64,000 bases of DNA from Pseudorhodobacter sp. PARRP1. Its GTDB lineage: Bacteria; Pseudomonadota; Alphaproteobacteria; Rhodobacterales; Rhodobacteraceae. Both the position numbers and the translations under genes were made by a program. This document shows positions 1 to 64,000 of the stretch, in pieces; positions within the stretch are counted from its first letter, which is position 1, and the number at the start of each line of letters is the position of its first letter. The notes beneath the pieces were generated by a model that searched no databases, was not told the DNA's origin, and was given only the letters and a program-made list of their open reading frames with translations. The stretch lies in NCBI GenBank assembly GCA_002256245.1, contig NKIU01000001.1:62001-126000 (forward strand), written 5' to 3'.

Positions 1-124
1 GGGCGGCGGAGTGATGGAGCAAACCGGCAGCGCAACCCGTCTTATCAGGCGGCCATAAATTCCACAGCGCACCGGCCGAACACAGCGGCCACCGTTGCGC
101 CCAAAAATCCTGAATCCGTCAAAA

Positions 125-142
125 ACCACAACATCTTGTGGT
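125..142. promoter_or_regulatory. Palindromic operator-like site, NrdR-box-like
   Basis: A perfect 7-bp inverted repeat (ACCACAA, spacer CATC, TTGTGGT) lies in the 215-bp non-coding stretch left of galE. A further ACCACAA half-site occurs at 166-172. The arms resemble NrdR boxes, which control ribonucleotide reductase genes, but that is a resemblance only. Because galE ends at 216 and reads leftward, the site would most likely serve a leftward gene beyond the window edge. Nothing else is recognisable in 1-215. Confidence 0.35.
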
Positions 143-215
143 AAATACTCCCGAAGCAGCCGAAAACCACAAGCACTCCCAGTGGGGAAAGCGCTTGTGC
201 CGCCCGCCAATCGCG

Positions 216-1202
216 CTAGCGCAGAAAACCCGGCTTTTGCGACCATGCCAAAGCATCGCGGATCATCTCGGGCAGGGTTGATCGTGCAGGCTGCCAGCCC
301 AGTTCTTCGCGGGCGCGGTCCGAGCCTGACACCAGCGACGCCGCATCCCCCGCCCGGCGCGGGCCTTGGATGATCGGCACATCGCGGTTGGTCACGCTGC
401 GGCTGGCATCCACCACCTGCCGCACCGAAAAACCGTGCCCGGTGCCAAGGTTGAACGCCCGGTTGCCGCGCCCCTCCAGCAGCCAGTTCACCCCCTTCAC
501 ATGCGCATCCGCCAGATCCATCACATGCACATAGTCGCGCACGCAGGTGCCGTCGGGCGTTGGATAATCCTGCCCGAACACCGTCAGCGCCGGGCGGCGG
601 CCCTCGATCGCATCCAGCATCAGCGGGATCAGATGGGTCTCGGGGCGGTGCTGTTCACCGACCTCAGCCTCGGGGTCGGCCCCTGCGACGTTGAAATAGC
701 GAAAGATCACATGGTTCAGCCCATAAGCCGCGCCGAAATTCTTCAGGATTTCCTCGATGGCCTTTTTCGACGCACCATAAGAATTGATCGGATGCTGCGG
801 CGTATCCTCATCCAGCACCACGCCGTCCTGATCGCCATAGGTGGCACAGGTGGACGAGAATACAAAATTCATGCAACCGGCATGCACCGCCGCCTCAACC
901 AGATTAAGCGAGCCGTTGACGTTGGTGCGCCAATACCGCCCCGGATCGGTCATCGACTCGCCCACCAGCGACAGGGCTGCAAAATGCATCACCGCAACCG
1001 GGCGATATTGGTGAAAAGCCGCGTCAATGCTGGCGCGGTCCAGCAGATCACCCTGCACAAACGGACCGAATTTCACCGCATCGGCCCAGCCGGTTGATAG
1101 GTTGTCAAACGCCACCGGCACAAAGCCCGCCTGCGCCAGAACCTTGCAGGCATGCGCCCCGATATACCCCGCCCCACCCGTCACCAACACATGCTTTTGC
1201 AT
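216..1202 (-). CDS. galE: UDP-glucose 4-epimerase
   Basis: Interconverts UDP-glucose and UDP-galactose in the cytoplasm, supplying sugar nucleotides for surface polysaccharide. The 328-aa product opens with a Rossmann dinucleotide motif (GGAGYIG near residue 8), carries the short-chain dehydrogenase catalytic pair (SST around residue 115 and YGASK near 140), and has the usual length for GalE. I chose the ATG at 1202 because the protein then begins directly at the Rossmann strand. Two upstream in-frame ATGs (1220, 1226) would only add Lys/Arg-rich residues. It follows a glycosyltransferase-like gene and ugd in the same orientation, so a joint role in capsule, LPS or exopolysaccharide precursor supply is likely. 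The family assignment is secure; the exact sugar specificity is not visible. Confidence 0.93.
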   Translation of the reverse strand: MQKHVLVTGGAGYIGAHACKVLAQAGFVPVAFDNLSTGWADAVKFGPFVQGDLLDRASIDAAFHQYRPVAVMHFAALSLVGESMTDPGRYWRTNVNGSLNLVEAAVHAGCMNFVFSSTCATYGDQDGVVLDEDTPQHPINSYGASKKAIEEILKNFGAAYGLNHVIFRYFNVAGADPEAEVGEQHRPETHLIPLMLDAIEGRRPALTVFGQDYPTPDGTCVRDYVHVMDLADAHVKGVNWLLEGRGNRAFNLGTGHGFSVRQVVDASRSVTNRDVPIIQGPRRAGDAASLVSGSDRAREELGWQPARSTLPEMIRDALAWSQKPGFLR

Positions 1203-1300
1203 CTTCGTCTTCCGCTTCATCCGCATCCCGTGCCGCGACTAAAGGAGAGTTTTCCCGACAAGGTCCAGCGCAAACAGCCAAGGATGGGCCAAATAATGGA

Positions 1301-2218
1301 TCACTCAGCTGCGGCCTCAACGGGGTCTGCCACCAAGCCGCTGATCTGCTCCAGCAGCGCCGCTTCCATCGCCACAGGCACGCAGGCCAGCGCGTTGGCG
1401 ATGAAATCGTTGTAAAAATCCAGCCGCCGCAAATGCACGCCGCGATGATAATGGATCAGCCGCGCCTTCTTGGCGCGGTGCAGCTTCACCCGGTCGGCAA
1501 TCGAGAAGTTCCACGCCTCGGGCAAGACCTGATAGCCAAAGCCAAACCGCTTCATCGTCAGCGGCAGCGTGATCTGATCCAGCCAAGGCCGCTTGCCCTT
1601 GATCGGGCAGCGATGGTCAAATTCCATCGCGGTCCTCAGCCAGCTTTGCGCGAAATTTTCGCCGGTATCCGCGCGCGGCAGATCGCTGAAGCTGATGAAA
1701 CCGGCATTGAAATAGGGCGGGTAATCCAACTGCCGCCCGCGCGTCAACTGCACCCGGTCCTCGGGCATCGGCAGGTCGAAGAACGCGTAGGCGCGCGGCC
1801 ACTTGTCCGGCTCTTTGCCCCAGGTCGGCAATCCCTCGGGCACCGCCGCCACCGCAGTTTGGTCTTGCAGCGCAATCCCAAGCAGGGGGGCTGCGCAAAC
1901 CGTGTCGGTGTCGATGAACAGACTGCGCTGCGATGTCCTTGCTGCCGCGCAGGCCAAAATCTTGTTGCCATGCGGATAGGGCTTGGCCCAAACCGTATCG
2001 GCGGCGGGCAAAGGCCGCATCTGCACCCCGCAGCGCGCGTAAAGCGCCCGCGTCACCGGGCTTAAACTGTTTGCCGATCGCGGTGAGACATAGGCGATCA
2101 GCGCAACCTTCTGGCGGTCCGGGTGATGTTTGGCAACCGATGCGGCCAGCAGCAAGGATTGCGCCTCAAGCCCCTGACCGTCCACCACGAATATGATCGA
2201 GTCTTCCGCGTCAGTCAT
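1301..2218 (-). CDS. Glycosyltransferase-like protein (GT-A fold, DXD motif)
   Basis: A 305-aa protein beginning MTDAEDSIIFVVDG, with a DTDT (DXD-type) metal/nucleotide-sugar motif at residues 103-106 after an LFI strand, as in GT-A glycosyltransferases of the glycogenin/GT8-like type. The later FNAGFISFS segment fits the same fold. The ATG at 2218 has a GGAG ribosome site just upstream; an 11-residue N-terminal extension is possible but lacks support. There are no membrane segments. It sits between ugd and galE on the same strand, so transfer of a UDP-sugar or uronic acid to a surface glycan is a reasonable inference. Donor and acceptor cannot be told from the sequence. Confidence 0.6.
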   Translation of the reverse strand: MTDAEDSIIFVVDGQGLEAQSLLLAASVAKHHPDRQKVALIAYVSPRSANSLSPVTRALYARCGVQMRPLPAADTVWAKPYPHGNKILACAAARTSQRSLFIDTDTVCAAPLLGIALQDQTAVAAVPEGLPTWGKEPDKWPRAYAFFDLPMPEDRVQLTRGRQLDYPPYFNAGFISFSDLPRADTGENFAQSWLRTAMEFDHRCPIKGKRPWLDQITLPLTMKRFGFGYQVLPEAWNFSIADRVKLHRAKKARLIHYHRGVHLRRLDFYNDFIANALACVPVAMEAALLEQISGLVADPVEAAAE

Positions 2219-2294
2219 CGCAAACACTCCATCCGCACCGCACCTTGCCAACGCCTCTCAGCGTGGCAAAGCCTGCATCATCGCGGCCAAAGGG

Positions 2295-3599
2295 CTATCG
2301 CCCGACGGCCACGTAAGTCTGGAACCCGGCCTCGGTGGCTTCTTCCAGCGAATAGATGTTGCGCAGATCGGCCATGCGCGGGGTTTCCATCTTTTTCGCA
2401 AGCTTGCTGAGGTCCAGAGCCCGGAACTCGTTCCATTCGGTCAAAAGCACCACCAGATCAGCGCCATGCGCCGCCTGATACGGGCTTTCCACCCATTTCA
2501 CGCCGGGCAAAAGCGCCTCGCCCTCGCGCTGGCCCTGCGGATCAACCACCCGCACCTTGGCCCCGCCCCCCACCAACGCAGGCACGATGGTCAGACTGGG
2601 CGCGTCGCGCATGTCATCGGTGTTGGGCTTGAAGGTGACGCCCAGCACCGCGATGGTCTTGCCGTTCAGACTGCCGTCGCAAAGATCAACCAGCTTGTCG
2701 ATCATCCGGCGCTTGATCTCATCATTCACCTTGATCACGGTTTCGGTGATCTGCATCGGCACCGCATGATCCTGCCCGATCCGCGCCAAGGCCATGGTAT
2801 CTTTCGGAAAACACGATCCGCCATAGCCGGGGCCTGCGTGCAGGAACTTGTTGCCGATCCGGCCATCCATCCCCATGCCTTTCGACACATCCTTGATATC
2901 CGCACCAACTTTTTCGCACAACGCCGCGATTTCGTTGATGAAGGTGATCTTGGTGGCAAGGAAAGCGTTGGCCGCGTATTTGATCATCTCGGCAGACTCA
3001 AGACCGGTATAAACCACCGGGAATTCGCGCAAGAACAGCGGGCGGTAGATATCCGCCATCACCTTGCGCGCGCGTGGGCTTTCAACGCCCACGACCACCC
3101 GGTCAGGTCGCATGAAATCGTCAATCGCCGCCCCTTCGCGCAGGAATTCGGGGTTCGAGGCCACATCGAACTTGGCATCCGGGTTGGCCGCTGCCGCCGC
3201 CTCGGCCACCTTGCGGTTGGTGCCCACAGGCACCGTCGATTTGGTGACAATCACCGCGTAACCCGTAAGCGCCCGGCCGATTTCCTCTGCCGCGGCCATC
3301 ACATAGGTCAGATCCGCATGGCCATCGCCGCGCCGGGTGGGCGTGCCCACCGCGATGAACACGGCATCCGCCCCCGCCACCGCCTCGGCCAGATCCAGCG
3401 TGAACGACAAGCGCCCGGCGCTGACGTTCTTGGCCATCAACGCCTCAAGCCCCGGCTCGAAGATCGGCACCTGGCCTGCCTTCAGGCGGTCAATCTTGCC
3501 GGGGTCTTTATCGACGCAAATCACCTCGTGCCCGAAATCCGAGAAACACACGCCCGAAACCAAGCCGACATAGCCGGTTCCGATCATCGCAATCTTCAT
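2295..3599 (-). CDS. ugd: UDP-glucose 6-dehydrogenase
   Basis: Oxidises UDP-glucose twice to UDP-glucuronate with NAD+, a precursor for acidic capsule and LPS sugars. The 434-aa protein has the N-terminal Rossmann motif MKIAMIGTGYVGLVSG, the helix-dimer middle domain, and the catalytic cysteine (Cys263) in GYGGSCFPKD. The C-terminal UDP-binding domain follows (GVTFKPNTDDMRDAPS). Length is typical for the family. It is the first gene of the ugd - glycosyltransferase - galE run, separated from the upstream fibre-like module by a terminator at 3708-3735, so it probably has its own promoter in 3600-3707. Confidence 0.96.
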   Translation of the reverse strand: MKIAMIGTGYVGLVSGVCFSDFGHEVICVDKDPGKIDRLKAGQVPIFEPGLEALMAKNVSAGRLSFTLDLAEAVAGADAVFIAVGTPTRRGDGHADLTYVMAAAEEIGRALTGYAVIVTKSTVPVGTNRKVAEAAAAANPDAKFDVASNPEFLREGAAIDDFMRPDRVVVGVESPRARKVMADIYRPLFLREFPVVYTGLESAEMIKYAANAFLATKITFINEIAALCEKVGADIKDVSKGMGMDGRIGNKFLHAGPGYGGSCFPKDTMALARIGQDHAVPMQITETVIKVNDEIKRRMIDKLVDLCDGSLNGKTIAVLGVTFKPNTDDMRDAPSLTIVPALVGGGAKVRVVDPQGQREGEALLPGVKWVESPYQAAHGADLVVLLTEWNEFRALDLSKLAKKMETPRMADLRNIYSLEEATEAGFQTYVAVGR

Positions 3600-3707
3600 G
3601 CCAACGCTCCTGGCTGTTCCAGTCTTGTCTTAGGCAGAGCGGGCGACTGTGTCAAATCCGCGAACAATCAAACTGTGGAAAATCAAGCGGAAAGCTGCAG
3701 GCCATGC

Positions 3708-3735
3708 AAAAGGCCGGAAGGTTTCCCCTCCGGCC
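3708..3735 (-). terminator. Intrinsic terminator of the fibre-like operon
   Basis: Stem of 10 bp with one mismatch (3712-3721 with 3726-3735, loop TTTC), followed on the minus strand by TTTT (3708-3711). It lies 19 bp past the stop of the glycine-rich gene and before ugd, so it ends the 6654-to-3754 transcript. Confidence 0.7.
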
Positions 3736-3753
3736 GCATCCCTTTGTCACAGC

Positions 3754-4620
3754 TTAGGACATGCAGGTGATCAGAACAAAGCCATCGCCGCCACGACCGC
3801 CCTGCCCCGCCGTAACACCCGCGCCGCCGCCGCCACCACCCGAGCCACGCGCGCCAGCCCCCCCGGCACCGCCCGCGCCCGTGTTCGACGCCCCGCCCCC
3901 CGAGCCGCCCGAAAACGTCGGCGGCAGCCACAACTCATAGCCCGCCGCGCCGATATTGCTGCCCGCCGCTGCCCCCGCAATCGTCGGGCAAAGGCCCGCG
4001 CCATTGACAGAGCCGCCCGCGAAATCTGCCGATGTGGTGCCACCGCCCCCCGCGCCGCCGCTGGTGAAGATATTCACCGCACCAAACGCCACCGAAGTGC
4101 CCGTGCCGCCAGCAACGGCACCGCCTGCGGCACCGGATTGGCCTGCGATGCTGACAAAACTGCCCAAGGCCGAGTAGGCTCCGCCCGAGGTGATGGTGCC
4201 AGCGGCCCCGGCGGCACCAACCGCAGCGCCCGTCCCGGTGCCGCCCGCCCCGCCGCCGTTGGCACTGGCCAACAGGGCCGCCACGGCAGCAGCCGACATC
4301 CCCGCAACGCTGGAAACAGCACCCGCCCCCCCCGGCACGCCGCCCGCGCCCACCGAGATAAACAAGGTGCCCGGCAGCAGCGCGGCGGGCACCACGATGC
4401 GCGACACCGCCCCCCCGCCACCACCACCACCGCCACCGCGCGCCGCAGCGGCTGCGGCCGCAAAGCCCGCGCCGCCACCGCCACCGCCGCCCACCAGCAA
4501 AATCTCCAGCAGCACAGCGCCTAAGGGCACCGTATAGCTTTGCCACTGGCCCGCCGCCCCCACCGGATCAAACCGCCGGGTCTGTCCCGCCTCACGCGGC
4601 AGGAAATGCGGAAAACTCAT
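3754..4620 (-). CDS. Glycine-rich fibre-like protein
   Basis: A 288-aa protein that is extremely rich in Gly, Ala, Ser and Thr. After a short N-terminal region (about residues 1-35, ending YTVPLGAVLLEILLVG) it runs into long glycine blocks and ends in a GDGFVLITCM strand. The pattern of a VPxG..LEILLVGGGGG opening and a closing beta strand matches glycine-rich domains seen in phage tail and spike proteins. No signal peptide or catalytic motif is seen. Its ATG overlaps the stop of the preceding gene by one base (TGATG), indicating translational coupling. Glycine-rich polymer-forming or tip protein of a particle or adhesin is my inference; the exact function is unknown. Confidence 0.55.
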   Translation of the reverse strand: MSFPHFLPREAGQTRRFDPVGAAGQWQSYTVPLGAVLLEILLVGGGGGGGAGFAAAAAAARGGGGGGGGGAVSRIVVPAALLPGTLFISVGAGGVPGGAGAVSSVAGMSAAAVAALLASANGGGAGGTGTGAAVGAAGAAGTITSGGAYSALGSFVSIAGQSGAAGGAVAGGTGTSVAFGAVNIFTSGGAGGGGTTSADFAGGSVNGAGLCPTIAGAAAGSNIGAAGYELWLPPTFSGGSGGGASNTGAGGAGGAGARGSGGGGGGAGVTAGQGGRGGDGFVLITCMS

Positions 4621-5033
4621 CAGTAATCCCCCCCGAAACCCGCCACGGCATAGCCGCCCGCCACCGCCGTGCCCAAAGTCACCTGCACGCGGTAGCCGGG
4701 CGGCACCGGGATGTTCAGCGGCAGCTCATTGCCCGACAGTGCCGCCACTTCGGAAAGCGTGGTCGCAGGCAGCGACAACTCGGCGATCAGCACGTTGTTG
4801 GCCGCCGTCGCGTTAGACGAGCCGTTGTTGAGAAACACCCGCAGCACGCTCGCCACATTGGTGCCCCTGGGCCGCACAACCAGCTTTTGCAGATACGACC
4901 CATTCGTCGCATCCGCCGTGAACACCGTGTCCACCGTGCCGGTGCCATCCTTGGCCGTATTGGCGGCGGTGATGCCGCCTGCCCATTCCACACGGGCCAC
5001 TTTCGAGAAAATCGGGGAAGTATTGCCGGGCAT
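4620..5033 (-). CDS. Small unknown protein of the fibre-like module
   Basis: A 137-aa protein with no signal peptide, no membrane segment and a predominantly beta, Thr/Ala/Val-rich composition (for example LQKLVVRPRGTNVASVLRVF and PVPPGYRVQVTLGT). I do not recognise a named family. The general look is that of small phage structural or tail-accessory proteins. A clear AGGAG ribosome site precedes the ATG, and the gene lies 10 bp after the DUF2793 gene and overlaps the glycine-rich gene by one base, so the three are made together and probably act together. Confidence 0.5.
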   Translation of the reverse strand: MPGNTSPIFSKVARVEWAGGITAANTAKDGTGTVDTVFTADATNGSYLQKLVVRPRGTNVASVLRVFLNNGSSNATAANNVLIAELSLPATTLSEVAALSGNELPLNIPVPPGYRVQVTLGTAVAGGYAVAGFGGDY

Positions 5034-5043
5034 TGCCGCTCTC

Positions 5044-6654
5044 CTAGTTGATGAATGCTTGTTGGTTCAGCGCGACCTGCACGCCGTATTTTGTCGGTGT
5101 CGCCAGCGTCCAGACCGTGCCGCCACTCGAGACGATGACATCGCCCTTCGCCCCGTCGCTGATGCCCGCGCTGATCACCTGGCTCACGCCCGCGCTGCGC
5201 ACCTTGACCTGTCCGCTTGTGGTGTTCAGCCAGACCATGCCATTGACCGGGCTGGCCGGGTCCGCCGCCTGCCCGCCCAAATTCAGCACCTGCGGCAGGC
5301 TCAGTTGCCCCGTCGCCCGCGCCACCGTCATCGCGGTGTAAAACGTTGATCCATCCGGGCTGACCTTGATCGCGAAATCATCCGATCCGGTGGTGCCCAT
5401 CTCGGCCCGCCCCGAAAACCCGGTCTGAAACGTCAGGCTGGCGGTCTGCCCCGCCGCCGCCTTGTTCAGCTTCAACTGATGCCCCGCGCCGTCATGGTTC
5501 AACAGCGTCGCAGGCGCGTTGACCGACAAGCGGTTGGTCGCATCCGGGCTGGCCCCGCCCACGCCGATCTCATCCAGCGTCATCGTCGCCGCAGGGGCCG
5601 CGATACTGGCCACGCTGGCCGCAAACGTCACGCTGGGGCTGTTGATCACCGTGCTGCCACCCGCCCCCGCCACGCTCGATCCGATATTGACCACCGTGGT
5701 CGAGCCGCTGACCCCCCCGGTGCCCAGATTGATCGTCGAGGTGTTGCCCGAAGCCGTCGCGCCGCCGCCGACGCTATAGCTGCTGTTGGCGGTCGAGGTG
5801 CCAAGGCTCGCCGTGGCCGCGCTGACGGTAAACGTGCCCGAAAACGTCTTGGCCCCGGTGAAGGTCTGCGTCACCGCCAGCCCCGCCAGTTCGGTGGTGC
5901 CATTCGGCAGCGTATAGCTGCGCGTCGTCCCCGTCGGGACCGATGCCACCGAGAATGTCGCCCGCTTTGTCGGATCAGCCGGGTCGCGCAGACTGAACCC
6001 GCTTGTCAGCATCCCCTGCGGCAGCGCGACATAGCCTGTGCCCGCCGCCACCGTCACCGCATCCAGAAAACTGCTGCCATCGGGCGAAACCTTCAGGCTG
6101 AAATCATCCGCCCCTTGGGTGCCCAGCAGCGCGCGGCTGGAATATCCGGTCTGAAACGCCAAACTGGCGCTATCGCCCACTGTGGCCTTGTTCAGCTTCA
6201 TCAGATGCCCGGCCCCGGCATGATCAAACAGCGACGCAGGTGCCGAAACCGCCAGCCGGTTGGTGGCATCCGCCGTCGCCGACACGCCCAACTGCCCCAC
6301 CGACAACGGCCCATCGGTCAGCGCAAGCCACGCGCTGCCATTGAAACTCACCATCGCGGCTTCGGCCACCACATAGGCCTGCCAGCCCGCCCGCGGCGTG
6401 AAGAACTGCCACACGCCGGTCTCGAACATGGCAATCTTGCCGGTCTGCCCGGCCCAAACCCCTGTTGCGCCCGCAGGCACGATATAGCGGTCTCCCAACA
6501 CCGGACTGCTCGGCGGCGCGCTCAGAACCCGCGACGTGACCGACAGTTGCACCATCAGGTCCAGCAACCGCAGAGCCTCGTTATGCGTCACATGCTTTTG
6601 CGCTTGCGCGGGTTGGATCAGGGGCAACGACAGGATCGTTGAAGTATCGGGCAT
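5044..6654 (-). CDS. DUF2793 domain protein with internal duplication (candidate head-spike/fibre protein)
   Basis: A 536-aa protein. Residues 1-105 match my recollection of the DUF2793 family (LPLIQPAQAQKHVTHNEAL, GDRYIVP, WAGQTGKIA, WQFFTPRAGW), common in Rhodobacterales phage-like loci. Residues 121-213 and 362-455 are copies of each other, sharing DATNRL, KLNKA, FQTG and DDF..KVSPDGS, roughly 60% identical by eye. A Ser/Thr/Gly-rich low-complexity stretch (about 255-350) separates them. No signal peptide is present, as expected for a particle protein. A GGAGG site supports the ATG. In Rhodobacter capsulatus the gene transfer agent head spikes are encoded outside the main GTA cluster near capsule genes. 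The position next to ugd/galE fits such a role, but this is inference. Confidence 0.65.
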   Translation of the reverse strand: MPDTSTILSLPLIQPAQAQKHVTHNEALRLLDLMVQLSVTSRVLSAPPSSPVLGDRYIVPAGATGVWAGQTGKIAMFETGVWQFFTPRAGWQAYVVAEAAMVSFNGSAWLALTDGPLSVGQLGVSATADATNRLAVSAPASLFDHAGAGHLMKLNKATVGDSASLAFQTGYSSRALLGTQGADDFSLKVSPDGSSFLDAVTVAAGTGYVALPQGMLTSGFSLRDPADPTKRATFSVASVPTGTTRSYTLPNGTTELAGLAVTQTFTGAKTFSGTFTVSAATASLGTSTANSSYSVGGGATASGNTSTINLGTGGVSGSTTVVNIGSSVAGAGGSTVINSPSVTFAASVASIAAPAATMTLDEIGVGGASPDATNRLSVNAPATLLNHDGAGHQLKLNKAAAGQTASLTFQTGFSGRAEMGTTGSDDFAIKVSPDGSTFYTAMTVARATGQLSLPQVLNLGGQAADPASPVNGMVWLNTTSGQVKVRSAGVSQVISAGISDGAKGDVIVSSGGTVWTLATPTKYGVQVALNQQAFIN

Positions 6655-6877
6655 CTATAACCTCCGCGAGAACGCTCATGGAGGCAGAAGCTATGAAAAA
6701 CCCGTTAACACCGATAAACCACAGCGCGCGCTGGCGGCAGCATGACGCAATCTTTGACGCGTGGCGCAGTTTTGCCCCGCCGCCAAACCCCAAAGCACAT
6801 GGGTCGCACAGGCGCGCGCAACGCAGAATATCCAGATGATGTGGTCAGAAATTCGCAATCCACCACCTACAGAGATC

Positions 6878-6893
6878 TGTCCCCGCGGGGACA
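6878..6893. repeat. Perfect 16-bp palindrome downstream of the EamA gene
   Basis: TGTCCCCG followed by CGGGGACA, in the 250-bp gap between the DUF2793 gene and the end of the EamA gene (6906). No T-run follows it on the minus strand, so it is not a convincing terminator. It may be an operator or a transcript-end hairpin. The rest of 6655-6905 shows only the ribosome site of the DUF2793 gene. Confidence 0.35.
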
Positions 6894-6905
6894 AAATCCC
6901 AAGGC

Positions 6906-7796
6906 TCAATCCTGCTGCAACGCCGCCGCATCCACGGCGTCGCGCCACGTCACAAAGGTAATCGCGCCGATAATCATCGCCCCGCCCAGCAGCACGAAAA
7001 TATCCACGGCCTCGTTAAACAGCAAAGCCCCCACCAGCGTCGCCCAGATCAGCGTCAGAAACGTCACCGGCTGCGTCACCGTCAAAGGTGCCGCCCGAAA
7101 CGCCCGCGTCATGCAGTAATGCCCCGAGGTGGCACAGCCCGCCACAATCGCCAGCCACCCCAGTTGCGCCCAATCGACCGGAACCCAGACCCACCACGCC
7201 AACGGGGCCAGCCCAATCGTCACCGTCACCGACATCATCGCCACAATGACGCTTGCGCTGGCCAAACCCGTCAACCGCTTGGCAAACAGATAGCTTCCAC
7301 AGAAAAATACCGAGGCCCCGATCTGGCTCAGATGCCCGATATTCAGCGCCTGCACCCCCGGCCGCAGCACGATCAGCGCACCCGCCAGCGCCACCCCCAC
7401 CGCAACGACCCGCCGCGCCGACAGCGGTTCGTGCAAGATGATCGCCCCTGCCACCAGCATCAAAACCGGGTTGAGGTATCCAATCGCCGTGGCATGGGCG
7501 ACGGGGATGCGGGCCATGGCAAAAAACCAGAACAGCACCGCAACCGTGTGCATCAGCCCCCGCCACGCAAACAACCGCAGGGCAGGCGCACTTAACCCGC
7601 GCAGCATCCCCGGCAGCACCGGGGCCAAAAACACCACCCCAAAGGCAAAGCGCAAAAACGCCGATTGCGCGGCAGGCAACTCGGTGCCCAGATAGCGCAC
7701 GATGCCGTTGACCCCCACAAAGGAAAGCCCCGACAACACCATCCACATCACCCCTTCGCGGGGCCGTCCCAGATCAGTCATTTGCATGGCCGCCAT
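6906..7796 (-). CDS. EamA/DMT-superfamily inner-membrane transporter
   Basis: A 296-aa polytopic membrane protein with two EamA-type halves of about five helices each (first GVMWMVLSGLSFVGVNGIVRYLG, second HLSQIGASVFFCGSYLFAK onward). Length and the ten-helix layout are those of drug/metabolite exporters of the RhaT/YdcZ/EamA group. The substrate is unknown. It lies 9 bp after the argO-like gene on the same strand and is probably co-transcribed with it. The ATG at 7796 follows a weak AGG; ATGs at 7787 and 7781 are possible alternatives. Confidence 0.8.
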   Translation of the reverse strand: MAAMQMTDLGRPREGVMWMVLSGLSFVGVNGIVRYLGTELPAAQSAFLRFAFGVVFLAPVLPGMLRGLSAPALRLFAWRGLMHTVAVLFWFFAMARIPVAHATAIGYLNPVLMLVAGAIILHEPLSARRVVAVGVALAGALIVLRPGVQALNIGHLSQIGASVFFCGSYLFAKRLTGLASASVIVAMMSVTVTIGLAPLAWWVWVPVDWAQLGWLAIVAGCATSGHYCMTRAFRAAPLTVTQPVTFLTLIWATLVGALLFNEAVDIFVLLGGAMIIGAITFVTWRDAVDAAALQQD

Positions 7797-7805
7797 CAAG
7801 CAAGC

Positions 7806-8411
7806 CTAGCCGCCAAAGGCAAGCCCCGCCGCGATGCCCCACATCGTCACCCCCACGATCACCTCCAGCACCACCCAGGCCTTCGGGTTTGCAAACACCG
7901 GGGCCAACAGCCGCGCGCCGTAACCCAAAGCGGTGAAAAAGCTGAAACTGCCCGCCGCAGCCGCCACCCCAAACGCCAACCGATGCCCCGGATACTGCGC
8001 CGAAATCGACCCCAGCAGCACCACCGTATCCAGATAAACATGCGGGTTGGCCCATGTCAGCACCAGCACCGTCGTCAAAACCTTTGAAACACGCACCGCC
8101 GATCCCTGCCCCGGCTGCAACGCCGCGCCCCCCGCCAGTGCCGCTTTGAACCGCAGCGCGCCGTAAACCAGCAGAAAGATCACCCCACCCCAGCGCATCG
8201 CCTCGGCCAGCCACGGCACCGCGGTTGACACCACACCAAACCCCGTCACCCCCAAGGCAATCAGGATCGCATCCGATGCAGCACAGGCCAGCACCACCAC
8301 GCCGACATGCTCGCGCCGCAGCCCCTGCCGCAACACAAAGGCGTTCTGCGCGCCAATCGCAAGGATCAGGCTAAGCGACACCAGATAGCCGTGAACTGCC
8401 GCTTCCAACAT
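7806..8411 (-). CDS. argO: LysE/ArgO-family amino-acid exporter
   Basis: A 201-aa inner-membrane protein with the LysE signature near the start (LSLILAIGAQNAFVLRQGLRR) and about six hydrophobic helices, the size of ArgO (YggA). It exports arginine and related basic amino acids in characterised members. It is divergently placed from an ArgP-type LysR regulator at 8509, the classical argP-argO pairing, which strengthens the assignment. I start at ATG 8411 (MLEAAVHGYLVSLS); upstream in-frame codons are polar and would spoil the first helix. Confidence 0.85.
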   Translation of the reverse strand: MLEAAVHGYLVSLSLILAIGAQNAFVLRQGLRREHVGVVVLACAASDAILIALGVTGFGVVSTAVPWLAEAMRWGGVIFLLVYGALRFKAALAGGAALQPGQGSAVRVSKVLTTVLVLTWANPHVYLDTVVLLGSISAQYPGHRLAFGVAAAAGSFSFFTALGYGARLLAPVFANPKAWVVLEVIVGVTMWGIAAGLAFGG

Positions 8412-8443
8412 GATCCTACCCCCGCGCGATGACTGCTTTGGGC

Positions 8444-8472
8444 TTGACCTATCAGCGTGGCCGCCGTTCAAT
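8444..8472 (+). promoter_or_regulatory. Candidate argP promoter in the argO-argP divergent region
   Basis: TTGACC (8444-8449), a 17-bp spacer and TTCAAT (8467-8472) form a plausible sigma70-type promoter reading toward argP. The 97-bp gap between argO and argP should also hold the ArgP binding site for argO, but I cannot point to it with confidence. Confidence 0.35.
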
Positions 8473-8508
8473 CAAATTAATCCTTCTGCCATCAGATAAG
8501 CCCCGCTA

Positions 8509-9396
8509 ATGTTTGACCCCGCCCAACTCGCAGCTCTCGCCGCCGTGCATCGTCGTGGCTCGTTCGACCTTGCGGCGGCGGAGTTGCATGTCACCCCCTC
8601 GGCCATTTCGCAGCGACTGAAAGCGCTGGAGGAGGTTGCGGGCACCCTGCTGATCCGCCGTGCCCAGCCCTGCACCGCCACGCCCGCAGGGCTGCGGATG
8701 ATCCGCCACCATGATGAGGTGACGCTGCTAGAGCGCACGCTTGCCACCGATCTGCCCTGGCTGTCGCCCCGCCCCGCCACCCTGCGGATCGCGGTGAATG
8801 CCGACAGTCTGGCCACTTGGGTGATCCCGGCCTTGGCCGCCACGACGGGCTTCCTGTTTGATCTGGTGATCGACGATCAAGAGGTCAGCCAGGATTGGCT
8901 GAAACGCGGCGAGGTCGCCGCCGCCATCACCGCCCACCCCGGCCCGTTGCAGGGCTGCGATACGATCCCGCTGGGAAGCCTGCGCTACCGAGCCACGGCC
9001 TCGCCCGGCTATATGGCGCGGTGGATGGCCGAGGGGGTGACGGTGGCCAGCCTTGCGACCGCCCCTGCGCTGACGTTTTCGGAAAAGGACCGGCTGCAAG
9101 AGATCTGGGTGGACCGCCAGCTTGGGCGGCGGGGCAAGCGGGCGGCGTTTCCAAGCCACCGCCTTGCCAGCAGCCAAGGGTTTGTCGATGGCTGTCTGGC
9201 AGGCTTGGGATGGGCCTTGAACCCCGAGGCGTTGGTGGCCCCGCATCTGGCCAGCGGCGCGCTGGTCGAGATCGTGCCCGACACCGCGCTGGACGTGGCC
9301 CTGCACTGGCAATTCAGCCGCCTGACGGCCGCCGCACTGGCCCCGCTGACCCGCGAAATCCGGGCCGCTGCAGCGCGGGTTTTGGTGGCGGTTTAG
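8509..9396 (+). CDS. argP: LysR-family regulator of the ArgP type
   Basis: A 295-aa LysR regulator: N-terminal winged helix-turn-helix (FDPAQLAALAAVHRRGSFDLAAAELHVTPSAISQRLKALE split over residues 1-40), then a periplasmic-binding-like effector domain. The FDLAAAELHVTPSAISQRLK signature and the divergent argO neighbour identify it as ArgP (IciA), which in characterised bacteria senses lysine/arginine and activates the arginine exporter. No strong ribosome site is seen before the ATG. A strong intrinsic terminator follows at 9401. Confidence 0.88.
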   Translation: MFDPAQLAALAAVHRRGSFDLAAAELHVTPSAISQRLKALEEVAGTLLIRRAQPCTATPAGLRMIRHHDEVTLLERTLATDLPWLSPRPATLRIAVNADSLATWVIPALAATTGFLFDLVIDDQEVSQDWLKRGEVAAAITAHPGPLQGCDTIPLGSLRYRATASPGYMARWMAEGVTVASLATAPALTFSEKDRLQEIWVDRQLGRRGKRAAFPSHRLASSQGFVDGCLAGLGWALNPEALVAPHLASGALVEIVPDTALDVALHWQFSRLTAAALAPLTREIRAAAARVLVAV

Positions 9397-9400
9397 GTGT

Positions 9401-9424
9401 GGTCCCAACTCGGGACCTTTTTTT
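9401..9424 (+). terminator. Intrinsic terminator after argP
   Basis: GGTCCC (9401-9406), loop AACTC, GGGACC (9412-9417), then seven T residues (9418-9424), only a few bases after the argP stop codon. The stretch 9425-9700 beyond it is non-coding as far as I can tell: an AT-rich start and no convincing gene on either strand. Confidence 0.88.
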
Positions 9425-9704
9425 GTTGTTTTATTTCAGATAGATGGGGTGGGCGATTTAAGGAATTTTTAACCTTTGGGTCACTCTCGCCTTCGACTTG
9501 GGCCAGCACGGCGGTCGTATCTTGCGACACACCCCGGCCTGCGCGGAGCCAGATGTCGAGCGTGGTTGATCCTGTTTGCTTTTCCTGCCCTCTCAAGCAA
9601 ACAACCCGCCCGGAATCAACGCGCTTTAGCGCCGCCGGGCAGCGGCCACCCGGCGGTCAGGCGTTGCCCTGTGTTTCGACGAAGTGGCAACCGTGTCCTA
9701 TGAC

Positions 9705-9759
9705 GCAGGCATTTACCTGCGCATATTGACATGCAGGTATTTACCTGCATATTTGCGCT
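9705..9759 (+). promoter_or_regulatory. Double palindromic operator overlapping the arsR-type promoter
   Basis: Two related palindromes: 9705-9720 (GCAGGCA-TT-TACCTGC, one mismatch) and 9731-9750 (ATGCAGGTA-TT-TACCTGCAT, perfect 9-bp arms). Their centres are 28 bp apart. A -35 TTGACA (9726-9731) and a -10 CATATT (9748-9753, 16-bp spacer) overlap the second palindrome. The expected transcription start falls on or next to the ATG at 9760, so the message may be leaderless. The obvious reading is autorepression by the ArsR-type product. Confidence 0.7.
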
Positions 9760-10098
9760 ATGGAGACGCAAAAGCAGGCAGCCGAAGATCTGGTGTTCAA
9801 GGCGTTGGGCGATCCGACGCGGCGGGTGCTGCTTGACCTTTTGTGCGAAAACAACGGGCAGACGCTGGGGCAGCTTTGCGAAAACCTGAACATGAAGCGG
9901 CAATCGGCCACGCAGCATCTTGAATTGCTCGAGGCCGCCAATCTGGTGACGACGGTGCGGCGCGGGCGGGAAAAGCTGCATTTTATCAATCCGGTGCCTC
10001 TGCATGACATCTACGCCCGCTGGGTGCGCAAGTTTGAAACGCAGCGGCTGAACCTGTTGCACGATCTGAAAGCCGAACTTGAAGGAGGCGAGAAATGA
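9760..10098 (+). CDS. ArsR-family winged-helix repressor
   Basis: A 112-aa regulator with the ArsR core: KALGDPTRRVLLDLLCENNGQT, a recognition helix around MKRQSATQHLELLEAANLV, and the beta wing TTVRRGREKLHFI. There is no CXC metal box of the ArsR/SmtB metal sensors, so the signal is probably not arsenic or zinc. The next gene is an SRPBCC (AHSA1-like) protein overlapping by 4 bases (ATGA), a pairing common for this non-metal ArsR subgroup. No Shine-Dalgarno precedes the ATG and the promoter abuts it, suggesting a leaderless transcript. Confidence 0.88.
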   Translation: METQKQAAEDLVFKALGDPTRRVLLDLLCENNGQTLGQLCENLNMKRQSATQHLELLEAANLVTTVRRGREKLHFINPVPLHDIYARWVRKFETQRLNLLHDLKAELEGGEK

Positions 10099-10559
10099 CC
10101 AAGCAGACCACCCGTTTCGTCTATGTGACCTATATCGCATCGACGCCCGAGAAAGTGTTCGCGGCGATCACCCAGCCCGCATTGGCGCGGCAATACTGGG
10201 GGCATGAAAATGTCTCGGATTGGACGGTCGGGGCCGATTGGCAGCACGTGCGCGACAACGATGCGCGCCCGGTCGAGATTGTCGGCAAGGTGCTGGAGGT
10301 TTCGGCCCCGCACCGCCTGGTGATCAGTTGGGCGGGGGCGTCGCAGGCCGCCAATCCCGACAGCTATAGCCGCGTGACGTTTGAGGTCGAGCCGCATGAA
10401 AATGGCGTGCGCCTGACGGTCAGCCATGACGAGCTTGAGGTTGGCAGCGGCATGGCGGCGGGCGTCAGCAAGGGCTGGCCGCTGGTGTTGTCGAGCCTGA
10501 AATCCTATCTGGAAACCGGCACCGGCTTTGATCTGTCGGGGCGCAACAAGGCGGCCTGA
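10095..10559 (+). CDS. SRPBCC (AHSA1/START-like) domain protein
   Basis: A 154-aa single-domain protein with the AHSA1-type SRPBCC pattern: VYVTYIASTPEKVFAAIT at the start, WTVGADWQHV in the middle, RLVISWAGAS and a long C-terminal helix (GWPLVLSSLKSYLETG). Such proteins form a hydrophobic ligand-binding cavity. Its natural ligand is unknown. A GGAGG ribosome site lies inside the end of the arsR-type gene and the ATG overlaps that stop, so it is translationally coupled and under ArsR control. It probably handles or senses the compound the repressor responds to. Confidence 0.82.
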   Translation: MTKQTTRFVYVTYIASTPEKVFAAITQPALARQYWGHENVSDWTVGADWQHVRDNDARPVEIVGKVLEVSAPHRLVISWAGASQAANPDSYSRVTFEVEPHENGVRLTVSHDELEVGSGMAAGVSKGWPLVLSSLKSYLETGTGFDLSGRNKAA

Positions 10560-10576
10560 GGCTGCGGGAGGCTGTG

Positions 10577-10993
10577 ATGAGCAAGGTTTACAAGGGTGGC
10601 TGTGCGTGTGGTGCGCTGCGCTATGAGAAAACCGGCAGCCCGGCGGCGGAACTGCTGTGCCAATGTGTGCAGTGCCGCCAGCGCAGCGGGGCGGGCCATT
10701 CGGGCTACCTGGTGTTCGCCGACCATGATGATCTGACGATGACCGGCCCGGTGCAAAGCTGGAGCATTGCGGGCGACAGTGGCAATCTGAAACACCATGC
10801 CTTCTGCCCGACCTGCGGCACGCCGGTGTTTATCAGTTTTGCCGCAGCGCCGCAGATGATCGCTTTTCATCCCGGCAGTCTGGATGATCCGTCGCAATTT
10901 GCGCCGCAATTTGTCACTTACGCTGCGCGCGGGCAGGCGTGGGATGCGCTGCCTGCCGGGTTGCAGAGATTTGCCACGATGCCAACGGGCTAG
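10577..10993 (+). CDS. GFA/CENP-V-type zinc-binding protein
   Basis: A 138-aa protein of the glutathione-dependent formaldehyde-activating (GFA) family. Zinc-binding cysteines are visible as CACG near residue 9, CQCVQC near residue 31 and FCPTCGTPVF in the middle. Characterised Gfa condenses formaldehyde with glutathione, but most family members have unknown substrates and the formaldehyde role should not be assumed here. A GGGAGG site 6 bases before ATG 10577 decides the start. It is the last gene of the arsR-SRPBCC-GFA operon, followed by a terminator at 11035. Confidence 0.82.
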   Translation: MSKVYKGGCACGALRYEKTGSPAAELLCQCVQCRQRSGAGHSGYLVFADHDDLTMTGPVQSWSIAGDSGNLKHHAFCPTCGTPVFISFAAAPQMIAFHPGSLDDPSQFAPQFVTYAARGQAWDALPAGLQRFATMPTG

Positions 10994-11034
10994 GCGGTGG
11001 TCGCGCTGCGGCGGGGATTTCTGGTTGTAAAATC

Positions 11035-11063
11035 AAAAGCCGCGCAGGTTATGCGCGGCTTTT
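11035..11063. terminator. Bidirectional intrinsic terminator
   Basis: Perfect 12-bp stem AAAAGCCGCGCA (11035-11046) and TGCGCGGCTTTT (11052-11063) with loop GGTTA. The T and A ends make it work in both directions, between the GFA gene (plus) and yebC (minus), which converge here. Confidence 0.88.
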
Positions 11064-11085
11064 AAGATCGAAAGGGTGCAAAAGG

Positions 11086-11829
11086 TCAGGCCAGTTGCTC
11101 GGCCACTTCGTCGGTCATGTCGAAATTATGGGTGACGGTCTGCACATCGTCATCTTCTTCCAGCATGTCGATCAGCTTCATCAGCTTGGTCGCGGTATCC
11201 AGATCAACCTCGGTCAGCACTTGCGCCTTCCAGATCAGTTTGGATTCCAGCGACTCGCCCAAGGCCTTTTCCAAGGCATCGGAAACCTCGTTCAGGTTTT
11301 CGACCGCGCAATAGATCCAGTGGCCATCCTCATCGGATTCGACATCATCGGCGCCGGCATCCAAAGCCGCCATCATGATATCATCCGCCGAGCCTGCCGA
11401 GGCCGGATATGAAATTTCGCCCAGACGGTCAAAACCGTGGGAAACCGAGCCGGTCTGCCCCAGATTGCCGCCGAATTTGCTGAAATAGCTGCGCACGTTC
11501 GACGCGGTGCGGTTCAGGTTATCGGTCATCGCCTCGACCATGATGGCGATGCCGCCTGCGCCGTAACCTTCGTAGCGGATTTCGGTGTAATCGGCACCAT
11601 CGCCCATCTGCGACTTCTTGATGGCGCGGTCGATCACGTCTTTCGGCATCGACACGGCCTTGGCGGCCTTCACGGCAAGGCGCAGGCGCGGGTTCATGTC
11701 CACGTCGGGCATGCCCATCTTGGCCGCGACGGTGATTTCCTTCGCGAGTTTCGAGAACACTTTCGAGCGGGCCTTATCCTGCTTGCCCTTGCGGTGCTGG
11801 ATGTTCGCCCATTTTGAATGGCCTGCCAT
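11086..11829 (-). CDS. yebC: YebC/PmpR-family regulator / translation factor
   Basis: A 247-aa member of the highly conserved YebC family, with the signature start [18 protein letters not shown] and the middle-domain stretch [16 protein letters not shown]. The family was long annotated as DNA-binding regulators, and some members act in translation through difficult peptide motifs. I cannot decide between these from sequence. Length and all three domains look complete. It stands alone, with a terminator at its 3' end and an EamA gene 85 bp upstream on the same strand. Confidence 0.93.
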
Positions 11830-11914
11830 GACCCGTCTCCGATGCCTAATTCCGGTGTTGGCATGGCCTTACACCAGCCTGCCCGGTGGGTGCAACCCCG
11901 ACTGCGAAACCGGC

Positions 11915-12850
11915 CTATTCGTTCAACGGTTGCAGGGTTTGGTGGCGCAGTTTCGGCTGCACAAGGCTGAGGCCCGCCAGCATCACCGCCGCCGCGGCCC
12001 AGACCCAAGGGCTGAACCGCTCGCCCAGCAGCAGCATCGCCCAGATCACGCCGGATGCGGTGACGATGTAGCTCGATTGCGAGGCAAACACCGCGCCCGC
12101 CTTGGCCGCCAGCCAGACGAAGGCGGAATAGAGCAGCGCGTGCAGCGCGGAGGAGGCGATCAGCGCCCATTCGGCGCGGCCGGGTGGCAGCGGCATCGGG
12201 AAGAAATGGCCCAAGGCCAGCATGATCGGCGCGCACAGGATCAGCCCCGCCAAGGAGGCCCCGAACATCGCCTGCAACGCGTCCATCCCCGCCGTGCCGG
12301 TTTTGGCGACATAGGTGCTTTCCATCGCGTAAAACAGCGGGCCGATCATCGCGATGGGCAGGAAAGCCGCCATCGCCGGGTCGGGCAGGCTGGCGTTGGG
12401 CAAGGCGATCAGCAGCACCCCCGCAAGGCCAAGCCCGAGGCCTGCGAGGCGACGGGGCGAGAAATTGTCCATCCCCAAGGCCATCGCCATCGGGAAGGCC
12501 AGCAGGGGCACCATGGAAATCAGGATCGACATAATGCCAGACGGCAGCCGCGCGACCGAGATGTAGAAGGTGCAGTTCGGCACCAGCGTGCCCAGAATGG
12601 CCACGATGACGTAGAATTTCAGCGCCTCGGGCCGCAGCGACAGCCGTTTGCCGCGCAGCAGGGTCAGGCTGCCCAGCACAAGCGTGCAGACCGTCAATTG
12701 CCAAAAGATCAGCCCGAACGGCTTGTGCCCGGTGGAGGCTGCGATCTTGCCCAAGGGTTGCGTCATGCCCCAGCCAAGGCCAAGGCACAGCAGGATCAGC
12801 AGCAGATGCCAGCGTTTCGGCTGCACCTGCGGGACGATGATGGCGGTCAT
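11915..12850 (-). CDS. EamA/DMT-superfamily inner-membrane transporter
   Basis: A 311-aa protein with about ten hydrophobic helices in two EamA halves (LLILLCLGLGWGMTQPLGKI at the start; GTLVPNCTFYISVARLPSG in the first half). The proline/aromatic pattern is typical of metabolite exporters of unknown substrate. It overlaps the start of the upstream phosphodiesterase stop by 4 bases (12847-12850, ATGA), so the two are translationally coupled even though no functional link is evident. Confidence 0.8.
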   Translation of the reverse strand: MTAIIVPQVQPKRWHLLLILLCLGLGWGMTQPLGKIAASTGHKPFGLIFWQLTVCTLVLGSLTLLRGKRLSLRPEALKFYVIVAILGTLVPNCTFYISVARLPSGIMSILISMVPLLAFPMAMALGMDNFSPRRLAGLGLGLAGVLLIALPNASLPDPAMAAFLPIAMIGPLFYAMESTYVAKTGTAGMDALQAMFGASLAGLILCAPIMLALGHFFPMPLPPGRAEWALIASSALHALLYSAFVWLAAKAGAVFASQSSYIVTASGVIWAMLLLGERFSPWVWAAAAVMLAGLSLVQPKLRHQTLQPLNE

Positions 12851-13659
12851 GGGCTGGATTGCTCGAGCGTGCCGCCGTTGCGGATCATCTTGATTTTCAA
12901 GGCGCGGCCGGTGCGGTCATCGGTTTCGACATAGGCCCCCGACAGGGTGGCGGGGCCTTCGGCGGGGGTGAACCGCGCGGATGACATGCCGGTGATGAAA
13001 CGGCGCAGGGGTTCAAGTTTCTCCATCCCGATCACCGAATTATAGTCGCCGCACATCCCCGCATCGGTCAGATAGCCGGTGCCACCGGGCAGGATTTGCG
13101 CGTCGCCAGTGGGCACATGGGTGTGGGTGCCGACAACAAGGCTGGCCTGCCCGTCGCACCAATGGCCCATCGCCATCTTCTCGGATGTGGCCTCGGCATG
13201 GACATCGACCACCGCCGCCTGCACGGAAGCGCCGATGCGGTGGGTCTTCAAGATGGTTTCCACCGCGCTGAAGGGATCGTCAAACGGGCGTTTCATGAAC
13301 ACCTGCCCCAGCACTTGGGTCACCAGCACCTTGCGGCCTTGGGTGGCGTCAAAAATCTTCACACCGCGACCGGGGGCGACCTTGGAGAAGTTCAAGGGCC
13401 GGATGATGCGGGGTTCGGCTTCGATATATTGCAGCATATCCTTCTGATCGAAGGCATGATCGCCCAAGGTCAGGCAATCGGCCCCTGCCCCCAGCAACAC
13501 CCGCGCATGTTCCGCCGTAAGGCCCGCGCCTTGGCTGGCGTTCTCGCCATTGACCACGACGAAATCGAGGCCCCAATCGCGCCGCAACGTCGGCAAACGC
13601 TCTACAATCGCGGCCCGGCCCGACCGCCCCATCACATCGCCAAGGAAAAGTATTTTCAT
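12847..13659 (-). CDS. YmdB-type metallophosphoesterase
   Basis: A 270-aa protein of the TIGR00282/YmdB family, start MKILFLGDVMGRSGR with metal-binding Asp, then NGENAS, LGDHAFDQ, VDVHAEATSEK and VGTHTHVPTGD motifs, all present in the expected order. Characterised YmdB from Bacillus hydrolyses 2',3'-cyclic AMP. The in-cell role in alphaproteobacteria is unclear. I use ATG 13659, where the first beta strand begins; the longer reading adds residues without support. It is coupled to the downstream EamA gene. Confidence 0.88.
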   Translation of the reverse strand: MKILFLGDVMGRSGRAAIVERLPTLRRDWGLDFVVVNGENASQGAGLTAEHARVLLGAGADCLTLGDHAFDQKDMLQYIEAEPRIIRPLNFSKVAPGRGVKIFDATQGRKVLVTQVLGQVFMKRPFDDPFSAVETILKTHRIGASVQAAVVDVHAEATSEKMAMGHWCDGQASLVVGTHTHVPTGDAQILPGGTGYLTDAGMCGDYNSVIGMEKLEPLRRFITGMSSARFTPAEGPATLSGAYVETDDRTGRALKIKMIRNGGTLEQSSP

Positions 13660-13726
13660 GGCAATCGGATTAGGCTGAGAGCGGCGCGGCAGCAAGCCCA
13701 TCCGCGACATTGCGGTGGCGTCGGAA

Positions 13727-13758
13727 GCCTCCGGCGGGAGTATTTAGGCCAAGATGAA
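13727..13758 (+). repeat. Rhodobacterales intergenic repeat, copy 1
   Basis: Begins GCCTCCGGCGGGAGTATTTA and continues GGCCAAGATGAA. It matches the inverted pair at 35196-35284 and partly 45091-45116. CTCC-GGCG-GGAG forms a short hairpin followed by TATTT, so it may act as a weak terminator between the divergent ymdB-type and helicase genes. The rest of 13660-13804 shows nothing else. Confidence 0.65.
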
Positions 13759-13804
13759 TGGCCAAGGGGGTTTTCTTTGGGCAGGCGGGGATTAGGTTGG
13801 CGGC

Positions 13805-16195
13805 ATGGATCTGCCGCAGGCTTTGCAAGACTGGTTTGATGCCCAAGGCTGGGGCTTGCATCCGCATCAGCGCGCGATGCTGGCGCGGGCGGGGGATGGC
13901 GCGACTTTGCTGATCGCGCCGACGGGCGGCGGCAAGACTTTGGCGGGGTTTCTGCCGAGCCTGAGCGAGCTGGCGGATGGGCGGCATCAGGGGCTGCACA
14001 CGCTGTATATCTCGCCCCTGAAGGCTTTGACCGCCGATATCCGGCGCAACCTGCGCCGCCCGGTCGAGGGGGCGGGGCTGCCCATTCGCATCGAGGATCG
14101 AACCGGGGATACCACCTACACTCAGCGTCGCCGCCAGCGCGCCGATCCGCCGCATATCTTGCTTACGACGCCGGAAAGTCTGGCTTTGCTGCTGAGTTAC
14201 GAGGATGCGCCGCGGATATTTGCGGGGCTGCGGCGGGCGATTGTTGATGAAATCCACGCGCTGGCCGAAAGCAAGCGCGGCGATCAGTTGATGTTGCAAC
14301 TGGCGCGGCTGGAGACTTTGTCGCCGGGGCTGCGCCGGGTGGGCTTGTCGGCGACGGTGGAAGACCCGCCTGCGCTGGCGGCTTTCCTTGGGGCGGGCAC
14401 GCAGGTGTTGCAGGCCGATCCGGGGCCGGACCCGGATATTGCGATGCTGATCACCGATGCGGCACCACCTTGGGCGGGCAATGGCGCGCATTACGCGATT
14501 CCGGCGATTCTGGAGCAGGTCAAGCGCCACAAGACCACGCTGATCTTTCACAACACCCGCGCGCAGGCCGAGATTTTCTTTCATCGGCTGTGGCTGCTCA
14601 ACACGGACGATCTGCCGATTGGCATCCACCACGGTAGCCTCTCACGCGAGCAGCGTGATCGGGTGGAGCAGGCGATGGTCGATGGCCGCCTGCGCGCGAT
14701 TGTCTGCACGGGGTCGTTGGATCTGGGCATTGATTGGGGCGATGTCGATCTAGTCATTCAGGTCGGCGCGCCGAAGAACGTCAAGCGGCTGGTGCAAAGG
14801 ATCGGGCGGGCCAATCACCGCTACAATGCGCCATCGAAGGCGCTGCTGGTGCCTGCCAACCGCTTTGAGGTGGTGGAATGTCAGGCGGCCTTGCAGGCGG
14901 TCGCCGCGCATCAGCTGGACGGCGAGCCGCGCGGGCCGGGGCCGCTGGATGTGCTGTGTCAGCATATTCTGGCGACGGCCTGTGCCGCCCCGTTTGACGG
15001 CGATGCGCTTTATGCCGAGGTGATCACGGCGGGGCCCTATGCCGGGCTGTCGCGGGCCGATTTCGACGGCTGTCTGGAGTTTGTGGCAACCGGCGGCTAT
15101 GCGCTGCGCGCCTATGACAAATGGCAGCGGTTGATGATCCGGGATGGCAAATGGTCGCTGCGCGATCCACGCAGCGCGGTGGTGATCCGGCAGAATTTGG
15201 GCACGATTATCGACACCGAAACCCTGAAGGTGCGCCTGAAGGGCCGGATGGGTGGCACGCCTTTGGGCGAGATCGAGGAGGCGTTTGCCAGCACCCTGAC
15301 CCCCGGCGATACCTTTCTGATCGGCGGTCAGGTGGTGCGCTATGACGGGTTGCGCGAAATGACGGTTGAGGTGACGCGGCAGCCGGGGCGCGATCCGAAG
15401 GTGGCGGTGTTTTCGGGGACGAAATTTGCCACCTCGACCCAGTTGTCTGAGCGGATTTTGCAGATCTTTCAGCGTGGCGATTGGTCGGATTTGCCAAGCC
15501 ACACCGCCGATTGGCTGCGCTTGCAGACCGAGGTGTCGCAACTGCCCGCGCCGGGGCGGTTGCTGGTGGAGAGTTTCGGCTATGAGGCGCGGCAGTATCT
15601 GGTGCTGTATGGCTTTGCGGGCCGCAATGCGCAGCAGACCTTGGGGCTGCTTGCGACCAAGCGGATGGAGGATCAGGGACTGCATCCGTTGGGTTTCGTG
15701 GCCACCGATTATGCGACGATGATCTGGGGCTTGGATGCGGTGCCAGACCCGGCGGCGCTGCTGGACCGTGCCACCCTGCGCGCCGATCTGGAGGGGTGGC
15801 TGGGCGGTAATGCGGTGATGAAGCGGACATTCCGCAATGTGGCGATCATCGCGGGGCTGATCGAGCGCAGCCATCAGGGGCGGCGCAAATCGGGGCGGCA
15901 GGCGACGTTTTCCAGTGATATCCTGTATGACACGTTGCGCAAATATGATGCGGGCCATCTGATGCTGGCGATAACACGGGCCGAGGCGATGCGGGGGCTG
16001 ATTGATTTCTCGCGGCTGGAGGCGATGCTGGAGCGCATCGGCGACCGGATTGACCATGTGCGGCTGGAGCGCCCCTCGCCCCTCGCCGCACCGTTGTTTC
16101 TGGAAATGGGGCGCGTGCCGGTAGAGGGCGCGGGGCGCGAGCGGTTGGCGGAAGATGCCGCCGCGCAACTGATGCGGGATGCGGGGCTGAGCTGA
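13805..16195 (+). CDS. Ligase-associated DEXH-box helicase (Lhr-like)
   Basis: A 796-aa superfamily 2 helicase. Walker A is APTGGGKTLAGF near residue 40, the DEIH box is in IVDEIHALAESKRGDQL, motif III is GLSATVEDP, and the C-terminal RecA domain has STGS-like CTGSLDLGIDWG and QRIGRANHR. A long Lhr-type winged-helix/core extension follows. In many bacteria this family (the shorter Lhr-like helicases) is encoded with an ATP-dependent DNA ligase, an exonuclease and a phosphoesterase in a DNA-repair operon. Here only the phosphoesterase partner (PdeM, 16300) is adjacent. Role in DNA damage repair is family knowledge plus context. Confidence 0.9.
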   Translation: MDLPQALQDWFDAQGWGLHPHQRAMLARAGDGATLLIAPTGGGKTLAGFLPSLSELADGRHQGLHTLYISPLKALTADIRRNLRRPVEGAGLPIRIEDRTGDTTYTQRRRQRADPPHILLTTPESLALLLSYEDAPRIFAGLRRAIVDEIHALAESKRGDQLMLQLARLETLSPGLRRVGLSATVEDPPALAAFLGAGTQVLQADPGPDPDIAMLITDAAPPWAGNGAHYAIPAILEQVKRHKTTLIFHNTRAQAEIFFHRLWLLNTDDLPIGIHHGSLSREQRDRVEQAMVDGRLRAIVCTGSLDLGIDWGDVDLVIQVGAPKNVKRLVQRIGRANHRYNAPSKALLVPANRFEVVECQAALQAVAAHQLDGEPRGPGPLDVLCQHILATACAAPFDGDALYAEVITAGPYAGLSRADFDGCLEFVATGGYALRAYDKWQRLMIRDGKWSLRDPRSAVVIRQNLGTIIDTETLKVRLKGRMGGTPLGEIEEAFASTLTPGDTFLIGGQVVRYDGLREMTVEVTRQPGRDPKVAVFSGTKFATSTQLSERILQIFQRGDWSDLPSHTADWLRLQTEVSQLPAPGRLLVESFGYEARQYLVLYGFAGRNAQQTLGLLATKRMEDQGLHPLGFVATDYATMIWGLDAVPDPAALLDRATLRADLEGWLGGNAVMKRTFRNVAIIAGLIERSHQGRRKSGRQATFSSDILYDTLRKYDAGHLMLAITRAEAMRGLIDFSRLEAMLERIGDRIDHVRLERPSPLAAPLFLEMGRVPVEGAGRERLAEDAAAQLMRDAGLS

Positions 16196-16202
16196 ACCCA
16201 AG

Positions 16203-16286
16203 TGCCGCCTTGGGTGGCATTGAGCCACCACGCGGCGGCATTGCCATGGGATGCGGTGCAGCCTTGCCAAGCCCGCAGGCCTGCGG
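16203..16286. repeat. Two hairpins in the helicase-pdeM gap
   Basis: An imperfect long hairpin spans 16203-16240: TGCCGCC pairs with GGCGGCA and GGTGGC with GCCACC around an ATTGA loop. A perfect 14-bp palindrome CCGCAGG-CCTGCGG lies at 16273-16286. They fill the 104 bp between the helicase stop and pdeM. An open frame passes through them (from 16210) but its peptide is just the repeat translated, so I do not count it as part of PdeM. Confidence 0.5.
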
Positions 16287-16299
16287 CAAAGCTGCGGCC

Positions 16300-16947
16300 A
16301 TGTATCGGTTTTCGCTGGCATCCGCTGAACTTTGTGCCCTGCCCTCGGGTGCGTTGCACTGGCCTGCCGAGCGGCTGCTGGTGGTTTCTGATCTGCATTT
16401 CGGCAAATCGGAACGGTTGGCGCGGCGCGGTGGGGCGCTTTTGCCGCCGTTTGAAACCCGCGATACCTTACAGCGGCTGGATGATGACCTAGAGGCCACG
16501 GGCGCGCGGGTGGTGATCTGTCTGGGCGACAGTTTTGACGATCTTCAGGCAGCCGAGGCGATGGACGGAAGTGATCAGCTTTGGCTGACGCGGTTGATGG
16601 CGGGGCGCGACTGGATCTGGATCGAGGGCAACCATGATGCGGGCCCCCTGGCCTTGGGCGGCAGCCACCGTGCCGAGGTGGTTATCGGCCCCTTGGCGTT
16701 TCGCCATATTGCCACGGCGCAAACGCCGGAAATCTCGGGGCATTATCACCCAAAACTGCGGCTGGCGGGGCAAGCGCGGCGGTGTTTTCTGCTCGACGGC
16801 GCGCGGGTGATCCTGCCCGCCTATGGCAGCTATACCGGCGGGTTGTGGAGCCATGATCCCGCGCTGATCGCCTTGATGCAACCGGACGCGCGGGCAGTGG
16901 CGATTGGCAAGACCGCCCTGCCCCTGCCGATGCCGCGCAAGGGCTAA
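16300..16947 (+). CDS. pdeM: Ligase-associated phosphoesterase PdeM
   Basis: A 215-aa calcineurin-like metallophosphoesterase with all metal motifs: SDLHFGK, CLGDSFDD, EGNHD and GHYHPK. This is the PdeM type that pairs with Lhr-like helicases and ligases in DNA-damage operons. I start at ATG 16300 (MYRFSLASAELC) because it aligns with the family's short N-terminus; the ORF continues upstream only through palindromic repeat sequence. It lies 104 bp after the helicase and overlaps the convergent LytTR gene by 4 bases at its 3' end. Confidence 0.85.
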   Translation: MYRFSLASAELCALPSGALHWPAERLLVVSDLHFGKSERLARRGGALLPPFETRDTLQRLDDDLEATGARVVICLGDSFDDLQAAEAMDGSDQLWLTRLMAGRDWIWIEGNHDAGPLALGGSHRAEVVIGPLAFRHIATAQTPEISGHYHPKLRLAGQARRCFLLDGARVILPAYGSYTGGLWSHDPALIALMQPDARAVAIGKTALPLPMPRKG

Positions 16948-17732
16948 AGCAGGCCGCGCGCCACCAGTTTGTCGCGGTGGTTCTTCGATACCGGCAGCCG
17001 TGCGCCACCCTGCACCGCCACGAACAGCTTGGCACCGTCGCGCTCGACCCCTTGCACCGCAGCCCATGCCACCCAATGCGAGCGGTGGATTTGCGCGCCC
17101 TCGACCGGATCGGTTTCGGCGATGGCATCGCTGAGACGCATCAGCAGGCTGTTGACGCCCGTGCTGGTCTGCACATCGACATAGTGATCGCGCACCGAAA
17201 TCGACCACAGCACGCCGGGGTCGGCCGCATCCAGCCGTTGCAACAGGCGCGGCAGACGGGGCGCGGCAGGTTCGGGCGCTGGCGTTTCGGGAGCGAGTTC
17301 TGCGGCAGCGGGCGGCTGCGTTGTGGCCGCGACGGTGCGCCGCAACGACGACAGCCCAAGCGACAGCGAAAACACCAGCAGCATCAACTCGGCCAAGCCC
17401 GGATAGCTGACAGTGTCAGCCGGTGAGATCCGGTGCAAAAACTGATCCAGCATCGGCGCGATGATCAGGCTGGCCAACGCCGCGTTCAGCACCGTCGCCC
17501 AGCGAAAGCGCCACGTCGGCAGCGCGCTGAACACCAGCACCCGGATGGTCACACCAACCAGCATGATCGCCGCCAGCAACGGCGTCACCGCCAGAAAACG
17601 TTGCGCGAAACTGTAGGCCGCATAGGTGCCAAACGGGCCCGTCAATGCCACAAAGAAAATCAGGCCCGCCCAGAATGCCAGGGACACGCCGGAAGACAAC
17701 TCGAGTTTCAATTTCTGGACAAACGCCGACAT
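16944..17732 (-). CDS. Membrane-anchored LytTR-type DNA-binding regulator
   Basis: A 262-aa protein with about four hydrophobic helices in residues 15-125 (first VSLAFWAGLIFFVALTG), a Pro/Ala-rich linker (about 135-160), and a C-terminal LytTR DNA-binding domain (SVRDHYVDVQTSTG, LMRLSDAIAE, QIHRSHWVAW, LPVSKNHRDKL). There is no receiver domain, so it is not a standard response regulator. Signals would be sensed in or at the membrane. The target is unknown; a palindrome at 17804-17819, some 72 bp upstream of the start, could be an autoregulatory site. Confidence 0.82.
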   Translation of the reverse strand: MSAFVQKLKLELSSGVSLAFWAGLIFFVALTGPFGTYAAYSFAQRFLAVTPLLAAIMLVGVTIRVLVFSALPTWRFRWATVLNAALASLIIAPMLDQFLHRISPADTVSYPGLAELMLLVFSLSLGLSSLRRTVAATTQPPAAAELAPETPAPEPAAPRLPRLLQRLDAADPGVLWSISVRDHYVDVQTSTGVNSLLMRLSDAIAETDPVEGAQIHRSHWVAWAAVQGVERDGAKLFVAVQGGARLPVSKNHRDKLVARGLL

Positions 17733-17803
17733 GGGCCTCTGGCGCGTTACTGGTTACATCGGCGGTGCTTAGCGACTGGTTTTGGTTGTGGCAATCATTT
17801 CAA

Positions 17804-17819
17804 TTATCCAAATGGATAA
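17804..17819. promoter_or_regulatory. Palindrome upstream of the LytTR gene
   Basis: TTATCC-AAAT-GGATAA, perfect 6-bp arms, in the 129-bp gap between the end of folD (17862) and the LytTR start (17732). The position suits an operator for the LytTR gene. Typical LytTR sites are direct repeats, so another regulator may bind it. Confidence 0.35.
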
Positions 17820-17861
17820 CTGCTGCGTTTTAACAACGCTTTAGACGGGTTTTACGCAGGT

Positions 17862-18752
17862 TCAGGCGGTAAGGCCCTTGGGTTCGGGCAGGCCATTGGC
17901 GCGGCAACATGCCGTAAGGGCATTGGCGAGCAGGCAAGCGATGGTCATCGGGCCAACGCCGCCCGGCACAGGGGTGATCGCGCCTGCCACTTTGGCCGCT
18001 GATTCGTAGTGCACGTCGCCGACAAGTTTGTTTTTGCCATCGCGTTCAATGCGGTTGATGCCCACGTCGATCACGGTGGCACCGGGTTTGACGTAATCTC
18101 CGGTGATCATTTCCGGGCGGCCTACGGCTGCGACAAGAATGTCAGCGCCCCGGCACACGGCGGCCAGATCCTTGGTGCGCGAATGCGCAATCGTCACCGT
18201 GCAGCTGTCGCCCAACAGCAGTTGCGCCATCGGTTTGCCGACGATGTTAGAGCGGCCCACGACCACGGCGTTCAGCCCCGCCAAGCTGCCGTGATGGTCG
18301 CGCAGCATCATCAGGCAACCCAGCGGCGTGCAGGGCACCATGCTTTTCTGCCCGGTGCCCAGAAGGCCAACGTTGGAAATGTGAAAGCCATCGACATCCT
18401 TCGCCGGATCAATCGTGTTGATGATCAGTTCAGAATTCAGATGAGCAGGCAGCGGCAACTGCACGAGAATTGCGTGCACTTTCGGATCAGCGTTCAGCGA
18501 TTTGACCAGCGCCAGCAGATCAGCTTCCGAGGTATCCGCAGGCAGGCGATGTTCGAAAGATGCCATGCCGACTTCGATCGTCGAGGCGTGCTTGTTGCGG
18601 ACATAGACTTGGCTTGCCGGGTCTTCGCCCACCAGAACCACCGCCAGCCCCGGCTGGATGCCATGATCGGCCTTTAGCTTGGCAACATGCTCTTGCACCT
18701 GCGCGCGGACGGATGCCGCGAAAACTTTGCCGTCGATCACTTTAGCGGTCAT
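17862..18752 (-). CDS. folD: Bifunctional methylenetetrahydrofolate dehydrogenase/cyclohydrolase
   Basis: A 296-aa FolD that converts 5,10-methylene-THF to 10-formyl-THF in the cytoplasm. The three catalytic residues known from E. coli FolD are all present: Lys54 in YVRNKHA, Gln98 in VQLPLP and the Asp of KDVDGF (residue 120). The NADP-binding part has [11 protein letters not shown] and [11 protein letters not shown]. It is the last gene of the fhs - chorismate mutase - folD paralog - folD operon, starting 10 bp after the paralog, which links it to C1-tetrahydrofolate metabolism. Confidence 0.95.
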
Positions 18753-18762
18753 ATTCTTCTCC

Positions 18763-19641
18763 CTAGCTCGCAGCCGCGAAGGTGCTGCGATAATGGTCCA
18801 TCTGCATCCGGGTCGCCAGAACGGCGTTTTTCATCAGGGTGGCAACGGTGACAGGGCCAACGCCGCCGGGAACCGGAGTAATCCAACCCGCAACCTTGGA
18901 ACAGCTTTCGAAATCCGCGTCGCCCACGGTTTTGCCATCGACGCGGTTGATACCAATGTCGATCAGCGCCGAGCCGGGTTTCAGCATGTCGCCATTGACC
19001 AGTCCGGGCTTGCCCACCGCCACAAACACCGCATCGGCAGCACGGGAATGCACCGCGACTTGCCGGGTCATGTGGTGGCAGACGGTGACGGTCGCGCCCA
19101 GCCCCATCATCAGAAACGCAATCGGCTTGCCGACGATTTCACTGTGGCCGATGACGCAGACATCAAGGCCCTCCAGCTTCAGCGGCAGGGTTTTCAGGAT
19201 TTCAACCGCAGCCACGGCGGTGCAAGGGCCAAGTGCGAGATCGTTATAGACGATGTTGCCGATGCTGGCCGGGTGCATGCCCTCGACATCCTTCAGCGGA
19301 TGGACGGCCTTTTGCAGCGCCTTCACCGGGATATGCGCAGGCAGCGGCCGCTGGATGATGATGCCGTTGACGCGCGGATCGGCGTTCAGGCCGGCGAGAA
19401 CGCCGATAAGCTGTTCGAGTGAAATGCTTTCGGGGTAATTCCGCGCCTCAAACCCCACGCCTGCGTCATTGGCTTGGCGTTGCTGGTTGCGCACGTAAAG
19501 CTCTGCCGCAGCCACATCACCGACCGAGATTGACACCAGTTTCGGCGTCCAGCCCGATTCCGCCAAGGCCCGCGCCTCGGTCAGGGTTTCCGCCCGCATC
19601 CGCGCCGCGATGGCTTTTCCGTCAATCAGCGTCGCCGTCAT
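18763..19641 (-). CDS. FolD paralog lacking the catalytic lysine
   Basis: A 292-aa FolD homolog sharing the overall fold ([35 protein letters not shown]) but clearly diverged from its neighbour. The residue matching catalytic Lys54 is Gln53 (YVRNQQR) and the residue matching Asp121 is Glu (KDVEGM), while the Gln98 position is kept. In E. coli, Lys54 is needed for cyclohydrolase activity, so this copy is predicted to be a dehydrogenase-only enzyme or to act on another C1 carrier. It lies 9 bp after the chorismate mutase gene. Expression as part of the fhs operon suggests a dedicated step in C1 oxidation. Confidence 0.85.
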
Positions 19642-19650
19642 ACCGCCCTT

Positions 19651-19953
19651 TCAGGGGCTATCCGGCCCCAGAACCTGTTCCTCACGCGCGATGGACCATT
19701 CGATGATCCGCCGCCAGAGGTTTTCTGCAAGGCTTGGGTCCAGACCTTGATCTGCCGCCCGCGCCCGCACTTTGGCGACCACATCCTCGACCCGGTCATT
19801 GATCCGGGCGGGCATGTTCTCGCCTTGCTTCAGCACGATGGCGCGGTCGATATATCCGGCCCGCGCCACCAGTTTCGCCACGATTTCGGCATCCAGAGCG
19901 TCGATCTGCACGCGCAGGTCTTGCATGGAATGGCAGTCAGCGGGGGCCTTCAT
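19651..19953 (-). CDS. AroQ-type chorismate mutase
   Basis: A 100-aa all-helical protein with the AroQ chorismate mutase pattern: MQDLRVQIDALDAEIVAKL, then ARAGYIDRAIVLK with the active-site Arg/Lys pair, and LAENLWRRIIEWSIAREE at the C-terminus. It would convert chorismate to prephenate for Phe/Tyr. It is monofunctional and of usual size. An AAAGGAG site decides the start. Its place between fhs and the folD paralog is unexpected for an aromatic-amino-acid enzyme; either it is simply co-expressed, or it uses an isochorismate-type substrate as PchB homologs do. Confidence 0.85.
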   Translation of the reverse strand: MKAPADCHSMQDLRVQIDALDAEIVAKLVARAGYIDRAIVLKQGENMPARINDRVEDVVAKVRARAADQGLDPSLAENLWRRIIEWSIAREEQVLGPDSP

Positions 19954-20028
19954 CGCGCTCTCCTTTGGGCTGGTATCGAGTTAATTGCGATACCGCCCAA
20001 AGGCAAGGTGACGAATGGCCCCAGCGTA

Positions 20029-21705
20029 TCAGAACAGACCTTCGACGTTGCCGTCCGCATTGAGGCGGATGACTTCTGCCGACGGCACTTTCGGCAGGCC
20101 CGGCATGGTCATGATCTCACCGCAGATTGCCACGATGAAACCAGCGCCAGCCGACAGACGGACTTCACGCACCGGCACAGTGTGGCCGGTGGGCGCGCCG
20201 CGCACGGTCGGGTCGGTGGTGAAGCTGTATTGCGTTTTCGCCACGCAGATCGGCAGATGGCCGTAGCCCGCAGCCTCCCATGTTTTCAGCTGATCGCGGA
20301 TCGACTTGTCGGCGATCACGTCATCGGCATGGTAGATGCGCTTGGCGATGGTTTGCAGCTTTTGGAACAGCGGCATCTCGTCGGGGTAAAGCGGCGCGAA
20401 GTTTGCCGCACCCGATTCTGCCAGTTGCACAACCTTGTGGGCCAGATCTTCGATACCAGCCGACCCCAAGGCCCAGTGCTTGCACAAGATCGCCTCGGCG
20501 CCCTGCTCGGCGACATAGGCTTTCACGGCTGCGATTTCGGCATCGGTGTCGCTGTAGAAGTGGTTGATCGCAACCACAACCGGCACGCCAAAGCCTTTGA
20601 CGTTGCCGATGTGACGCCCCAAATTCGGGCAGCCCTTTTTCACCGCATCGACGTTTTCCGCACCCAAGTCAGCCTTGGCCACGCCGCCGTTCATCTTCAT
20701 CGCGCGCACGGTGGCCACGATCACGGCAGCCGAGGGCTTCAGCCCCGCCTTGCGGCACTTGATGTCGAAGAACTTCTCGGCACCCAAGTCAGCGCCGAAA
20801 CCAGCTTCGGTCACCACATACTCGCCCAGTTTCAGCGCGGTTTTGGTGGCGATCACCGAGTTGCAGCCGTGGGCGATGTTGGCGAACGGGCCGCCATGCA
20901 CGAAGGCCGGGTTGTTTTCCAGCGTTTGCACGATGTTCGGCTGCATCGCGTCTTTCAGCAGAACGGTCATTGCGCCGTCGGCCTTGATGTCGCGGGCATA
21001 GATCGGGGTCTTGGCGCGGGTGTAGGCCACCACAATATCGCCCAGACGCTTTTGCAGATCGTCCAAGTCATTGGAAAGGCACAAGATCGCCATGACTTCC
21101 GAAGCCACGGTGATATCAAAGCCGGTCTGACGCGGGAAGCCGTTCGACACACCACCAAGGTTGACCACGATGTCACGCAAAGCGCGGTCGTTCATGTCCA
21201 TCACGCGACGCCAGACGATGCGGCGGGCGTCGATTTCAAGGCTGTTGCCCCAGTAGATGTGGTTGTCGATCATCGCCGACAGCAGGTTATGCGCCGAGGT
21301 GATGGCATGGAAGTCGCCGGTGAAATGCAGGTTCATCTCTTCCATCGGCACGACTTGGGAATAGCCGCCGCCCGCAGCGCCGCCCTTCATGCCGAAGTTC
21401 GGGCCCAAGGACGCTTCACGGATACAGACCACAGCCTTTTTGCCGATGCGGTTCAACCCGTCGCCGAGGCCCACGGTGGTGGTGGTCTTGCCTTCGCCCG
21501 CAGGGGTCGGGTTGATCGCGGTCACAAGGATCAGCTTGCCATCGGGGCGATCTGCCAAGGATTTGATGAATTCCTGGCTGACCTTGGCTTTGTCATGGCC
21601 GTAGGGCAGCAGATGCTCGGACGGGATGCCAAGTTTCGCGCCGATTTCCATGATCGGCTTTTTCTTGGCTTCGCGTGCAATCTCGATGTCGGTTTTGAAG
21701 GCCAT
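20029..21705 (-). CDS. fhs: Formate-tetrahydrofolate ligase
   Basis: A 558-aa enzyme that makes 10-formyl-THF from formate, THF and ATP. The P-loop-like segment [16 protein letters not shown] is near residue 65, followed by [18 protein letters not shown]. Length is typical for bacterial Fhs. ATG 21705 with a GGGAG site is chosen; the 63 upstream in-frame codons fall in a promoter region with palindromes and lack protein-like character. It is the first gene of the C1 operon with chorismate mutase and two folD genes. In Rhodobacterales such sets serve oxidation or assimilation of methyl groups and formate. Confidence 0.95.
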
Positions 21706-21815
21706 TTTTATCTCCCAAGGGGCACGGACTGTCCCGTTGGCGACGTGATAGCGGAGAAAACGGCTTTCCAAACGCGCTTTTCCGACTTCTTCCCATGCAA
21801 AATCGCCAGCTTGGG

Positions 21816-21870
21816 TTTCCGATCGGAAAGTGCGGGGCGGGCAGAGGAAAAATTCCACCAACGGAATTTT
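21816..21870. promoter_or_regulatory. Palindrome cluster in the fhs/RTX divergent promoter region
   Basis: TTTCCGATCGGAAA at 21816-21829 is a perfect 14-bp palindrome. AAAATTCC (21849-21856) and GGAATTTT (21863-21870) form a second perfect inverted repeat with a 6-bp spacer. A third, GGAA...TTCC, overlaps its right arm (CGGAATTTTCGTTCCG, 21862-21877). All share TTCC/GGAA half-sites. They lie 111-172 bp upstream of fhs in the 322-bp region 21706-22027 and probably bind a regulator of the C1 operon. No gene is seen in that region. Confidence 0.5.
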
Positions 21871-22027
21871 CGTTCCGCAAAAGCCTGACCGCATTTGTCA
21901 TCCGCCCTGCCCGCAGCAAAGCTTGAGTGTTTGCGGGGCTTGCCATATCCTTGGATCAATTCATCTGCGCTTTTTCCCGACCCTTGCGTTTTCATCCCTG
22001 CCCGCCCCGTTTTTACAGGAGCACTCC

Positions 22028-23239
22028 ATGAGCGACGACATCTATAACGCCGATATTCTGGCGCCCACCACCGACACTGTCATCGTAACCGACATCGGAA
22101 ACATCGGCCTTGATTGGCTGGTGATCAACGGCAGCTATCAATTCTCAACCGATATCCGGCTGAGTTGGCTGATTGAGAACGGGATTTCCACCCAAGCCTC
22201 GGGGCGCTTTGACCCCTCGGCGGGCGAGGGGCACCGTCTGGTGATCAACGGCCTGATCGAGAACGTGCGTGGCTCGATCACCGCCGATTTCATCCAGGGC
22301 AACGAGGTGGCAAACATCCTATACGGCGATGCCGCCGCGAATGGGCCGGGCGGCAATGACACGATCTCTGGCTTTGAAGGCAACGATTCGATCTATGGCG
22401 GTGCCGGGAATGATGCCATCAACGGCGACATCGGCGATGACCGGCTTTTGGGCGGGGCGGGCGATGACAACATCAATGGCGGCGCAGGGCGCGATGTGAT
22501 CATCGGTGGCGCGGGCGCGGATGTGATGTTTGGCGGCTCGGACAACAACGACACCGTGTCCTACGCCGGATCGACCGCGCGCGTCGTGGTGTCACTGACC
22601 TTTGGCACCACCACCTTCGGCGTGGGCGGCGACGCGCAAGGCGATGAGATCGGCGGCTTCAGCGACATCATAGGCTCCAGCTTTGACGACCGGCTGACAG
22701 ACAACGTCAAGACCAGCGTCGGTTTTGGCAGCAATGACAACAGCTTTTTCGGCGGTTTGGGCAACGATGCGTTGATCCTTGGCGGCGGTGCCGATGACGG
22801 GCACGGCGGGGCCGGTCGCGATACGCTGCTGGGCGAGGCGGGCAACGATTTGCTGTATGGCGACGATGGCAACGACGCGCTGGTGGGCGGTGCGGGTGCG
22901 GATCGGCTGTATGGTGGTCTGGGCGCGGATCGGTTTGTGTTTGAGAGGGCGTCAGTCTCGACGGTCGCTGTGGCGGGCCGGGATACGGTCTTTGATTTTC
23001 ACCGCGCCGAGTTTGATCGGATCGACGTGATGGGGATAGACGCGATCGCGGGCGGCACCGATGACGCCTTTACCTTCATCGGCACCGCGGCGTTCGATCA
23101 CCGCCAAGGCCTGCTGCGCTATACCGTTTCGGGCAATGACGTGATCGTCACGGGCGATATCAATGGCGATCTGCGGCCCGATTTCGCGATTCTGGTCAAG
23201 AATGTCGCCGGATTGCTGGATACGGATTTCCTGCTTTAG
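22028..23239 (+). CDS. RTX-like calcium-binding secreted protein
   Basis: A 403-aa acidic protein with no N-terminal signal peptide. Residues 1-100 are a beta-rich domain of unknown type. Two clusters of glycine/aspartate nonapeptides follow (for example GGAGNDAINGDIGDDRLLGG around residues 120-165, and GGAGRDTLLGEAGNDLLYG around 255-300). The C-terminal part (DRFVFERAS, FDRIDVMGIDAIAGG, TVSGNDVIVTGDINGD) resembles the serralysin C-terminal domain recognised by type I secretion. No catalytic protease motif is visible. AGGAG 6 bases before ATG 22028 sets the start. The secretion ATPase is not in the window. Confidence 0.85.
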   Translation: MSDDIYNADILAPTTDTVIVTDIGNIGLDWLVINGSYQFSTDIRLSWLIENGISTQASGRFDPSAGEGHRLVINGLIENVRGSITADFIQGNEVANILYGDAAANGPGGNDTISGFEGNDSIYGGAGNDAINGDIGDDRLLGGAGDDNINGGAGRDVIIGGAGADVMFGGSDNNDTVSYAGSTARVVVSLTFGTTTFGVGGDAQGDEIGGFSDIIGSSFDDRLTDNVKTSVGFGSNDNSFFGGLGNDALILGGGADDGHGGAGRDTLLGEAGNDLLYGDDGNDALVGGAGADRLYGGLGADRFVFERASVSTVAVAGRDTVFDFHRAEFDRIDVMGIDAIAGGTDDAFTFIGTAAFDHRQGLLRYTVSGNDVIVTGDINGDLRPDFAILVKNVAGLLDTDFLL

Positions 23240-23245
23240 CCGCCA

Positions 23246-23857
23246 TCAGACCAGACTGTGACCGCTTCTTGCCCGGTCCAGATGCGCCCATGCGGGTTGG
23301 TCGGGCACGAACAGCCGCACTTTCGCGCCGACCCGCAGCATGCCCTCGGCCTCGACCCAAGCCGTGATGCCGCGCAGGCCCTTCGCCGCCGGTTTGAAGG
23401 CTTTGCCAAAGCCGGGATGTGCGGACTCAATCGGGCGGGCGGGCAAGGTGCAGGGGCGGTTTTCCATATCGACCACCAAAGTCGCACCACCTTCCGCCTG
23501 CAAGCGGCTGGAGGGCGGCAAGTGGCTGAAATCGGGGATGCCTTTGATCACCAAAGACGTGCCCAGCAGGGCCGGGTCAAGGCTGGGAAGCCCCATGTTG
23601 GCGGCGATCTGCGCCAGATCTTCCGCCGACATCACCGCAAACTGCCGGGTGTTGCGGATCGGCAGGTTGCGCTTGTAAAGCGAGGCCACCCGGCTGCAGG
23701 CGGGGCGGTTGATGCCGCCATGCGCCTCGGCCTGCGGGCCATCAAAGCCTGCGAAAATCTCGGTCAGGGGCGCGCTTTCAAGGGCTGCATCGCGGTCGGC
23801 CACCCGACCGAGCCAGGTGATCGTGCCGTAAAACGCGGTCGGGATAATCGCTGCCAT
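23246..23857 (-). CDS. MOSC-domain protein
   Basis: A 203-aa MOSC (molybdenum cofactor sulfurase C-terminal) domain protein. Family features are the glycine-rich FYGTITWLGRV start, the LYKRNLPIRNTRQFAVMS segment, and FKPAAKGLRGITAWVEAEG preceding the C-terminal beta barrel. MOSC proteins handle sulfur bound to cysteine and Moco; this subgroup's substrate is unknown. It starts 1 base before the stop region of the methyltransferase gene and converges on the RTX gene with a 6-bp gap and no terminator. It is the last gene of the long ruvC-to-MOSC minus-strand run. Confidence 0.8.
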   Translation of the reverse strand: MAAIIPTAFYGTITWLGRVADRDAALESAPLTEIFAGFDGPQAEAHGGINRPACSRVASLYKRNLPIRNTRQFAVMSAEDLAQIAANMGLPSLDPALLGTSLVIKGIPDFSHLPPSSRLQAEGGATLVVDMENRPCTLPARPIESAHPGFGKAFKPAAKGLRGITAWVEAEGMLRVGAKVRLFVPDQPAWAHLDRARSGHSLV

Positions 23858-23858
23858 G

Positions 23859-24641
23859 TCAGACCTTTAGCGTGAAGAACACCCGCTTGAACGGGAAAAG
23901 CGCCGCCCCATCGGGCAGCAGCGGATAGGCGACCGCCAGAGCGGTTTCATAGGCGGCGGTGAAGGCCGCAAGCTCGTCTGCCGACAGCTTTTCGGCAATC
24001 GGGCGCATCGCGGTCGCTTCGGTAAAGGCGCGCACCGGATGCATCGTGGCCACAGGGTCAAGCCGCTGAATATACTCGGTTTCCCATGCCTCTGCCGCGC
24101 CCAAGGCCGAGAGCATGGCATGGTAGTCCTCGGCCTTGGCACAGGGCGAGGTCTGACTGCTGAAGTCAAACCGATCCGGAAACATCGAGGCCGCAATGTC
24201 GCGCAGAAACCGGTGCGAGGGGGCCTTGAACTGGCGCGGCATCTGCACCGCCAGCATACCACCGGGGGCCAGATAGCCCGCCAGACGCGGCATCAGCGCG
24301 GCGTGATCGCCCAGCCATTGCAGCGCCGCGTTGGAAAAGATCAGCGCAGGCGGTGCCTCGGGCTGCCACACCGCGATATCGGCGGCGTCCAGCGCGTCAT
24401 AAACGCCAAGCCCGCGCGCCGTGGCCAGCATGGCTCGCGAGCGATCCACACCGCGCAAACTGCGCCCCACAAAACGCGCCGCCAGCGCAGGGCCGACGGC
24501 CCCATCACCGCAGCCCAGATCAACCACCGCCCCGCCCGGCAGATCACCCACCTGCGCGAGCAAATCCAGCGCGGGGCGCAAACGCAAACCCCGAAACCTT
24601 GCGTAGGTTTCGGGGTTCCAGTCTTTGTCGCTTGCGCTCAC
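23859..24641 (-). CDS. Class I SAM methyltransferase, Tam-like
   Basis: A 260-aa methyltransferase. SAM motif I is [15 protein letters not shown] (about residues 40-54), with GVDRSRAML as motif II and [15 protein letters not shown] as the post-motif typical of trans-aconitate 2-methyltransferase homologs, followed by [14 protein letters not shown]. Trans-aconitate as substrate is plausible but not proven. The start is GTG at 24641, overlapping the ftsH stop (GTGA), so translation is coupled to FtsH. Confidence 0.8.
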
Positions 24642-26551
24642 GCAGAGGGCTCCGGTGCCGCAGGAGGCACGGCCTTTGGTTTGCGCGCCCGGGTTTTCGG
24701 GATCGCAATCACCCCCGAGCCGCCGCTTGGCCCCTCGCCCATGCCATCGTCGGGCGTGTCGGGCGCTTCACCGGCCAGCACCTTGCGGATTTCCTCACCC
24801 GTCAGGGTTTCGTATTCCAGCAAGCCCTTGGCCAGACGCTCAAACTCGTCCTCATAGTCCGTCAGCACCTTCATGGCGCGTTCAAAGCCCTCGTCGATGA
24901 TCTTCTTTACCTCGGCCTCGATCAGGGTTTTGGTGGCCGCCGACACGCTGAAGCCGCCGGTGTTGCCCTCATAGCCCTGATGCGCTTCGGAATAGTCGAT
25001 GTTGCCGATCTGATCAGACATCCCCCAGCGCATCACCATCGCCCGCGCCACCTGCGAGACGTTCTGGATATCGCCGCTGGCACCCGAGGACACGCGGTCT
25101 TCGCCCCATTTCTTGATCTCAGCCGCCTTGCCCGCCATGCCCATGGCGATGCGGTCCTTCATCTGATCCTTGTGCCAGCTGTGACGGTCCATCTCCGGCA
25201 AGCTCATCACCATGCCCAAGGCACCGCCGCGCGGCATGATCGTGGCCTTATAGACCGGGTCGCATTTGGGCAGTTTCATGCCGACAATCGCATGGCCAGC
25301 CTCGTGGTAGGCGGTCATTTCCTTGTCTTCGTCCGACATCACCATCGAGCGGCGTTCCGGGCCCATCATCACCTTGTCTTTGGCGTTTTCAAAGTCGGTC
25401 ATCGTGACAAACCGACGGCCAACGCGGGCGGCAAGCAAAGCAGCCTCGTTCACAAGGTTGGCCAGATCGGCGCCCGAAAAGCCCGGCGTGCCGCGTGCGA
25501 TCACCCGCAGGTCAACATCGGGGCCAGACGGCACTTTGCGCGCGTGCACCGACAGGATTTTCTCACGCCCACGAATATCGGGGTTGGTGACGTGGATCTG
25601 GCGGTCAAACCGGCCCGGACGCAACAGCGCAGGGTCCAGCACGTCGCGGCGGTTGGTGGCCGCGACGATGATCACGCCCTCATTGGCGTCAAAGCCGTCC
25701 ATCTCCACCAGAAGCTGGTTCAGGGTCTGCTCGCGCTCGTCATTGCCACCGCCCATGCCGACGCCACGGGCGCGGCCCACCGCGTCAATCTCGTCGATAA
25801 ACACGATGCAGGGCGCGTTTTTCTTGGCCTGCTCGAACATGTCGCGCACGCGGGATGCACCCACGCCCACAAACATCTCAACAAAATCAGAACCCGAGAT
25901 GGTGAAGAACGGCACCCCCGCCTCGCCGGCAATCGCGCGGGCCAGCAAGGTTTTACCGGTGCCCGGAGGGCCAACCAGCAGCGCACCTTTCGGAATTTTG
26001 CCGCCAAGACGCGAGAATTTCTGCGGATTGCGCAGGAATTCGACGATTTCTTCCAACTCTTCCTTGGCTTCGTCAATCCCGGCCACGTCGTCAAACGTCA
26101 CCCGGCCCTGCTTTTCGGTCAGCAGTTTGGCGCGCGATTTGCCAAAGCCCATCGCGCCGCCTTTGCCGCCGCCCTGCATGCGGTTCATGAAGAAAATCCA
26201 CACGCCGATCAGCACGATGAACGGCAACCACACCGACATCAGCGACAGGATACCCGATTGCTGTTGGCTTTTGGCCTCAACCACAACGCCCTTGGCAAGC
26301 AAGCGATCGGTCAGCATCGGATCGTTCGGCGCGATGGTGGCGTAGCTGGAGCCATCCTTGCCCTTCACGATCACGCTTTCACCGTCAAGCTTGGCCGAGG
26401 CCACTTCGCCTGCGTCAACCCGCTGAATGAATTCAGAGTAAGGCACGCTTGACGAGGCCGAGGTGCCCGCGCCGGTGTTGAACATCTGAAAAAGCGCAAG
26501 GATCAGCAGAAAGAGGACGACCCAGAATGCAATATTTCGTGCGTTACCCAC
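24638..26551 (-). CDS. ftsH: ATP-dependent membrane zinc metalloprotease FtsH
   Basis: A 637-aa inner-membrane AAA+ protease that degrades unassembled membrane proteins and regulators. N-terminal helix [18 protein letters not shown], periplasmic domain, second helix [17 protein letters not shown] (about 108-124), Walker [13 protein letters not shown], Walker [13 protein letters not shown], and the zinc site HEAGH. The C-terminal tail is Pro/Ala/Lys-rich. The start is GTG 26551 preceded by GGAGAAG. It follows tilS with an 84-bp gap, the conserved tilS-ftsH order of proteobacteria. Confidence 0.97.
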
Positions 26552-26635
26552 GAACTTCTCCGTATGATTGGCCGGGAGGCCCGTTTGGGGCCATATTTGG
26601 CGATTGTCCTTAAGATAGAGATAAGTCTGCCGGGT

Positions 26636-27925
26636 TCAATGCGATAAGATAAACGAAGCGAAGCTGGGGCTGCAATTTGCGCACCAATCATTGGAAAATC
26701 CGGCAAGGGGTGCGGCAATAAGCGTAGGGCCGCGCCAGATTGCAGGCGTCACCAGCAGGGCATCGCGGGCGATACCAAGGCTGCGCCAGTCTTTGCAGGC
26801 GGCCAAACCTTCAACGCCAAGCGCACGGATGGTCAAACCGGGGGCATCGGGGCCGGAAAGGTGCCAGCGGTTGTCCCAAAGCTGATCGGTGGGGGATTCC
26901 AGGCCCGCCACGGCGCGCGGTTCGCGCAGAATTGTCAGCCGCGCGTCTTTGATGCGAAACCGACACCCGCCAAGCGTCGCATCGCGGCCCTGCAAAAGCG
27001 CTACGGCAAGCGTGTCGATTTTGTGCGCGCGGGGCGGATAATCGCCGCCCGACAGCCATTCAATCGCCGCCAACAGCAAGCGGCGGGTGATCTCACTGCT
27101 CTGTGTGTGCAGATCTTGCAGCGACATCTGCAAACTGCCCGCCGTCTCGTGGCCAATCCGGCTCCAACTGTCGGCCACAGCCGCAATCAGTCCGCGCTGC
27201 GCTGCCGCCAGATTGCCAACCGTCGCCGCCAGATTTTCAACGCTTACGCCCAAAGGCCGCAACGCCTGCAAGACTTTGCGGGCTTTCACGCGGGCAAAGC
27301 GGTCATTGTCGTTGCTGGGATCGTCGATCCAGCGCAGGCCGCGCTTGGTCAGAAAGTGGCGCAGATCGGCGCGGGTTTTCGCCAACAGCGGGCGAGAAAA
27401 CCGCACCCCCGCCTGCATCCAACTGGGCCGCATCCCGGTCAAGCCATCCAACCCCGCCTCACGCGCAAGACCCATCAGAAACGTCTCGGCCTGATCGTCG
27501 GCGGTGTGGGCCAGCAGCACTTGGCCGATGCCACGGCGCTGCGCCCAATCCGCGAGCAATCCATAGCGCGCGCGCCGGGCCTGATCTTGCAGGTTGCCCA
27601 CCACCGCGCCATGCTGCCACAGCAAGGTTTCATGCGGGATACCAAGGCCATGGCACATCCGCGCCACCTCGGCGGCCTCTTGCGCAGAGCCTTGGCGCAA
27701 ATCGTGGTCAACCGTGGCCGCACACAGCGAAAGCCGAAGGTGCGGCGCGGCAATCGCCAGCAGATGCAGCAACGCCACCGAGTCGCTGCCGCCAGACACC
27801 GCCACACCGATCACCCTGTTGGCGGCTTTGGCGTCGGACAGCAGCCCCCCAAAAATGAACAAATGGGCGTCTTCGCCCATTTGCATCGCCCAACCAAAAG
27901 GATTGTCAGGGCTTTCTGCCGTCAC
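26636..27925 (-). CDS. tilS: tRNA(Ile)-lysidine synthase
   Basis: A 429-aa enzyme that converts C34 of the CAU-anticodon isoleucine tRNA to lysidine with ATP and lysine, letting it read AUA. The PP-loop signature SGGSDS is near residue 42, followed by a conserved DHDLR and RRARYGLL region. The start is GTG 27925, which overlaps the ybgF stop by 4 bases (GTGA); the 30 codons upstream run inside ybgF. tilS downstream of ybgF and upstream of ftsH is the standard proteobacterial arrangement. Confidence 0.92.
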   Translation of the reverse strand: MTAESPDNPFGWAMQMGEDAHLFIFGGLLSDAKAANRVIGVAVSGGSDSVALLHLLAIAAPHLRLSLCAATVDHDLRQGSAQEAAEVARMCHGLGIPHETLLWQHGAVVGNLQDQARRARYGLLADWAQRRGIGQVLLAHTADDQAETFLMGLAREAGLDGLTGMRPSWMQAGVRFSRPLLAKTRADLRHFLTKRGLRWIDDPSNDNDRFARVKARKVLQALRPLGVSVENLAATVGNLAAAQRGLIAAVADSWSRIGHETAGSLQMSLQDLHTQSSEITRRLLLAAIEWLSGGDYPPRAHKIDTLAVALLQGRDATLGGCRFRIKDARLTILREPRAVAGLESPTDQLWDNRWHLSGPDAPGLTIRALGVEGLAACKDWRSLGIARDALLVTPAIWRGPTLIAAPLAGFSNDWCANCSPSFASFILSH

Positions 27926-28752
27926 TGGCACCCCAGCCCCTGCATCGACACTTGGGCGTTGGTGGCGTGAATCGTGCCCGGAAAGCGGTTGCCCACCTCG
28001 GCCAAGGTCACGCAAGCATCCGGGGTCTGGCCCAGGGTGCCCAAAGCCTGCCCCAGTTTCAGCAAGGATTCCGCCGCGAACGGGCCGTCGGGTTTACCCG
28101 AAAACGCCTCCAGATACGCCCGCGCCGAATTGGCGGTATCGCCCAGCTTGGCCAAAGCCTCGCCACGGTTGAAATTGGCTTCCTCGCTTAGTGGGCTGCC
28201 AGGATAGGATTGGGTAAAGGTCGCAAAGAGGTCCGCGGCGGCGCGAAAGTCACCTTGACCGAGCACCCCCTTGGCCCGGTCAAAATCGTTCTTCTCACCC
28301 ATTGCCAATTCCGGCGCATCCTCTGCCGGAGCAGGATCAGCCGCCGCAGCCGGGGCCGCAGCAGCAGGCGCTGCCGTGTCGCCGCCGCCCAGAACCGGGG
28401 TCTCCGGGATATTCGACGGATCACAACCCTCGGTCGCCTCGCACAGACGGAACTCGATATCGCCAATCCGGTTGGTGCCATCGCTGACCACGCGGTTGAC
28501 CTTCAGCTCGATCTCTTCGGTCTTGGCGGTGATCCGCGTCAGCGCGGCCTCGATCGCATCCATCCGCTGCAAGGCATCGCCGCCCGCAGCGCCGCTGGAC
28601 GCCGCACCCGACTGCACCAATTCGGCCTTCAAGCCATTGAAATCGGCCGACAACTTGGCCAATTCGGCCTGAAGGTCGGCAAGGGTCTGCGCCTTGTCCT
28701 GCGCAAACGCAGGAGAGGCAAGCAAAGCGGCACTCAGCAGCAGCCAACGCAT
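27922..28752 (-). CDS. ybgF: Tol-Pal system coordinator YbgF/CpoB
   Basis: A 276-aa periplasmic protein: signal peptide MRWLLLSAALLASPAFA, a coiled-coil region (LADLQAELAKLSADFNGL and following), a Pro/Ala linker (about 125-150), and C-terminal TPR repeats (FDRAKGVLGQGDFRAAADLF, YPGSPLSEEANFNRGEAL). In E. coli CpoB binds TolA and couples outer-membrane constriction to septal peptidoglycan synthesis. It follows pal after a hairpin at 28774-28801 that may reduce readthrough. Confidence 0.93.
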   Translation of the reverse strand: MRWLLLSAALLASPAFAQDKAQTLADLQAELAKLSADFNGLKAELVQSGAASSGAAGGDALQRMDAIEAALTRITAKTEEIELKVNRVVSDGTNRIGDIEFRLCEATEGCDPSNIPETPVLGGGDTAAPAAAAPAAAADPAPAEDAPELAMGEKNDFDRAKGVLGQGDFRAAADLFATFTQSYPGSPLSEEANFNRGEALAKLGDTANSARAYLEAFSGKPDGPFAAESLLKLGQALGTLGQTPDACVTLAEVGNRFPGTIHATNAQVSMQGLGCQ

Positions 28753-28773
28753 CTGATCAGTCTCCGTCTTTCG

Positions 28774-28801
28774 AAAATGGGGGGCCGCAGGTGCAGCCCC
28801 C
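28774..28801 (-). terminator. Attenuator-like hairpin between pal and ybgF
   Basis: GGGGGCCGCA (28780-28789) and TGCAGCCCCC (28792-28801) pair with one mismatch around GG. On the minus strand a short ATTTT run follows. It lies between pal (stop at 28810) and the ybgF start (28752), so it may act as a partial terminator setting a lower ybgF level. Confidence 0.5.
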
Positions 28802-28809
28802 GTGAAAGC

Positions 28810-29337
28810 TTACGCGCCTGCGCCCATCGACAGCACCGTCACAGCGCGGCGGTTTTTCGAATAGCAGGCCTCGTCCGAGCAGACTTCAATCGGGCGTTCC
28901 TTGCCGTAGGAAATCGTGCGCATCCGGCTGGGCGAGACACCTTGGCTGATCAGGAAATCCTGCACCGAAGCTGCACGACGCGCGCCAAGGGCAAGGTTGT
29001 ATTCGCGGGTGCCCTGCTCGTCGGCATGGCCTTCGATGATGATCGCGTAATCGGCGTTGGTCGCAAGCCACGACGCCTGCCCCGACAGAATGCCGCGCGC
29101 TTCCGGCGTCAGCGTCGATTGATCCACCGGAAACAGCACCCGGTCGCCAATCGACTGGTTGAAATACGCGATGGATTTCGGATTGCTCGGGTCGCCCAGA
29201 CCGTTGGTGTCAACATAGCCACCATTGCCGCCAGCGCCGCCATTGGCACCTGCGCCATCCTTGTAGCGGTTGGGGTTGTTACAGGCGGTCAGTGCAAGTG
29301 CGGCAACCAGCAAAATCGCTTTCGGAAGCAGGGTCAT
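28810..29337 (-). CDS. pal: Peptidoglycan-associated lipoprotein Pal
   Basis: A 175-aa outer-membrane lipoprotein. The signal peptide ends in the lipobox LTAC with the lipidated Cys at residue 19. A Gly/Asn-rich linker follows (about 25-50), then the OmpA-like peptidoglycan-binding domain (EGHADEQGTREYNLALGARRA, YGKERPIE). It anchors the outer membrane to peptidoglycan and binds TolB. The gene follows tolB by 99 bp on the same strand. Confidence 0.96.
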   Translation of the reverse strand: MTLLPKAILLVAALALTACNNPNRYKDGAGANGGAGGNGGYVDTNGLGDPSNPKSIAYFNQSIGDRVLFPVDQSTLTPEARGILSGQASWLATNADYAIIIEGHADEQGTREYNLALGARRAASVQDFLISQGVSPSRMRTISYGKERPIEVCSDEACYSKNRRAVTVLSMGAGA

Positions 29338-29436
29338 CAGGGTTTTATCCTTTTCTTATGGGCTCGAATTTGGCCCGTTATATCAGCTTTGCGCGGCCAA
29401 GGGAATCAGGCGCGCACCAAGATTTGTGTCAGCCCG

Positions 29437-30768
29437 TTACGGCAGCATCGGCGACCAGTTCGGATCAGACGCCGGGCCATCCGTCGGCACCGCCTTCAGG
29501 TTGCGCCCCGAGACATCGACCGACATCAGCCCCGCCTGACCACCCGCGCCAGCACCTTCGCGGGTGAACATGATCACCCGGCCATTCGGGGCCCAGGTCG
29601 GGCCTTCATCAAGGAACGACGCGGTCAGCAGGCGTTCTTCCGTGCCATCGGTCAGCATCGCGCCAATGTGGAAGCGGCCCTCGTTTTGTTTGGTGAACGC
29701 GATCATATCGCCGCGCGGGCTCCAGACCGGGGTGGAATAGCGCCCCTTGCCGCCAGAAATCCGCACGCCTTCGCCGCCACCTGCACCCATGATGTAAATC
29801 TGCTGGGTGCCCGAGCGGTCACTCTCGAACACGATCTTGCTGCCATCCGGGCTAAAGCTGGGCGAGGTTTCAATCGACGGCGAGTTGGTCAGTTGCGTCA
29901 TCGCCCCCGAGTTGATGTCCATCGAATAGATGTCCGAATTGCCGCCCTTTTCCAAGCTGAACACCACCGTGTTGCCATCGGGGCTAAAGCGCGGCGCGAA
30001 GGTCATCGTGCCAGGCACCTCGCCCAGGTTGCGGGTTTTCAGATTGCCGACGTTCATCACGTAAATCGCCGGAAAGCCCGAGGCGTAAGAGGTGAACAAA
30101 ATCCGGTCGCCCGTGGGCGAGAACCGCGGCGCCAGCACGATGCTGCTGCTGTCGGTCAGATATTTCACATTCGCGCCGTCGTAATCCATCACGCCAAGCC
30201 GTTTCTGGCGCTGGTTCTTCGGGCCACTTTCGGCGACATAGACCACGCGGCTGTCGAAATACGGGCCCTCGCCGGTGATGCGCGCATAGACCGCATCCGC
30301 CACCTTATGCGCCATCCGCCGCCAACTGCCCGGCGTGCCCGCAAATTGCAGACCTTCGCCGAGCGGCTGGCCAGAGGCCACGTCGAACAGGCGGAACTTC
30401 ACCACAATCCGGTCGCCGCCCGCCTGCACCGCCCCGGTGATCAGGGCTTGGGTGTTGATCGCCTGCCAATCCGGGTAGGACACCGGCGCGTCAAACGAGG
30501 TGATGTTGCTGATATAGGCGTCTTTCGGGGTCTCGATGAACAACCCCGTCCCCGCCAGATCCGCCGCCACCACGCGCGAGATATCGCGGGCATAATCCCC
30601 GGCCCCGCCCTCGTCGATGAAATCCGGCACCGCGAACGGCATCGGCTCGATCACCGGAGAGGTGATGTCGATGTTGATCTCGGCATGGGCGGCTGTGGTC
30701 AGGCCAAGCATGGTCAGGCTGGAAAGCCCGATCAGCAACGCGGCGGTCAGGGATGTGAATGGGCGCAT
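29437..30768 (-). CDS. tolB: Tol-Pal system beta-propeller protein TolB
   Basis: A 443-aa periplasmic protein: signal peptide ending TAAHA, N-terminal TolB domain, then six-bladed propeller repeats ([47 protein letters not shown]). It links Pal to TolA. ATG 30768 with GAGGAC upstream is chosen; the longer frame adds 37 residues before the signal peptide. A 107-bp gap separates it from tolA. Confidence 0.96.
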
Positions 30769-30875
30769 CTTGTCCTCGTTTTTCAAGGGCGATTTTTGGG
30801 GCGAATAAGTTGGCCTGCTCTGGCCTTCTAAGTCTGCGGGTTTCCGGCGGGGTTTGCAGGGGAAAGATATGAAAC

Positions 30876-32117
30876 TCATCTCAGCCTCATGCCGCTTGCG
30901 TCAAAATTCAGGTTCATCACGTTCCATTCGGAATATTTGGCGGGGTCCAGATCGTAGCCCGCCTTGCCGCCACAGCCTTTCACACCGCGGATCACGGCGC
31001 GGCGGGCGGCTTCAAAGGCTTGGGCCGCAGCGGCATCGTCGCCGCCCGAGAAGGTGGTCATGGTGATGCCGTTGCTGTCAGGGGTGCCGTCTTCCTTCAT
31101 CTCGACCCGCAGGGTCAGCTTGATGCGCTGCGCTGCGGTGGAAAGCGTGCCGATGTTCCAGCATTGGTTGATCGAAACCCGCAGGCCTTCCTTTTCGCCT
31201 GCCGTCATCGGCGGGCCTTCGGGAATGTCGGTCTGGCCACCATCCTGCGCGGGGGCGTCGGTCGCGGCATCGGCCAACGCAGCCTCAAGCGCTGCCTTGT
31301 CGGCGGCTTCGGCATCGGCTTTGGCCTGCGCATCGGCTTTCGCCTTGGCCTCTTTGGCGGCTTTCGCATCGGCTTTCGCCTGCGCGTCGGCCTTGGCCTT
31401 GGCATCCTTCGCCGCCTGTTCGTCAATCGCCACCTGCGGGTCTTCCGTAGGCGTCTCGACGACAGGCTTGTCAGGCCGCGTCTGCGGGCGACGGCTGGAG
31501 GTTGGGGCGAGTTCGGGCGCGTCTTCCTTCACCGCATCGGGTTTGGTCTCTGCCGCAGAGTCCTGTGGTGATTCCGCGGGTTTGTTTTCTTCCACCGGCG
31601 GCTGATCGGTCGGTTGGTCCGTCACCTCGGGCGAGGGTTTGTCGGCCTCAACAGGCGTGTCCACCGTCTGCTCGACCGGCGTGTCGGTGATGCGCTTGGC
31701 GGGCTTGGGTTTCGGCTTTTTGTCAATCGTCGGCACCGGGATCGGCTGTTCTTCCTCGGCAATCGGGGCGATCGGGGGCGGAGCCTCAATCGGCTGCGGG
31801 TTATCCGAAACCGGAATATCCGGGCTTGGCTGCGCAGGGGCTGTTTCGGCAGGCGCCGCCTCAGGCTCAACTGGGGGCGGCGCTTCCACTTGCGGCTTGG
31901 GGCGGGCGGCGGGCTTCACCTCGGGCACAGGCGCGGGCGGCTTTTCCGATTTCGCCGCCGCGTCCTGCATGGCTTTCAGATCGGATTCCGACACCATCGA
32001 CACCTGCACGGAATCCGGCGGTGGCAATTCACGCGGCGCAAACAGCCAATCGCCCAGGACAACCCAGGTGATCACAACCGCATGACCGATACCGGAAAGG
32101 ATCTGGCTTTTGTCCAT
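30876..32117 (-). CDS. tolA: Tol-Pal system protein TolA
   Basis: A 413-aa energy-transducing protein. One N-terminal inner-membrane helix ([17 protein letters not shown], residues 10-26), a long Pro/Glu/Val-rich region (about 60-215), an Ala/Lys/Asp-rich helical stretch of [10 protein letters not shown]-type repeats (about 230-275), and a C-terminal domain that contacts TolB/Pal ([20 protein letters not shown]). It couples the TolQR motor to the outer membrane. The gene starts 6 bp after tolR. Confidence 0.93.
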
Positions 32118-32123
32118 CGCGCG

Positions 32124-32588
32124 TCAGTTGCCGTCCATCTTCGGCCCGCCGGCATCGGTGACAAGCCCGATGTTGCTAAAGCCCCCCGCCGACAAGGCCC
32201 CCATCACCTCGGCCACGCGGGTGTAGGGCAGCGCACCATCGGCGCGCAGGAAAATCTTGTCAGATTTGCGTTGCGAGGCAATCGCTTGCAGCTTGGGGAT
32301 CAGATCGGCCTCGGCCACTTCCGAGGTCTGGATCATCACCAATCCGTCCGCCGTCAAGGAAACCGTCAACGGCTCCTCTTGCTCGGTCGGCAGGCTCGCC
32401 GCAGCCGTTTTCGGCAACTCCAGAGGCACGCCAACGGTCAGCATCGGCGCTGTCACCATGAAGATGATCAGCAGCACAAGCATCACATCGACAAACGGCG
32501 TGATGTTAATATCGGCCATCGCCGCCGAAGACCCCCTGCGCCGCCTGCGCCCACCGCCACCCGATTTCTTGACAACCCCCGCGCCCAT
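32124..32588 (-). CDS. tolR: Tol-Pal system protein TolR
   Basis: A 154-aa ExbD/TolR protein with a basic N-terminus (GGGGRRRRRG), one membrane helix with the motor aspartate (NITPFVDVMLVLLIIFMVTA, residues 29-48) and a periplasmic domain. ATG 32588 is used because it directly follows the tolQ stop and the longer frame overlaps tolQ heavily. It forms the proton-driven stator with TolQ. Confidence 0.95.
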   Translation of the reverse strand: MGAGVVKKSGGGGRRRRRGSSAAMADINITPFVDVMLVLLIIFMVTAPMLTVGVPLELPKTAAASLPTEQEEPLTVSLTADGLVMIQTSEVAEADLIPKLQAIASQRKSDKIFLRADGALPYTRVAEVMGALSAGGFSNIGLVTDAGGPKMDGN

Positions 32589-32589
32589 C

Positions 32590-33285
32590 TTACGCGTCCA
32601 ACTGGCGCGACAGGATGGTCGCAAACTCGTCGGCAAAGGCCTCATAACCGCTGGTGATATGCTCGCTATCGGCGTTCAGCTTGTTATAGAAGATAACCGC
32701 CGGGATAGCCGCAACCAGACCGATACCCGTCGCCATCAGCGCCTCGGCAATGCCGGGGGCCACCGTCGCAAGGTCGGTGTTTTTCGACGCCGCGATCTCG
32801 GTAAAGGCGTGCATGATGCCGTAAACCGTGCCGAACAGCCCGATGAAGGGGGCCGTCGCCCCCACCGTCGCCAAAAACGACAGGCCCTTGTTCAGCGCCT
32901 CGGCCTCACGCGCAATTGCCACATCCATGGCGCGGTCAATCCGCGCCTGCGCGCCTGCGATCAAGCCGCCATCCTGCCGGTGCGATCTGCGCCACTCCAG
33001 CATACCGGCGGCAAAAATCTTCTCGGAAGGCCCCTGCGGATCACCGCCGATCTTCTCGAAAAGCCCATCCAAAGGCTCGCCCGACCAGAACTCGCGGTCA
33101 AACACCGTCGCCTCGCCCCGCGATTTGCGAAACAGGATGTGTTTTTGAATGATGATCGACCATGACCAGAACGACATGACAATCAAGCACATCATCACGA
33201 GTTTCACCGTGAGGGTTGCGCGGAAAAATAGGGCCAGCATAGAGAAATCAATCTCTTGCGCCATACCGACGGCTTCAGTGTTCAT
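32590..33285 (-). CDS. tolQ: Tol-Pal system protein TolQ
   Basis: A 231-aa ExbB/TolQ/MotA-family inner-membrane protein with three helices: one near residue 20-45 (LVMMCLIVMSFWSWSIII) and a pair in the C-terminal half (VGATAPFIGLFGTVYGIM and ATGIGLVAAIPAVIFYN). The family GATAPFIGLFGTV signature is intact. ATG 33285 (MNTEAVGMAQEID) gives the usual length. A candidate promoter at 33332-33361 precedes it. Confidence 0.95.
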   Translation of the reverse strand: MNTEAVGMAQEIDFSMLALFFRATLTVKLVMMCLIVMSFWSWSIIIQKHILFRKSRGEATVFDREFWSGEPLDGLFEKIGGDPQGPSEKIFAAGMLEWRRSHRQDGGLIAGAQARIDRAMDVAIAREAEALNKGLSFLATVGATAPFIGLFGTVYGIMHAFTEIAASKNTDLATVAPGIAEALMATGIGLVAAIPAVIFYNKLNADSEHITSGYEAFADEFATILSRQLDA

Positions 33286-33331
33286 AACGCCTGCTCTTGT
33301 TATCACGGCTCTTTGGCCGCCTATTGCCCTA

Positions 33332-33361
33332 ATCTTAACAAGAATTGAACCCTAATGCCAA
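33332..33361 (-). promoter_or_regulatory. Candidate tolQRAB promoter
   Basis: On the minus strand TTGGCA (33361-33356) and TAAGAT (33337-33332) are spaced by 18 bp, about 47 bp upstream of the tolQ ATG. The 154-bp gap between ybgC and tolQ is otherwise empty, so tolQ probably has its own start in addition to readthrough from ybgC. Confidence 0.4.
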
Positions 33362-33439
33362 CACAATGGCGCGATTGCGGCAACAAACCGCCCCATATTT
33401 CAGGCGGCGTGAACGCCGCGCGCGCACGGTTGCAGCAAA

Positions 33440-33841
33440 TTAATGCAAGGCTGGCAAAAGCTTGGCGCGGATATCGGGCGGAATGCGCGCAGGCTGGCCA
33501 GTGTCGGTCAGGCAAACCAGTGTAACAAGGGCTACGAACAACGGCTCGCCCGCGCGCAGCACCTGCTGGCGCAACTCAATCCGCGCGCCCGTCACCGCCA
33601 GACATTCCGTCGCCACCGTCAAGGCATCATCAAACTTGGCGGGCCGCAGATAATCCGCCTCCACCCGGCGCACGGCAAAGACCAAACCCTGCGCGGCCTT
33701 CAGCGCCACCTGATCGACGCCCAAAGCCCGCACCCATTCGCTGCGCCCACGCTCGATGAATTTCAGGTAATTGGCGTAATAGACGATGCCCGCAAGGTCG
33801 GTATCCTCATAATACACCCGCAGATCAAACTGATGCATCAT
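33440..33841 (-). CDS. ybgC: Tol-Pal-associated acyl-CoA thioesterase YbgC
   Basis: A 133-aa hot-dog thioesterase with the YbgC active-site motif YYEDTDLAGIVYYANYLKFIERGR near the N-terminus (Asp in DTDLAG). Characterised homologs cleave short-chain or hydroxybenzoyl-like acyl-CoAs and associate with phospholipid synthesis proteins. The start ATG 33841 overlaps the end of the upstream DUF2161 gene by 17 bp, indicating coupling. It lies just ahead of tolQ as in most proteobacteria. Confidence 0.93.
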   Translation of the reverse strand: MMHQFDLRVYYEDTDLAGIVYYANYLKFIERGRSEWVRALGVDQVALKAAQGLVFAVRRVEADYLRPAKFDDALTVATECLAVTGARIELRQQVLRAGEPLFVALVTLVCLTDTGQPARIPPDIRAKLLPALH

Positions 33842-34505
33842 CGCCTCCAAGCCGCGCAATCTCGGCAGCCTCACGGACAATCGCCGCCTGCCCCTGCGGC
33901 GTCAAAGCATAAATCCCGACCGAGACGCGCTGAAACCAGCCATAGTGATCGGCCCGCATCAGATCGCCCGCCCGCGCCACACCTGCGGCCTTGGCCACCG
34001 CCGCCGCCTTCATCTCGCCCGCCGACAGCACCGCCAAACAGCGCAACGCATCCTGACGATAGGCCGTCACCCGCTTGATGCCCGTCGTGCCGCCAAGGTT
34101 CGGATCGCCGACCCGGCGCTCAAACTCGCGCAAAAGCCGCCCGGCGCGCGCGCTGTTCTTGCGCGGACTATACGGACCCGGGTCCAGATGCGCCTCTACC
34201 TGATCGCCCTTCACCGCAAGCAGACCCAAGCCCAGCCGCCGACACAACGCCACAATATCCTTGTAGCGCAGCTTCCAGCCCTTTTCCGTCACCGGAACCG
34301 CCAGATACACGTCATCAAACAGCGCCTGCCGTGCCACGCCCTGCATCACCAGCGCCAGCGAAAACGTCAGCTTCATCTCGACCACCACCGCAGGTTCATC
34401 CCCCCGCCGCGCCAGAATATCGCACGCGCCGATCTCGGCCTTCACCACATAGCCCTGCGCCTCCAGATAGGCTTTGAGGGCGGGGTAAAGATCGGCCTCT
34501 TTCAC
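33825..34505 (-). CDS. DUF2161 family PD-(D/E)XK-fold protein
   Basis: A 226-aa protein with a nuclease-fold core: ...CDILARRGDEPAVVVEMKLTFS (Asp near 28, Glu-x-Lys near 43-45), the PD-(D/E)XK metal triad layout of DUF2161, and a C-terminal winged-helix-like part (VAKAAGVARAGDLMRADHYGWFQRV). The family name is putative nuclease/phosphodiesterase; no activity is known to me. The start is GTG 34505 overlapping the stop of the upstream gene (GTGA). Its stop lies inside ybgC. It is an intruder between ruv and tol genes. Confidence 0.75.
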   Translation of the reverse strand: MKEADLYPALKAYLEAQGYVVKAEIGACDILARRGDEPAVVVEMKLTFSLALVMQGVARQALFDDVYLAVPVTEKGWKLRYKDIVALCRRLGLGLLAVKGDQVEAHLDPGPYSPRKNSARAGRLLREFERRVGDPNLGGTTGIKRVTAYRQDALRCLAVLSAGEMKAAAVAKAAGVARAGDLMRADHYGWFQRVSVGIYALTPQGQAAIVREAAEIARLGGDDASV

Positions 34506-35113
34506 AGCCGGGCCGCGATGCGCAAAGCATGCGCAGGATCGCGCGCCACCACCGGCATATGCGGCGCATAGACCGCGCGGATAATCCCCGCCACGTCGGG
34601 GCGCAGGATCACCCGATCTTCCACCCGCGCGAGCGGGGAAACCTCGGCAAATGCCTTATCCGACCACAGACAAATCACCTGCGCCGCCTGCGCCAAGGCC
34701 AAATCTTCCGCCGCAATCGCAGCCAAATGCGCGTCCATGCGCAGGAAAACAAACGCCGCCTTGATCGCGCCATCCGGGTCAAAGCGGAAAAACCGATACT
34801 GATTGGCCGCCGCCGCTTCCAGCCGCGCGCACAGTGGGGCGAGGTCCGGCACCAGCCGCTCAAGGTTCGGCACCTGCGGCAGTTCCGACCATTCGCGGAA
34901 GAAAAACACCATCAGGTTCGCGCCAAGCTCGGGGTCGGTCTCGGCCATCTTGTGCCCGGCAAGCGTCACCACGGCCTCAATCGCGCCCTTGACCACGCGC
35001 AAGGTCGCATCCTCAACGCCGAAAACCACCGGCACGAAGGGCCGCCCCCAACGCGCGCACAGATAGCTGCCGTCGCTGCGGGTGAAGAATGTCTGAACCT
35101 GTTCGGGCGTCAT
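34502..35113 (-). CDS. Unrecognised protein upstream of the DUF2161 gene
   Basis: A 203-aa soluble protein that I cannot assign. It contains YLCARWGRPFVPVVFGVED near the N-terminus, FFFREWSELPQVPNLERL in the middle and FRFDPDGAIKAAFVFLRMDAH, an alternation of beta strands and helices without membrane segments or signal peptide. A clean GGAGG site before ATG 35113 and GTGA coupling to the DUF2161 gene indicate a real, co-translated pair. Its position after ruvB but behind an inverted repeat suggests it starts a new transcript. Confidence 0.6.
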   Translation of the reverse strand: MTPEQVQTFFTRSDGSYLCARWGRPFVPVVFGVEDATLRVVKGAIEAVVTLAGHKMAETDPELGANLMVFFFREWSELPQVPNLERLVPDLAPLCARLEAAAANQYRFFRFDPDGAIKAAFVFLRMDAHLAAIAAEDLALAQAAQVICLWSDKAFAEVSPLARVEDRVILRPDVAGIIRAVYAPHMPVVARDPAHALRIAARL

Positions 35114-35195
35114 GCCGGCCTCCGTCTTGCAGCCACCCGATAACGCGGCTTGTGCCAAGGCTCAATCCTGCACCGCTGATCTGCCTGAAACCTGC

Positions 35196-35216
35196 GCCTC
35201 CGGCGGGGATATTTAG
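35196..35216. repeat. Rhodobacterales intergenic repeat, copy 2 (left arm)
   Basis: A 21-bp element beginning GCCTCCGGCGGGGATATTTA, perfectly inverted at 35264-35284 with 47 bp between. It is the same family as 13727-13758. The pair lies between the start of the unknown gene (35113) and the ruvB stop (35329), so it may end the ruvCAB transcript. Confidence 0.75.
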
Positions 35217-35263
35217 GCAGAGAGGATGACCAAAGAGCCCGGCTATGGCATTTCACCTGTTTT

Positions 35264-35284
35264 CTAAATATCCCCGCCGGAGGC
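35264..35284. repeat. Rhodobacterales intergenic repeat, copy 3 (right arm)
   Basis: Exact reverse complement of 35196-35216 over all 21 bases. Together they could form a large hairpin in RNA just downstream of ruvB. Confidence 0.75.
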
Positions 35285-35328
35285 TCCGCGATATCCGCAG
35301 GCCAGACGAATCGTGGCTTAACCGGACC

Positions 35329-36354
35329 CTAGCCCTCAAACAAATCCTGCTGCCCCGGAGGCTTCGGCGCATCCAAGCCCAAATGCCGCCAAGCCCGCGC
35401 CGCCAACATGCGGCCGCGCGGGGTGCGTTGCAGCAAGCCCTGTTGCAACAGGTAAGGCTCGATCACCTCCTCGACCGCATCGCGCGCCTCGGACAAAGCT
35501 GCGGCGATGGTTTCCACCCCCACCGGCCCGCCGCCGTAATGCTCGGCCAGCAGCATCAGATAACGGCGGTCCGCGCCATCAAGGCCGATTTCGTCCACCC
35601 CAAGCCGCGTCAGCGCCCGGTCGGCAATTGCCCGCGTCAGCCGCCCGTCGCCTTCGACCGTCACGAAATCCACTACGCGGCGCAGCAACCGCCCGGCGAT
35701 GCGGGGCGTGCCCCTTGCCCGTTTGGCGATCTCGCGCGTGCCGTCCGGATCAGACGGGATGCCCAGCAGGCGCGCGCCACGGGTGACGATCAGGTCCAAC
35801 TCGTCCTCGGTGTAAAACTGCAACCGGGTCGGGATGCCGAAGCGATCCCGCAGCGGCGTGGTCAGCAGCCCCAGCCTTGTCGTCGCCCCCACCAGCGTGA
35901 AGGGTTGCAGATCAATCCGCACCGTGCGCGCCGCGGGCCCCTCGCCGATCACCAGATCCAGCGCGAAATCCTCCATCGCGGGATACAAAACTTCCTCGAC
36001 CACCGGAGACAGCCGGTGAATCTCGTCGATGAACAGCACATCGCGCGGTTCCAGATTGGTCAGGATTGCCGCGAGGTCCCCCGGTTTCGCCAGCACCGGG
36101 CCGGAGGTCATGCGAAACCCCACCCCCAATTCGCGCGCCATGATCTGCGCGAGGGTGGTTTTGCCCAACCCCGGCGGGCCGTGAAACAGCGTGTGATCCA
36201 TCGACTCGCCGCGGATTTTCGCGGATTCGATAAACACCCGCAGGTTGGCGCGGGCCTCTTGCTGGCCGACGAAATCTTCCAGCACCTGCGGGCGCAGCGC
36301 GCGGTCAAGGTCTTCGGGCAGGGCTTCGGGGCGCAGATCGGGGTCGGATTTCAT
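35329..36354 (-). CDS. ruvB: Holliday junction branch-migration ATPase RuvB
   Basis: A 341-aa AAA+ motor of the RuvAB branch-migration complex. Walker [13 protein letters not shown] (about residue 60), Walker [11 protein letters not shown], sensor-type [18 protein letters not shown] and the C-terminal winged helix ([16 protein letters not shown]). Length is typical. Its ATG overlaps the ruvA stop by one base (TGATG), so ruvC-ruvA-ruvB are translated as one operon, likely induced by DNA damage through the box at 37604. Confidence 0.97.
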
Positions 36355-37034
36355 CAGCGCGCCTTCGGAGCCAGCAATTTCAACGCCGCCCGGATCAGCG
36401 CCGCCGTGTCAGCCTCGGGCTGATCGACCGCGATCGTGCTGATCGCCTGCGCGGCCTCACCATGGCCATAGCCCAGATTGACCAGCGCCGACAGCGCATC
36501 CGCCGTGAACCCGGCCCGGTTTTGCGCCGCCGTGGGGGCCGCCTGCTTGCGCGGGGCCATCGGAGTGACAGGTTCCAAAACGCTGTCATCGGCCTCTGCC
36601 GCCACGGCCATATTCGCCCCCATCGCCATGATCGACGGCGCTTTCGATTTCAGTTCCAGAATAACCCGCTGCGCCAGTTTCGGCCCCACGCCGGGGGCGG
36701 CCTGAATGGCGCGCTGATCGCCCAAGGTCAGCGCCCGCGCGACGCCATCCGCGCCCAAAGTGCCCATGATCGCCATCGCGGCCTTGGCCCCCACGCCCTG
36801 CACCGTGGTCAGCAGCTTGTGCCATTCCTTATCCAACATCGTTGGAAAACCAAACAGTTGCAGCAAATCCTCGCGCACCAGCAGTTCGGTGTAAAGCGAC
36901 ACCGCCTCACCGACCGAGGGCAGGCCCGCAAGCGTTCGTTCGTTGACATGCACGATATAGCCCACGCCGCGCACGTCGATCAGCACCTGATCCTGGCCCC
37001 GCCAATCCAGCCGCCCCGATAGTTTTCCGATCAT
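36354..37034 (-). CDS. ruvA: Holliday junction DNA-binding protein RuvA
   Basis: A 226-aa RuvA: N-terminal OB fold ([23 protein letters not shown]), helix-hairpin-helix motifs ([17 protein letters not shown] and [17 protein letters not shown]), an Ala/Pro-rich flexible linker and the C-terminal domain III ([16 protein letters not shown]) that contacts RuvB. It is slightly longer than E. coli RuvA because of the linker. It overlaps ruvC by 4 bases (ATGA). Confidence 0.96.
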
Positions 37035-37549
37035 CCTGCCGCCCTTTTCACCGCTGCCTGCAAGCGCCCCGCCGATTGCAGATGATGCGCGTGACAGATC
37101 GCAATCGCCAGCGCATCCGCCGCATCGGGGCCTGCGATTTTCACGCCGGGCAGTTGCACCTTCACCATATGATCGACCTGCCCCTTATCGGCATGACCCA
37201 CGCCGACCACGGTTTTCTTCACCGCATTCGGGGCATATTCGCCCACCGTCAGGCCAAATTGCGCAGGCACCAGCAAGGCAATGCCGCGCGCCTGCCCCAG
37301 CTTCAGCGTCGCCACCGCGTCTTTGTTGACGAACGTATGCTCGACCGCCGCCGCATCGGGGGCGTATTGGCGCAACACCTCGGTCAACTGGCTGTGCAGC
37401 GAGAACAATCTTTGCGCCAGATCACCGTCGCCATCGCCGGGGGCAGAATGGCAGATGCCGTTTGCGACATGGGCAAGCTTGGAACCCGCCACGTCGATGA
37501 TTCCCCAACCAAGGTTGCGCAAACCGGGATCAATCCCCAAAACCCGCAT
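37031..37549 (-). CDS. ruvC: Crossover junction endonuclease RuvC
   Basis: A 172-aa Holliday junction resolvase with the RNase-H-like catalytic acids: Asp7 in [13 protein letters not shown], Glu in [10 protein letters not shown] and the C-terminal pair in [18 protein letters not shown] 37549 with an AAGGGG site gives the family length; the longer frame adds unsupported residues. A LexA-type site lies 55-69 bp upstream. Confidence 0.96.
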
Positions 37550-37603
37550 CCGCGCCCCTTTTTCTTCTGGTTTTCGCAGATTTTTCTGCTTTACCAAGAA
37601 TTA

Positions 37604-37618
37604 GCACGAAAAGAGAAC
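37604..37618 (-). promoter_or_regulatory. LexA (SOS) box upstream of ruvC
   Basis: On the minus strand GTTC-TCTTTTC-GTGC, one mismatch from the alphaproteobacterial LexA consensus GTTC-N7-GTTC. It is 55 bp upstream of the ruvC start, the expected place for a damage-inducible ruvCAB promoter. The rest of the 342-bp gap 37550-37891 holds no convincing gene; the second half should contain the DUF1127 promoter. Confidence 0.6.
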
Positions 37619-37891
37619 ATCCGCCAAGGGCGATTTATGGCTTGCCGCCCGCACAACCGAGGATTATGCAGATGCAGCAAAACGACATGTCGCATGCGAA
37701 ACACGACCAGAAAAGCCGTTGTTTCCAAACCGCCTATAAAATAGTGGCGAAATTGTGGCGAAAGGCTATGCAATGGGCGCAATGCAGACTTGCTTGCGCA
37801 ACCATTGCTTCGCACATGCAGCATAGCTAGATAGGCCTCACCGGAAGCAAGGGGCTTACCGGAGATGCAAGTTTTGAAAAGGATTACCGCT

Positions 37892-38095
37892 ATGGCCGCC
37901 TATGAGTCGTCCCGCGCGGCGCCGTTTGGCGCCATCTCGATTTTCCGTTCTGTTCAGTTCGTTTCGACGTTCGCGAACAGCTTCGCTGCCTGGAATGATG
38001 CACGCGTGACGCGTCGCGCTTTGGGCAAACTGTCTGACCGTGAGCTTGACGATATCGGTCTGTGCCGTGGTGATGTGGAATTGATCGGCCGTTAA
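37892..38095 (+). CDS. DUF1127 small protein
   Basis: A 67-aa protein ending in the DUF1127 signature (WNDARVTRRALGKLSDRELDDIGLCRGDVE). DUF1127 proteins are small, basic-and-acidic alphaproteobacterial proteins. In Agrobacterium and Rhodobacter some affect RNA turnover, phosphate and carbon metabolism, but this copy's role is unknown. I start at ATG 37892 because an AGGA lies about ten bases before it; ATG 37865 would give nine more residues. A perfect hairpin at 38104-38129 follows the stop. Confidence 0.82.
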   Translation: MAAYESSRAAPFGAISIFRSVQFVSTFANSFAAWNDARVTRRALGKLSDRELDDIGLCRGDVELIGR

Positions 38096-38103
38096 CTGCT
38101 TTT

Positions 38104-38129
38104 GGAATGATCTGACATCAGATCATTCC
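38104..38129. repeat. Perfect palindrome right after the DUF1127 stop
   Basis: GGAATGATCTGA (38104-38115), CA, TCAGATCATTCC (38118-38129): 12 perfectly paired bases starting 8 bp after the stop codon. No T-run follows, so it may stabilise or process the DUF1127 mRNA rather than terminate it. Confidence 0.6.
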
Positions 38130-38160
38130 ATATGCAGGCGGCTCTGATCTTATCGGATGT

Positions 38161-38195
38161 AAAAAGGGTCGGTGCCGTCAAGGCATCGACCCTTT
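38161..38195. terminator. Terminator between the DUF1127 gene and the convergent unknown gene
   Basis: 14-bp stem (38163-38176 with 38182-38195, one G-T wobble) around GTCAA. On the minus strand the stem is followed by TTTTT, so it best serves the leftward gene ending at 38277; it may also stop the DUF1127 transcript. Confidence 0.75.
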
Positions 38196-38276
38196 GCGTT
38201 TGTGGCGGTGTTTGGTTTCACAACAAAAAGCAGGCAAAGCCGCCGTGGCTTGCCCGCTTGTTCGTTGCCGTCCGGC

Positions 38277-38627
38277 TTATTTGAAAAGCTTCAAACCCTC
38301 GGTGATCTTGCCTGCGACGTAAACCGTCAGCGGATCGGCCTGCATCAGCCAGCCGCCCAGACGGTCAAAACCTTCGCCCACCGCCAAGGCCTGCACGCGC
38401 TGATCGTAGGATACAGCGCCAACCGATTGATAAATCATGCCTTTCAGGCCAAATCCTGCACAAAGCACCATGACCATCGGGAAGATGTAGCTGCGGCGTT
38501 TGCGACTGCTCGGGTTGAAATGCGAGCGTCCCAAGGTGCCAGCGGCATCAAAGCCATAGCCCTTGGCGCGCATTTTTTCAAAGCGCGCAACGTTGCTGTA
38601 AAAATCTACAAGATTCGGGTCGGCCAT
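38277..38627 (-). CDS. Small single-helix membrane protein of unknown function
   Basis: A 116-aa protein: N-terminal cytoplasmic part (MADPNLVDFYSNVARFEKMR, a likely helix, then SSRKRRS), one membrane helix (YIFPMVMVLCAGFGLKGMIY, about residues 47-66) and an outer or periplasmic part. I recognise no family beyond Rhodobacterales-type hypothetical. A GGAG site before ATG 38627 supports the start. It stands alone with a terminator at 38161-38195. Confidence 0.6.
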   Translation of the reverse strand: MADPNLVDFYSNVARFEKMRAKGYGFDAAGTLGRSHFNPSSRKRRSYIFPMVMVLCAGFGLKGMIYQSVGAVSYDQRVQALAVGEGFDRLGGWLMQADPLTVYVAGKITEGLKLFK

Positions 38628-38745
38628 CCGAATTACTCCACACGAATAGGCCCCCGCCTGCATCTTTGATAAAAGCGGATTGTGGCGAAATTTGGGCGCT
38701 TGTCTAAAATTGCCGTCATTTCGCCGCGAAGCCGCAGATCGCGTC

Positions 38746-39618
38746 TTAGTTCCGCCGCATCACCAGACAGGACCATTCGCCAAGGTCTTCGCGGGCTTCG
38801 GGGGTAAAGCCATTGGTGACATAGGCAGCGGTGATCGAGTCGGCCTGAACCACCAACAGACCTGACAGGATAATAAGGCCGTTTTGCGCCACATGTTTGG
38901 CCATATCGGGGGCGAGTTCCACCAGCGGGCCTTTCAGGATATTGGCGAACACCAGATCATAGGGGGCGGCCTCGGCCAGACGGGGGTGCGCGAAGCCTGC
39001 GGCCTCCATCGTCTCGATCCGGCCCTGCATGTTGTTGATCGCCACGTTGGCTTCGGCGACATCCACCGCAACCTCGTCGATGTCGGATGCCAGCACCAAA
39101 GCATCGGGCAGCACAGCCGCCGCCGCCAGCGCCAGAACGGCGGTGCCGCAGCCGATATCGGCCACTTTCGCAGGCCGGAAGCCCGCGCCATAAAGGCGGT
39201 CAAACGCGCGCAAGCAGCCCAATGTGGTGCCGTGGTGGCCGGTGCCAAACGCCACCGTCGCCTCGATCTGAAGCGCCACGCGGTCAGCGGGCACCTTATC
39301 GGCATCGTGGCTGCCATAGACAAAGAAGCGCCCTGCCTCAACCGGGGCCAGCTCGCGGCGCACTTTGGCGACCCAGTCGATTTCCGGCAATTCCGACAGC
39401 GCAAAGGGCTTGGCCTCAAACGCCAGCGCCAGCACTTCCAGCATCACCTCGTTCGGCGGCTCAAGGAAATAGGCGCCAACCTCCCACAGCCCCGAGTCGT
39501 CCTCGATCTCGAACACGCCCACGCCGGTGGGTTCGGGTTCCAGCTTTTCGATGGCCTCGGCCAGCGCATTGGCGGCGTCTTCGCCCATCAGGGTGGTCAA
39601 AGCGGTATAGGTGGGCAT
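38746..39618 (-). CDS. prmA: Ribosomal protein L11 methyltransferase
   Basis: A 290-aa SAM methyltransferase that trimethylates ribosomal protein L11. SAM motif I is VADIGCGTAVLALAAAAV (about 157-174) preceded by FGTGHHGTTLGCLRA, and the catalytic loop is DLVFANILKGPLVELAP (NPxY-like N-I-L-K). It follows priA by 27 bp on the same strand. Confidence 0.9.
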   Translation of the reverse strand: MPTYTALTTLMGEDAANALAEAIEKLEPEPTGVGVFEIEDDSGLWEVGAYFLEPPNEVMLEVLALAFEAKPFALSELPEIDWVAKVRRELAPVEAGRFFVYGSHDADKVPADRVALQIEATVAFGTGHHGTTLGCLRAFDRLYGAGFRPAKVADIGCGTAVLALAAAAVLPDALVLASDIDEVAVDVAEANVAINNMQGRIETMEAAGFAHPRLAEAAPYDLVFANILKGPLVELAPDMAKHVAQNGLIILSGLLVVQADSITAAYVTNGFTPEAREDLGEWSCLVMRRN

Positions 39619-39645
39619 GGGCGTATCCGTTCTAGGGTTGCGCGG

Positions 39646-41838
39646 CTAGTAAAAGCTTTGCGGGTCAATGTCGATGGAAAGCCGCAGATTGTTCGGCAGT
39701 TTGAACTGCGCCACCCATTCGGCCAAGGCGGCTTGCAAGGGGGCGGTTTTCTCGGCCTTGATCAGCAAGCGCACCCGGTGCCTGCCCCGCACCCGCGCCA
39801 CGGGGGCAGGCGCTGGCCCGTAAACCTGCGCGCCGATCTTGCGGAGCGGCCCATCGCGGCGGGCAAGCTCGGCCCCGAAATCAAACACCTGCGCCACATC
39901 GGGCGACGACAGGATGATCCCCGCCATCCGGCCATAGGGGGGAACTCCCGCCATCCGCCGCTCGGTGGCCTCGGCGCGCCAGAACGCTTCCTCGTCGCCG
40001 CCAAGGATCGCGCGGATCACCGGATGCTCGGGCTGAAACGTCTGCAAAAGTGCTGTGCCGGGCTTATCCGCCCGCCCCGCCCGGCCCGCCACCTGCCGCA
40101 TCAGTTGAAACGTCCGCTCTGCCGCGCGCAGATCGCTGCCTTGCAGACCCAAATCGGCGTCAATCACCCCCACCAGCGTCAGCAGCGGAAAGTTATGGCC
40201 CTTGGCCACAATCTGCGTGCCGATGATGATATCGGCCGCGCCCTCGGCAATTGCCACGATCTGCTCTTTCAGCGCGCGGGCTGATCCGAACAGGTCAGAC
40301 GACAGCACCGCAACCTTTGCGTCCGGGAACAGCGCCGCCACTTCCTCGGCCAACCGCTCCACCCCCGGCCCAACCGGAGCCATCTTGCCCTCGACCTTGC
40401 AGGCGGGGCATTCTGTGGGCACGGGCTTGGTCGCCCCACATTGATGGCACACCAACCGCTTCAAGAACCGATGCTCGACCATCCGCGCATCGCAATCGTC
40501 GCAGCCAACCTGATGGCCACAGGCACGGCAAAGCGTGATCGGCGCAAAGCCGCGACGGTTCAGGAACAGCAGCGATTGTTCCTTCCGCTCGATCCGCAGC
40601 TTCACCTCGGCGGCCAGTTTCGGCGAAATCCACGCGTTTGACGCCAATTTCTGCGCCCGCATGTCAATCGCCTGCATGTCCGGCAGTTCCGCCGCGCCAA
40701 ACCGCGCGCCAAGGTCTAGGCGGCTATATTTGCCCGCCTCAACATTCGCCCAAGTCTCAAGGCACGGCGTCGCACTTGCCAGCACAATCGGCGCGCCGAC
40801 AATCGCCGCCCGCAGCACCGCCATATCGCGGGCGTTATAGAACACGCCTTCTTCCTGCTTGTAGGACGTGTCGTGTTCCTCATCGACGACGATCAGCCCC
40901 AGATCGCGGTAGGGCAGAAACAGCGCCGACCGTGCGCCGACCACAAACTGCGCCTCGCCCTGCCCCACCATCCGCCACAGCCGCCGCCGTTCGGTCATGG
41001 TGACGCCCGAGTGCCACTCGGCAGGCCGCGCGCCAAACCGCGCCTGCACCCGCGTCAGGAAATCGGCGGTCAGCGAAATCTCGGGCAACAGCACCAAAGC
41101 CTGCCGCCCCCGGCGCAAGGCTTCCGCGACCGCCTCCAGATACACTTCGGTCTTGCCCGACCCGGTGACACCCTTCAGCAGCGTGCCGGAATAGCCGCCC
41201 TGCGCCACCAGTGCCACCAGCGCATCGCCCGCCGCCACCTGATCACCCGCCAGCCGTGTATTGCTGACCGGGTTCAGCGGTGGATAAGGCAGATCACGCG
41301 GCGCGTCCTGTTCCAGCACCACGCCCAGCTTCACAAGGCCCTTAACCACCGCAGGCCCGCAAGCCGCTTCCTCGGCCAGTTCGCCCAACGTCACCGGAGC
41401 CTGCCCAAACCGCCGCAACGCCTCGACCACGCGAAACCGCGCCTCGGTCATCTGGTTCGGGATCACCGGCCCCAGCACATAGGTTTTGCGCATCGACGGC
41501 GGGTCGCCCAACCCCGGCGCGCGGGTGGCCAGCCGCAGCATCGCGGCCATCGGCGTCAGCGTGTATTCCGCCGCCCGCGTCAGGAAAGACCGCAACTCGG
41601 CCCGCATAGGCGCTGCATCCAGCACCCGGTTGACCGACCGAATGCGGGCGGGATCGAACTTGCCCTCGCCCGGCCCCCAGACCACACCGATGACCCGGCG
41701 CGGCCCCAAGGGCACCTCGACGAAATCGCCATCTCCACATCCGCCCTCGGGTGCTTTATAATCCAGCACACGGCCCAAAGGCTCGGTGGTCAGCACGCCG
41801 ACCAAATCCCCCGCCTGATAGACCCGCTCTGCCACCAT
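39646..41838 (-). CDS. priA: Primosomal replication-restart helicase PriA
   Basis: A 730-aa superfamily 2 helicase that reloads the replisome at collapsed forks. N-terminal DNA-binding domain, Walker A GVTGSGKTEVYLEAV, DEEHD box, zinc-binding cysteines (CRACGHQVGCDDCDARM, CHQCGATKPVPTECPACK) and C-terminal helicase motifs (GRAGRADKPG). I use ATG 41838 (MVAERVYQAGDLV); the larger frame extends into the opposite-strand aldolase gene and is a chance extension. It shares its upstream region with the divergent aldolase gene. Confidence 0.95.
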   Translation of the reverse strand: MVAERVYQAGDLVGVLTTEPLGRVLDYKAPEGGCGDGDFVEVPLGPRRVIGVVWGPGEGKFDPARIRSVNRVLDAAPMRAELRSFLTRAAEYTLTPMAAMLRLATRAPGLGDPPSMRKTYVLGPVIPNQMTEARFRVVEALRRFGQAPVTLGELAEEAACGPAVVKGLVKLGVVLEQDAPRDLPYPPLNPVSNTRLAGDQVAAGDALVALVAQGGYSGTLLKGVTGSGKTEVYLEAVAEALRRGRQALVLLPEISLTADFLTRVQARFGARPAEWHSGVTMTERRRLWRMVGQGEAQFVVGARSALFLPYRDLGLIVVDEEHDTSYKQEEGVFYNARDMAVLRAAIVGAPIVLASATPCLETWANVEAGKYSRLDLGARFGAAELPDMQAIDMRAQKLASNAWISPKLAAEVKLRIERKEQSLLFLNRRGFAPITLCRACGHQVGCDDCDARMVEHRFLKRLVCHQCGATKPVPTECPACKVEGKMAPVGPGVERLAEEVAALFPDAKVAVLSSDLFGSARALKEQIVAIAEGAADIIIGTQIVAKGHNFPLLTLVGVIDADLGLQGSDLRAAERTFQLMRQVAGRAGRADKPGTALLQTFQPEHPVIRAILGGDEEAFWRAEATERRMAGVPPYGRMAGIILSSPDVAQVFDFGAELARRDGPLRKIGAQVYGPAPAPVARVRGRHRVRLLIKAEKTAPLQAALAEWVAQFKLPNNLRLSIDIDPQSFY

Positions 41839-41911
41839 CCACCCTTTTCTTTTTGCCTGTTTGAGGTAAACCCCGCCCCAAGCAGTCGCAACCCACCCTG
41901 AGGATACGCCG

Positions 41912-42565
41912 ATGAAATTCTTCGTAGATACCGCCGATGTCGCCGCCATCAAGGAATTGAACGATCTGGGCATGGTGGACGGTGTCACCACCAACCCCTC
42001 GATCATCCTGAAATCCGGCCGCGATATTCTGGAAGTCACGCGCGAGATTTGCAGCATCGTGTCCGGCCCGGTTTCGGCCGAAGTGGTCTCGATGAACGCC
42101 GATGCAATGATCGCCGAGGGGCGCAAACTGGCCGAGATCGCCTCCAACATCACCGTCAAAGTGCCGCTGACCTGGGACGGCCTGAAAGCCTGTAAGGTGC
42201 TGTCGGGCGAAGGTAAAATGGTAAACGTAACCCTGTGCTTCAGCGTCAATCAGGCGCTGATCGCGGCCAAAGCCGGGGCCACCTTCATCTCGCCTTTCGT
42301 GGGCCGCCTCGATGACATCAACCTTGACGGGATGGAGCTGATTGCCGACATCCGCCAGGTCTATGACAACTACGGCTTTGACACCCAGATCCTTGCGGCC
42401 TCGATCCGCACGGTGAACCACGTCACCCAATCCGCCCTTGTCGGGGCCGACGTGATCACCGCGCCGCCGGCTGTGATCAAGGCGCTGGCCAACCATCCTT
42501 TGACCGACGCAGGCCTTGCGCAGTTTGAAAAAGACTGGGCCAAGACCGGGCAGAAGATTCTGTAA
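41912..42565 (+). CDS. Transaldolase-like fructose-6-phosphate aldolase (TalC/FSA type)
   Basis: A 217-aa class I aldolase of the short transaldolase group, start [20 protein letters not shown], with TTNPSII and the Schiff-base lysine in [12 protein letters not shown] (about residue 83). Members act as transaldolase or fructose-6-phosphate aldolase; sequence alone does not separate the two. ATG is the only sensible start. A long hairpin at 42590-42621 follows. Confidence 0.9.
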
Positions 42566-42589
42566 GCAACGGTTTTTCAGCGATACCGG

Positions 42590-42621
42590 CAGAATTCGCT
42601 CACACCTGTGGGCGAATTCTG
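42590..42621 (+). terminator. Hairpin after the aldolase gene
   Basis: CAGAATTCGC (42590-42599) pairs with GCGAATTCTG (42612-42621), and the inner CACA/TGTG extends the stem. The T-run is weak (ATTC), so it may be a processing or partial terminator element 24 bp after the stop. Confidence 0.6.
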
Positions 42622-42679
42622 ATTCAATGCGCCAACACCGCAACGCCCCCATGCCCAAACCACCCAAGATAGGCCACCC

Positions 42680-43372
42680 ATGATCGACCAAGAGCTGCGC
42701 GACAAAATCCTCGCGGAACCCGAGGTTCTGCTGGAAGACCGCGATGTGATGAACGCGCTGATCGGCGCGAATGAGCGTCTTATGGGCAGCAACATCGTCG
42801 ATCTGCGCGGCATTGCGATGGAACGGCTGGAAGGGCGGCTGGACCGGCTGGAAGACACCCACCGCACCGTCATTGCGGCGGCTTACGAAAACCTTGCGGG
42901 CACCAATCAGGTGCACCGCGCCATCCTGCAAATGATGGACCCGCTGAGCTTTGAGGATTTCCTGAAAACCCTTGCGTCGGATGTTGCAGGCACCCTGCGC
43001 GTCGATTGCGTGCGCCTTGTGCTGGAATCGGTGCAGGATGCCGAAGACCCCGCCCTGCGCAAACTGGGTGATGTGCTTTACGTCGCCGAACCCGGCTTTG
43101 TCGGCGACTATATCGCGGGCGGGCGCAATGTGCCGCTGCGCCCCGTCGTGCTGCGGCAAGTGCTGCCGCAGTCGGATGCGCTTTACGGCGAGCGCGCGGG
43201 CTGGGTGCGATCCGAAGCCTTGATGAAGCTTGATTTCGGCAAGGGTCGCCTGCCGGGTATGCTGGTGCTGGGGGCCGAAGACCCGCATCAGTTCAAGCCC
43301 ACCCACGGCACCGACCTTCTTGCCTTTTTCGCGGGCGTGTTTGAACGCACCATGCGGCGCTGGCTGTCGTGA
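42680..43372 (+). CDS. DUF484 family protein
   Basis: A 230-aa protein of the DUF484 family, GAF-like: N-terminal helix LRDKILAEPEVLLEDRDVMNALI, then a coiled coil (RGIAMERLEGRLDRLEDTHR) and a GAF-type fold. Family members sit directly upstream of xerC in many proteobacteria, as here, with the xerC start overlapping its stop (GTGA). The biochemical role is unknown. Confidence 0.88.
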   Translation: MIDQELRDKILAEPEVLLEDRDVMNALIGANERLMGSNIVDLRGIAMERLEGRLDRLEDTHRTVIAAAYENLAGTNQVHRAILQMMDPLSFEDFLKTLASDVAGTLRVDCVRLVLESVQDAEDPALRKLGDVLYVAEPGFVGDYIAGGRNVPLRPVVLRQVLPQSDALYGERAGWVRSEALMKLDFGKGRLPGMLVLGAEDPHQFKPTHGTDLLAFFAGVFERTMRRWLS

Positions 43373-44295
43373 ACACGCTGGCCATCCCGCCCGCGCAACG
43401 CGACGCGCTGGCGCGCTGGCTGGATCACTTGCGCGCGCTGGACGGTGCCGCCGCCCATACCATCACCGCCTACACCCATGATGTGACAGGGTTTCTGGCG
43501 TTTCTGGCCGTGCATCACGGCGAATCCGAAGGCCTAAGCGCCATCGCCAAGGTCGATCAATCCGATCTGCGCGCGTGGATGGCGCATGAGCGAGAGCGTA
43601 AAATCTCATCCCGTAGCCTCGCGCGTGAACTTTCGGCGGTGAAGAACTTTATCGCTTGGGTGGCTGACCGCGAAACCATTGACGCCACCGCCGTGCTGTC
43701 CACGCGTGGCCCGAAATTCCGCCGCAAACTGCCGCGCCCGCTGTCGGTCGATGGCGCGCGCGACATCATCTCGCAAGTCGGCGCGCAAGCCCGCGAAGAC
43801 TGGATCGCCGCCCGCGATATTGCGGTGCTGACCCTGCTTTACGGCTGCGGTTTGCGGATATCCGAAGCCTTGGGCCTGACGGGTGCCGCCCACCCGCTGC
43901 GCGACACCCTGCGCATCATCGGCAAAGGCGGCAAGGAACGCCTTGTGCCCACCCTGCCCGCCGCGCGCGAGGCGCTCGCCCGCTATGCCCAGCTTTGCCC
44001 CTATGATCTGGCCCCGTCCGAGCCGTTGTTTCGCGGCACAAGGGGCGGGCCGCTGAACCCGCGGCTGATCGCTTTGGTGATGGAGAAAGCCCGGATGCAG
44101 CTTGGCCTGCCCGCCACCGCCACCCCGCACGCGATGCGGCACAGTTTTGCCACCCACCTGCTTTCGGCGGGCGGAGATTTGCGCGCCATTCAGGAACTTC
44201 TGGGCCATGCCTCGCTTTCCACGACGCAGGCCTATACGGCTGTCGATGCTGCCCGCCTGATGGAAGTGTATGAAAAAGCGCATCCCCGCGCCTGA
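43369..44295 (+). CDS. xerC: Tyrosine recombinase XerC
   Basis: A 308-aa tyrosine recombinase that resolves chromosome dimers at dif with XerD. Catalytic residues are visible: Arg in GCGLRISEALGL, Lys in IGKGGKERLVP, His and Arg in HAMRHSFATHLL, His in LLGHASLSTTQAY, and the nucleophilic Tyr of that last stretch. The start is GTG 43369 overlapping DUF484. The length and DUF484 neighbour mark the housekeeping XerC rather than a phage integrase. Confidence 0.93.
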   Translation: MNTLAIPPAQRDALARWLDHLRALDGAAAHTITAYTHDVTGFLAFLAVHHGESEGLSAIAKVDQSDLRAWMAHERERKISSRSLARELSAVKNFIAWVADRETIDATAVLSTRGPKFRRKLPRPLSVDGARDIISQVGAQAREDWIAARDIAVLTLLYGCGLRISEALGLTGAAHPLRDTLRIIGKGGKERLVPTLPAAREALARYAQLCPYDLAPSEPLFRGTRGGPLNPRLIALVMEKARMQLGLPATATPHAMRHSFATHLLSAGGDLRAIQELLGHASLSTTQAYTAVDAARLMEVYEKAHPRA

Positions 44296-44345
44296 TCTGC
44301 GCCCCCAAGACTTGCCCCGAATCCCGATTTGAGCGATCAAACCCC

Positions 44346-45044
44346 ATGGATATCCGTATAAAAGCCCTTTCCGTCCACCTGTTGACCGCCACTGGCGCGG
44401 TGCTTTCGATGTTTGCTATGCTCGCAGCCGTTGAGGGCAACTGGCGGGTGATGTTCCTGTGGCTGGTGGTCGCGCTGATCGTCGATGGCATCGACGGCCC
44501 CCTCGCGCGGCGCTACGACACGCCGAACAACTTCCCGATCTATGACGGGGTGTTGATGGACCTGATCGTCGATTACCTGACCTATGTGTTCATCCCGGCC
44601 TATGCGCTGTTCAAATCGGGGATGCTGGATGGCTGGACCGGCTGGTTTGCCATCATCGCGATCTGCTACGGCTCGGTGATCTATTTTGCCGATACCCGCA
44701 TGAAAACCAAGGATAAATCCTTCTCGGGCTTTCCGGCCTGCTGGAATATGGTGGTGCTGGTGCTGTTTGCGGTTGATCCCTCGCAATGGGTGATCCTGTT
44801 CTTCGTGGTCTTGCTGACCGTGGCGATGTTCCTACGGCTGAAATTCGTCCACCCCACCCGCACCGCGCGCTGGCGCTGGATCACGCTGCCCGCCTCGCTG
44901 GCTTGGGTGATCTTTGCCGGATGGGCGGCCTGGATGAACTTTGCCGAGGGCTCGCTTGCGCATTGGGGGCTGGTGATCACCTCGCTTTACCTGTGTCTGG
45001 CGGGGATCGTGCAGCAGATCGTGCCGGATCGCGCGACGCGGTAA
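44346..45044 (+). CDS. pcs: Phosphatidylcholine synthase
   Basis: A 232-aa membrane enzyme of the CDP-alcohol phosphatidyltransferase family that joins CDP-diacylglycerol with choline. The family motif is spread over DGIDGPLARRYD ... DGVLMDLIVDYLTY (residues 39-67), with about seven to eight membrane helices following. This one-step choline route is characteristic of alphaproteobacteria such as Rhodobacter and Rhizobium. It follows xerC by 50 bp. A hairpin plus repeat at 45074-45116 marks the end. Confidence 0.88.
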   Translation: MDIRIKALSVHLLTATGAVLSMFAMLAAVEGNWRVMFLWLVVALIVDGIDGPLARRYDTPNNFPIYDGVLMDLIVDYLTYVFIPAYALFKSGMLDGWTGWFAIIAICYGSVIYFADTRMKTKDKSFSGFPACWNMVVLVLFAVDPSQWVILFFVVLLTVAMFLRLKFVHPTRTARWRWITLPASLAWVIFAGWAAWMNFAEGSLAHWGLVITSLYLCLAGIVQQIVPDRATR

Positions 45045-45073
45045 ATCTGGCGTCGCACTTTGGGCCAGCCAAG

Positions 45074-45116
45074 CCGGGGCCAGCCCCGGACCCCGGGATA
45101 TTTGAGAACAGATGAA
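45074..45116. repeat. Rhodobacterales intergenic repeat, copy 4, with hairpin
   Basis: Perfect hairpin CCGGGGC-CA-GCCCCGG (45074-45089), followed by CCCCGGGATATTTGAGAACA and GATGAA (to 45116), which matches the 3' half of the copies at 13727 and 35196. The position after pcs fits a terminator role. Confidence 0.6.
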
Positions 45117-45141
45117 ACAAATCTTAGTAAAAGTGTAGTGG

Positions 45142-46008
45142 TCAGAGCCGTGTGAGGATAACGCCCGCCACGATCACCGCCGAGGCGATGGCCTTGCCCG
45201 TGGTCATCCGCTCGCCAAACGCCAGCCAGCCGATCAGCACCGCAAACAGGATCGAGGTTTCGCGCACCGCAGCCACCACGGCAATCGGCGCTTTCGTCAT
45301 CGCCCAGACCGACACGCCATAAGCGCCATAAGACGCCGCCGCCGCGATCATCCCCACGCCCCAAGCCTTGCCCTCGCGCGGCAGCACGCCAAAGCCTTTG
45401 TAGGCCAGCATGCCCGTGGCAAACATCAGCCCGTCGGCGACAAAAACCCACGCCACATAGGCAATCGCATCGCCCGCGACCCGCGCGCCGTGGCCGTCCA
45501 GCAGCGTGTAGCTGGCCGTCGCACAGGCCGAGCCGAGTGCAAACGGCAGCATCTTGCGGCTTTCGCCATGCGAGAAGATCCCCTGCGCCATCAGCAAAAT
45601 CCCGCAGCCCAGCACGAAAATCCCGGCATATTCGTGCAGGCTCAGCGAATCCGCAGGCATCGCACTGGGCCAGACCATCGCCAGCACCGGCCCCAGCAGC
45701 GCCACGATCAGCGGCGCAGATCCGCGCGCAATCGGATAGACGCGGGAAAGATCGCCATGCTCGTAAGCATAGGTCAGGAACGACTTGTAGAAGAAATGCG
45801 CACAGCCCGCCATCAGCACCCATTTCCACACCTCGGGCGCGGGCAGCGGGCAGAAACTGGCAACCGCAAGGCCAATCGGCACCTCGCCAATAGACAGGAT
45901 GATCATCGCCCCCATCCGCGAGGTGCCGGTCTTGATCAGCGCGTTCCATAGGGCGTGCAGGAAAGCCGAGCCGAGGACGGCCAGCAGAATGGCAAAGCTC
46001 AAGATCAA
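45142..46008 (-). CDS. EamA/DMT-superfamily inner-membrane transporter
   Basis: A 288-aa ten-helix transporter of the DMT superfamily with two EamA halves (start FAILLAVLGSAFLHALWNALIK; second half CATASYTLLDGHGARVAG). Substrate unknown. No ATG is available before residue 32, so translation must begin at TTG 46008 or TTG 46002 (the latter has AGGCGGG at good spacing). It converges with pcs. Confidence 0.8.
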   Translation of the reverse strand: MILSFAILLAVLGSAFLHALWNALIKTGTSRMGAMIILSIGEVPIGLAVASFCPLPAPEVWKWVLMAGCAHFFYKSFLTYAYEHGDLSRVYPIARGSAPLIVALLGPVLAMVWPSAMPADSLSLHEYAGIFVLGCGILLMAQGIFSHGESRKMLPFALGSACATASYTLLDGHGARVAGDAIAYVAWVFVADGLMFATGMLAYKGFGVLPREGKAWGVGMIAAAASYGAYGVSVWAMTKAPIAVVAAVRETSILFAVLIGWLAFGERMTTGKAIASAVIVAGVILTRL

Positions 46009-46078
46009 TCCCGCCTGTAAGTGTCATCAAACCGTTACAGAGCGGCCGGCGATAGGCAACCCCCGCCGCGTTCTGGAC

Positions 46079-46951
46079 CTATCGTTTTCTCAGCCAGATA
46101 GAGCCGTTGTTCCGCTCCATCTGCTTGGTTTTCTCGCGCTCAAACCGCGCGAACATATCGCCATCGGTTTTCAGGCTTGGCCCCAGCTTTTGCAGCACGG
46201 CATCGTTGAAAAACAACACCTCATAGGCATTGCCATGGGTCAGCATGGCATCGACCAGATAGACCTCGTTCCACGAGCGGTTGTCGTTGAACACCCAGCG
46301 TTCGGGGTATTCGAACGGATAGAAAATGTCGTGAATATGCACGATCACGCCCGGTTTCAGCGCCGGCAGAATGTGCATGTATTCGAAATGCACATCGCTG
46401 CCGGTTTTCAGCACATGCGACGAGTCGATGAACAGAATATCGCCCGCCTCCAGCGCGGCAAAAGTCTCCAGCGGCAGCGATTGCACCGGCGCTTCGATCA
46501 TGCGCGAGCTGTCGGGCGGGTTCAGCCCCTTGATCCGGGTCAGGTCAATGTCGATGGTGGTAAAGGTCTCAAGCCGCGCATCGGGCGTGCGGTCCAGCGT
46601 GTCAAACATCACCGCCGAGGAATAGCCCGCCCCGATCTCCACAATCTGGCGCGGGTTCAGCCAGCGCAGCATCGCCGACAGGATCGAGGCATCGTAATAC
46701 ATGAACTGGCTGTTGTGGCCGTAGTATCGGAAGCCCTTCGACGGCTTCATCGGAAACGCCACCACCAGCGGCGCGATCTGCGCGTAAAGCGCGCGCATCG
46801 CGTCATAATCCAGCAAGGCATCCACCCGCGCATATTGCCGCGCGTGATGGTCTGATTGCCAGAACGCCTGCAACTCGGCGTGATGTCCGACCGGGCTGTA
46901 ATAATGCCCCGGCTTGGCAAACAGTTTGACGCGCTGTTTTTCGTCATCCAT
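46079..46951 (-). CDS. Class I SAM-dependent methyltransferase
   Basis: A 290-aa protein with SAM motif I VEIGAGYSSAVMFDTL near residue 110 (after MYYDASILSAMLRWLNPRQI) and later ILFIDSSHVLKTG, VIVHIHDIFYP. The layout resembles Methyltransf_24 type enzymes of polysaccharide or secondary modification pathways; the substrate is unknown. A GGGAGAG site supports ATG 46951, giving the protein start MDDEKQRVKLFAKPGHYYS. It overlaps no neighbour and lies 83 bp from the ogt stop. Confidence 0.75.
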   Translation of the reverse strand: MDDEKQRVKLFAKPGHYYSPVGHHAELQAFWQSDHHARQYARVDALLDYDAMRALYAQIAPLVVAFPMKPSKGFRYYGHNSQFMYYDASILSAMLRWLNPRQIVEIGAGYSSAVMFDTLDRTPDARLETFTTIDIDLTRIKGLNPPDSSRMIEAPVQSLPLETFAALEAGDILFIDSSHVLKTGSDVHFEYMHILPALKPGVIVHIHDIFYPFEYPERWVFNDNRSWNEVYLVDAMLTHGNAYEVLFFNDAVLQKLGPSLKTDGDMFARFEREKTKQMERNNGSIWLRKR

Positions 46952-47034
46952 CGTCGCGTCTCTCCCTGCTGCGTTTGTATCCAGATTAGAGACAATGTCG
47001 GGCGGCGACAACAGATTGCGGGGTTGGTTCGCGC

Positions 47035-47484
47035 TTAGATCAGCAGGCTGGCAGCGCCCTCCAGTTTCAGCAGGAACACTTTGCTTTCCACGCCGCCCTT
47101 GGCCGAAAACCCGCCCAAGCCCTTGGCGGCCAAAATCCGGTGGCACGGGATCAGCACCGGGATCGGATTGGCCCCGCAGGCCTGCCCAATCGCCTGCGCC
47201 GGAGCACCAATCTCGCGCGCAAGATCGCCATAAGATCGCGTCTGGCCATAAGGAATCGCCGCCATCGCGCGGCGGACTTTTTCGGAAAAGCCGTTGCCAA
47301 AATCCAGCGGCAGATCAAACTGGGTCAGCCGGCCGCCAAAATACGCGGTCAATTGCGCGACGGCCTCGGCCAGCAACGGCGTCGCAGCCGCAGGCCCCGC
47401 GTGCCAGTGCAACGCCGTGATCACGCCGCCCCCTTCGGTCACGCTGATCGGCCCCAGCGGGCTGTGCATCCCGGCCTGTATCAC
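47035..47484 (-). CDS. ogt: Methylated-DNA-protein cysteine methyltransferase
   Basis: A 149-aa suicide repair protein that removes alkyl groups from O6 of guanine. The active-site motif is IPCHRILAAKG with the acceptor Cys, and GQTRSYGDLAREIGAP is the DNA-binding helix. The start is GTG 47484, overlapping the LysR stop (GTGA). Coupling to a LysR regulator is unusual for ogt. Confidence 0.9.
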   Translation of the reverse strand: MIQAGMHSPLGPISVTEGGGVITALHWHAGPAAATPLLAEAVAQLTAYFGGRLTQFDLPLDFGNGFSEKVRRAMAAIPYGQTRSYGDLAREIGAPAQAIGQACGANPIPVLIPCHRILAAKGLGGFSAKGGVESKVFLLKLEGAASLLI

Positions 47485-48356
47485 GCCAGCACCCCGCCCG
47501 TCGCCAGTGGCCTGAACGCCTCGCGCAGCATGTCGGCCAGCCCCTCGATCGCCGCCGACCCACCGCGCGGATTGCGCTTCAGCACCACCCGCGCGCGGTC
47601 CACGATGGGAAAGCCATCGGCATTGGTCAACTCGCGGCACCCCGCCGGGATCGTGCTGCGCGACAACGGCGAGATCGCAAGCCCCGTCCGCGCCGCCACC
47701 CGCAGGCTGGCCGAGGTGTCACATTCAAACGCCGCCCGCCACGGGATGCTTTGCTGATCCAAGGACCGCAGCGCGAAATCCCGGCACCAGTCTGAGCGGA
47801 AATACACCCCCACCGGCACCGGCTGCTGCAGGTGCTGGGCGTGGGCGATGGATGTGACCCACACCGTCGGGTCCAGACACAACACCTCATCGCCCGAGGT
47901 GTGGCTGCTGTCATAAATCACTGCAAGATCAAGCTGATCCTCGTCCAGGGCCGCCTGCTGGGGTGCGGTGAAATCGCAGCGCACGGTGACTTCCACCCCC
48001 GGGTGCCGCTCGGAAAACGCGGCCAGTGCGCGCGGCAAGATCGTTTCGGCATATTCATCCGGGATGCCAATGCGCACCGGCCCCGCCAGCGGTTTCTCGC
48101 GCAACGCCGTCGCCGCCTCCTCCAGCAAACTGGTGACACGCCGCGCGTAAGGCAACAGTTGCGCGCCGCGTGGCGTCAGCGCCACCCCGCGCGGCAGGCG
48201 GGTGAACAAGGGCTGGCCCAGACTTTCCTCCAGCTTGCGGATCTGCATCGACACCGCCGATTGCGTCCGCCCGACCCGATCTGCCGCTGCCGTAACTGAC
48301 CCAGTATCCACCACCGCCAGAAACGCCCGCATCAAATCGCTATCAAGGGGGATCAT
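47481..48356 (-). CDS. LysR-family transcriptional regulator
   Basis: A 291-aa LysR regulator: N-terminal HTH (LMRAFLAVVDTGSVTAAADRVGRTQSAVSMQIRKLEE in two parts), then the effector-binding domain (GPVRIGIPDEYAETILPRAL). ATG 48356 gives the typical start MIPLDSDLMRAFL. Target genes are unknown; the ogt gene is coupled to it and a DUF1127 gene is divergent 117 bp away, both possible targets. Confidence 0.88.
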   Translation of the reverse strand: MIPLDSDLMRAFLAVVDTGSVTAAADRVGRTQSAVSMQIRKLEESLGQPLFTRLPRGVALTPRGAQLLPYARRVTSLLEEAATALREKPLAGPVRIGIPDEYAETILPRALAAFSERHPGVEVTVRCDFTAPQQAALDEDQLDLAVIYDSSHTSGDEVLCLDPTVWVTSIAHAQHLQQPVPVGVYFRSDWCRDFALRSLDQQSIPWRAAFECDTSASLRVAARTGLAISPLSRSTIPAGCRELTNADGFPIVDRARVVLKRNPRGGSAAIEGLADMLREAFRPLATGGVLA

Positions 48357-48473
48357 CGCGTGCTGCCATCTGTGAAACCGATGGCAGGCATAATTTCTAT
48401 GCGTTTGTCTTATGTCAACGATTCTGCCAAAACCGACCTGTCCGCAACGATCCGCCCCATGAAGGAGTCCGCC

Positions 48474-48665
48474 ATGATCCGTTCCATCCTTGCCCATCTG
48501 CGCCAGCGCCACGCTCTGCGTCAGTCCGTCACCGGTCTGCTGCGTCGTGCTGATGATCATTTGCTGGAGGATATCGGCATGACGCGCGCCGAGATGCAGT
48601 CGCTGCTGGCCACCCGCCTGCCCCGGCAAGCAAAGTCCGAGGTTTACGCGGTGCTTTACGCCTGA
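48474..48665 (+). CDS. DUF1127 small protein
   Basis: A 63-aa protein with a basic N-terminal helix (MIRSILAHLRQRHALRQSV) and the DUF1127 core LLRRADDHLLEDIGMTRAEM. AAGGAG 6 bases before ATG 48474 decides the start. It differs from the 37892 copy in length and sequence. Function unknown; some DUF1127 proteins interact with RNA. A terminator follows at 48684. Confidence 0.8.
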   Translation: MIRSILAHLRQRHALRQSVTGLLRRADDHLLEDIGMTRAEMQSLLATRLPRQAKSEVYAVLYA

Positions 48666-48683
48666 GATTTCCCTGAAAACTAT

Positions 48684-48716
48684 AACGGGCAAAGGCCGCA
48701 GCCTCTGCCCGTTTTT
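48684..48716 (+). terminator. Intrinsic terminator after the DUF1127 gene
   Basis: AACGGGCAAAGGC (48684-48696) pairs with GCCTCTGCCCGTT over 13 bp with one mismatch, loop CGCA, followed by a run of T residues. It is a strong terminator for the DUF1127 message. Confidence 0.85.
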
Positions 48717-48738
48717 TTATGCCCGCCGCAATTCCCAC

Positions 48739-48804
48739 GCCGCCCCGGACTTGATCCGGGGCCTCATGGGCAGCGTGGAGGCCCCGGATCAAGTCCGGGG
48801 CGGC
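48739..48804. repeat. 27-bp perfect inverted repeat (REP-like)
   Basis: Arms 48739-48765 and 48778-48804 are exact reverse complements with a 12-bp loop. Each arm itself contains the smaller palindrome CCCCGGA-CTTGA-TCCGGGG (or its complement). It lies between the DUF1127 terminator and the end of ileS. The arm core resembles a dispersed element I recall from many alphaproteobacterial genomes. Confidence 0.8.
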
Positions 48805-48811
48805 TTTGTGA

Positions 48812-51739
48812 TCAGCCCAAAGCGTCGTTACAGCGCTTGCAAGTGCCCGCATGCTTGTGGCTGCCCACGTCCGGGAGAATCCGCCAGCAGCGTTGGCATT
48901 TCTCGCCTTCCGCGCGCTCAAACACCACACCGATGCCCGGCGTATCGGGCAGGCGGAACGCCTCGGCGGGTTCGGGATCGGCGGTCAGTTGCAAGTCAGA
49001 GGTGATGCAGAGTTCCGCAAAATCAAGCGATTTCAACGCGCTGAGGATCGCGGTATCGGCCACATGCACCACGGGGGCGGCTTCAAGGCTTGCCCCGATC
49101 ACCTTGGCGGTCCGCTGCACTTCCAGCGCGCCCGTCACCACGCGGCGGGCGGCGCGGATGCCTTCCCACTTCGCGGCCAGCGCCGGGTTCAGCCATTCCG
49201 CAGGCGTTTCCGGCATATCGACCAGATGCACCGACGAGTCCTCACCGGGGAAGCGGCAGAGCCAAACCTCCTCCATCGTGAACACCAGAACCGGCGCGAG
49301 CCAAGTCGTCAAACGGTGGAACACGATATCCAAAACCGTGCGCGCGGCGCGGCGGCGCAGGGCATCTGCCGGGTCGCAATACAGGCAATCCTTGCGGATA
49401 TCGAAGTAGATCGCCGACAGATCGGTGGTGGCAAAGGTGAACAGCTTCTGGAACACGCCCTGGAAATCATAGGCCGCATAGCCCTTGCGCACCTCGCCGT
49501 CCAGTTCCGCCAAGCGGTGCAGCACCCACTGCTCCAACTCCGGCATATCGGCATGGGCGACCTTTTCGGCATCGCTAAAGCCCGCCAGATTGCCCAGCAA
49601 AAACCGCATGGTGTTGCGCAGGCGGCGATAGCTGTCGGCCACGCCTTTCAGGATTTCCTTACCGATGCGCAGATCGACTGTGTAATCGCTTTGCGCCACC
49701 CACAGCCGCAGAATATCCGCGCCGTATTCCTTGATGACTTCCTCGGGTGCCACGGTATTGCCGACCGATTTGGACATCTTCATGCCCTTCTCATCCAGCG
49801 TAAAGCCATGCGTCAGCACGCCGCGGTAAGGCGCGCGGCCCTTGGTGCCGCAGGCTTGCAGCATCGACGAATGGAACCAACCGCGATGCTGGTCGGTGCC
49901 CTCCAGATACAGATCGGCAATGCCATCGGCGCTGCCATCCTCACGGTCGCGCAGCACGAAAGCATGGGTCGAGCCGCTGTCAAACCACACGTCCAGCACG
50001 TCGAAGACTTGGTTATATTGCGACGGATCAACGATGCCGTGGAGCATCTTTTCCTTGAAACCTTGCACATACCAAACATCCGCGCCTTCGGCCTCGAACG
50101 CTTCCTTGATCCGCGCATTCACGTCCTGATTGCGCAACAGGAAGTCCGCATCGGTCGGCTTGGCCCCCACTTTGGTAAAGCAGGTCAGCGGCACCCCCCA
50201 GGCGCGTTGACGCGACAGCACCCAATCGGGACGCGCTTCGATCATCGAATGCAGGCGGTTGCGCCCGGCAATCGGCGTCCAAGTCACCAACTGGTTGATC
50301 GAGTTCAGCGCACGGCTGCGAATCGTCTCGCCATAGGTGGACATGCCATCATCCAGCGGCTTGTCGATGGCGACAAACCACTGCGGCGTGTTGCGGTAGA
50401 TCACCGGAGCCTTCGAGCGCCACGAATGCGGGTAGGAATGCTTGACCTTGCCCTTGGCGAGCAGCGCGCCTTGGGCGTGCAGAGCCTTGATATTGCTGAC
50501 GTTCGCCGCGCCCTCTTTGCCCTCGGCATTGATGATGAACTGCCCGCCGAACAGCGGCAGGTCGGCGCGATACGAGCCATCGGCCTCGACGTTATAGGTC
50601 ATCGGCAGTTGGAACTTGAGGCCCATCTGATAGTCGTCATCGCCGTGGCTGGGGGCGGTGTGGACAAAGCCGGTGCCTGCGTCGTCGGTGACATGATCGC
50701 CGGGGAGCAGGGGAACGTCGTAGTCCCACTCACCGTTGCCTCCTTCGATGCCGCGATAGGGATGGGCAAGATGCACACCTTCAAATTGATTTACCGCGAA
50801 CAGTTCATCATATTTCTCTACTTTTGCCTTCGCAAAAACCTCTGCTGCCAAATTCTTAGCAACAACAAGAGTTTCGCCCAAAGTAGCGGTACTGCCATCG
50901 GCGACCTCTAACACACGATAAACCGCATACTGAATTGTCGGGTTAAATGAGACGGCGCGGTTCTGTGGGATCGTCCAAGGTGTCGTCGTCCAGATCAACA
51001 CCGAACTTTGCTTGAAAATGCTCCAAGCGTCCGCCGGGGCATTTGTAAATACGGGGCCTTCATTGTCATCCAATACCTTAAACCGCACCCAAACCGTATG
51101 GCTGGTATGATCGTGATACTCGATCTCGGCTTCGGCCAGCGCGGTCTTCTCAACCGGCGACCACATCACGGGTTTGGACCCCTGATACAACGACCCGTTG
51201 CTGACGAACTTCATAAACTCATCCGCGATCACCGCTTCGGCGTGGTAATCCATGGTGAGGTAAGGCTTTTCCCACTTCCCCGTCACGCCCAAGCGCTTGA
51301 ATTCTGACCGTTGCACGTCGATCCAGCCCTCGGCGAATTTGCGGCATTCCTGACGGAAGGCCACCACATCCACGTCGTCCTTGTTCAACCCCTTGGCGCG
51401 GTATTGCTCTTCGATCTTCCACTCGATCGGCAGGCCGTGGCAATCCCAGCCCGGCACATAGCGGGCGTCGCGGCCCATCATCTGCTGCGAGCGGACCACC
51501 ATATCCTTCAGGATCTTGTTCAGCGCATGGCCGATGTGCAGATGGCCGTTGGCATAGGGCGGGCCGTCGTGCAGCGTGAACGGCGTGCGGCCGGATTTCT
51601 CGCGCAGGCGGTCATAAACGCCGATCTTCTCCCAGCGGGCCAGCCAATCGGGCTCGCGCGCAGGCAGGCCCGCGCGCATCGGGAATTCGGTTTCGGGCAG
51701 GAAAACGGTGGTGGAATAGTCAGTTACATCAGCGCACAT
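48812..51739 (-). CDS. ileS: Isoleucine-tRNA ligase
   Basis: A 975-aa class I synthetase: HIGH motif in NGHLHIGHALNK (residue about 70), a long editing domain, KMSKS (GMKMSKSVGNTVAPEE) and the C-terminal zinc finger (CQRCWRILPDVG, CKRCNDALG). ATG 51739 (MCADVTDYS) with an AAGGAC site is chosen. The stretch 50761-50940, in the editing-domain part, is unusually AT-rich (about 45% GC by hand count). Confidence 0.96.
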   Translation of the reverse strand: MCADVTDYSTTVFLPETEFPMRAGLPAREPDWLARWEKIGVYDRLREKSGRTPFTLHDGPPYANGHLHIGHALNKILKDMVVRSQQMMGRDARYVPGWDCHGLPIEWKIEEQYRAKGLNKDDVDVVAFRQECRKFAEGWIDVQRSEFKRLGVTGKWEKPYLTMDYHAEAVIADEFMKFVSNGSLYQGSKPVMWSPVEKTALAEAEIEYHDHTSHTVWVRFKVLDDNEGPVFTNAPADAWSIFKQSSVLIWTTTPWTIPQNRAVSFNPTIQYAVYRVLEVADGSTATLGETLVVAKNLAAEVFAKAKVEKYDELFAVNQFEGVHLAHPYRGIEGGNGEWDYDVPLLPGDHVTDDAGTGFVHTAPSHGDDDYQMGLKFQLPMTYNVEADGSYRADLPLFGGQFIINAEGKEGAANVSNIKALHAQGALLAKGKVKHSYPHSWRSKAPVIYRNTPQWFVAIDKPLDDGMSTYGETIRSRALNSINQLVTWTPIAGRNRLHSMIEARPDWVLSRQRAWGVPLTCFTKVGAKPTDADFLLRNQDVNARIKEAFEAEGADVWYVQGFKEKMLHGIVDPSQYNQVFDVLDVWFDSGSTHAFVLRDREDGSADGIADLYLEGTDQHRGWFHSSMLQACGTKGRAPYRGVLTHGFTLDEKGMKMSKSVGNTVAPEEVIKEYGADILRLWVAQSDYTVDLRIGKEILKGVADSYRRLRNTMRFLLGNLAGFSDAEKVAHADMPELEQWVLHRLAELDGEVRKGYAAYDFQGVFQKLFTFATTDLSAIYFDIRKDCLYCDPADALRRRAARTVLDIVFHRLTTWLAPVLVFTMEEVWLCRFPGEDSSVHLVDMPETPAEWLNPALAAKWEGIRAARRVVTGALEVQRTAKVIGASLEAAPVVHVADTAILSALKSLDFAELCITSDLQLTADPEPAEAFRLPDTPGIGVVFERAEGEKCQRCWRILPDVGSHKHAGTCKRCNDALG

Positions 51740-51975
51740 CGCGGCAGTCCTTAGGATTGGGCCTTGAAATAGGGGCATCGGAGGGGTGCAACGCACCAAA
51801 ATCCCGGCGTCTGAAAGTTCAGAGCGCCGGGCCAATAATTCGGGCTATGCTCACGAATATGCGGTCCATGCGGGCCTTATAGGAAAGGCGCGCGGAAAGG
51901 TCAAAGCCCCTGCGTCGTCTCGCAGCATTGCGCGCGCCGGACAATTCCCCCAAGCCTGCCGCAAAGGAGCCCGCC

Positions 51976-52380
51976 ATGCACCCCCTCGCCCGTTTTGCCG
52001 TCACCCCCGCCCAGATCGACGCCGTTGTGGCCGCGTTTTATCAAAGCGTGCGCAGCCATCCGACCCTGGCCCCGATTTTCGCGTCTCACGTCAGCGACTG
52101 GCCTGCACATGAGACGAAAATCGCCCTGTTTTGGCGCAACGCCATTCTGCTGGAAGGCGGCTATGGCGGCAATCCGATGGCGGTGCACAGGGGGGCGGGC
52201 AATGTGCATCCCGGCATGTTTGATCCTTGGCTGGCCCTGTTCGACGCCACCCTTGCGCGCGAACTGCCTGCGGAAACCGCCAAAGCGTGGTCAGCCCTTG
52301 CCCACCGGATCGGGCGCGGCCTGCGCTATGGGCTGGTGGACAACGCCAAAACCGCCTCAGGCATCCCGATCCTGCGTTGA
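51976..52380 (+). CDS. Group III truncated hemoglobin
   Basis: A 134-aa heme protein: start HPLARFAVTPAQIDAVVAAFY, then FASHVSDWPAHETKIALFW with conserved aromatic residues, and the proximal histidine region RGAGNVHPGMFDPWL. Sequence and length fit group III trHb, which may bind oxygen, NO or sulfide. AAAGGAG precedes ATG 51976. Its 3' end overlaps the convergent DUF2339 gene by 24 bp. Confidence 0.85.
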   Translation: MHPLARFAVTPAQIDAVVAAFYQSVRSHPTLAPIFASHVSDWPAHETKIALFWRNAILLEGGYGGNPMAVHRGAGNVHPGMFDPWLALFDATLARELPAETAKAWSALAHRIGRGLRYGLVDNAKTASGIPILR

Positions 52381-55119
52381 AACCTCGCCCGCCCAGCGGT
52401 TCAGCCAAGCCAATCCCGCCAGACACAGACCAAGGCCAAGGAAGCTGACCACCCGCGTCAGGCCCGTCAGCCCTGCGGCATCGAGCAGAAACACCTTGGC
52501 GATGGTCAACCCGATCACCGCCATCGCCACACGGCGCAAGGTGCCCGAACGCCGCGCAATCGCCTGATACAGCAGGCCCGCCCCCAGCAGCATCAGCGCG
52601 AGGGTATAGCTGTAAAGCTCGCCCTGCGCGACGCCCGGCGCGCCGAGCCAATCGCCCTGCCAGAACCGCCGGATCTCGAGCCCCAGATACAGCGCCAGCA
52701 GCGCCAGACCGAACCCAAGGAAGGCCAAACGCAGCCGCCCCAGCCCCGGCAGCTTCCACACCGCCGCCAGCAAGATCAGCCCCGGCACACCGTAAGCCAG
52801 CAGCAGGCTGTCCAGCAGCATCGGCCCCACCACCAAAGCGCCCCGGTCTTCGGCGTAATAGCTGAACAGCGGGTTGAACGGCCCCACCGCCAGCGCCAAA
52901 GCGCCAGCCGCCAGAAGGCCCGCCACAATGGCAATCGCTTGGCGCAACCGCACCAGCACACCGCCCAGCCGCGCGCGGTAGATTTGCATCAGCATCAACA
53001 CCAGCCACGGCAGGGCATTCAGGCTTATCGCGTAATAGGTGTCAACGCGGCCAAAGGCGCCTTCCGGCAGAACCCAGCGGGTGATCAGGATATTGGCCAA
53101 GATCGCCCCCAAGCCTGCCGCCGCCGACTCGAGCACGCCTTTCGGCAGCACCCGCCCCTCGGGCAGGATGCGCAAAGCCGCCACCAGCGCCGCAATCACG
53201 CCGACAAACGCCAGCAGCACTTGCGAAAGCGGGGCCGTGAACGCCCAATCGAGGCCCGGATCGGCCAGCAAACGATAGCCCAGCACCGCCACCGCGGCCT
53301 GAATGAACCAGCCCATCTCGGGCAGGCGGAACCGCCGATCCAAACCCGCCGCCACCAGCGCCAGCAAGGCCAAAGCCAAGGTCAGCGCGGTGTGGGTGGT
53401 CAGCAGGAACAGCGCCAGCGCTATCAGCGACAGCGCCGACAAGGTGGCATAGGCCGGACGCCTGCGATCTTCACCGCGCGCAAACATCACCGCCAGCGCC
53501 ACCATTCCGGCGGCAACCGCCATGACATGCAGCGCCCACGGATAAGCGCCGATCACGCGTTCAGGCATCCACAGCAGCGCGAGGATCGCCACCGCCACCG
53601 GGGCGACCAGCGCCGCCGCAGCACCATGCAGCAATGCCAACACGCCCATCTGCTTTGATCGCCACGCAAGCGCCGCCGAAAGCAGCGCCGCCATGCCCAC
53701 AAGCCAGGTGATCGTCATGGGTGCCGCCACCTCTGGCGCGCGGTCCATCGCCCCAAGGAAATCCCAATACAGCGGCAAGCCCGCCGCGCCGATCTGCACC
53801 AACATCAGCCAGAACCCGACCGCTGGCACAAAGCCCAGATCCGCCAGCCCCTCGGCCCGCTCGGCCCAGATCACATAGGCCAGCGTCAGCAGGGTCAGCC
53901 CACCCAGCGCCAGCATCGCCTCGGCGCTGCTCGCCCCCGCCAGAAGCACCAGCCCGACGGTCGAGGCCACGCCCGCCCCCGCCGCCAGCAACACCGGAAA
54001 GGCTGGGCGCACTTTCCCCAACATCGCGGACATCAGCAGCGACGGGCCTGCTTGCTGCGGCACAAGGCCGCGCTCGGGCACCGCCACCGCCAACAGCGGC
54101 AACACCACCAGCAGAGCCACCCATCCGGCCACGCCCGCGCCGCCCATCAGCGACAGCCAGCCCCCCGCAAAGCCCAAAACCAACGCCAGCACCGACACCC
54201 AAGCCCAGCGCCGCAGCGTATCCACGCCCAACCCCAAGGCCGCGATCAGCGCGAAATAGCCGTAAAGCCACGGCGCCGCCTGCGACCCGCCATTCACCAC
54301 AAACGGTGCGGCAAACGCGCCCAGCAGGCCCACGGCGATCAAAAGCGGCCCATAGAACCAGCCCAGCACCAACGCCAAGGCCGCCGTCGCCACATGGCCC
54401 ACAAACGCCATCTGCGGCCCGATCAGCCCATACATCAACCGCGCCGACAGCACGGCTGCAAACACCGACACCAGCCCCGCACCCGCAAAAACCGACGGCA
54501 GATAGGCGGTCGAGACATCCTCGCCATCGCCCGAACGGCGGCGCAACCACTCGCCCGCCGCAATCAGGCACAGCCCGAACCCAATCCCCGCAAGCACCCG
54601 CAGTCCCGGCGGTAACAGCCCGTTTTCAATGCCATATTGCACGAAAAACACCCCCGCCAAGGCCAGCGAGGCGGCAGAGACGGCATAGACCCAGTTCAGC
54701 TTTAACCAAGCCGAAAGCCGCGTGAGCACGCTTGGCCCCGCAGGCACAGACGGCGCGGTGGGGGCGGCCTCGGTCGGCGCAGATGCGATGGGCGCAGCAG
54801 CGGCCCGTGCCGCCGCCCTGTCCCACGGCGTCATCGGGCGCACGGCCTCTGGCGCGACCGCCTCGGGGATCGGCACCGCACCATCATCAGCGGCAGGCGC
54901 CGGTTCAGAAGCCACGACCAAACCGGGCTGCACCGGCGCAGCCGCCACCACCACGCCGCGCGCCGACAGCAGATCCTGCAAGCGTTTGTCCTGCTCGGCC
55001 AGGCCGCGCTCCAGCACGCCGATGCGGGTGCGCAGGCCGCTTTGTCCGATCAACAACACGATGATCAGCACCGGAATAGCCAATGCGACCAAAGCCAGCA
55101 GAACCAGCAAGCCTTCCAT
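52357..55119 (-). CDS. DUF2339 giant membrane protein
   Basis: A 920-aa protein with more than 20 predicted membrane helices, matching DUF2339. It opens with a single membrane helix (LLVLLALVALAIPVLIIVLLIG, residues 4-25), a short coiled region (TRIGVLERGLAEQDKRLQDLLS), an Ala/Pro/Glu linker (about 60-130), then helix after helix to the C-terminus. The family is widespread but functionally unknown. A GGAGG site supports ATG 55119. The composition is highly GC-biased and Ala/Leu-rich, which is normal for this family. Confidence 0.85.
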   Translation of the reverse strand: MEGLLVLLALVALAIPVLIIVLLIGQSGLRTRIGVLERGLAEQDKRLQDLLSARGVVVAAAPVQPGLVVASEPAPAADDGAVPIPEAVAPEAVRPMTPWDRAAARAAAAPIASAPTEAAPTAPSVPAGPSVLTRLSAWLKLNWVYAVSAASLALAGVFFVQYGIENGLLPPGLRVLAGIGFGLCLIAAGEWLRRRSGDGEDVSTAYLPSVFAGAGLVSVFAAVLSARLMYGLIGPQMAFVGHVATAALALVLGWFYGPLLIAVGLLGAFAAPFVVNGGSQAAPWLYGYFALIAALGLGVDTLRRWAWVSVLALVLGFAGGWLSLMGGAGVAGWVALLVVLPLLAVAVPERGLVPQQAGPSLLMSAMLGKVRPAFPVLLAAGAGVASTVGLVLLAGASSAEAMLALGGLTLLTLAYVIWAERAEGLADLGFVPAVGFWLMLVQIGAAGLPLYWDFLGAMDRAPEVAAPMTITWLVGMAALLSAALAWRSKQMGVLALLHGAAAALVAPVAVAILALLWMPERVIGAYPWALHVMAVAAGMVALAVMFARGEDRRRPAYATLSALSLIALALFLLTTHTALTLALALLALVAAGLDRRFRLPEMGWFIQAAVAVLGYRLLADPGLDWAFTAPLSQVLLAFVGVIAALVAALRILPEGRVLPKGVLESAAAGLGAILANILITRWVLPEGAFGRVDTYYAISLNALPWLVLMLMQIYRARLGGVLVRLRQAIAIVAGLLAAGALALAVGPFNPLFSYYAEDRGALVVGPMLLDSLLLAYGVPGLILLAAVWKLPGLGRLRLAFLGFGLALLALYLGLEIRRFWQGDWLGAPGVAQGELYSYTLALMLLGAGLLYQAIARRSGTLRRVAMAVIGLTIAKVFLLDAAGLTGLTRVVSFLGLGLCLAGLAWLNRWAGEVSTQDRDA

Positions 55120-55227
55120 ACCCGAACCCTCCAGCACTTTGAGCCACCTTAGACCCAGCCAGTGCCCCTGCACAGTGGGGAATATCGCACCCGATAAACC
55201 CTTGCCATCGCACAAATTCCCCGCAGA

Positions 55228-56448
55228 ATGTGGCGCATGAGCACCCCTTCTCCCTCACTTGCCATCGGGATCGTCGGCGCGGGCATCGGCGGTCTGGCCG
55301 CTGCTGCCCTGTGCGCGCAGGCGGGCCATTCTGTCACCTTGGTCGAACGCTTTGCCACGCCCAAACCGCTTGGCTCGGGCCTTGTGCTGCAACCGGTGGG
55401 GCTTGCGGTGCTGGATGCCATCGGGGCGGATGCGCGCGCCTTCGGTGCCCCAATCACCCGGATGAGCGGCCATGCCGGGCGCAGGCAGGTGCTGGATGTG
55501 GCCTATGCGCCCGACGCCCCCGGCCTTGCGATCCACCGCGCCAGCCTGTTTGCGCTGCTGTGGCAGGCCGCCACCGCCGCAGGCATCACCCTGCAAACCG
55601 GGGCCACCTGCACGGATGCCCCGCTGCAGGGCGACAAACGCCTGATCCTGCGCAACCAAGCCGATCCGCTTGGCCCGTTTGATCTGGTGATCGACGCCTC
55701 GGGGGCTGGTTCAGCCCTGACACCGATGCAATCCCGCCCGCTTGGCTTTGGCGCGGTCTGGGGCACGGTGCCTTGGCCCGAGGAATCCACGCTTGCGCGA
55801 CACGAACTTAGCCAGCGCTACCTTGCCGCGCGGCATATGGCGGGGGTGCTGCCGATCGGGCGTCTGCCCGACGATCCCACCCCACAAGCGGCGGTGTTCT
55901 GGTCGCTGCCGCGTGCCGCGCTTGACGATTGGCCCACCCAGAACCTGCCCGCATGGAAGGCCCAAGTCACCGCGCTTTGGCCGCAGATGGCCCCGTTCCT
56001 GACCACCCTGCACAGCCCCGCCGATCTGACCCCCGCCCGCTACAGCCACGGCACCCTGCGCCGCCCCTATGGCCCCGCACTGGCCTTCATTGGCGATAGC
56101 GCCCACCGTGCCAGCCCGCAACTGGGCCAAGGGGCCAATATGGCGCTGCTCGATGCCTTCGCGCTGGCCCAAGCCCTGCGCCTGCCGCTGGATGAGGCTT
56201 TGCCCCGCTACGCCCAGATGCGCCGCTGGCATGTGCGCGCCTACCAAACCATGTCAGCGGCCTTCACCCCGATGTATCAATCGCACAGCACCATCCTGCC
56301 TGCCTTGCGTGATCATCTGCTGGCCCCGGTGGCCACGCTTTGGCCGGTCAACCGCCTGCTGACAGCATTGGTCTCGGGCACCATGCTGCCTCCCCTCGCC
56401 GGGCAGGATTGGCCGCAAACCACTGGACAGAACGGCCCCACGCGCTAG
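55228..56448 (+). CDS. FAD-dependent monooxygenase (salicylate/UbiH-like)
   Basis: A 406-aa class A flavoprotein. FAD-binding GIVGAGIGGLAAAALC near residue 15, then ribose-binding GDSAHRASPQLGQGANMALLDA (DG motif region) in the C-terminal half. It oxidises an aromatic or polyprenyl substrate with NAD(P)H and oxygen; the substrate is unknown. The start is ATG 55228 or 55237 (MSTPSPSLA); neither has a strong ribosome site, and the 108-bp gap to the DUF2339 start serves both divergent genes. Confidence 0.85.
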   Translation: MWRMSTPSPSLAIGIVGAGIGGLAAAALCAQAGHSVTLVERFATPKPLGSGLVLQPVGLAVLDAIGADARAFGAPITRMSGHAGRRQVLDVAYAPDAPGLAIHRASLFALLWQAATAAGITLQTGATCTDAPLQGDKRLILRNQADPLGPFDLVIDASGAGSALTPMQSRPLGFGAVWGTVPWPEESTLARHELSQRYLAARHMAGVLPIGRLPDDPTPQAAVFWSLPRAALDDWPTQNLPAWKAQVTALWPQMAPFLTTLHSPADLTPARYSHGTLRRPYGPALAFIGDSAHRASPQLGQGANMALLDAFALAQALRLPLDEALPRYAQMRRWHVRAYQTMSAAFTPMYQSHSTILPALRDHLLAPVATLWPVNRLLTALVSGTMLPPLAGQDWPQTTGQNGPTR

Positions 56449-56469
56449 GTTGGATGCAAAGGAGGCCCG

Positions 56470-56844
56470 ATGCGTGAACCCTCTCTCAACGTGCTTGGCA
56501 GCGATCTGGAAAGCTGCTCGACCACGCCCGTCACCGGGTTTTTCCGCGATGGCTGCTGCAACACTGGGCCGATGGATCAAGGCCTGCACACCGTCTGCGC
56601 CCTGATGACGGCCGAGTTTCTGGCCTATTCCAAATACCTCGGCAACGATCTGTCCACCCCGCGCCCGGAATATGGCTTTGCCGGTCTGAAGCCCGGCGAT
56701 CAATGGTGCCTGTGCGCGGGTCGCTTCCTGCAAGCGCATGAAGAAGGCGTCGCCCCGCAAATCCGCCTGAAATCCACGCATCAGCGCACGCTGGATGTGG
56801 TCGCGCGTGACGTGCTGGACCGTTACGCCATCGACGCGCCATGA
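56470..56844 (+). CDS. DUF2237 family protein
   Basis: A 124-aa protein of the DUF2237 family with conserved NVLG, GCCNTGPMDQGLHTVCALMT, GDQWCLCAGRF and a His-rich-to-Arg end. The many cysteines and glycines suggest a metal or redox site, but no function is established. It follows the monooxygenase by 21 bp and overlaps the next gene by 4 bases (ATGA). Confidence 0.85.
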   Translation: MREPSLNVLGSDLESCSTTPVTGFFRDGCCNTGPMDQGLHTVCALMTAEFLAYSKYLGNDLSTPRPEYGFAGLKPGDQWCLCAGRFLQAHEEGVAPQIRLKSTHQRTLDVVARDVLDRYAIDAP

Positions 56845-57572
56845 GACGGGCGGCGATACGGACGGCGATACGGACGGCGGCCCTGGCACTCTTGCTGGCC
56901 ACAGCGCCCGCTTTCGCCGATCAAACCGGCGCAGAAATCGCCCTGCAAGAGGCCGCAGCCCAAGCCGTCTTTCTGCCCGACAGCGATGCGATGCTGGCCG
57001 CCTGCCCTGCCGACATCTATGCCAGCCGCCGCAACCCGCTGCGCGAGATGTTTCAAAACAAGCAGTTGCACGAACTGGACTACTGCCGCGACCATGCCGA
57101 CGCCTGCGCCAAGGCGTGCAGCGCTGATCTGGATGGCGCGGCCTGCGTGGCACTGGCCAACGCGATGGAACTTGCCAGCCAGCCCGAACTGGATCTGCCC
57201 GCACGCCGCTATCATGCCTTCGCCTGCGCATTGGGTCGGCCGGGTGGCTGCACGAATCGCGGCGGTGGGATGCGAAATGTCGCCGTTCCGGGCGATCCTT
57301 GGTGGCCGAAGGTTGCAACAGGCCAAACCGAAGCCGCCAAGCAAACCTGCCTCTATCGCAGCTTTCTTGCCGCCTGTAGCGGCGGCGACAGTTGGGGCTG
57401 CGCGATGCTAGGTCAGGCCCGCGAATTTGGCGAAGGCGTCAACGCAAGTGCGGGCTCTGCCCGGTTTCACTACGCCGAAGCTTGCGAATTGGCACAAGAT
57501 GAAAGTTTCGGCGCCTGCGTCTTTGCCCGTGAAGGGTTGGCCCGGCTGGATCAGCCCCCGAGCAATCCCTGA
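56841..57572 (+). CDS. Exported cysteine-rich Sel1/Hcp-like protein
   Basis: A 243-aa protein with an N-terminal signal peptide (LALLLATAPAFA near residues 15-26) and twelve or so cysteines arranged in pairs 6-10 residues apart (CSADLDGAAC, CALGRPGGC, CSGGDSWGC). This matches disulfide-bridged Sel1-like repeats known from Hcp proteins, with alpha-alpha units. A periplasmic or extracellular role is likely; the function is unknown. The first codons contain a short tandem repeat of GGCGATACGGAC. It overlaps DUF2237 by 4 bases. Confidence 0.6.
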   Translation: MRRAAIRTAIRTAALALLLATAPAFADQTGAEIALQEAAAQAVFLPDSDAMLAACPADIYASRRNPLREMFQNKQLHELDYCRDHADACAKACSADLDGAACVALANAMELASQPELDLPARRYHAFACALGRPGGCTNRGGGMRNVAVPGDPWWPKVATGQTEAAKQTCLYRSFLAACSGGDSWGCAMLGQAREFGEGVNASAGSARFHYAEACELAQDESFGACVFAREGLARLDQPPSNP

Positions 57573-57587
57573 TACCGCGCCACCCGC

Positions 57588-58109
57588 TCAGGCAGCCGAT
57601 TGCGTGCTGGGCAGGCGCAGCGTGCCGTCTTCATCCCGCATCAGGTCTTCAATGAACAGCGACAACAATTGCGAGCGCCCGCTGACCCCCGCCTTGCGGT
57701 AAATCGCATTGGTCTGCGCCTTGACCGTGCCTTCCGAGGTGCTGCGCAGGGCGGCAATCTCTCCGGTGGACATGCCCTTGATCGCAAACAGCGCCACATC
57801 CTTTTCCGCAGGCGTCAGCCCCCATTCGGCGAAGCGTTCCGCCAGCAGCACCATGAACGCGCCCGATGCGCGGCGCAGCCGGGTCTCGGCCTCGCGCCGG
57901 TCCACAACCGCCCGCCGCAGCAGGATCGCCCCCAGCACCACCCCGACAATCAGGCCAAACGCCGCCCAAATCTCAAGGATCTCGCGCAACTCCCACGGCA
58001 GCGGCGTGGTGGTGATGCCGACGAAAGACGACAGGATATCCGACACGAAAAACACCGCGCAGCCCGCCTGCAACAGAAAAATCGCAAAGACAAAGGCCGG
58101 ATGTCTCAC
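57588..58109 (-). CDS. Membrane-bound LuxR-type regulator
   Basis: A 173-aa protein with two membrane helices (FVFAIFLLQAGCAVFFVSDIL and IWAAFGLIVGVVLGAIL), a short coiled linker (VDRREAETRLRRASGAF), and a C-terminal LuxR HTH (LTPAEKDVALFAIKGMSTGEIAALRSTSEGTVKAQTNAIYRKAGV in pieces, residues 105-150). There is no receiver or autoinducer domain. The start is GTG 58109 with AGGAG 5 bases before it; GTG 58115 would overlap the ribosome site. It lies 51 bp from the two exported acidic-tail proteins on the same strand. Confidence 0.85.
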   Translation of the reverse strand: MRHPAFVFAIFLLQAGCAVFFVSDILSSFVGITTTPLPWELREILEIWAAFGLIVGVVLGAILLRRAVVDRREAETRLRRASGAFMVLLAERFAEWGLTPAEKDVALFAIKGMSTGEIAALRSTSEGTVKAQTNAIYRKAGVSGRSQLLSLFIEDLMRDEDGTLRLPSTQSAA

Positions 58110-58160
58110 ATCCACTCCTGTCGCCGGTTACGGCGCGCAGACCCGCGGGGTAAGGGGCGA

Positions 58161-58649
58161 TCAATCCTCGCCATCGTTCCCTCCGCCGCTGCCGTGGCCG
58201 CTCGAGTCGCCGCCACCATCGTCGCCACCGCCCGAACCACTGCCAGAGCCACCGCCAGAACCACTCCCCGAACCGCTATCGTCGCCGCTGTCGTCGCCGC
58301 TGTCGTCGCCGCCGTCATCACCCGAGCCGTCCGAACCCGAACTCCCCGTGCCCGAGTCATCTTCATCACTGATCTGCACCGACACCCGCCCATCATCGCC
58401 CAGCACCACATCGCGCAGGATTTCGCCAGTGCGTGGGTTCAGGATGATTTCGCGCGTGACGCCGCGCCGCGCCCCGACAATGCGCACCCGCCCCAGCATG
58501 GTGCGCGCGACATTGATTTCGCGATAGCCTTGCCCGCGCATCTGTGTCACCACAGATTCCTCAAAGCTGCCCGCAAAGGCAGCCCCGGCCAGCCCGACCG
58601 CGCCCAACGCGCCCGCCGCACATTGCGACAAGAAAACTCTGCGGTTCAT
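58161..58649 (-). CDS. Exported PepSY-like protein with an Asp/Gly/Ser tail
   Basis: A 162-aa protein. The N-terminus NRRVFLSQCAAGALGAVGLA looks like a Tat signal. Residues 30-90 form a PepSY-like fold (VTQMRGQGYREINVARTMLG, REIILNPRTGEILRDVV). Residues 93-162 are a low-complexity tail of DSG, GSG and DDSGDDSG repeats, strongly acidic. The tail could bind calcium or other cations. ATG 58649 gives the signal-peptide start. It is upstream of the LuxR gene on the same strand. Confidence 0.7.
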   Translation of the reverse strand: MNRRVFLSQCAAGALGAVGLAGAAFAGSFEESVVTQMRGQGYREINVARTMLGRVRIVGARRGVTREIILNPRTGEILRDVVLGDDGRVSVQISDEDDSGTGSSGSDGSGDDGGDDSGDDSGDDSGSGSGSGGGSGSGSGGGDDGGGDSSGHGSGGGNDGED

Positions 58650-58751
58650 TGCGTTTCCCTTCGAGGCAGCACTCCGCCCCGGCATCACCCAGTATCGCCC
58701 AAGCCAGGCGCCCGGGCAAGCCCGACGCGCCTGGCTGCGCCCGTTCAGCGA

Positions 58752-59234
58752 TCAGTCGTCATTGCCGCCATCATGGCCGCTGCCGTCATGGCCGCTGTCG
58801 CCGCCGTGGTCATCGCCGTGATCGTCGCCGCTGTCGTCGTGACCGCTGCCGCCATGGTCATCGCCCGCGTCGTGATCGGGGCCATCATCGGACCCATTGT
58901 CATCCGAAGCGCCATTGTCATCGCCACTGTCATCATCGGTGAAATCGTGATCGGTGGTCGAAACCTCCACACCCGTGCCGGTCGATCCCGCGCCCACAGT
59001 CTCGGATTCCTGCTTGATCACCTCGCCCGTCACCTTGTCGTAAACCGTCTCAACCTTGACGCCGTCCTTGACGGCCTCAACCTTGATCTGGTTCGGGCTT
59101 TCTTTCACTTCGATGCCCGTATAGGCGCCATCCTGAAAGGTGCGCACCACATCCGCGACCGTGATCGCCTGTGCCATGCTGGCCGAAAAGCCAAGCATCA
59201 GGGTAAAGAGCAAGGGTTTTGCTGTCCGTTTCAT
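58752..59234 (-). CDS. Exported PepSY-like protein with an Asp/His/Gly tail
   Basis: A 160-aa protein: signal peptide (LLFTLMLGFSASMAQA, residues 8-23), PepSY-like domain (VVRTFQDGAYTGIEVKE, KVETVYDKVTGEVIKQE, to residue 80), then an acidic tail with about eight histidines in D/H/G blocks (about 92-160). The domain order matches the neighbouring gene, so they are likely ancient paralogs. The His/Asp tail suggests zinc or copper binding. ATG 59234 gives a clear signal sequence. Confidence 0.7.
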   Translation of the reverse strand: MKRTAKPLLFTLMLGFSASMAQAITVADVVRTFQDGAYTGIEVKESPNQIKVEAVKDGVKVETVYDKVTGEVIKQESETVGAGSTGTGVEVSTTDHDFTDDDSGDDNGASDDNGSDDGPDHDAGDDHGGSGHDDSGDDHGDDHGGDSGHDGSGHDGGNDD

Positions 59235-59511
59235 TTCGAGTTCCCAACTTTGCTGATGTGTCAAAACATGCCGCATCCGGCGACAGGATCAGCAATGACA
59301 GCCCGATATGCTGCCCGATATTGGCGTGGGGTTTAGCGGTGCGAAATCAGCCGCTGGTTTGCAGGCATAAACCGCAGTTTAGGGAAAAACCGACGCTGCA
59401 AGGGGCGGAAAAAACGCGTATATCAAATGCTTAAGACATTGGTCCAAAGACCAGCCGCGCAGCGTCAGACCAAGGTCCGAAGCCCAAAATCAACCGATTC
59501 GCCAACGACAT

Positions 59512-59545
59512 GCAAAAGCCGCGCCGGTTCGCACCAGCGCGGCTT
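59512..59545 (-). terminator. Intrinsic terminator of trpB
   Basis: AAGCCGCGC (59516-59524) and GCGCGGCTT (59537-59545) with an inner GGT/ACC pair; TTTT follows on the minus strand. It lies 20 bp after the trpB stop. The remainder of 59235-59511 has no gene that I can support and should hold the promoter of the 59234 gene. Confidence 0.8.
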
Positions 59546-59565
59546 ATGGCAGATCAGCCGTGGCC

Positions 59566-60795
59566 TCAGATCTTCATGTCAAAGCCAAGGTGCTTGGCCA
59601 CGGTGAAGATATCCTTGTCGCCGCGCCCGCACATGTTCATCACGATGATATGCTCGGGCGGCAGGGTCGGTGCGATCTTCATCACATGCGCCAGCGCATG
59701 GCTCGGCTCCAGCGCCGGGATGATGCCTTCCAGCTTGCAGCACAACTGAAACGCCTCCAAAGCCTCGGCGTCAGTGATGCTGACATATTGCGCGCGGCCC
59801 ATGTCGTGCAGCCAGGAATGTTCCGGCCCGATGCCGGGATAATCCAAGCCCGCGCTGATGCTGAAACCTTCCAGAATCTGCCCGTCATTGTCCTGCAACA
59901 GATACGTCCGGTTGCCGTGCAGCACGCCGGGACGCCCCCCCGTCAGGCTGGCGCAATGCTGCATGCGGTCGTCCACGCCCTTGCCGCCCGCCTCAACCCC
60001 GATGATATTCACCGACGGATCGTCAAGGAACGGATAGAACAGGCCCATCGCGTTCGACCCCCCACCGATCGCCGCAATAACGGTATCGGGCAGACGCCCC
60101 TCGCCTTCCTGCTCGGCCAACTGCCAGCGGACTTCCTTGCCGATGATGCTTTGGAAATCGCGCACCATTGCCGGATACGGATGCGGCCCCGCCACCGTGC
60201 CGATGCAATAGAAGGTGTCGCGCACATTGGTCACCCAATCGCGCAAGGCATCGTTCATCGCGTCTTTCAGGGTGCCGCGACCGGACGTCACCGGGATCAC
60301 CTCGGCCCCCAGAAGCCGCATCCGGAACACGTTCGGCGCTTGGCGCTCCACATCATGCGCGCCCATATAGACCACGCATTGCAGCCCGAACTTCGCACAG
60401 ACCGTCGCCGTCGCCACGCCATGCTGTCCCGCGCCGGTTTCCGCGATGATCCGGGTTTTGCCCATGCGGCGGGCAAGGATGATCTGCCCCAGCACGTTGT
60501 TGATCTTATGCGCGCCGGTGTGGTTCAACTCGTCGCGCTTCATGTAAACCTTGGCACCACCCAGATGCGCGGTCAGGCGCGGCGCGAAATACAAAGGCGA
60601 GGGGCGGCCGACATAATGCTTCCACAGATCATCCATTTCCGCCCAGAACGAAGGGTCGGTCTTGGCGAATTCGTAGCGTTCCTCCAGATCAAGGATCAGC
60701 GGCATCAGCGTTTCCGAGACAAACCGCCCGCCGAATTTGCCAAAGCGGCCCTGCTCGTCCGGCCCGGTCATAAAGCTGTTGATGCCGTCTTCCAT
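59566..60795 (-). CDS. trpB: Tryptophan synthase beta chain
   Basis: A 409-aa PLP enzyme joining indole and serine. PLP lysine in [13 protein letters not shown] (about residue 95), phosphate loop GGGSNAMG and a conserved [24 protein letters not shown] before ATG 60795 sets the start. No trpA or trpF is next to it, so the trp genes are split. The GNAT gene upstream on the same strand ends in a terminator, so trpB has its own promoter. Confidence 0.97.
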
Positions 60796-60845
60796 CGCTG
60801 ATCTCCCCTGTGTTGCACAGGATGTAGCGCCCTTGTGCGCCGGGG

Positions 60846-60865
60846 AAAAGGGGCCTTCCGGCCCC
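60846..60865 (-). terminator. Terminator between the GNAT gene and trpB
   Basis: GGGGCC-TTCC-GGCCCC (60850-60865) with TTTT following on the minus strand (60849-60846). It ends the DUF952-pyrD-GNAT transcript before trpB. Confidence 0.7.
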
Positions 60866-60915
60866 CTCGCCCTGTCGGGCTCACCCCCCAAGGCATTTTC
60901 AGCGGCGCGAGGGCG

Positions 60916-61362
60916 CTAAAGCGGCTTTTTGTAGCCGATATGGCTGGGCGTGTAGCCCAACCGATCATAAAACGCATGGGCGCGCAGGCGGGTTTTGTCG
61001 GTGGTCAGTTGGATCACCCGCGCCCCTGCGGCACGCGCGCGCACCTCACATTCCGCCATCAACGCCTCGCCAATCCTTTGGCCGCGCAGATCAGCCACCA
61101 CCCGCACCGCTTCGACCAACGCGCGCTTGGCCCCCTGCCGCGACAGACCCGCAAGGATCGTCAACTGGCAGGTCGCGACGATCCGGCCACCGATCTCGCC
61201 GACAATCAGCTGATGCATCGGATTGGCCGCGATTTCATCAAACGCGGCCAGATAGGGCGCTAAATCCGCCCCCTCGCGCGCCTGCCCCAGCGGATCATCC
61301 GCCAGCATCGCAACCAGGGCTGCAACATCCCCGACGCTGGCATCGCGAAAGCTTACAGCCAT
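60916..61362 (-). CDS. GNAT-family N-acetyltransferase
   Basis: A 148-aa acetyltransferase with the acetyl-CoA loop [26 protein letters not shown] (Q/RxxGxG/A-like) and the C-terminal [18 protein letters not shown]. Substrate unknown. The start overlaps pyrD by 10 bp (61353-61362), so it is coupled to pyrimidine synthesis only by expression. Confidence 0.85.
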
Positions 61363-62408
61363 TGCGCGCGCCCCTTGCCAACCGCATCGGCCACGCTGGC
61401 GTAGCCCTCACGCTCCAGCAGCGCATCAAGGCCGCGCGCGATCTTGGCCGCCAGCGAAATCCCCTGATAGACCATCGCGGTGTAGAACTGCACCGCCGAC
61501 GCGCCCACAAGGATTTTCACAAACGCCTCCTCGGCGCTGGATACCCCGCCCACCCCGATCAGCGGCAGCTTGCCTTCGGTCAGCAGCGACAACTGCGCCA
61601 GAACATGGGTGGATTTTTCGAACAATGGCGCGCCAGAAAGCCCGCCCATCTGGCCTTTATCAGCACTTATCAAACCATCTCGCGACAAGGTTGTGTTGGT
61701 GGCAATGATCCCCGCCACACCCGAAGCCAAGGCCACCTCGGCAATCTCGGCCAATTCGTCGGCGTTCAGATCGGGGGCAATCTTCAGGAAAACCGGGATC
61801 GGCTGCGCCAGCGCCGCCCGCGTCTCCATCACCCCCGCCAGCAGCGCCGACAACGCCGCCCGCCCCTGCAAATCGCGCAGCTTCTCGGTGTTGGGAGAGC
61901 TGACATTCACCGTCACGAAATCGACATGCGGCCCGCAAACCGCCAGCACACGGGCAAAATCCTGCGCGCGGTCAGCGCTGTCCTTGTTCGCCCCAAGGTT
62001 CAGCCCCACCGGAACCGCCCCCCGCACCCGCGCAGCCAACCGCGCCGCAATCGCCTCGGCACCCTCGTTGTTAAAGCCAAACCGGTTGATCGCCGCGCGG
62101 TCTTCCGTCAGCCGGAACAACCGCGGCTGCGGATTGCCCGGCTGCGGTCGCGGTGTCGCCGCCCCCACTTCGACAAAGCCAAACCCCGCGCGCGACAACG
62201 GCCCGACGACGTTCGCATTCTTGTCAAAACCCGCCGCCAACCCCACCGGATTGGGCAACTCCAACCCCGCCACGGTCGTGCGCAACCGATCCGACGTCAC
62301 CACCCCCGGCAGCGGCACCAGCCCCGCCGCCAGCGCCTTGATCGACAACCCATGCGCGCGCTCGGGGTCAAACCGATGCAGAACCGCCAGCCCCAACGCC
62401 TCGATCAA
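61353..62408 (-). CDS. pyrD: Dihydroorotate dehydrogenase (quinone), class 2
   Basis: A 351-aa membrane-associated flavoenzyme that oxidises dihydroorotate to orotate. It has the class 2 N-terminal extension ([22 protein letters not shown]), FMN-binding [19 protein letters not shown], active-site [18 protein letters not shown] (catalytic Ser) and [20 protein letters not shown]. The start must be TTG 62408, overlapping the DUF952 stop as TTGA with GGAGG upstream, since no ATG is at hand. Confidence 0.95.
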
Positions 62409-62743
62409 AACACGCCCTCCGGGAAAATATGGCCACTCCGCCCCAGCGGCAGGGATTTATCCCACACCACATCCGCCAAAACCAAATCGCGATACAAATG
62501 CGGAAACAGCGCCCCCCCGCGAGAGGCTTCCCATTTCAGCGCCACGCCCAAACGGTCGGCATCACACGCCACCAGCACCAGATCGGACACATCGGCGAAA
62601 TACTTCGCCGCCGTTTCCGCCAGTTGCAAAGCCCCCGAGAAATGCACAAAGCCATCCGCCAGATCAATCGGCGCCCCCGCCGTCTGACCCGCTTCACGAA
62701 AAGCGTCCCATTCGACGCGCCGGAATATCTTGTAAATCAGCAT
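62405..62743 (-). CDS. DUF952 family protein
   Basis: A 112-aa protein matching DUF952 ([51 protein letters not shown]). The function is unknown; it often precedes pyrD in Rhodobacterales, as here, with a 4-base overlap (TTGA). The 145-bp gap 62744-62888 separates it from the divergent nucleotidase gene. Confidence 0.85.
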
Positions 62744-62888
62744 GTCTGCCTCATGCCCTTCTGCGGGCTTTCGGTCAAGCCTGCGTCATCGGCATGTCAT
62801 CGCCCAGTGCAAATCTGAAGCGATGCGGGCTTTGACAGACGCAAGCCCCGGTTGCACACTCAAACCGTCCTTAACTGTGGAGTTGACC

Positions 62889-64000
62889 ATGCCAGCCCAG
62901 CGCCAGCTATACGCCGCCCTCCTGTCCGCAACCGCCCTGCTGCCCCTCGCAGCCCATGCGGACTCCGTGAAACTCACGCTTCTGGGTGTCGGCGATGTCT
63001 ATAACTTCACCGAGGAAGACGGGCGCGGCGGCTTTGCCCGCCTGAACGCCGTCGCCCGCGCCGAACGCGCCGCCAACCCCAACACGCTCTATCTGTTTGA
63101 CGGCGATATGCTGTCACCCTCGCTGCTGTCGGGCTTCGACAAAGGCCAGAATACCATTGATCTGACCAACATCGTGCCCTTCGACCTCGCCGTCCCCGGC
63201 AACCACGAGTTTGATTTCGGCCCCGCCAACTTCCTTGAAAAGGTCAAAGCCTCAAAATACCCATGGGCCGCGATCAACATCACCACCGCCGATGACAACC
63301 CGCTTGATGGCGTAGGCGGTGTCACGGTCAAAGAGATTGCCGGGCTGAAAGTGGCCCTGATCCCGGTGGCGCAAGACACCTCGCCCTCGGTCGCCTCAAC
63401 CGGCGATCTGAAATTTCAGCCCACCGTCGCCACCGCGATCAAAGCCGCCAAAGCCGCGCGCGAAGACGGTGCCGATATCGTGGTGGGTGTGGTGCAAACC
63501 GATATGGACAACGACCGCAAACTGCTGAAATCGCACGCGTTTGATGTGATCCTGTCGGGCGACGACCACTCCTACGCCACCGCTTACGACGGCATCACCG
63601 CCTATGTTGAAACCTCGATCGACGGCCAGTTCCTCTCGCCCGTTGATCTGAATATCACGGTGGGCGAGAAAGACGGCAAGCGCACCATCGCCTGGACCCC
63701 GGCCTTCCGTTTCATCGACACCGCCGACGTCACCCCCGATCCTGAAACCCAAGCCATGGTCGATAAACTCTCCGCAGGCTTGGACGCGACCCTGAATGTC
63801 GAGATTGGCACCACCGAAACCCCGCTCGATTCACGCCGCAACGTGGTGCGGGCCGAGGAATCGGCGATGGGCAACCTGATCGCCGATGCAATGCGCGACG
63901 CCACCGGCGCGGATGTGGCAATCATGAACGGAGGCGGCATCCGCGCCGACCGCACCTATGACGCAGGCACCAAACTGACCCGCCGCGATATCCTTACTGA
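62889..64000 (+). CDS. 5'-nucleotidase/UDP-sugar-hydrolase-like metallophosphatase (partial, cut by window end)
   Basis: At least 370 residues, running past the window. Signal peptide (ATALLPLAAHA, to about residue 25), then metallophosphatase motifs: LLGVGDVYNF, LFDGDMLSPS, AVPGNHEFDFG and VILSGDDHSY. The first motif has Asp-Val-Tyr where most bacterial 5'-nucleotidases have Asp-x-His, and the last is GDDH rather than GGHxH; similar variants exist in some eukaryotic-type families. The C-terminal nucleotide-binding domain begins near residue 310 (RAEESAMGNLIADAMRDATG, MNGGGIRAD). It acts in the periplasm. Confidence 0.85.
   Translation, partial: MPAQRQLYAALLSATALLPLAAHADSVKLTLLGVGDVYNFTEEDGRGGFARLNAVARAERAANPNTLYLFDGDMLSPSLLSGFDKGQNTIDLTNIVPFDLAVPGNHEFDFGPANFLEKVKASKYPWAAINITTADDNPLDGVGGVTVKEIAGLKVALIPVAQDTSPSVASTGDLKFQPTVATAIKAAKAAREDGADIVVGVVQTDMDNDRKLLKSHAFDVILSGDDHSYATAYDGITAYVETSIDGQFLSPVDLNITVGEKDGKRTIAWTPAFRFIDTADVTPDPETQAMVDKLSAGLDATLNVEIGTTETPLDSRRNVVRAEESAMGNLIADAMRDATGADVAIMNGGGIRADRTYDAGTKLTRRDILT

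Follow-up and report, generated by a model that had tools for sequence, protein, structure and literature searches.

A three-gene operon in the window, the stretch of 64,000 nucleotides analysed here from a genome of the genus Cypionkella, probably encodes the detached tail fibre of a gene transfer agent (GTA), fitted with a phage-type distal half, a coupler and a glycine-rich tip; we put the probability of this reading at about 0.7. Its counterpart would be rcc00171 of R. capsulatus, which encodes the tail fibre of RcGTA from outside the main cluster and is triggered by CtrA/GafA, and whose product binds the capsule (PMC7296036, PMC9638019, PMC10218006).

Architecture of the cassette

The three minus-strand open reading frames lie where an earlier sequence-only reading of this DNA had placed them. 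They are closely packed, with 10 bp between the genes for the 536-aa and 137-aa proteins and a 1-base overlap between those for the 137-aa and 288-aa proteins. The features considered here are:

5044–6654, minus strand: DUF2793 tail fibre, 536 aa (PF10983, match to 8gtc_S, repeats, domain mosaic)
4620–5033, minus strand: 137-aa protein, proposed fibre-to-adhesin coupler (uncatalogued phage family, relatives in viral contigs)
3754–4620, minus strand: 288-aa glycine-rich protein, proposed tip adhesin (PF21722, phrog_754, alignment with RcHotPocket gene 25)
3712–3735, minus strand: intrinsic-terminator-like hairpin of 10 pairs with a T run, closing the operon between the 288-aa gene and ugd
6712–6732, minus strand: AGCGCGCGCTGTGGTTTATCG, candidate promoter element (best match in 64 kb to a weight matrix of GTA-cluster promoters)
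2295–3599, minus strand: ugd, UDP-glucose 6-dehydrogenase, a neighbour outside the cassette (TIGR03026, PF03721/PF00984/PF03720)
6906–8471, minus strand: EamA-family and LysE-family transporter genes, upstream neighbours kept across genera at the detached fibre locus

Purifying selection acts on all three genes, with pairwise dN/dS values of 0.05–0.26 across four to seven Cypionkella species, and they are therefore real, maintained genes. The earlier description of three coupled, phage-like genes with a terminator of their own is borne out by the reading frames, by the phage synteny set out below and by the hairpin and T run at 3735–3712; several terminator-like hairpins are expected by chance in the region, but none of the others is as long or as well placed. 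The sugar-gene neighbours named in the same reading stand in part: ugd and galE (TIGR01179 match above cut-off) are upheld, whereas the supposed glycosyltransferase between them, a 316-aa product encoded at 1301–2251 on the minus strand, matches no Pfam or NCBIfam model. This 316-aa gene is kept in two close relatives at 75–79% identity, and tblastn did not find it at the C. aquatica locus.

A DUF2793 fibre whose distal half is of phage type

As anticipated from the sequence alone, the 536-aa product belongs to DUF2793 (PF10983), with an E value of 3e-33 and 114 bits against a Pfam gathering cut-off of 27. The domain spans residues 24–109, within the N-terminal attachment region and knob. The tail fibre of RcGTA, named Rcc00171 in PMC7296036, is likewise a DUF2793 protein (PMC10883770), and the suspected link to GTAs is sound in this respect. 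The protein also matches the baseplate fibre of roseophage R4C (8gtc_S) with an E value of 1e-15, or 2.5e-22 for the profile; the R4C fibre consists of rod, knob and foot domains, of which the rod binds the megatron (PMC10276861). In the PDB, 8gtc chain S carries the label 'Ribonuclease III', apparently a misnomer.

In siphophages of the RcC cluster, which infect R. capsulatus, the same trio occurs in identical order directly after the GTA TIM-barrel ("megatron") gene. The syntenic relatives are genes 23-24-25 of RcHotPocket and 21-22-23 of RcOceanus, with identities to the window proteins of about 58% for the fibre, 67% for the 137-aa protein and 59% for the glycine-rich protein, the last figure covering the first 88 residues. 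Judged from sequence, the trio is a siphophage tail-fibre cassette, because its fibre is homologous to that of R4C and falls in DUF2793, and because the RcC phages hold the trio in synteny behind their megatron.

The receptor-binding role that had been proposed for the locus appears right, with a tail fibre as its likely bearer. The earlier proposal had assigned it to a GTA head spike of the GhsA/GhsB kind next to capsule genes. RcGTA head spikes do bind the capsule, the locus numbers place the capsule genes rcc01081–01086 immediately after the spike genes rcc01079/01080 (PMC10218006, PMC7296036), and the window has a sugar-gene neighbourhood of its own. However, the DUF2793 family, the match to a baseplate fibre and the place behind the megatron in phages all point to the tail; the RcGTA spike chains were unmatched in the PDB sequence search, and none of the three window proteins has the N-terminal LGLGLG anchor by which the RcGTA head fibre is marked (PMC7296036). 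On family, structural relative, synteny and missing anchor we rejected the head spike, which we consider very improbable.

The fibre is a mosaic. Residues 122–213 and 363–455 form a repeat in which 58 of 93 columns are identical, and between the two copies, at about 215–360, lies an insert of a type present in the genome's own prophages. Residues 1–230 resemble the detached lineage and match the corresponding gene of other Cypionkella species; residues 220–536 match the RcHotPocket fibre, in which the N-terminus is joined directly to that part. Some fibre alleles hold a single copy of the 93-column domain. In other Cypionkella lineages the locus is kept, but the fibre end is longer and different and no coupler is present. 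This pattern fits recombination at the repeated domain, with transfer probably running from phage to GTA.

The middle protein and the glycine-rich protein

The sequence-only reading could give the middle product no family, and we reached the same result: the 137-aa protein has no Pfam or NCBIfam match. A set of 24 family members had no credible Pfam match, no PDB match and a single PHROGs match (E 0.0044), so that the family is essentially missing from Pfam and PHROGs; none of the 24 matched the families of tail fibre assembly chaperones (TFA) in either collection. Its members share the near-invariant motifs ANTAKDGTGT and NNG, in the pattern ANTAKDGTGT...RxFxNNG...NN. The gene was not found in 148 other Rhodobacteraceae genera or on plasmids and does occur in phages; relatives of the protein are widespread in viral contigs, 89 of which encode one; the best 80 of these 89 made up our viral-contig set.

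What surrounds the 137-aa relatives suggests their function. The gene upstream can often be recognised as a fibre by its collagen repeats, DUF5907 or DUF2793, and many of these upstream products carry either of two short motifs at their C-terminal end, the motif having been picked post hoc. The downstream reading frame is glycine-rich in 26 of 54 cases as against 32 of 613 other reading frames (P 3e-16, from related viral contigs that are not independent of one another). We propose that the 137-aa protein is a coupler which joins the fibre to an exchangeable tip adhesin, and that the C-terminal tail of the window fibre, which ends in KYGVQVALNQQAFIN, may dock it. The AlphaFold model of the 137-aa protein, from a two-sequence alignment, is all-beta with a pLDDT of 54.5, too weak for a test of the coupler role, and gave no significant Foldseek match. 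A distant relative lies at 4992–5372 in Pseudanabaena phage Pam2, after an annotated tail fibre; the next Pam2 gene (5372–6169) bears an automatic toxin name in the record, implausible given its location among tail genes.

The third product, already described as glycine-rich in the sequence-only reading, contains 31% glycine and matches PF21722 (Gly_rich_2, E 5e-8) as well as phrog_754, a minor tail protein family (E 7e-9). RcHotPocket gene 25 aligns with it over the full length. Its AlphaFold model, again from a two-sequence alignment, has a pLDDT of 32 and is unusable for the fold, including that of a polyglycine sandwich. We propose that this 288-aa protein is the tip adhesin.

Detached fibres tend to co-occur with fibre-less megatrons

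Which particle would use the fibre? The genome contains three megatrons, on contigs C17, C21 and C27, and the window fibre lies on a fourth contig, C24. The megatrons of C21 and C27 are each followed by a DUF2793 gene and lie inside lambda-type prophages (GpA terminase, portal_2). These prophages, at about 23000–51335 of C21 and about 228000–257767 of C27, are related to each other and carry GTA-like tail modules. The C17 cluster encodes Terminase_6, an HK97 capsid, hub, NlpC peptidase and megatron and has no DUF2793 gene; we take it to be the GTA head-tail cluster. The NCBIfam model GTA_megatron was discarded as a discriminator between GTA and prophage, since both kinds match it; terminase and portal type separates them.

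Across the 126 Rhodobacteraceae genera with complete hit lists, which are partly non-independent, fibre-less megatrons and detached DUF2793 genes occur together in 49 and are both missing in 48 (Fisher P 3e-10). The discordant genera comprise 21 of the 70 with a fibre-less megatron, which have no detached DUF2793 gene, and 8 of the reverse kind. In a tree of 91 rows built on the first 200 residues, with bootstrap values incompletely settled, detached fibres form one clade of 53 rows (support 97/98), a few detached genes falling outside it. The clade holds 37 detached fibres from other genera, 14 from Cypionkella itself and two from viral contigs; the window gene is inside it, and the fibres of the genome's own prophages and of the RcC phages sit in another clade.

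The cassette might instead serve the resident prophages of C21 and C27, or a superinfecting phage, as a spare or alternative fibre left by an old integration. Genes 23–25 of the RcC phages are in synteny with the trio, prophage and GTA megatrons fall in one NCBIfam family so that their fibre sockets may be alike, and C. aquatica has the trio and a prophage megatron with no GTA cluster detected. Each prophage, however, already encodes its own fibre, the N-terminus of the window fibre lies outside the prophage clades, and the locus, flanked on either side by host genes, has stayed the same from genus to genus. We judge this use by a phage unlikely, and use by the GTA the better account.

Conservation of the genes where a GTA cluster is lacking, which the sequence-only reading had named, jointly with a lack of capsule genes, as evidence against itself, was found in C. 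aquatica, one of the seven Cypionkella genomes with the 137-aa gene. The assembly of strain NBRC 111766 is 99% complete and has the trio intact and a prophage megatron, and neither a GTA major capsid gene nor a fibre-less megatron was detected in it; recent loss of the GTA, an assembly gap or another use of the trio could each account for this. The other six genomes have pieces of a GTA-type megatron in six of six and the GTA capsid in five of six. Another use might be that of a phage-derived, domesticated adhesin operon of the cell surface with no particle involved: the glycine-rich protein resembles an adhesin, and the trio, maintained by purifying selection, persists in C. aquatica. Yet the fibre keeps a DUF2793 N-terminus whose homologue belongs to a fibre that docks on a baseplate, the neighbours examined included no recognisable secretion gene, and detached fibres co-occur with fibre-less megatrons. 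A surface adhesin is accordingly improbable in our view, more so than a prophage fibre, and a GTA tail fibre remains the preferred reading.

Promoter element and sugar-gene neighbours

When both strands of the 64 kb are scored with a weight matrix derived solely from eight Cypionkella GTA-cluster promoters, the best match falls at 6732–6712, just upstream of the fibre gene. For eight out of nine further fibre loci of Cypionkella, the element is likewise the best match of the locus. Two bp after the element follows GTTAAC, a possible CtrA half-site of which TTAA is conserved; CtrA half-sites have been reported for rcc00171 of R. capsulatus (PMC9638019). For this one promoter, the match is suggestive of a candidate element common to the fibre gene and the GTA cluster. 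Scanning 15 genomes for the pattern yielded 51 matches as against 14 for the reversed control; the element is GC-rich, and nearly all of the 20 matching regions inspected have it in coding sequence. Since the inspected genomic matches are mostly coding, we dropped the element as a regulon-wide GTA box.

The gene order LysR-LysE-EamA-fibre-(variable)-ugd is common to Cypionkella, Tabrizicola and Pseudorhodobacter, was seen without LysR in Xinfangfangia, and is partly kept in Paracoccus sp. IB05, Fuscibacter and Rhodobacter sp. KR11. In a family sample restricted to genomes with a ugd orthologue, that orthologue lies within 25 kb of the detached fibre in 11 of 33 cases, the window being one of the 11, as against 0.45 expected; for megatron-linked fibres the count is 0 of 35. 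The suspected association with a sugar-nucleotide gene thus exceeds what chance would give. On the fibre tree, ugd proximity requires at least six changes, and the gene orientations vary; it therefore does not stem from one single inheritance. In the literature searched, we found no mention of such an association of detached fibres with ugd. One candidate reading of this proximity is that the sugar genes beside the fibre produce its receptor.

Model and implications

How might these parts work together? The N-terminus of the fibre would dock on the megatron baseplate protein supplied by the fibre-less C17 cluster. The distal half, together with the coupler and the glycine-rich protein, is of the RcC-siphophage type and was probably gained from such a phage through recombination at the repeat. 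Seated on the C-terminal tail of the fibre, the coupler would hold the glycine-rich adhesin, which would contact the recipient cell, probably at a surface polysaccharide.

A broader possibility, which we offer tentatively and at less than even odds, is that a GTA re-targets itself when the distal half of its detached fibre is replaced with a phage receptor-binding cassette of fibre end, widespread coupler and exchangeable tip, in a chromosomal slot that lies repeatedly beside genes for the recognised sugar. If true, the specificity of the fibre could travel with the polysaccharide of its own cell and let GTAs track kin. The locus bears on recipient recognition by GTAs and on the reason for encoding their fibres off the main cluster. 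It offers a concrete fibre, a trace of modules exchanged between the fibres of phages and of GTAs, and a statistical association of detached fibres with ugd. If the coupler role is true, the 137-aa family would furthermore be a general marker of receptor-binding proteins that annotation now misses.

Comparison with known systems

Similar to Salmonella phage S16 gp38 and cyanophage Pam3 gp24, distal receptor-binding proteins with long glycine-rich stretches, the window glycine-rich protein would end a fibre; the likeness is one of composition and position, and no sequence match between it and either protein was found. Pam3 uses a TFA-type chaperone (PMC9608196), in contrast to the window 137-aa protein, which has no TFA family match. 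The fibre of vB_DshS-R4C (8gtc chain S) is homologous to the window fibre over residues 6–141, covering rod and knob. It has 230 aa and a single distal 'foot', whereas the window fibre is much longer and its distal domain is duplicated.

The RcC phages (RcHotPocket 23–25, RcOceanus 21–23) share the three genes, their order and a similarly tight spacing with the window. Their trio belongs to a tail operon after the megatron, whereas the window trio is by itself at a site in the chromosome, and the N-termini of the fibres fall in different clades. Rcc00171 has 371 residues, as against 536 aa with a duplicated domain and two extra phage-type genes in the window, and no coupler or glycine-rich tip gene is described with it in the literature searched. 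Compared by family and description, Rcc00171 and the window fibre are nonetheless alike in belonging to DUF2793, in being encoded off the main cluster, in a receptor-binding role, putative for the window fibre, and in a possible CtrA half-site upstream.
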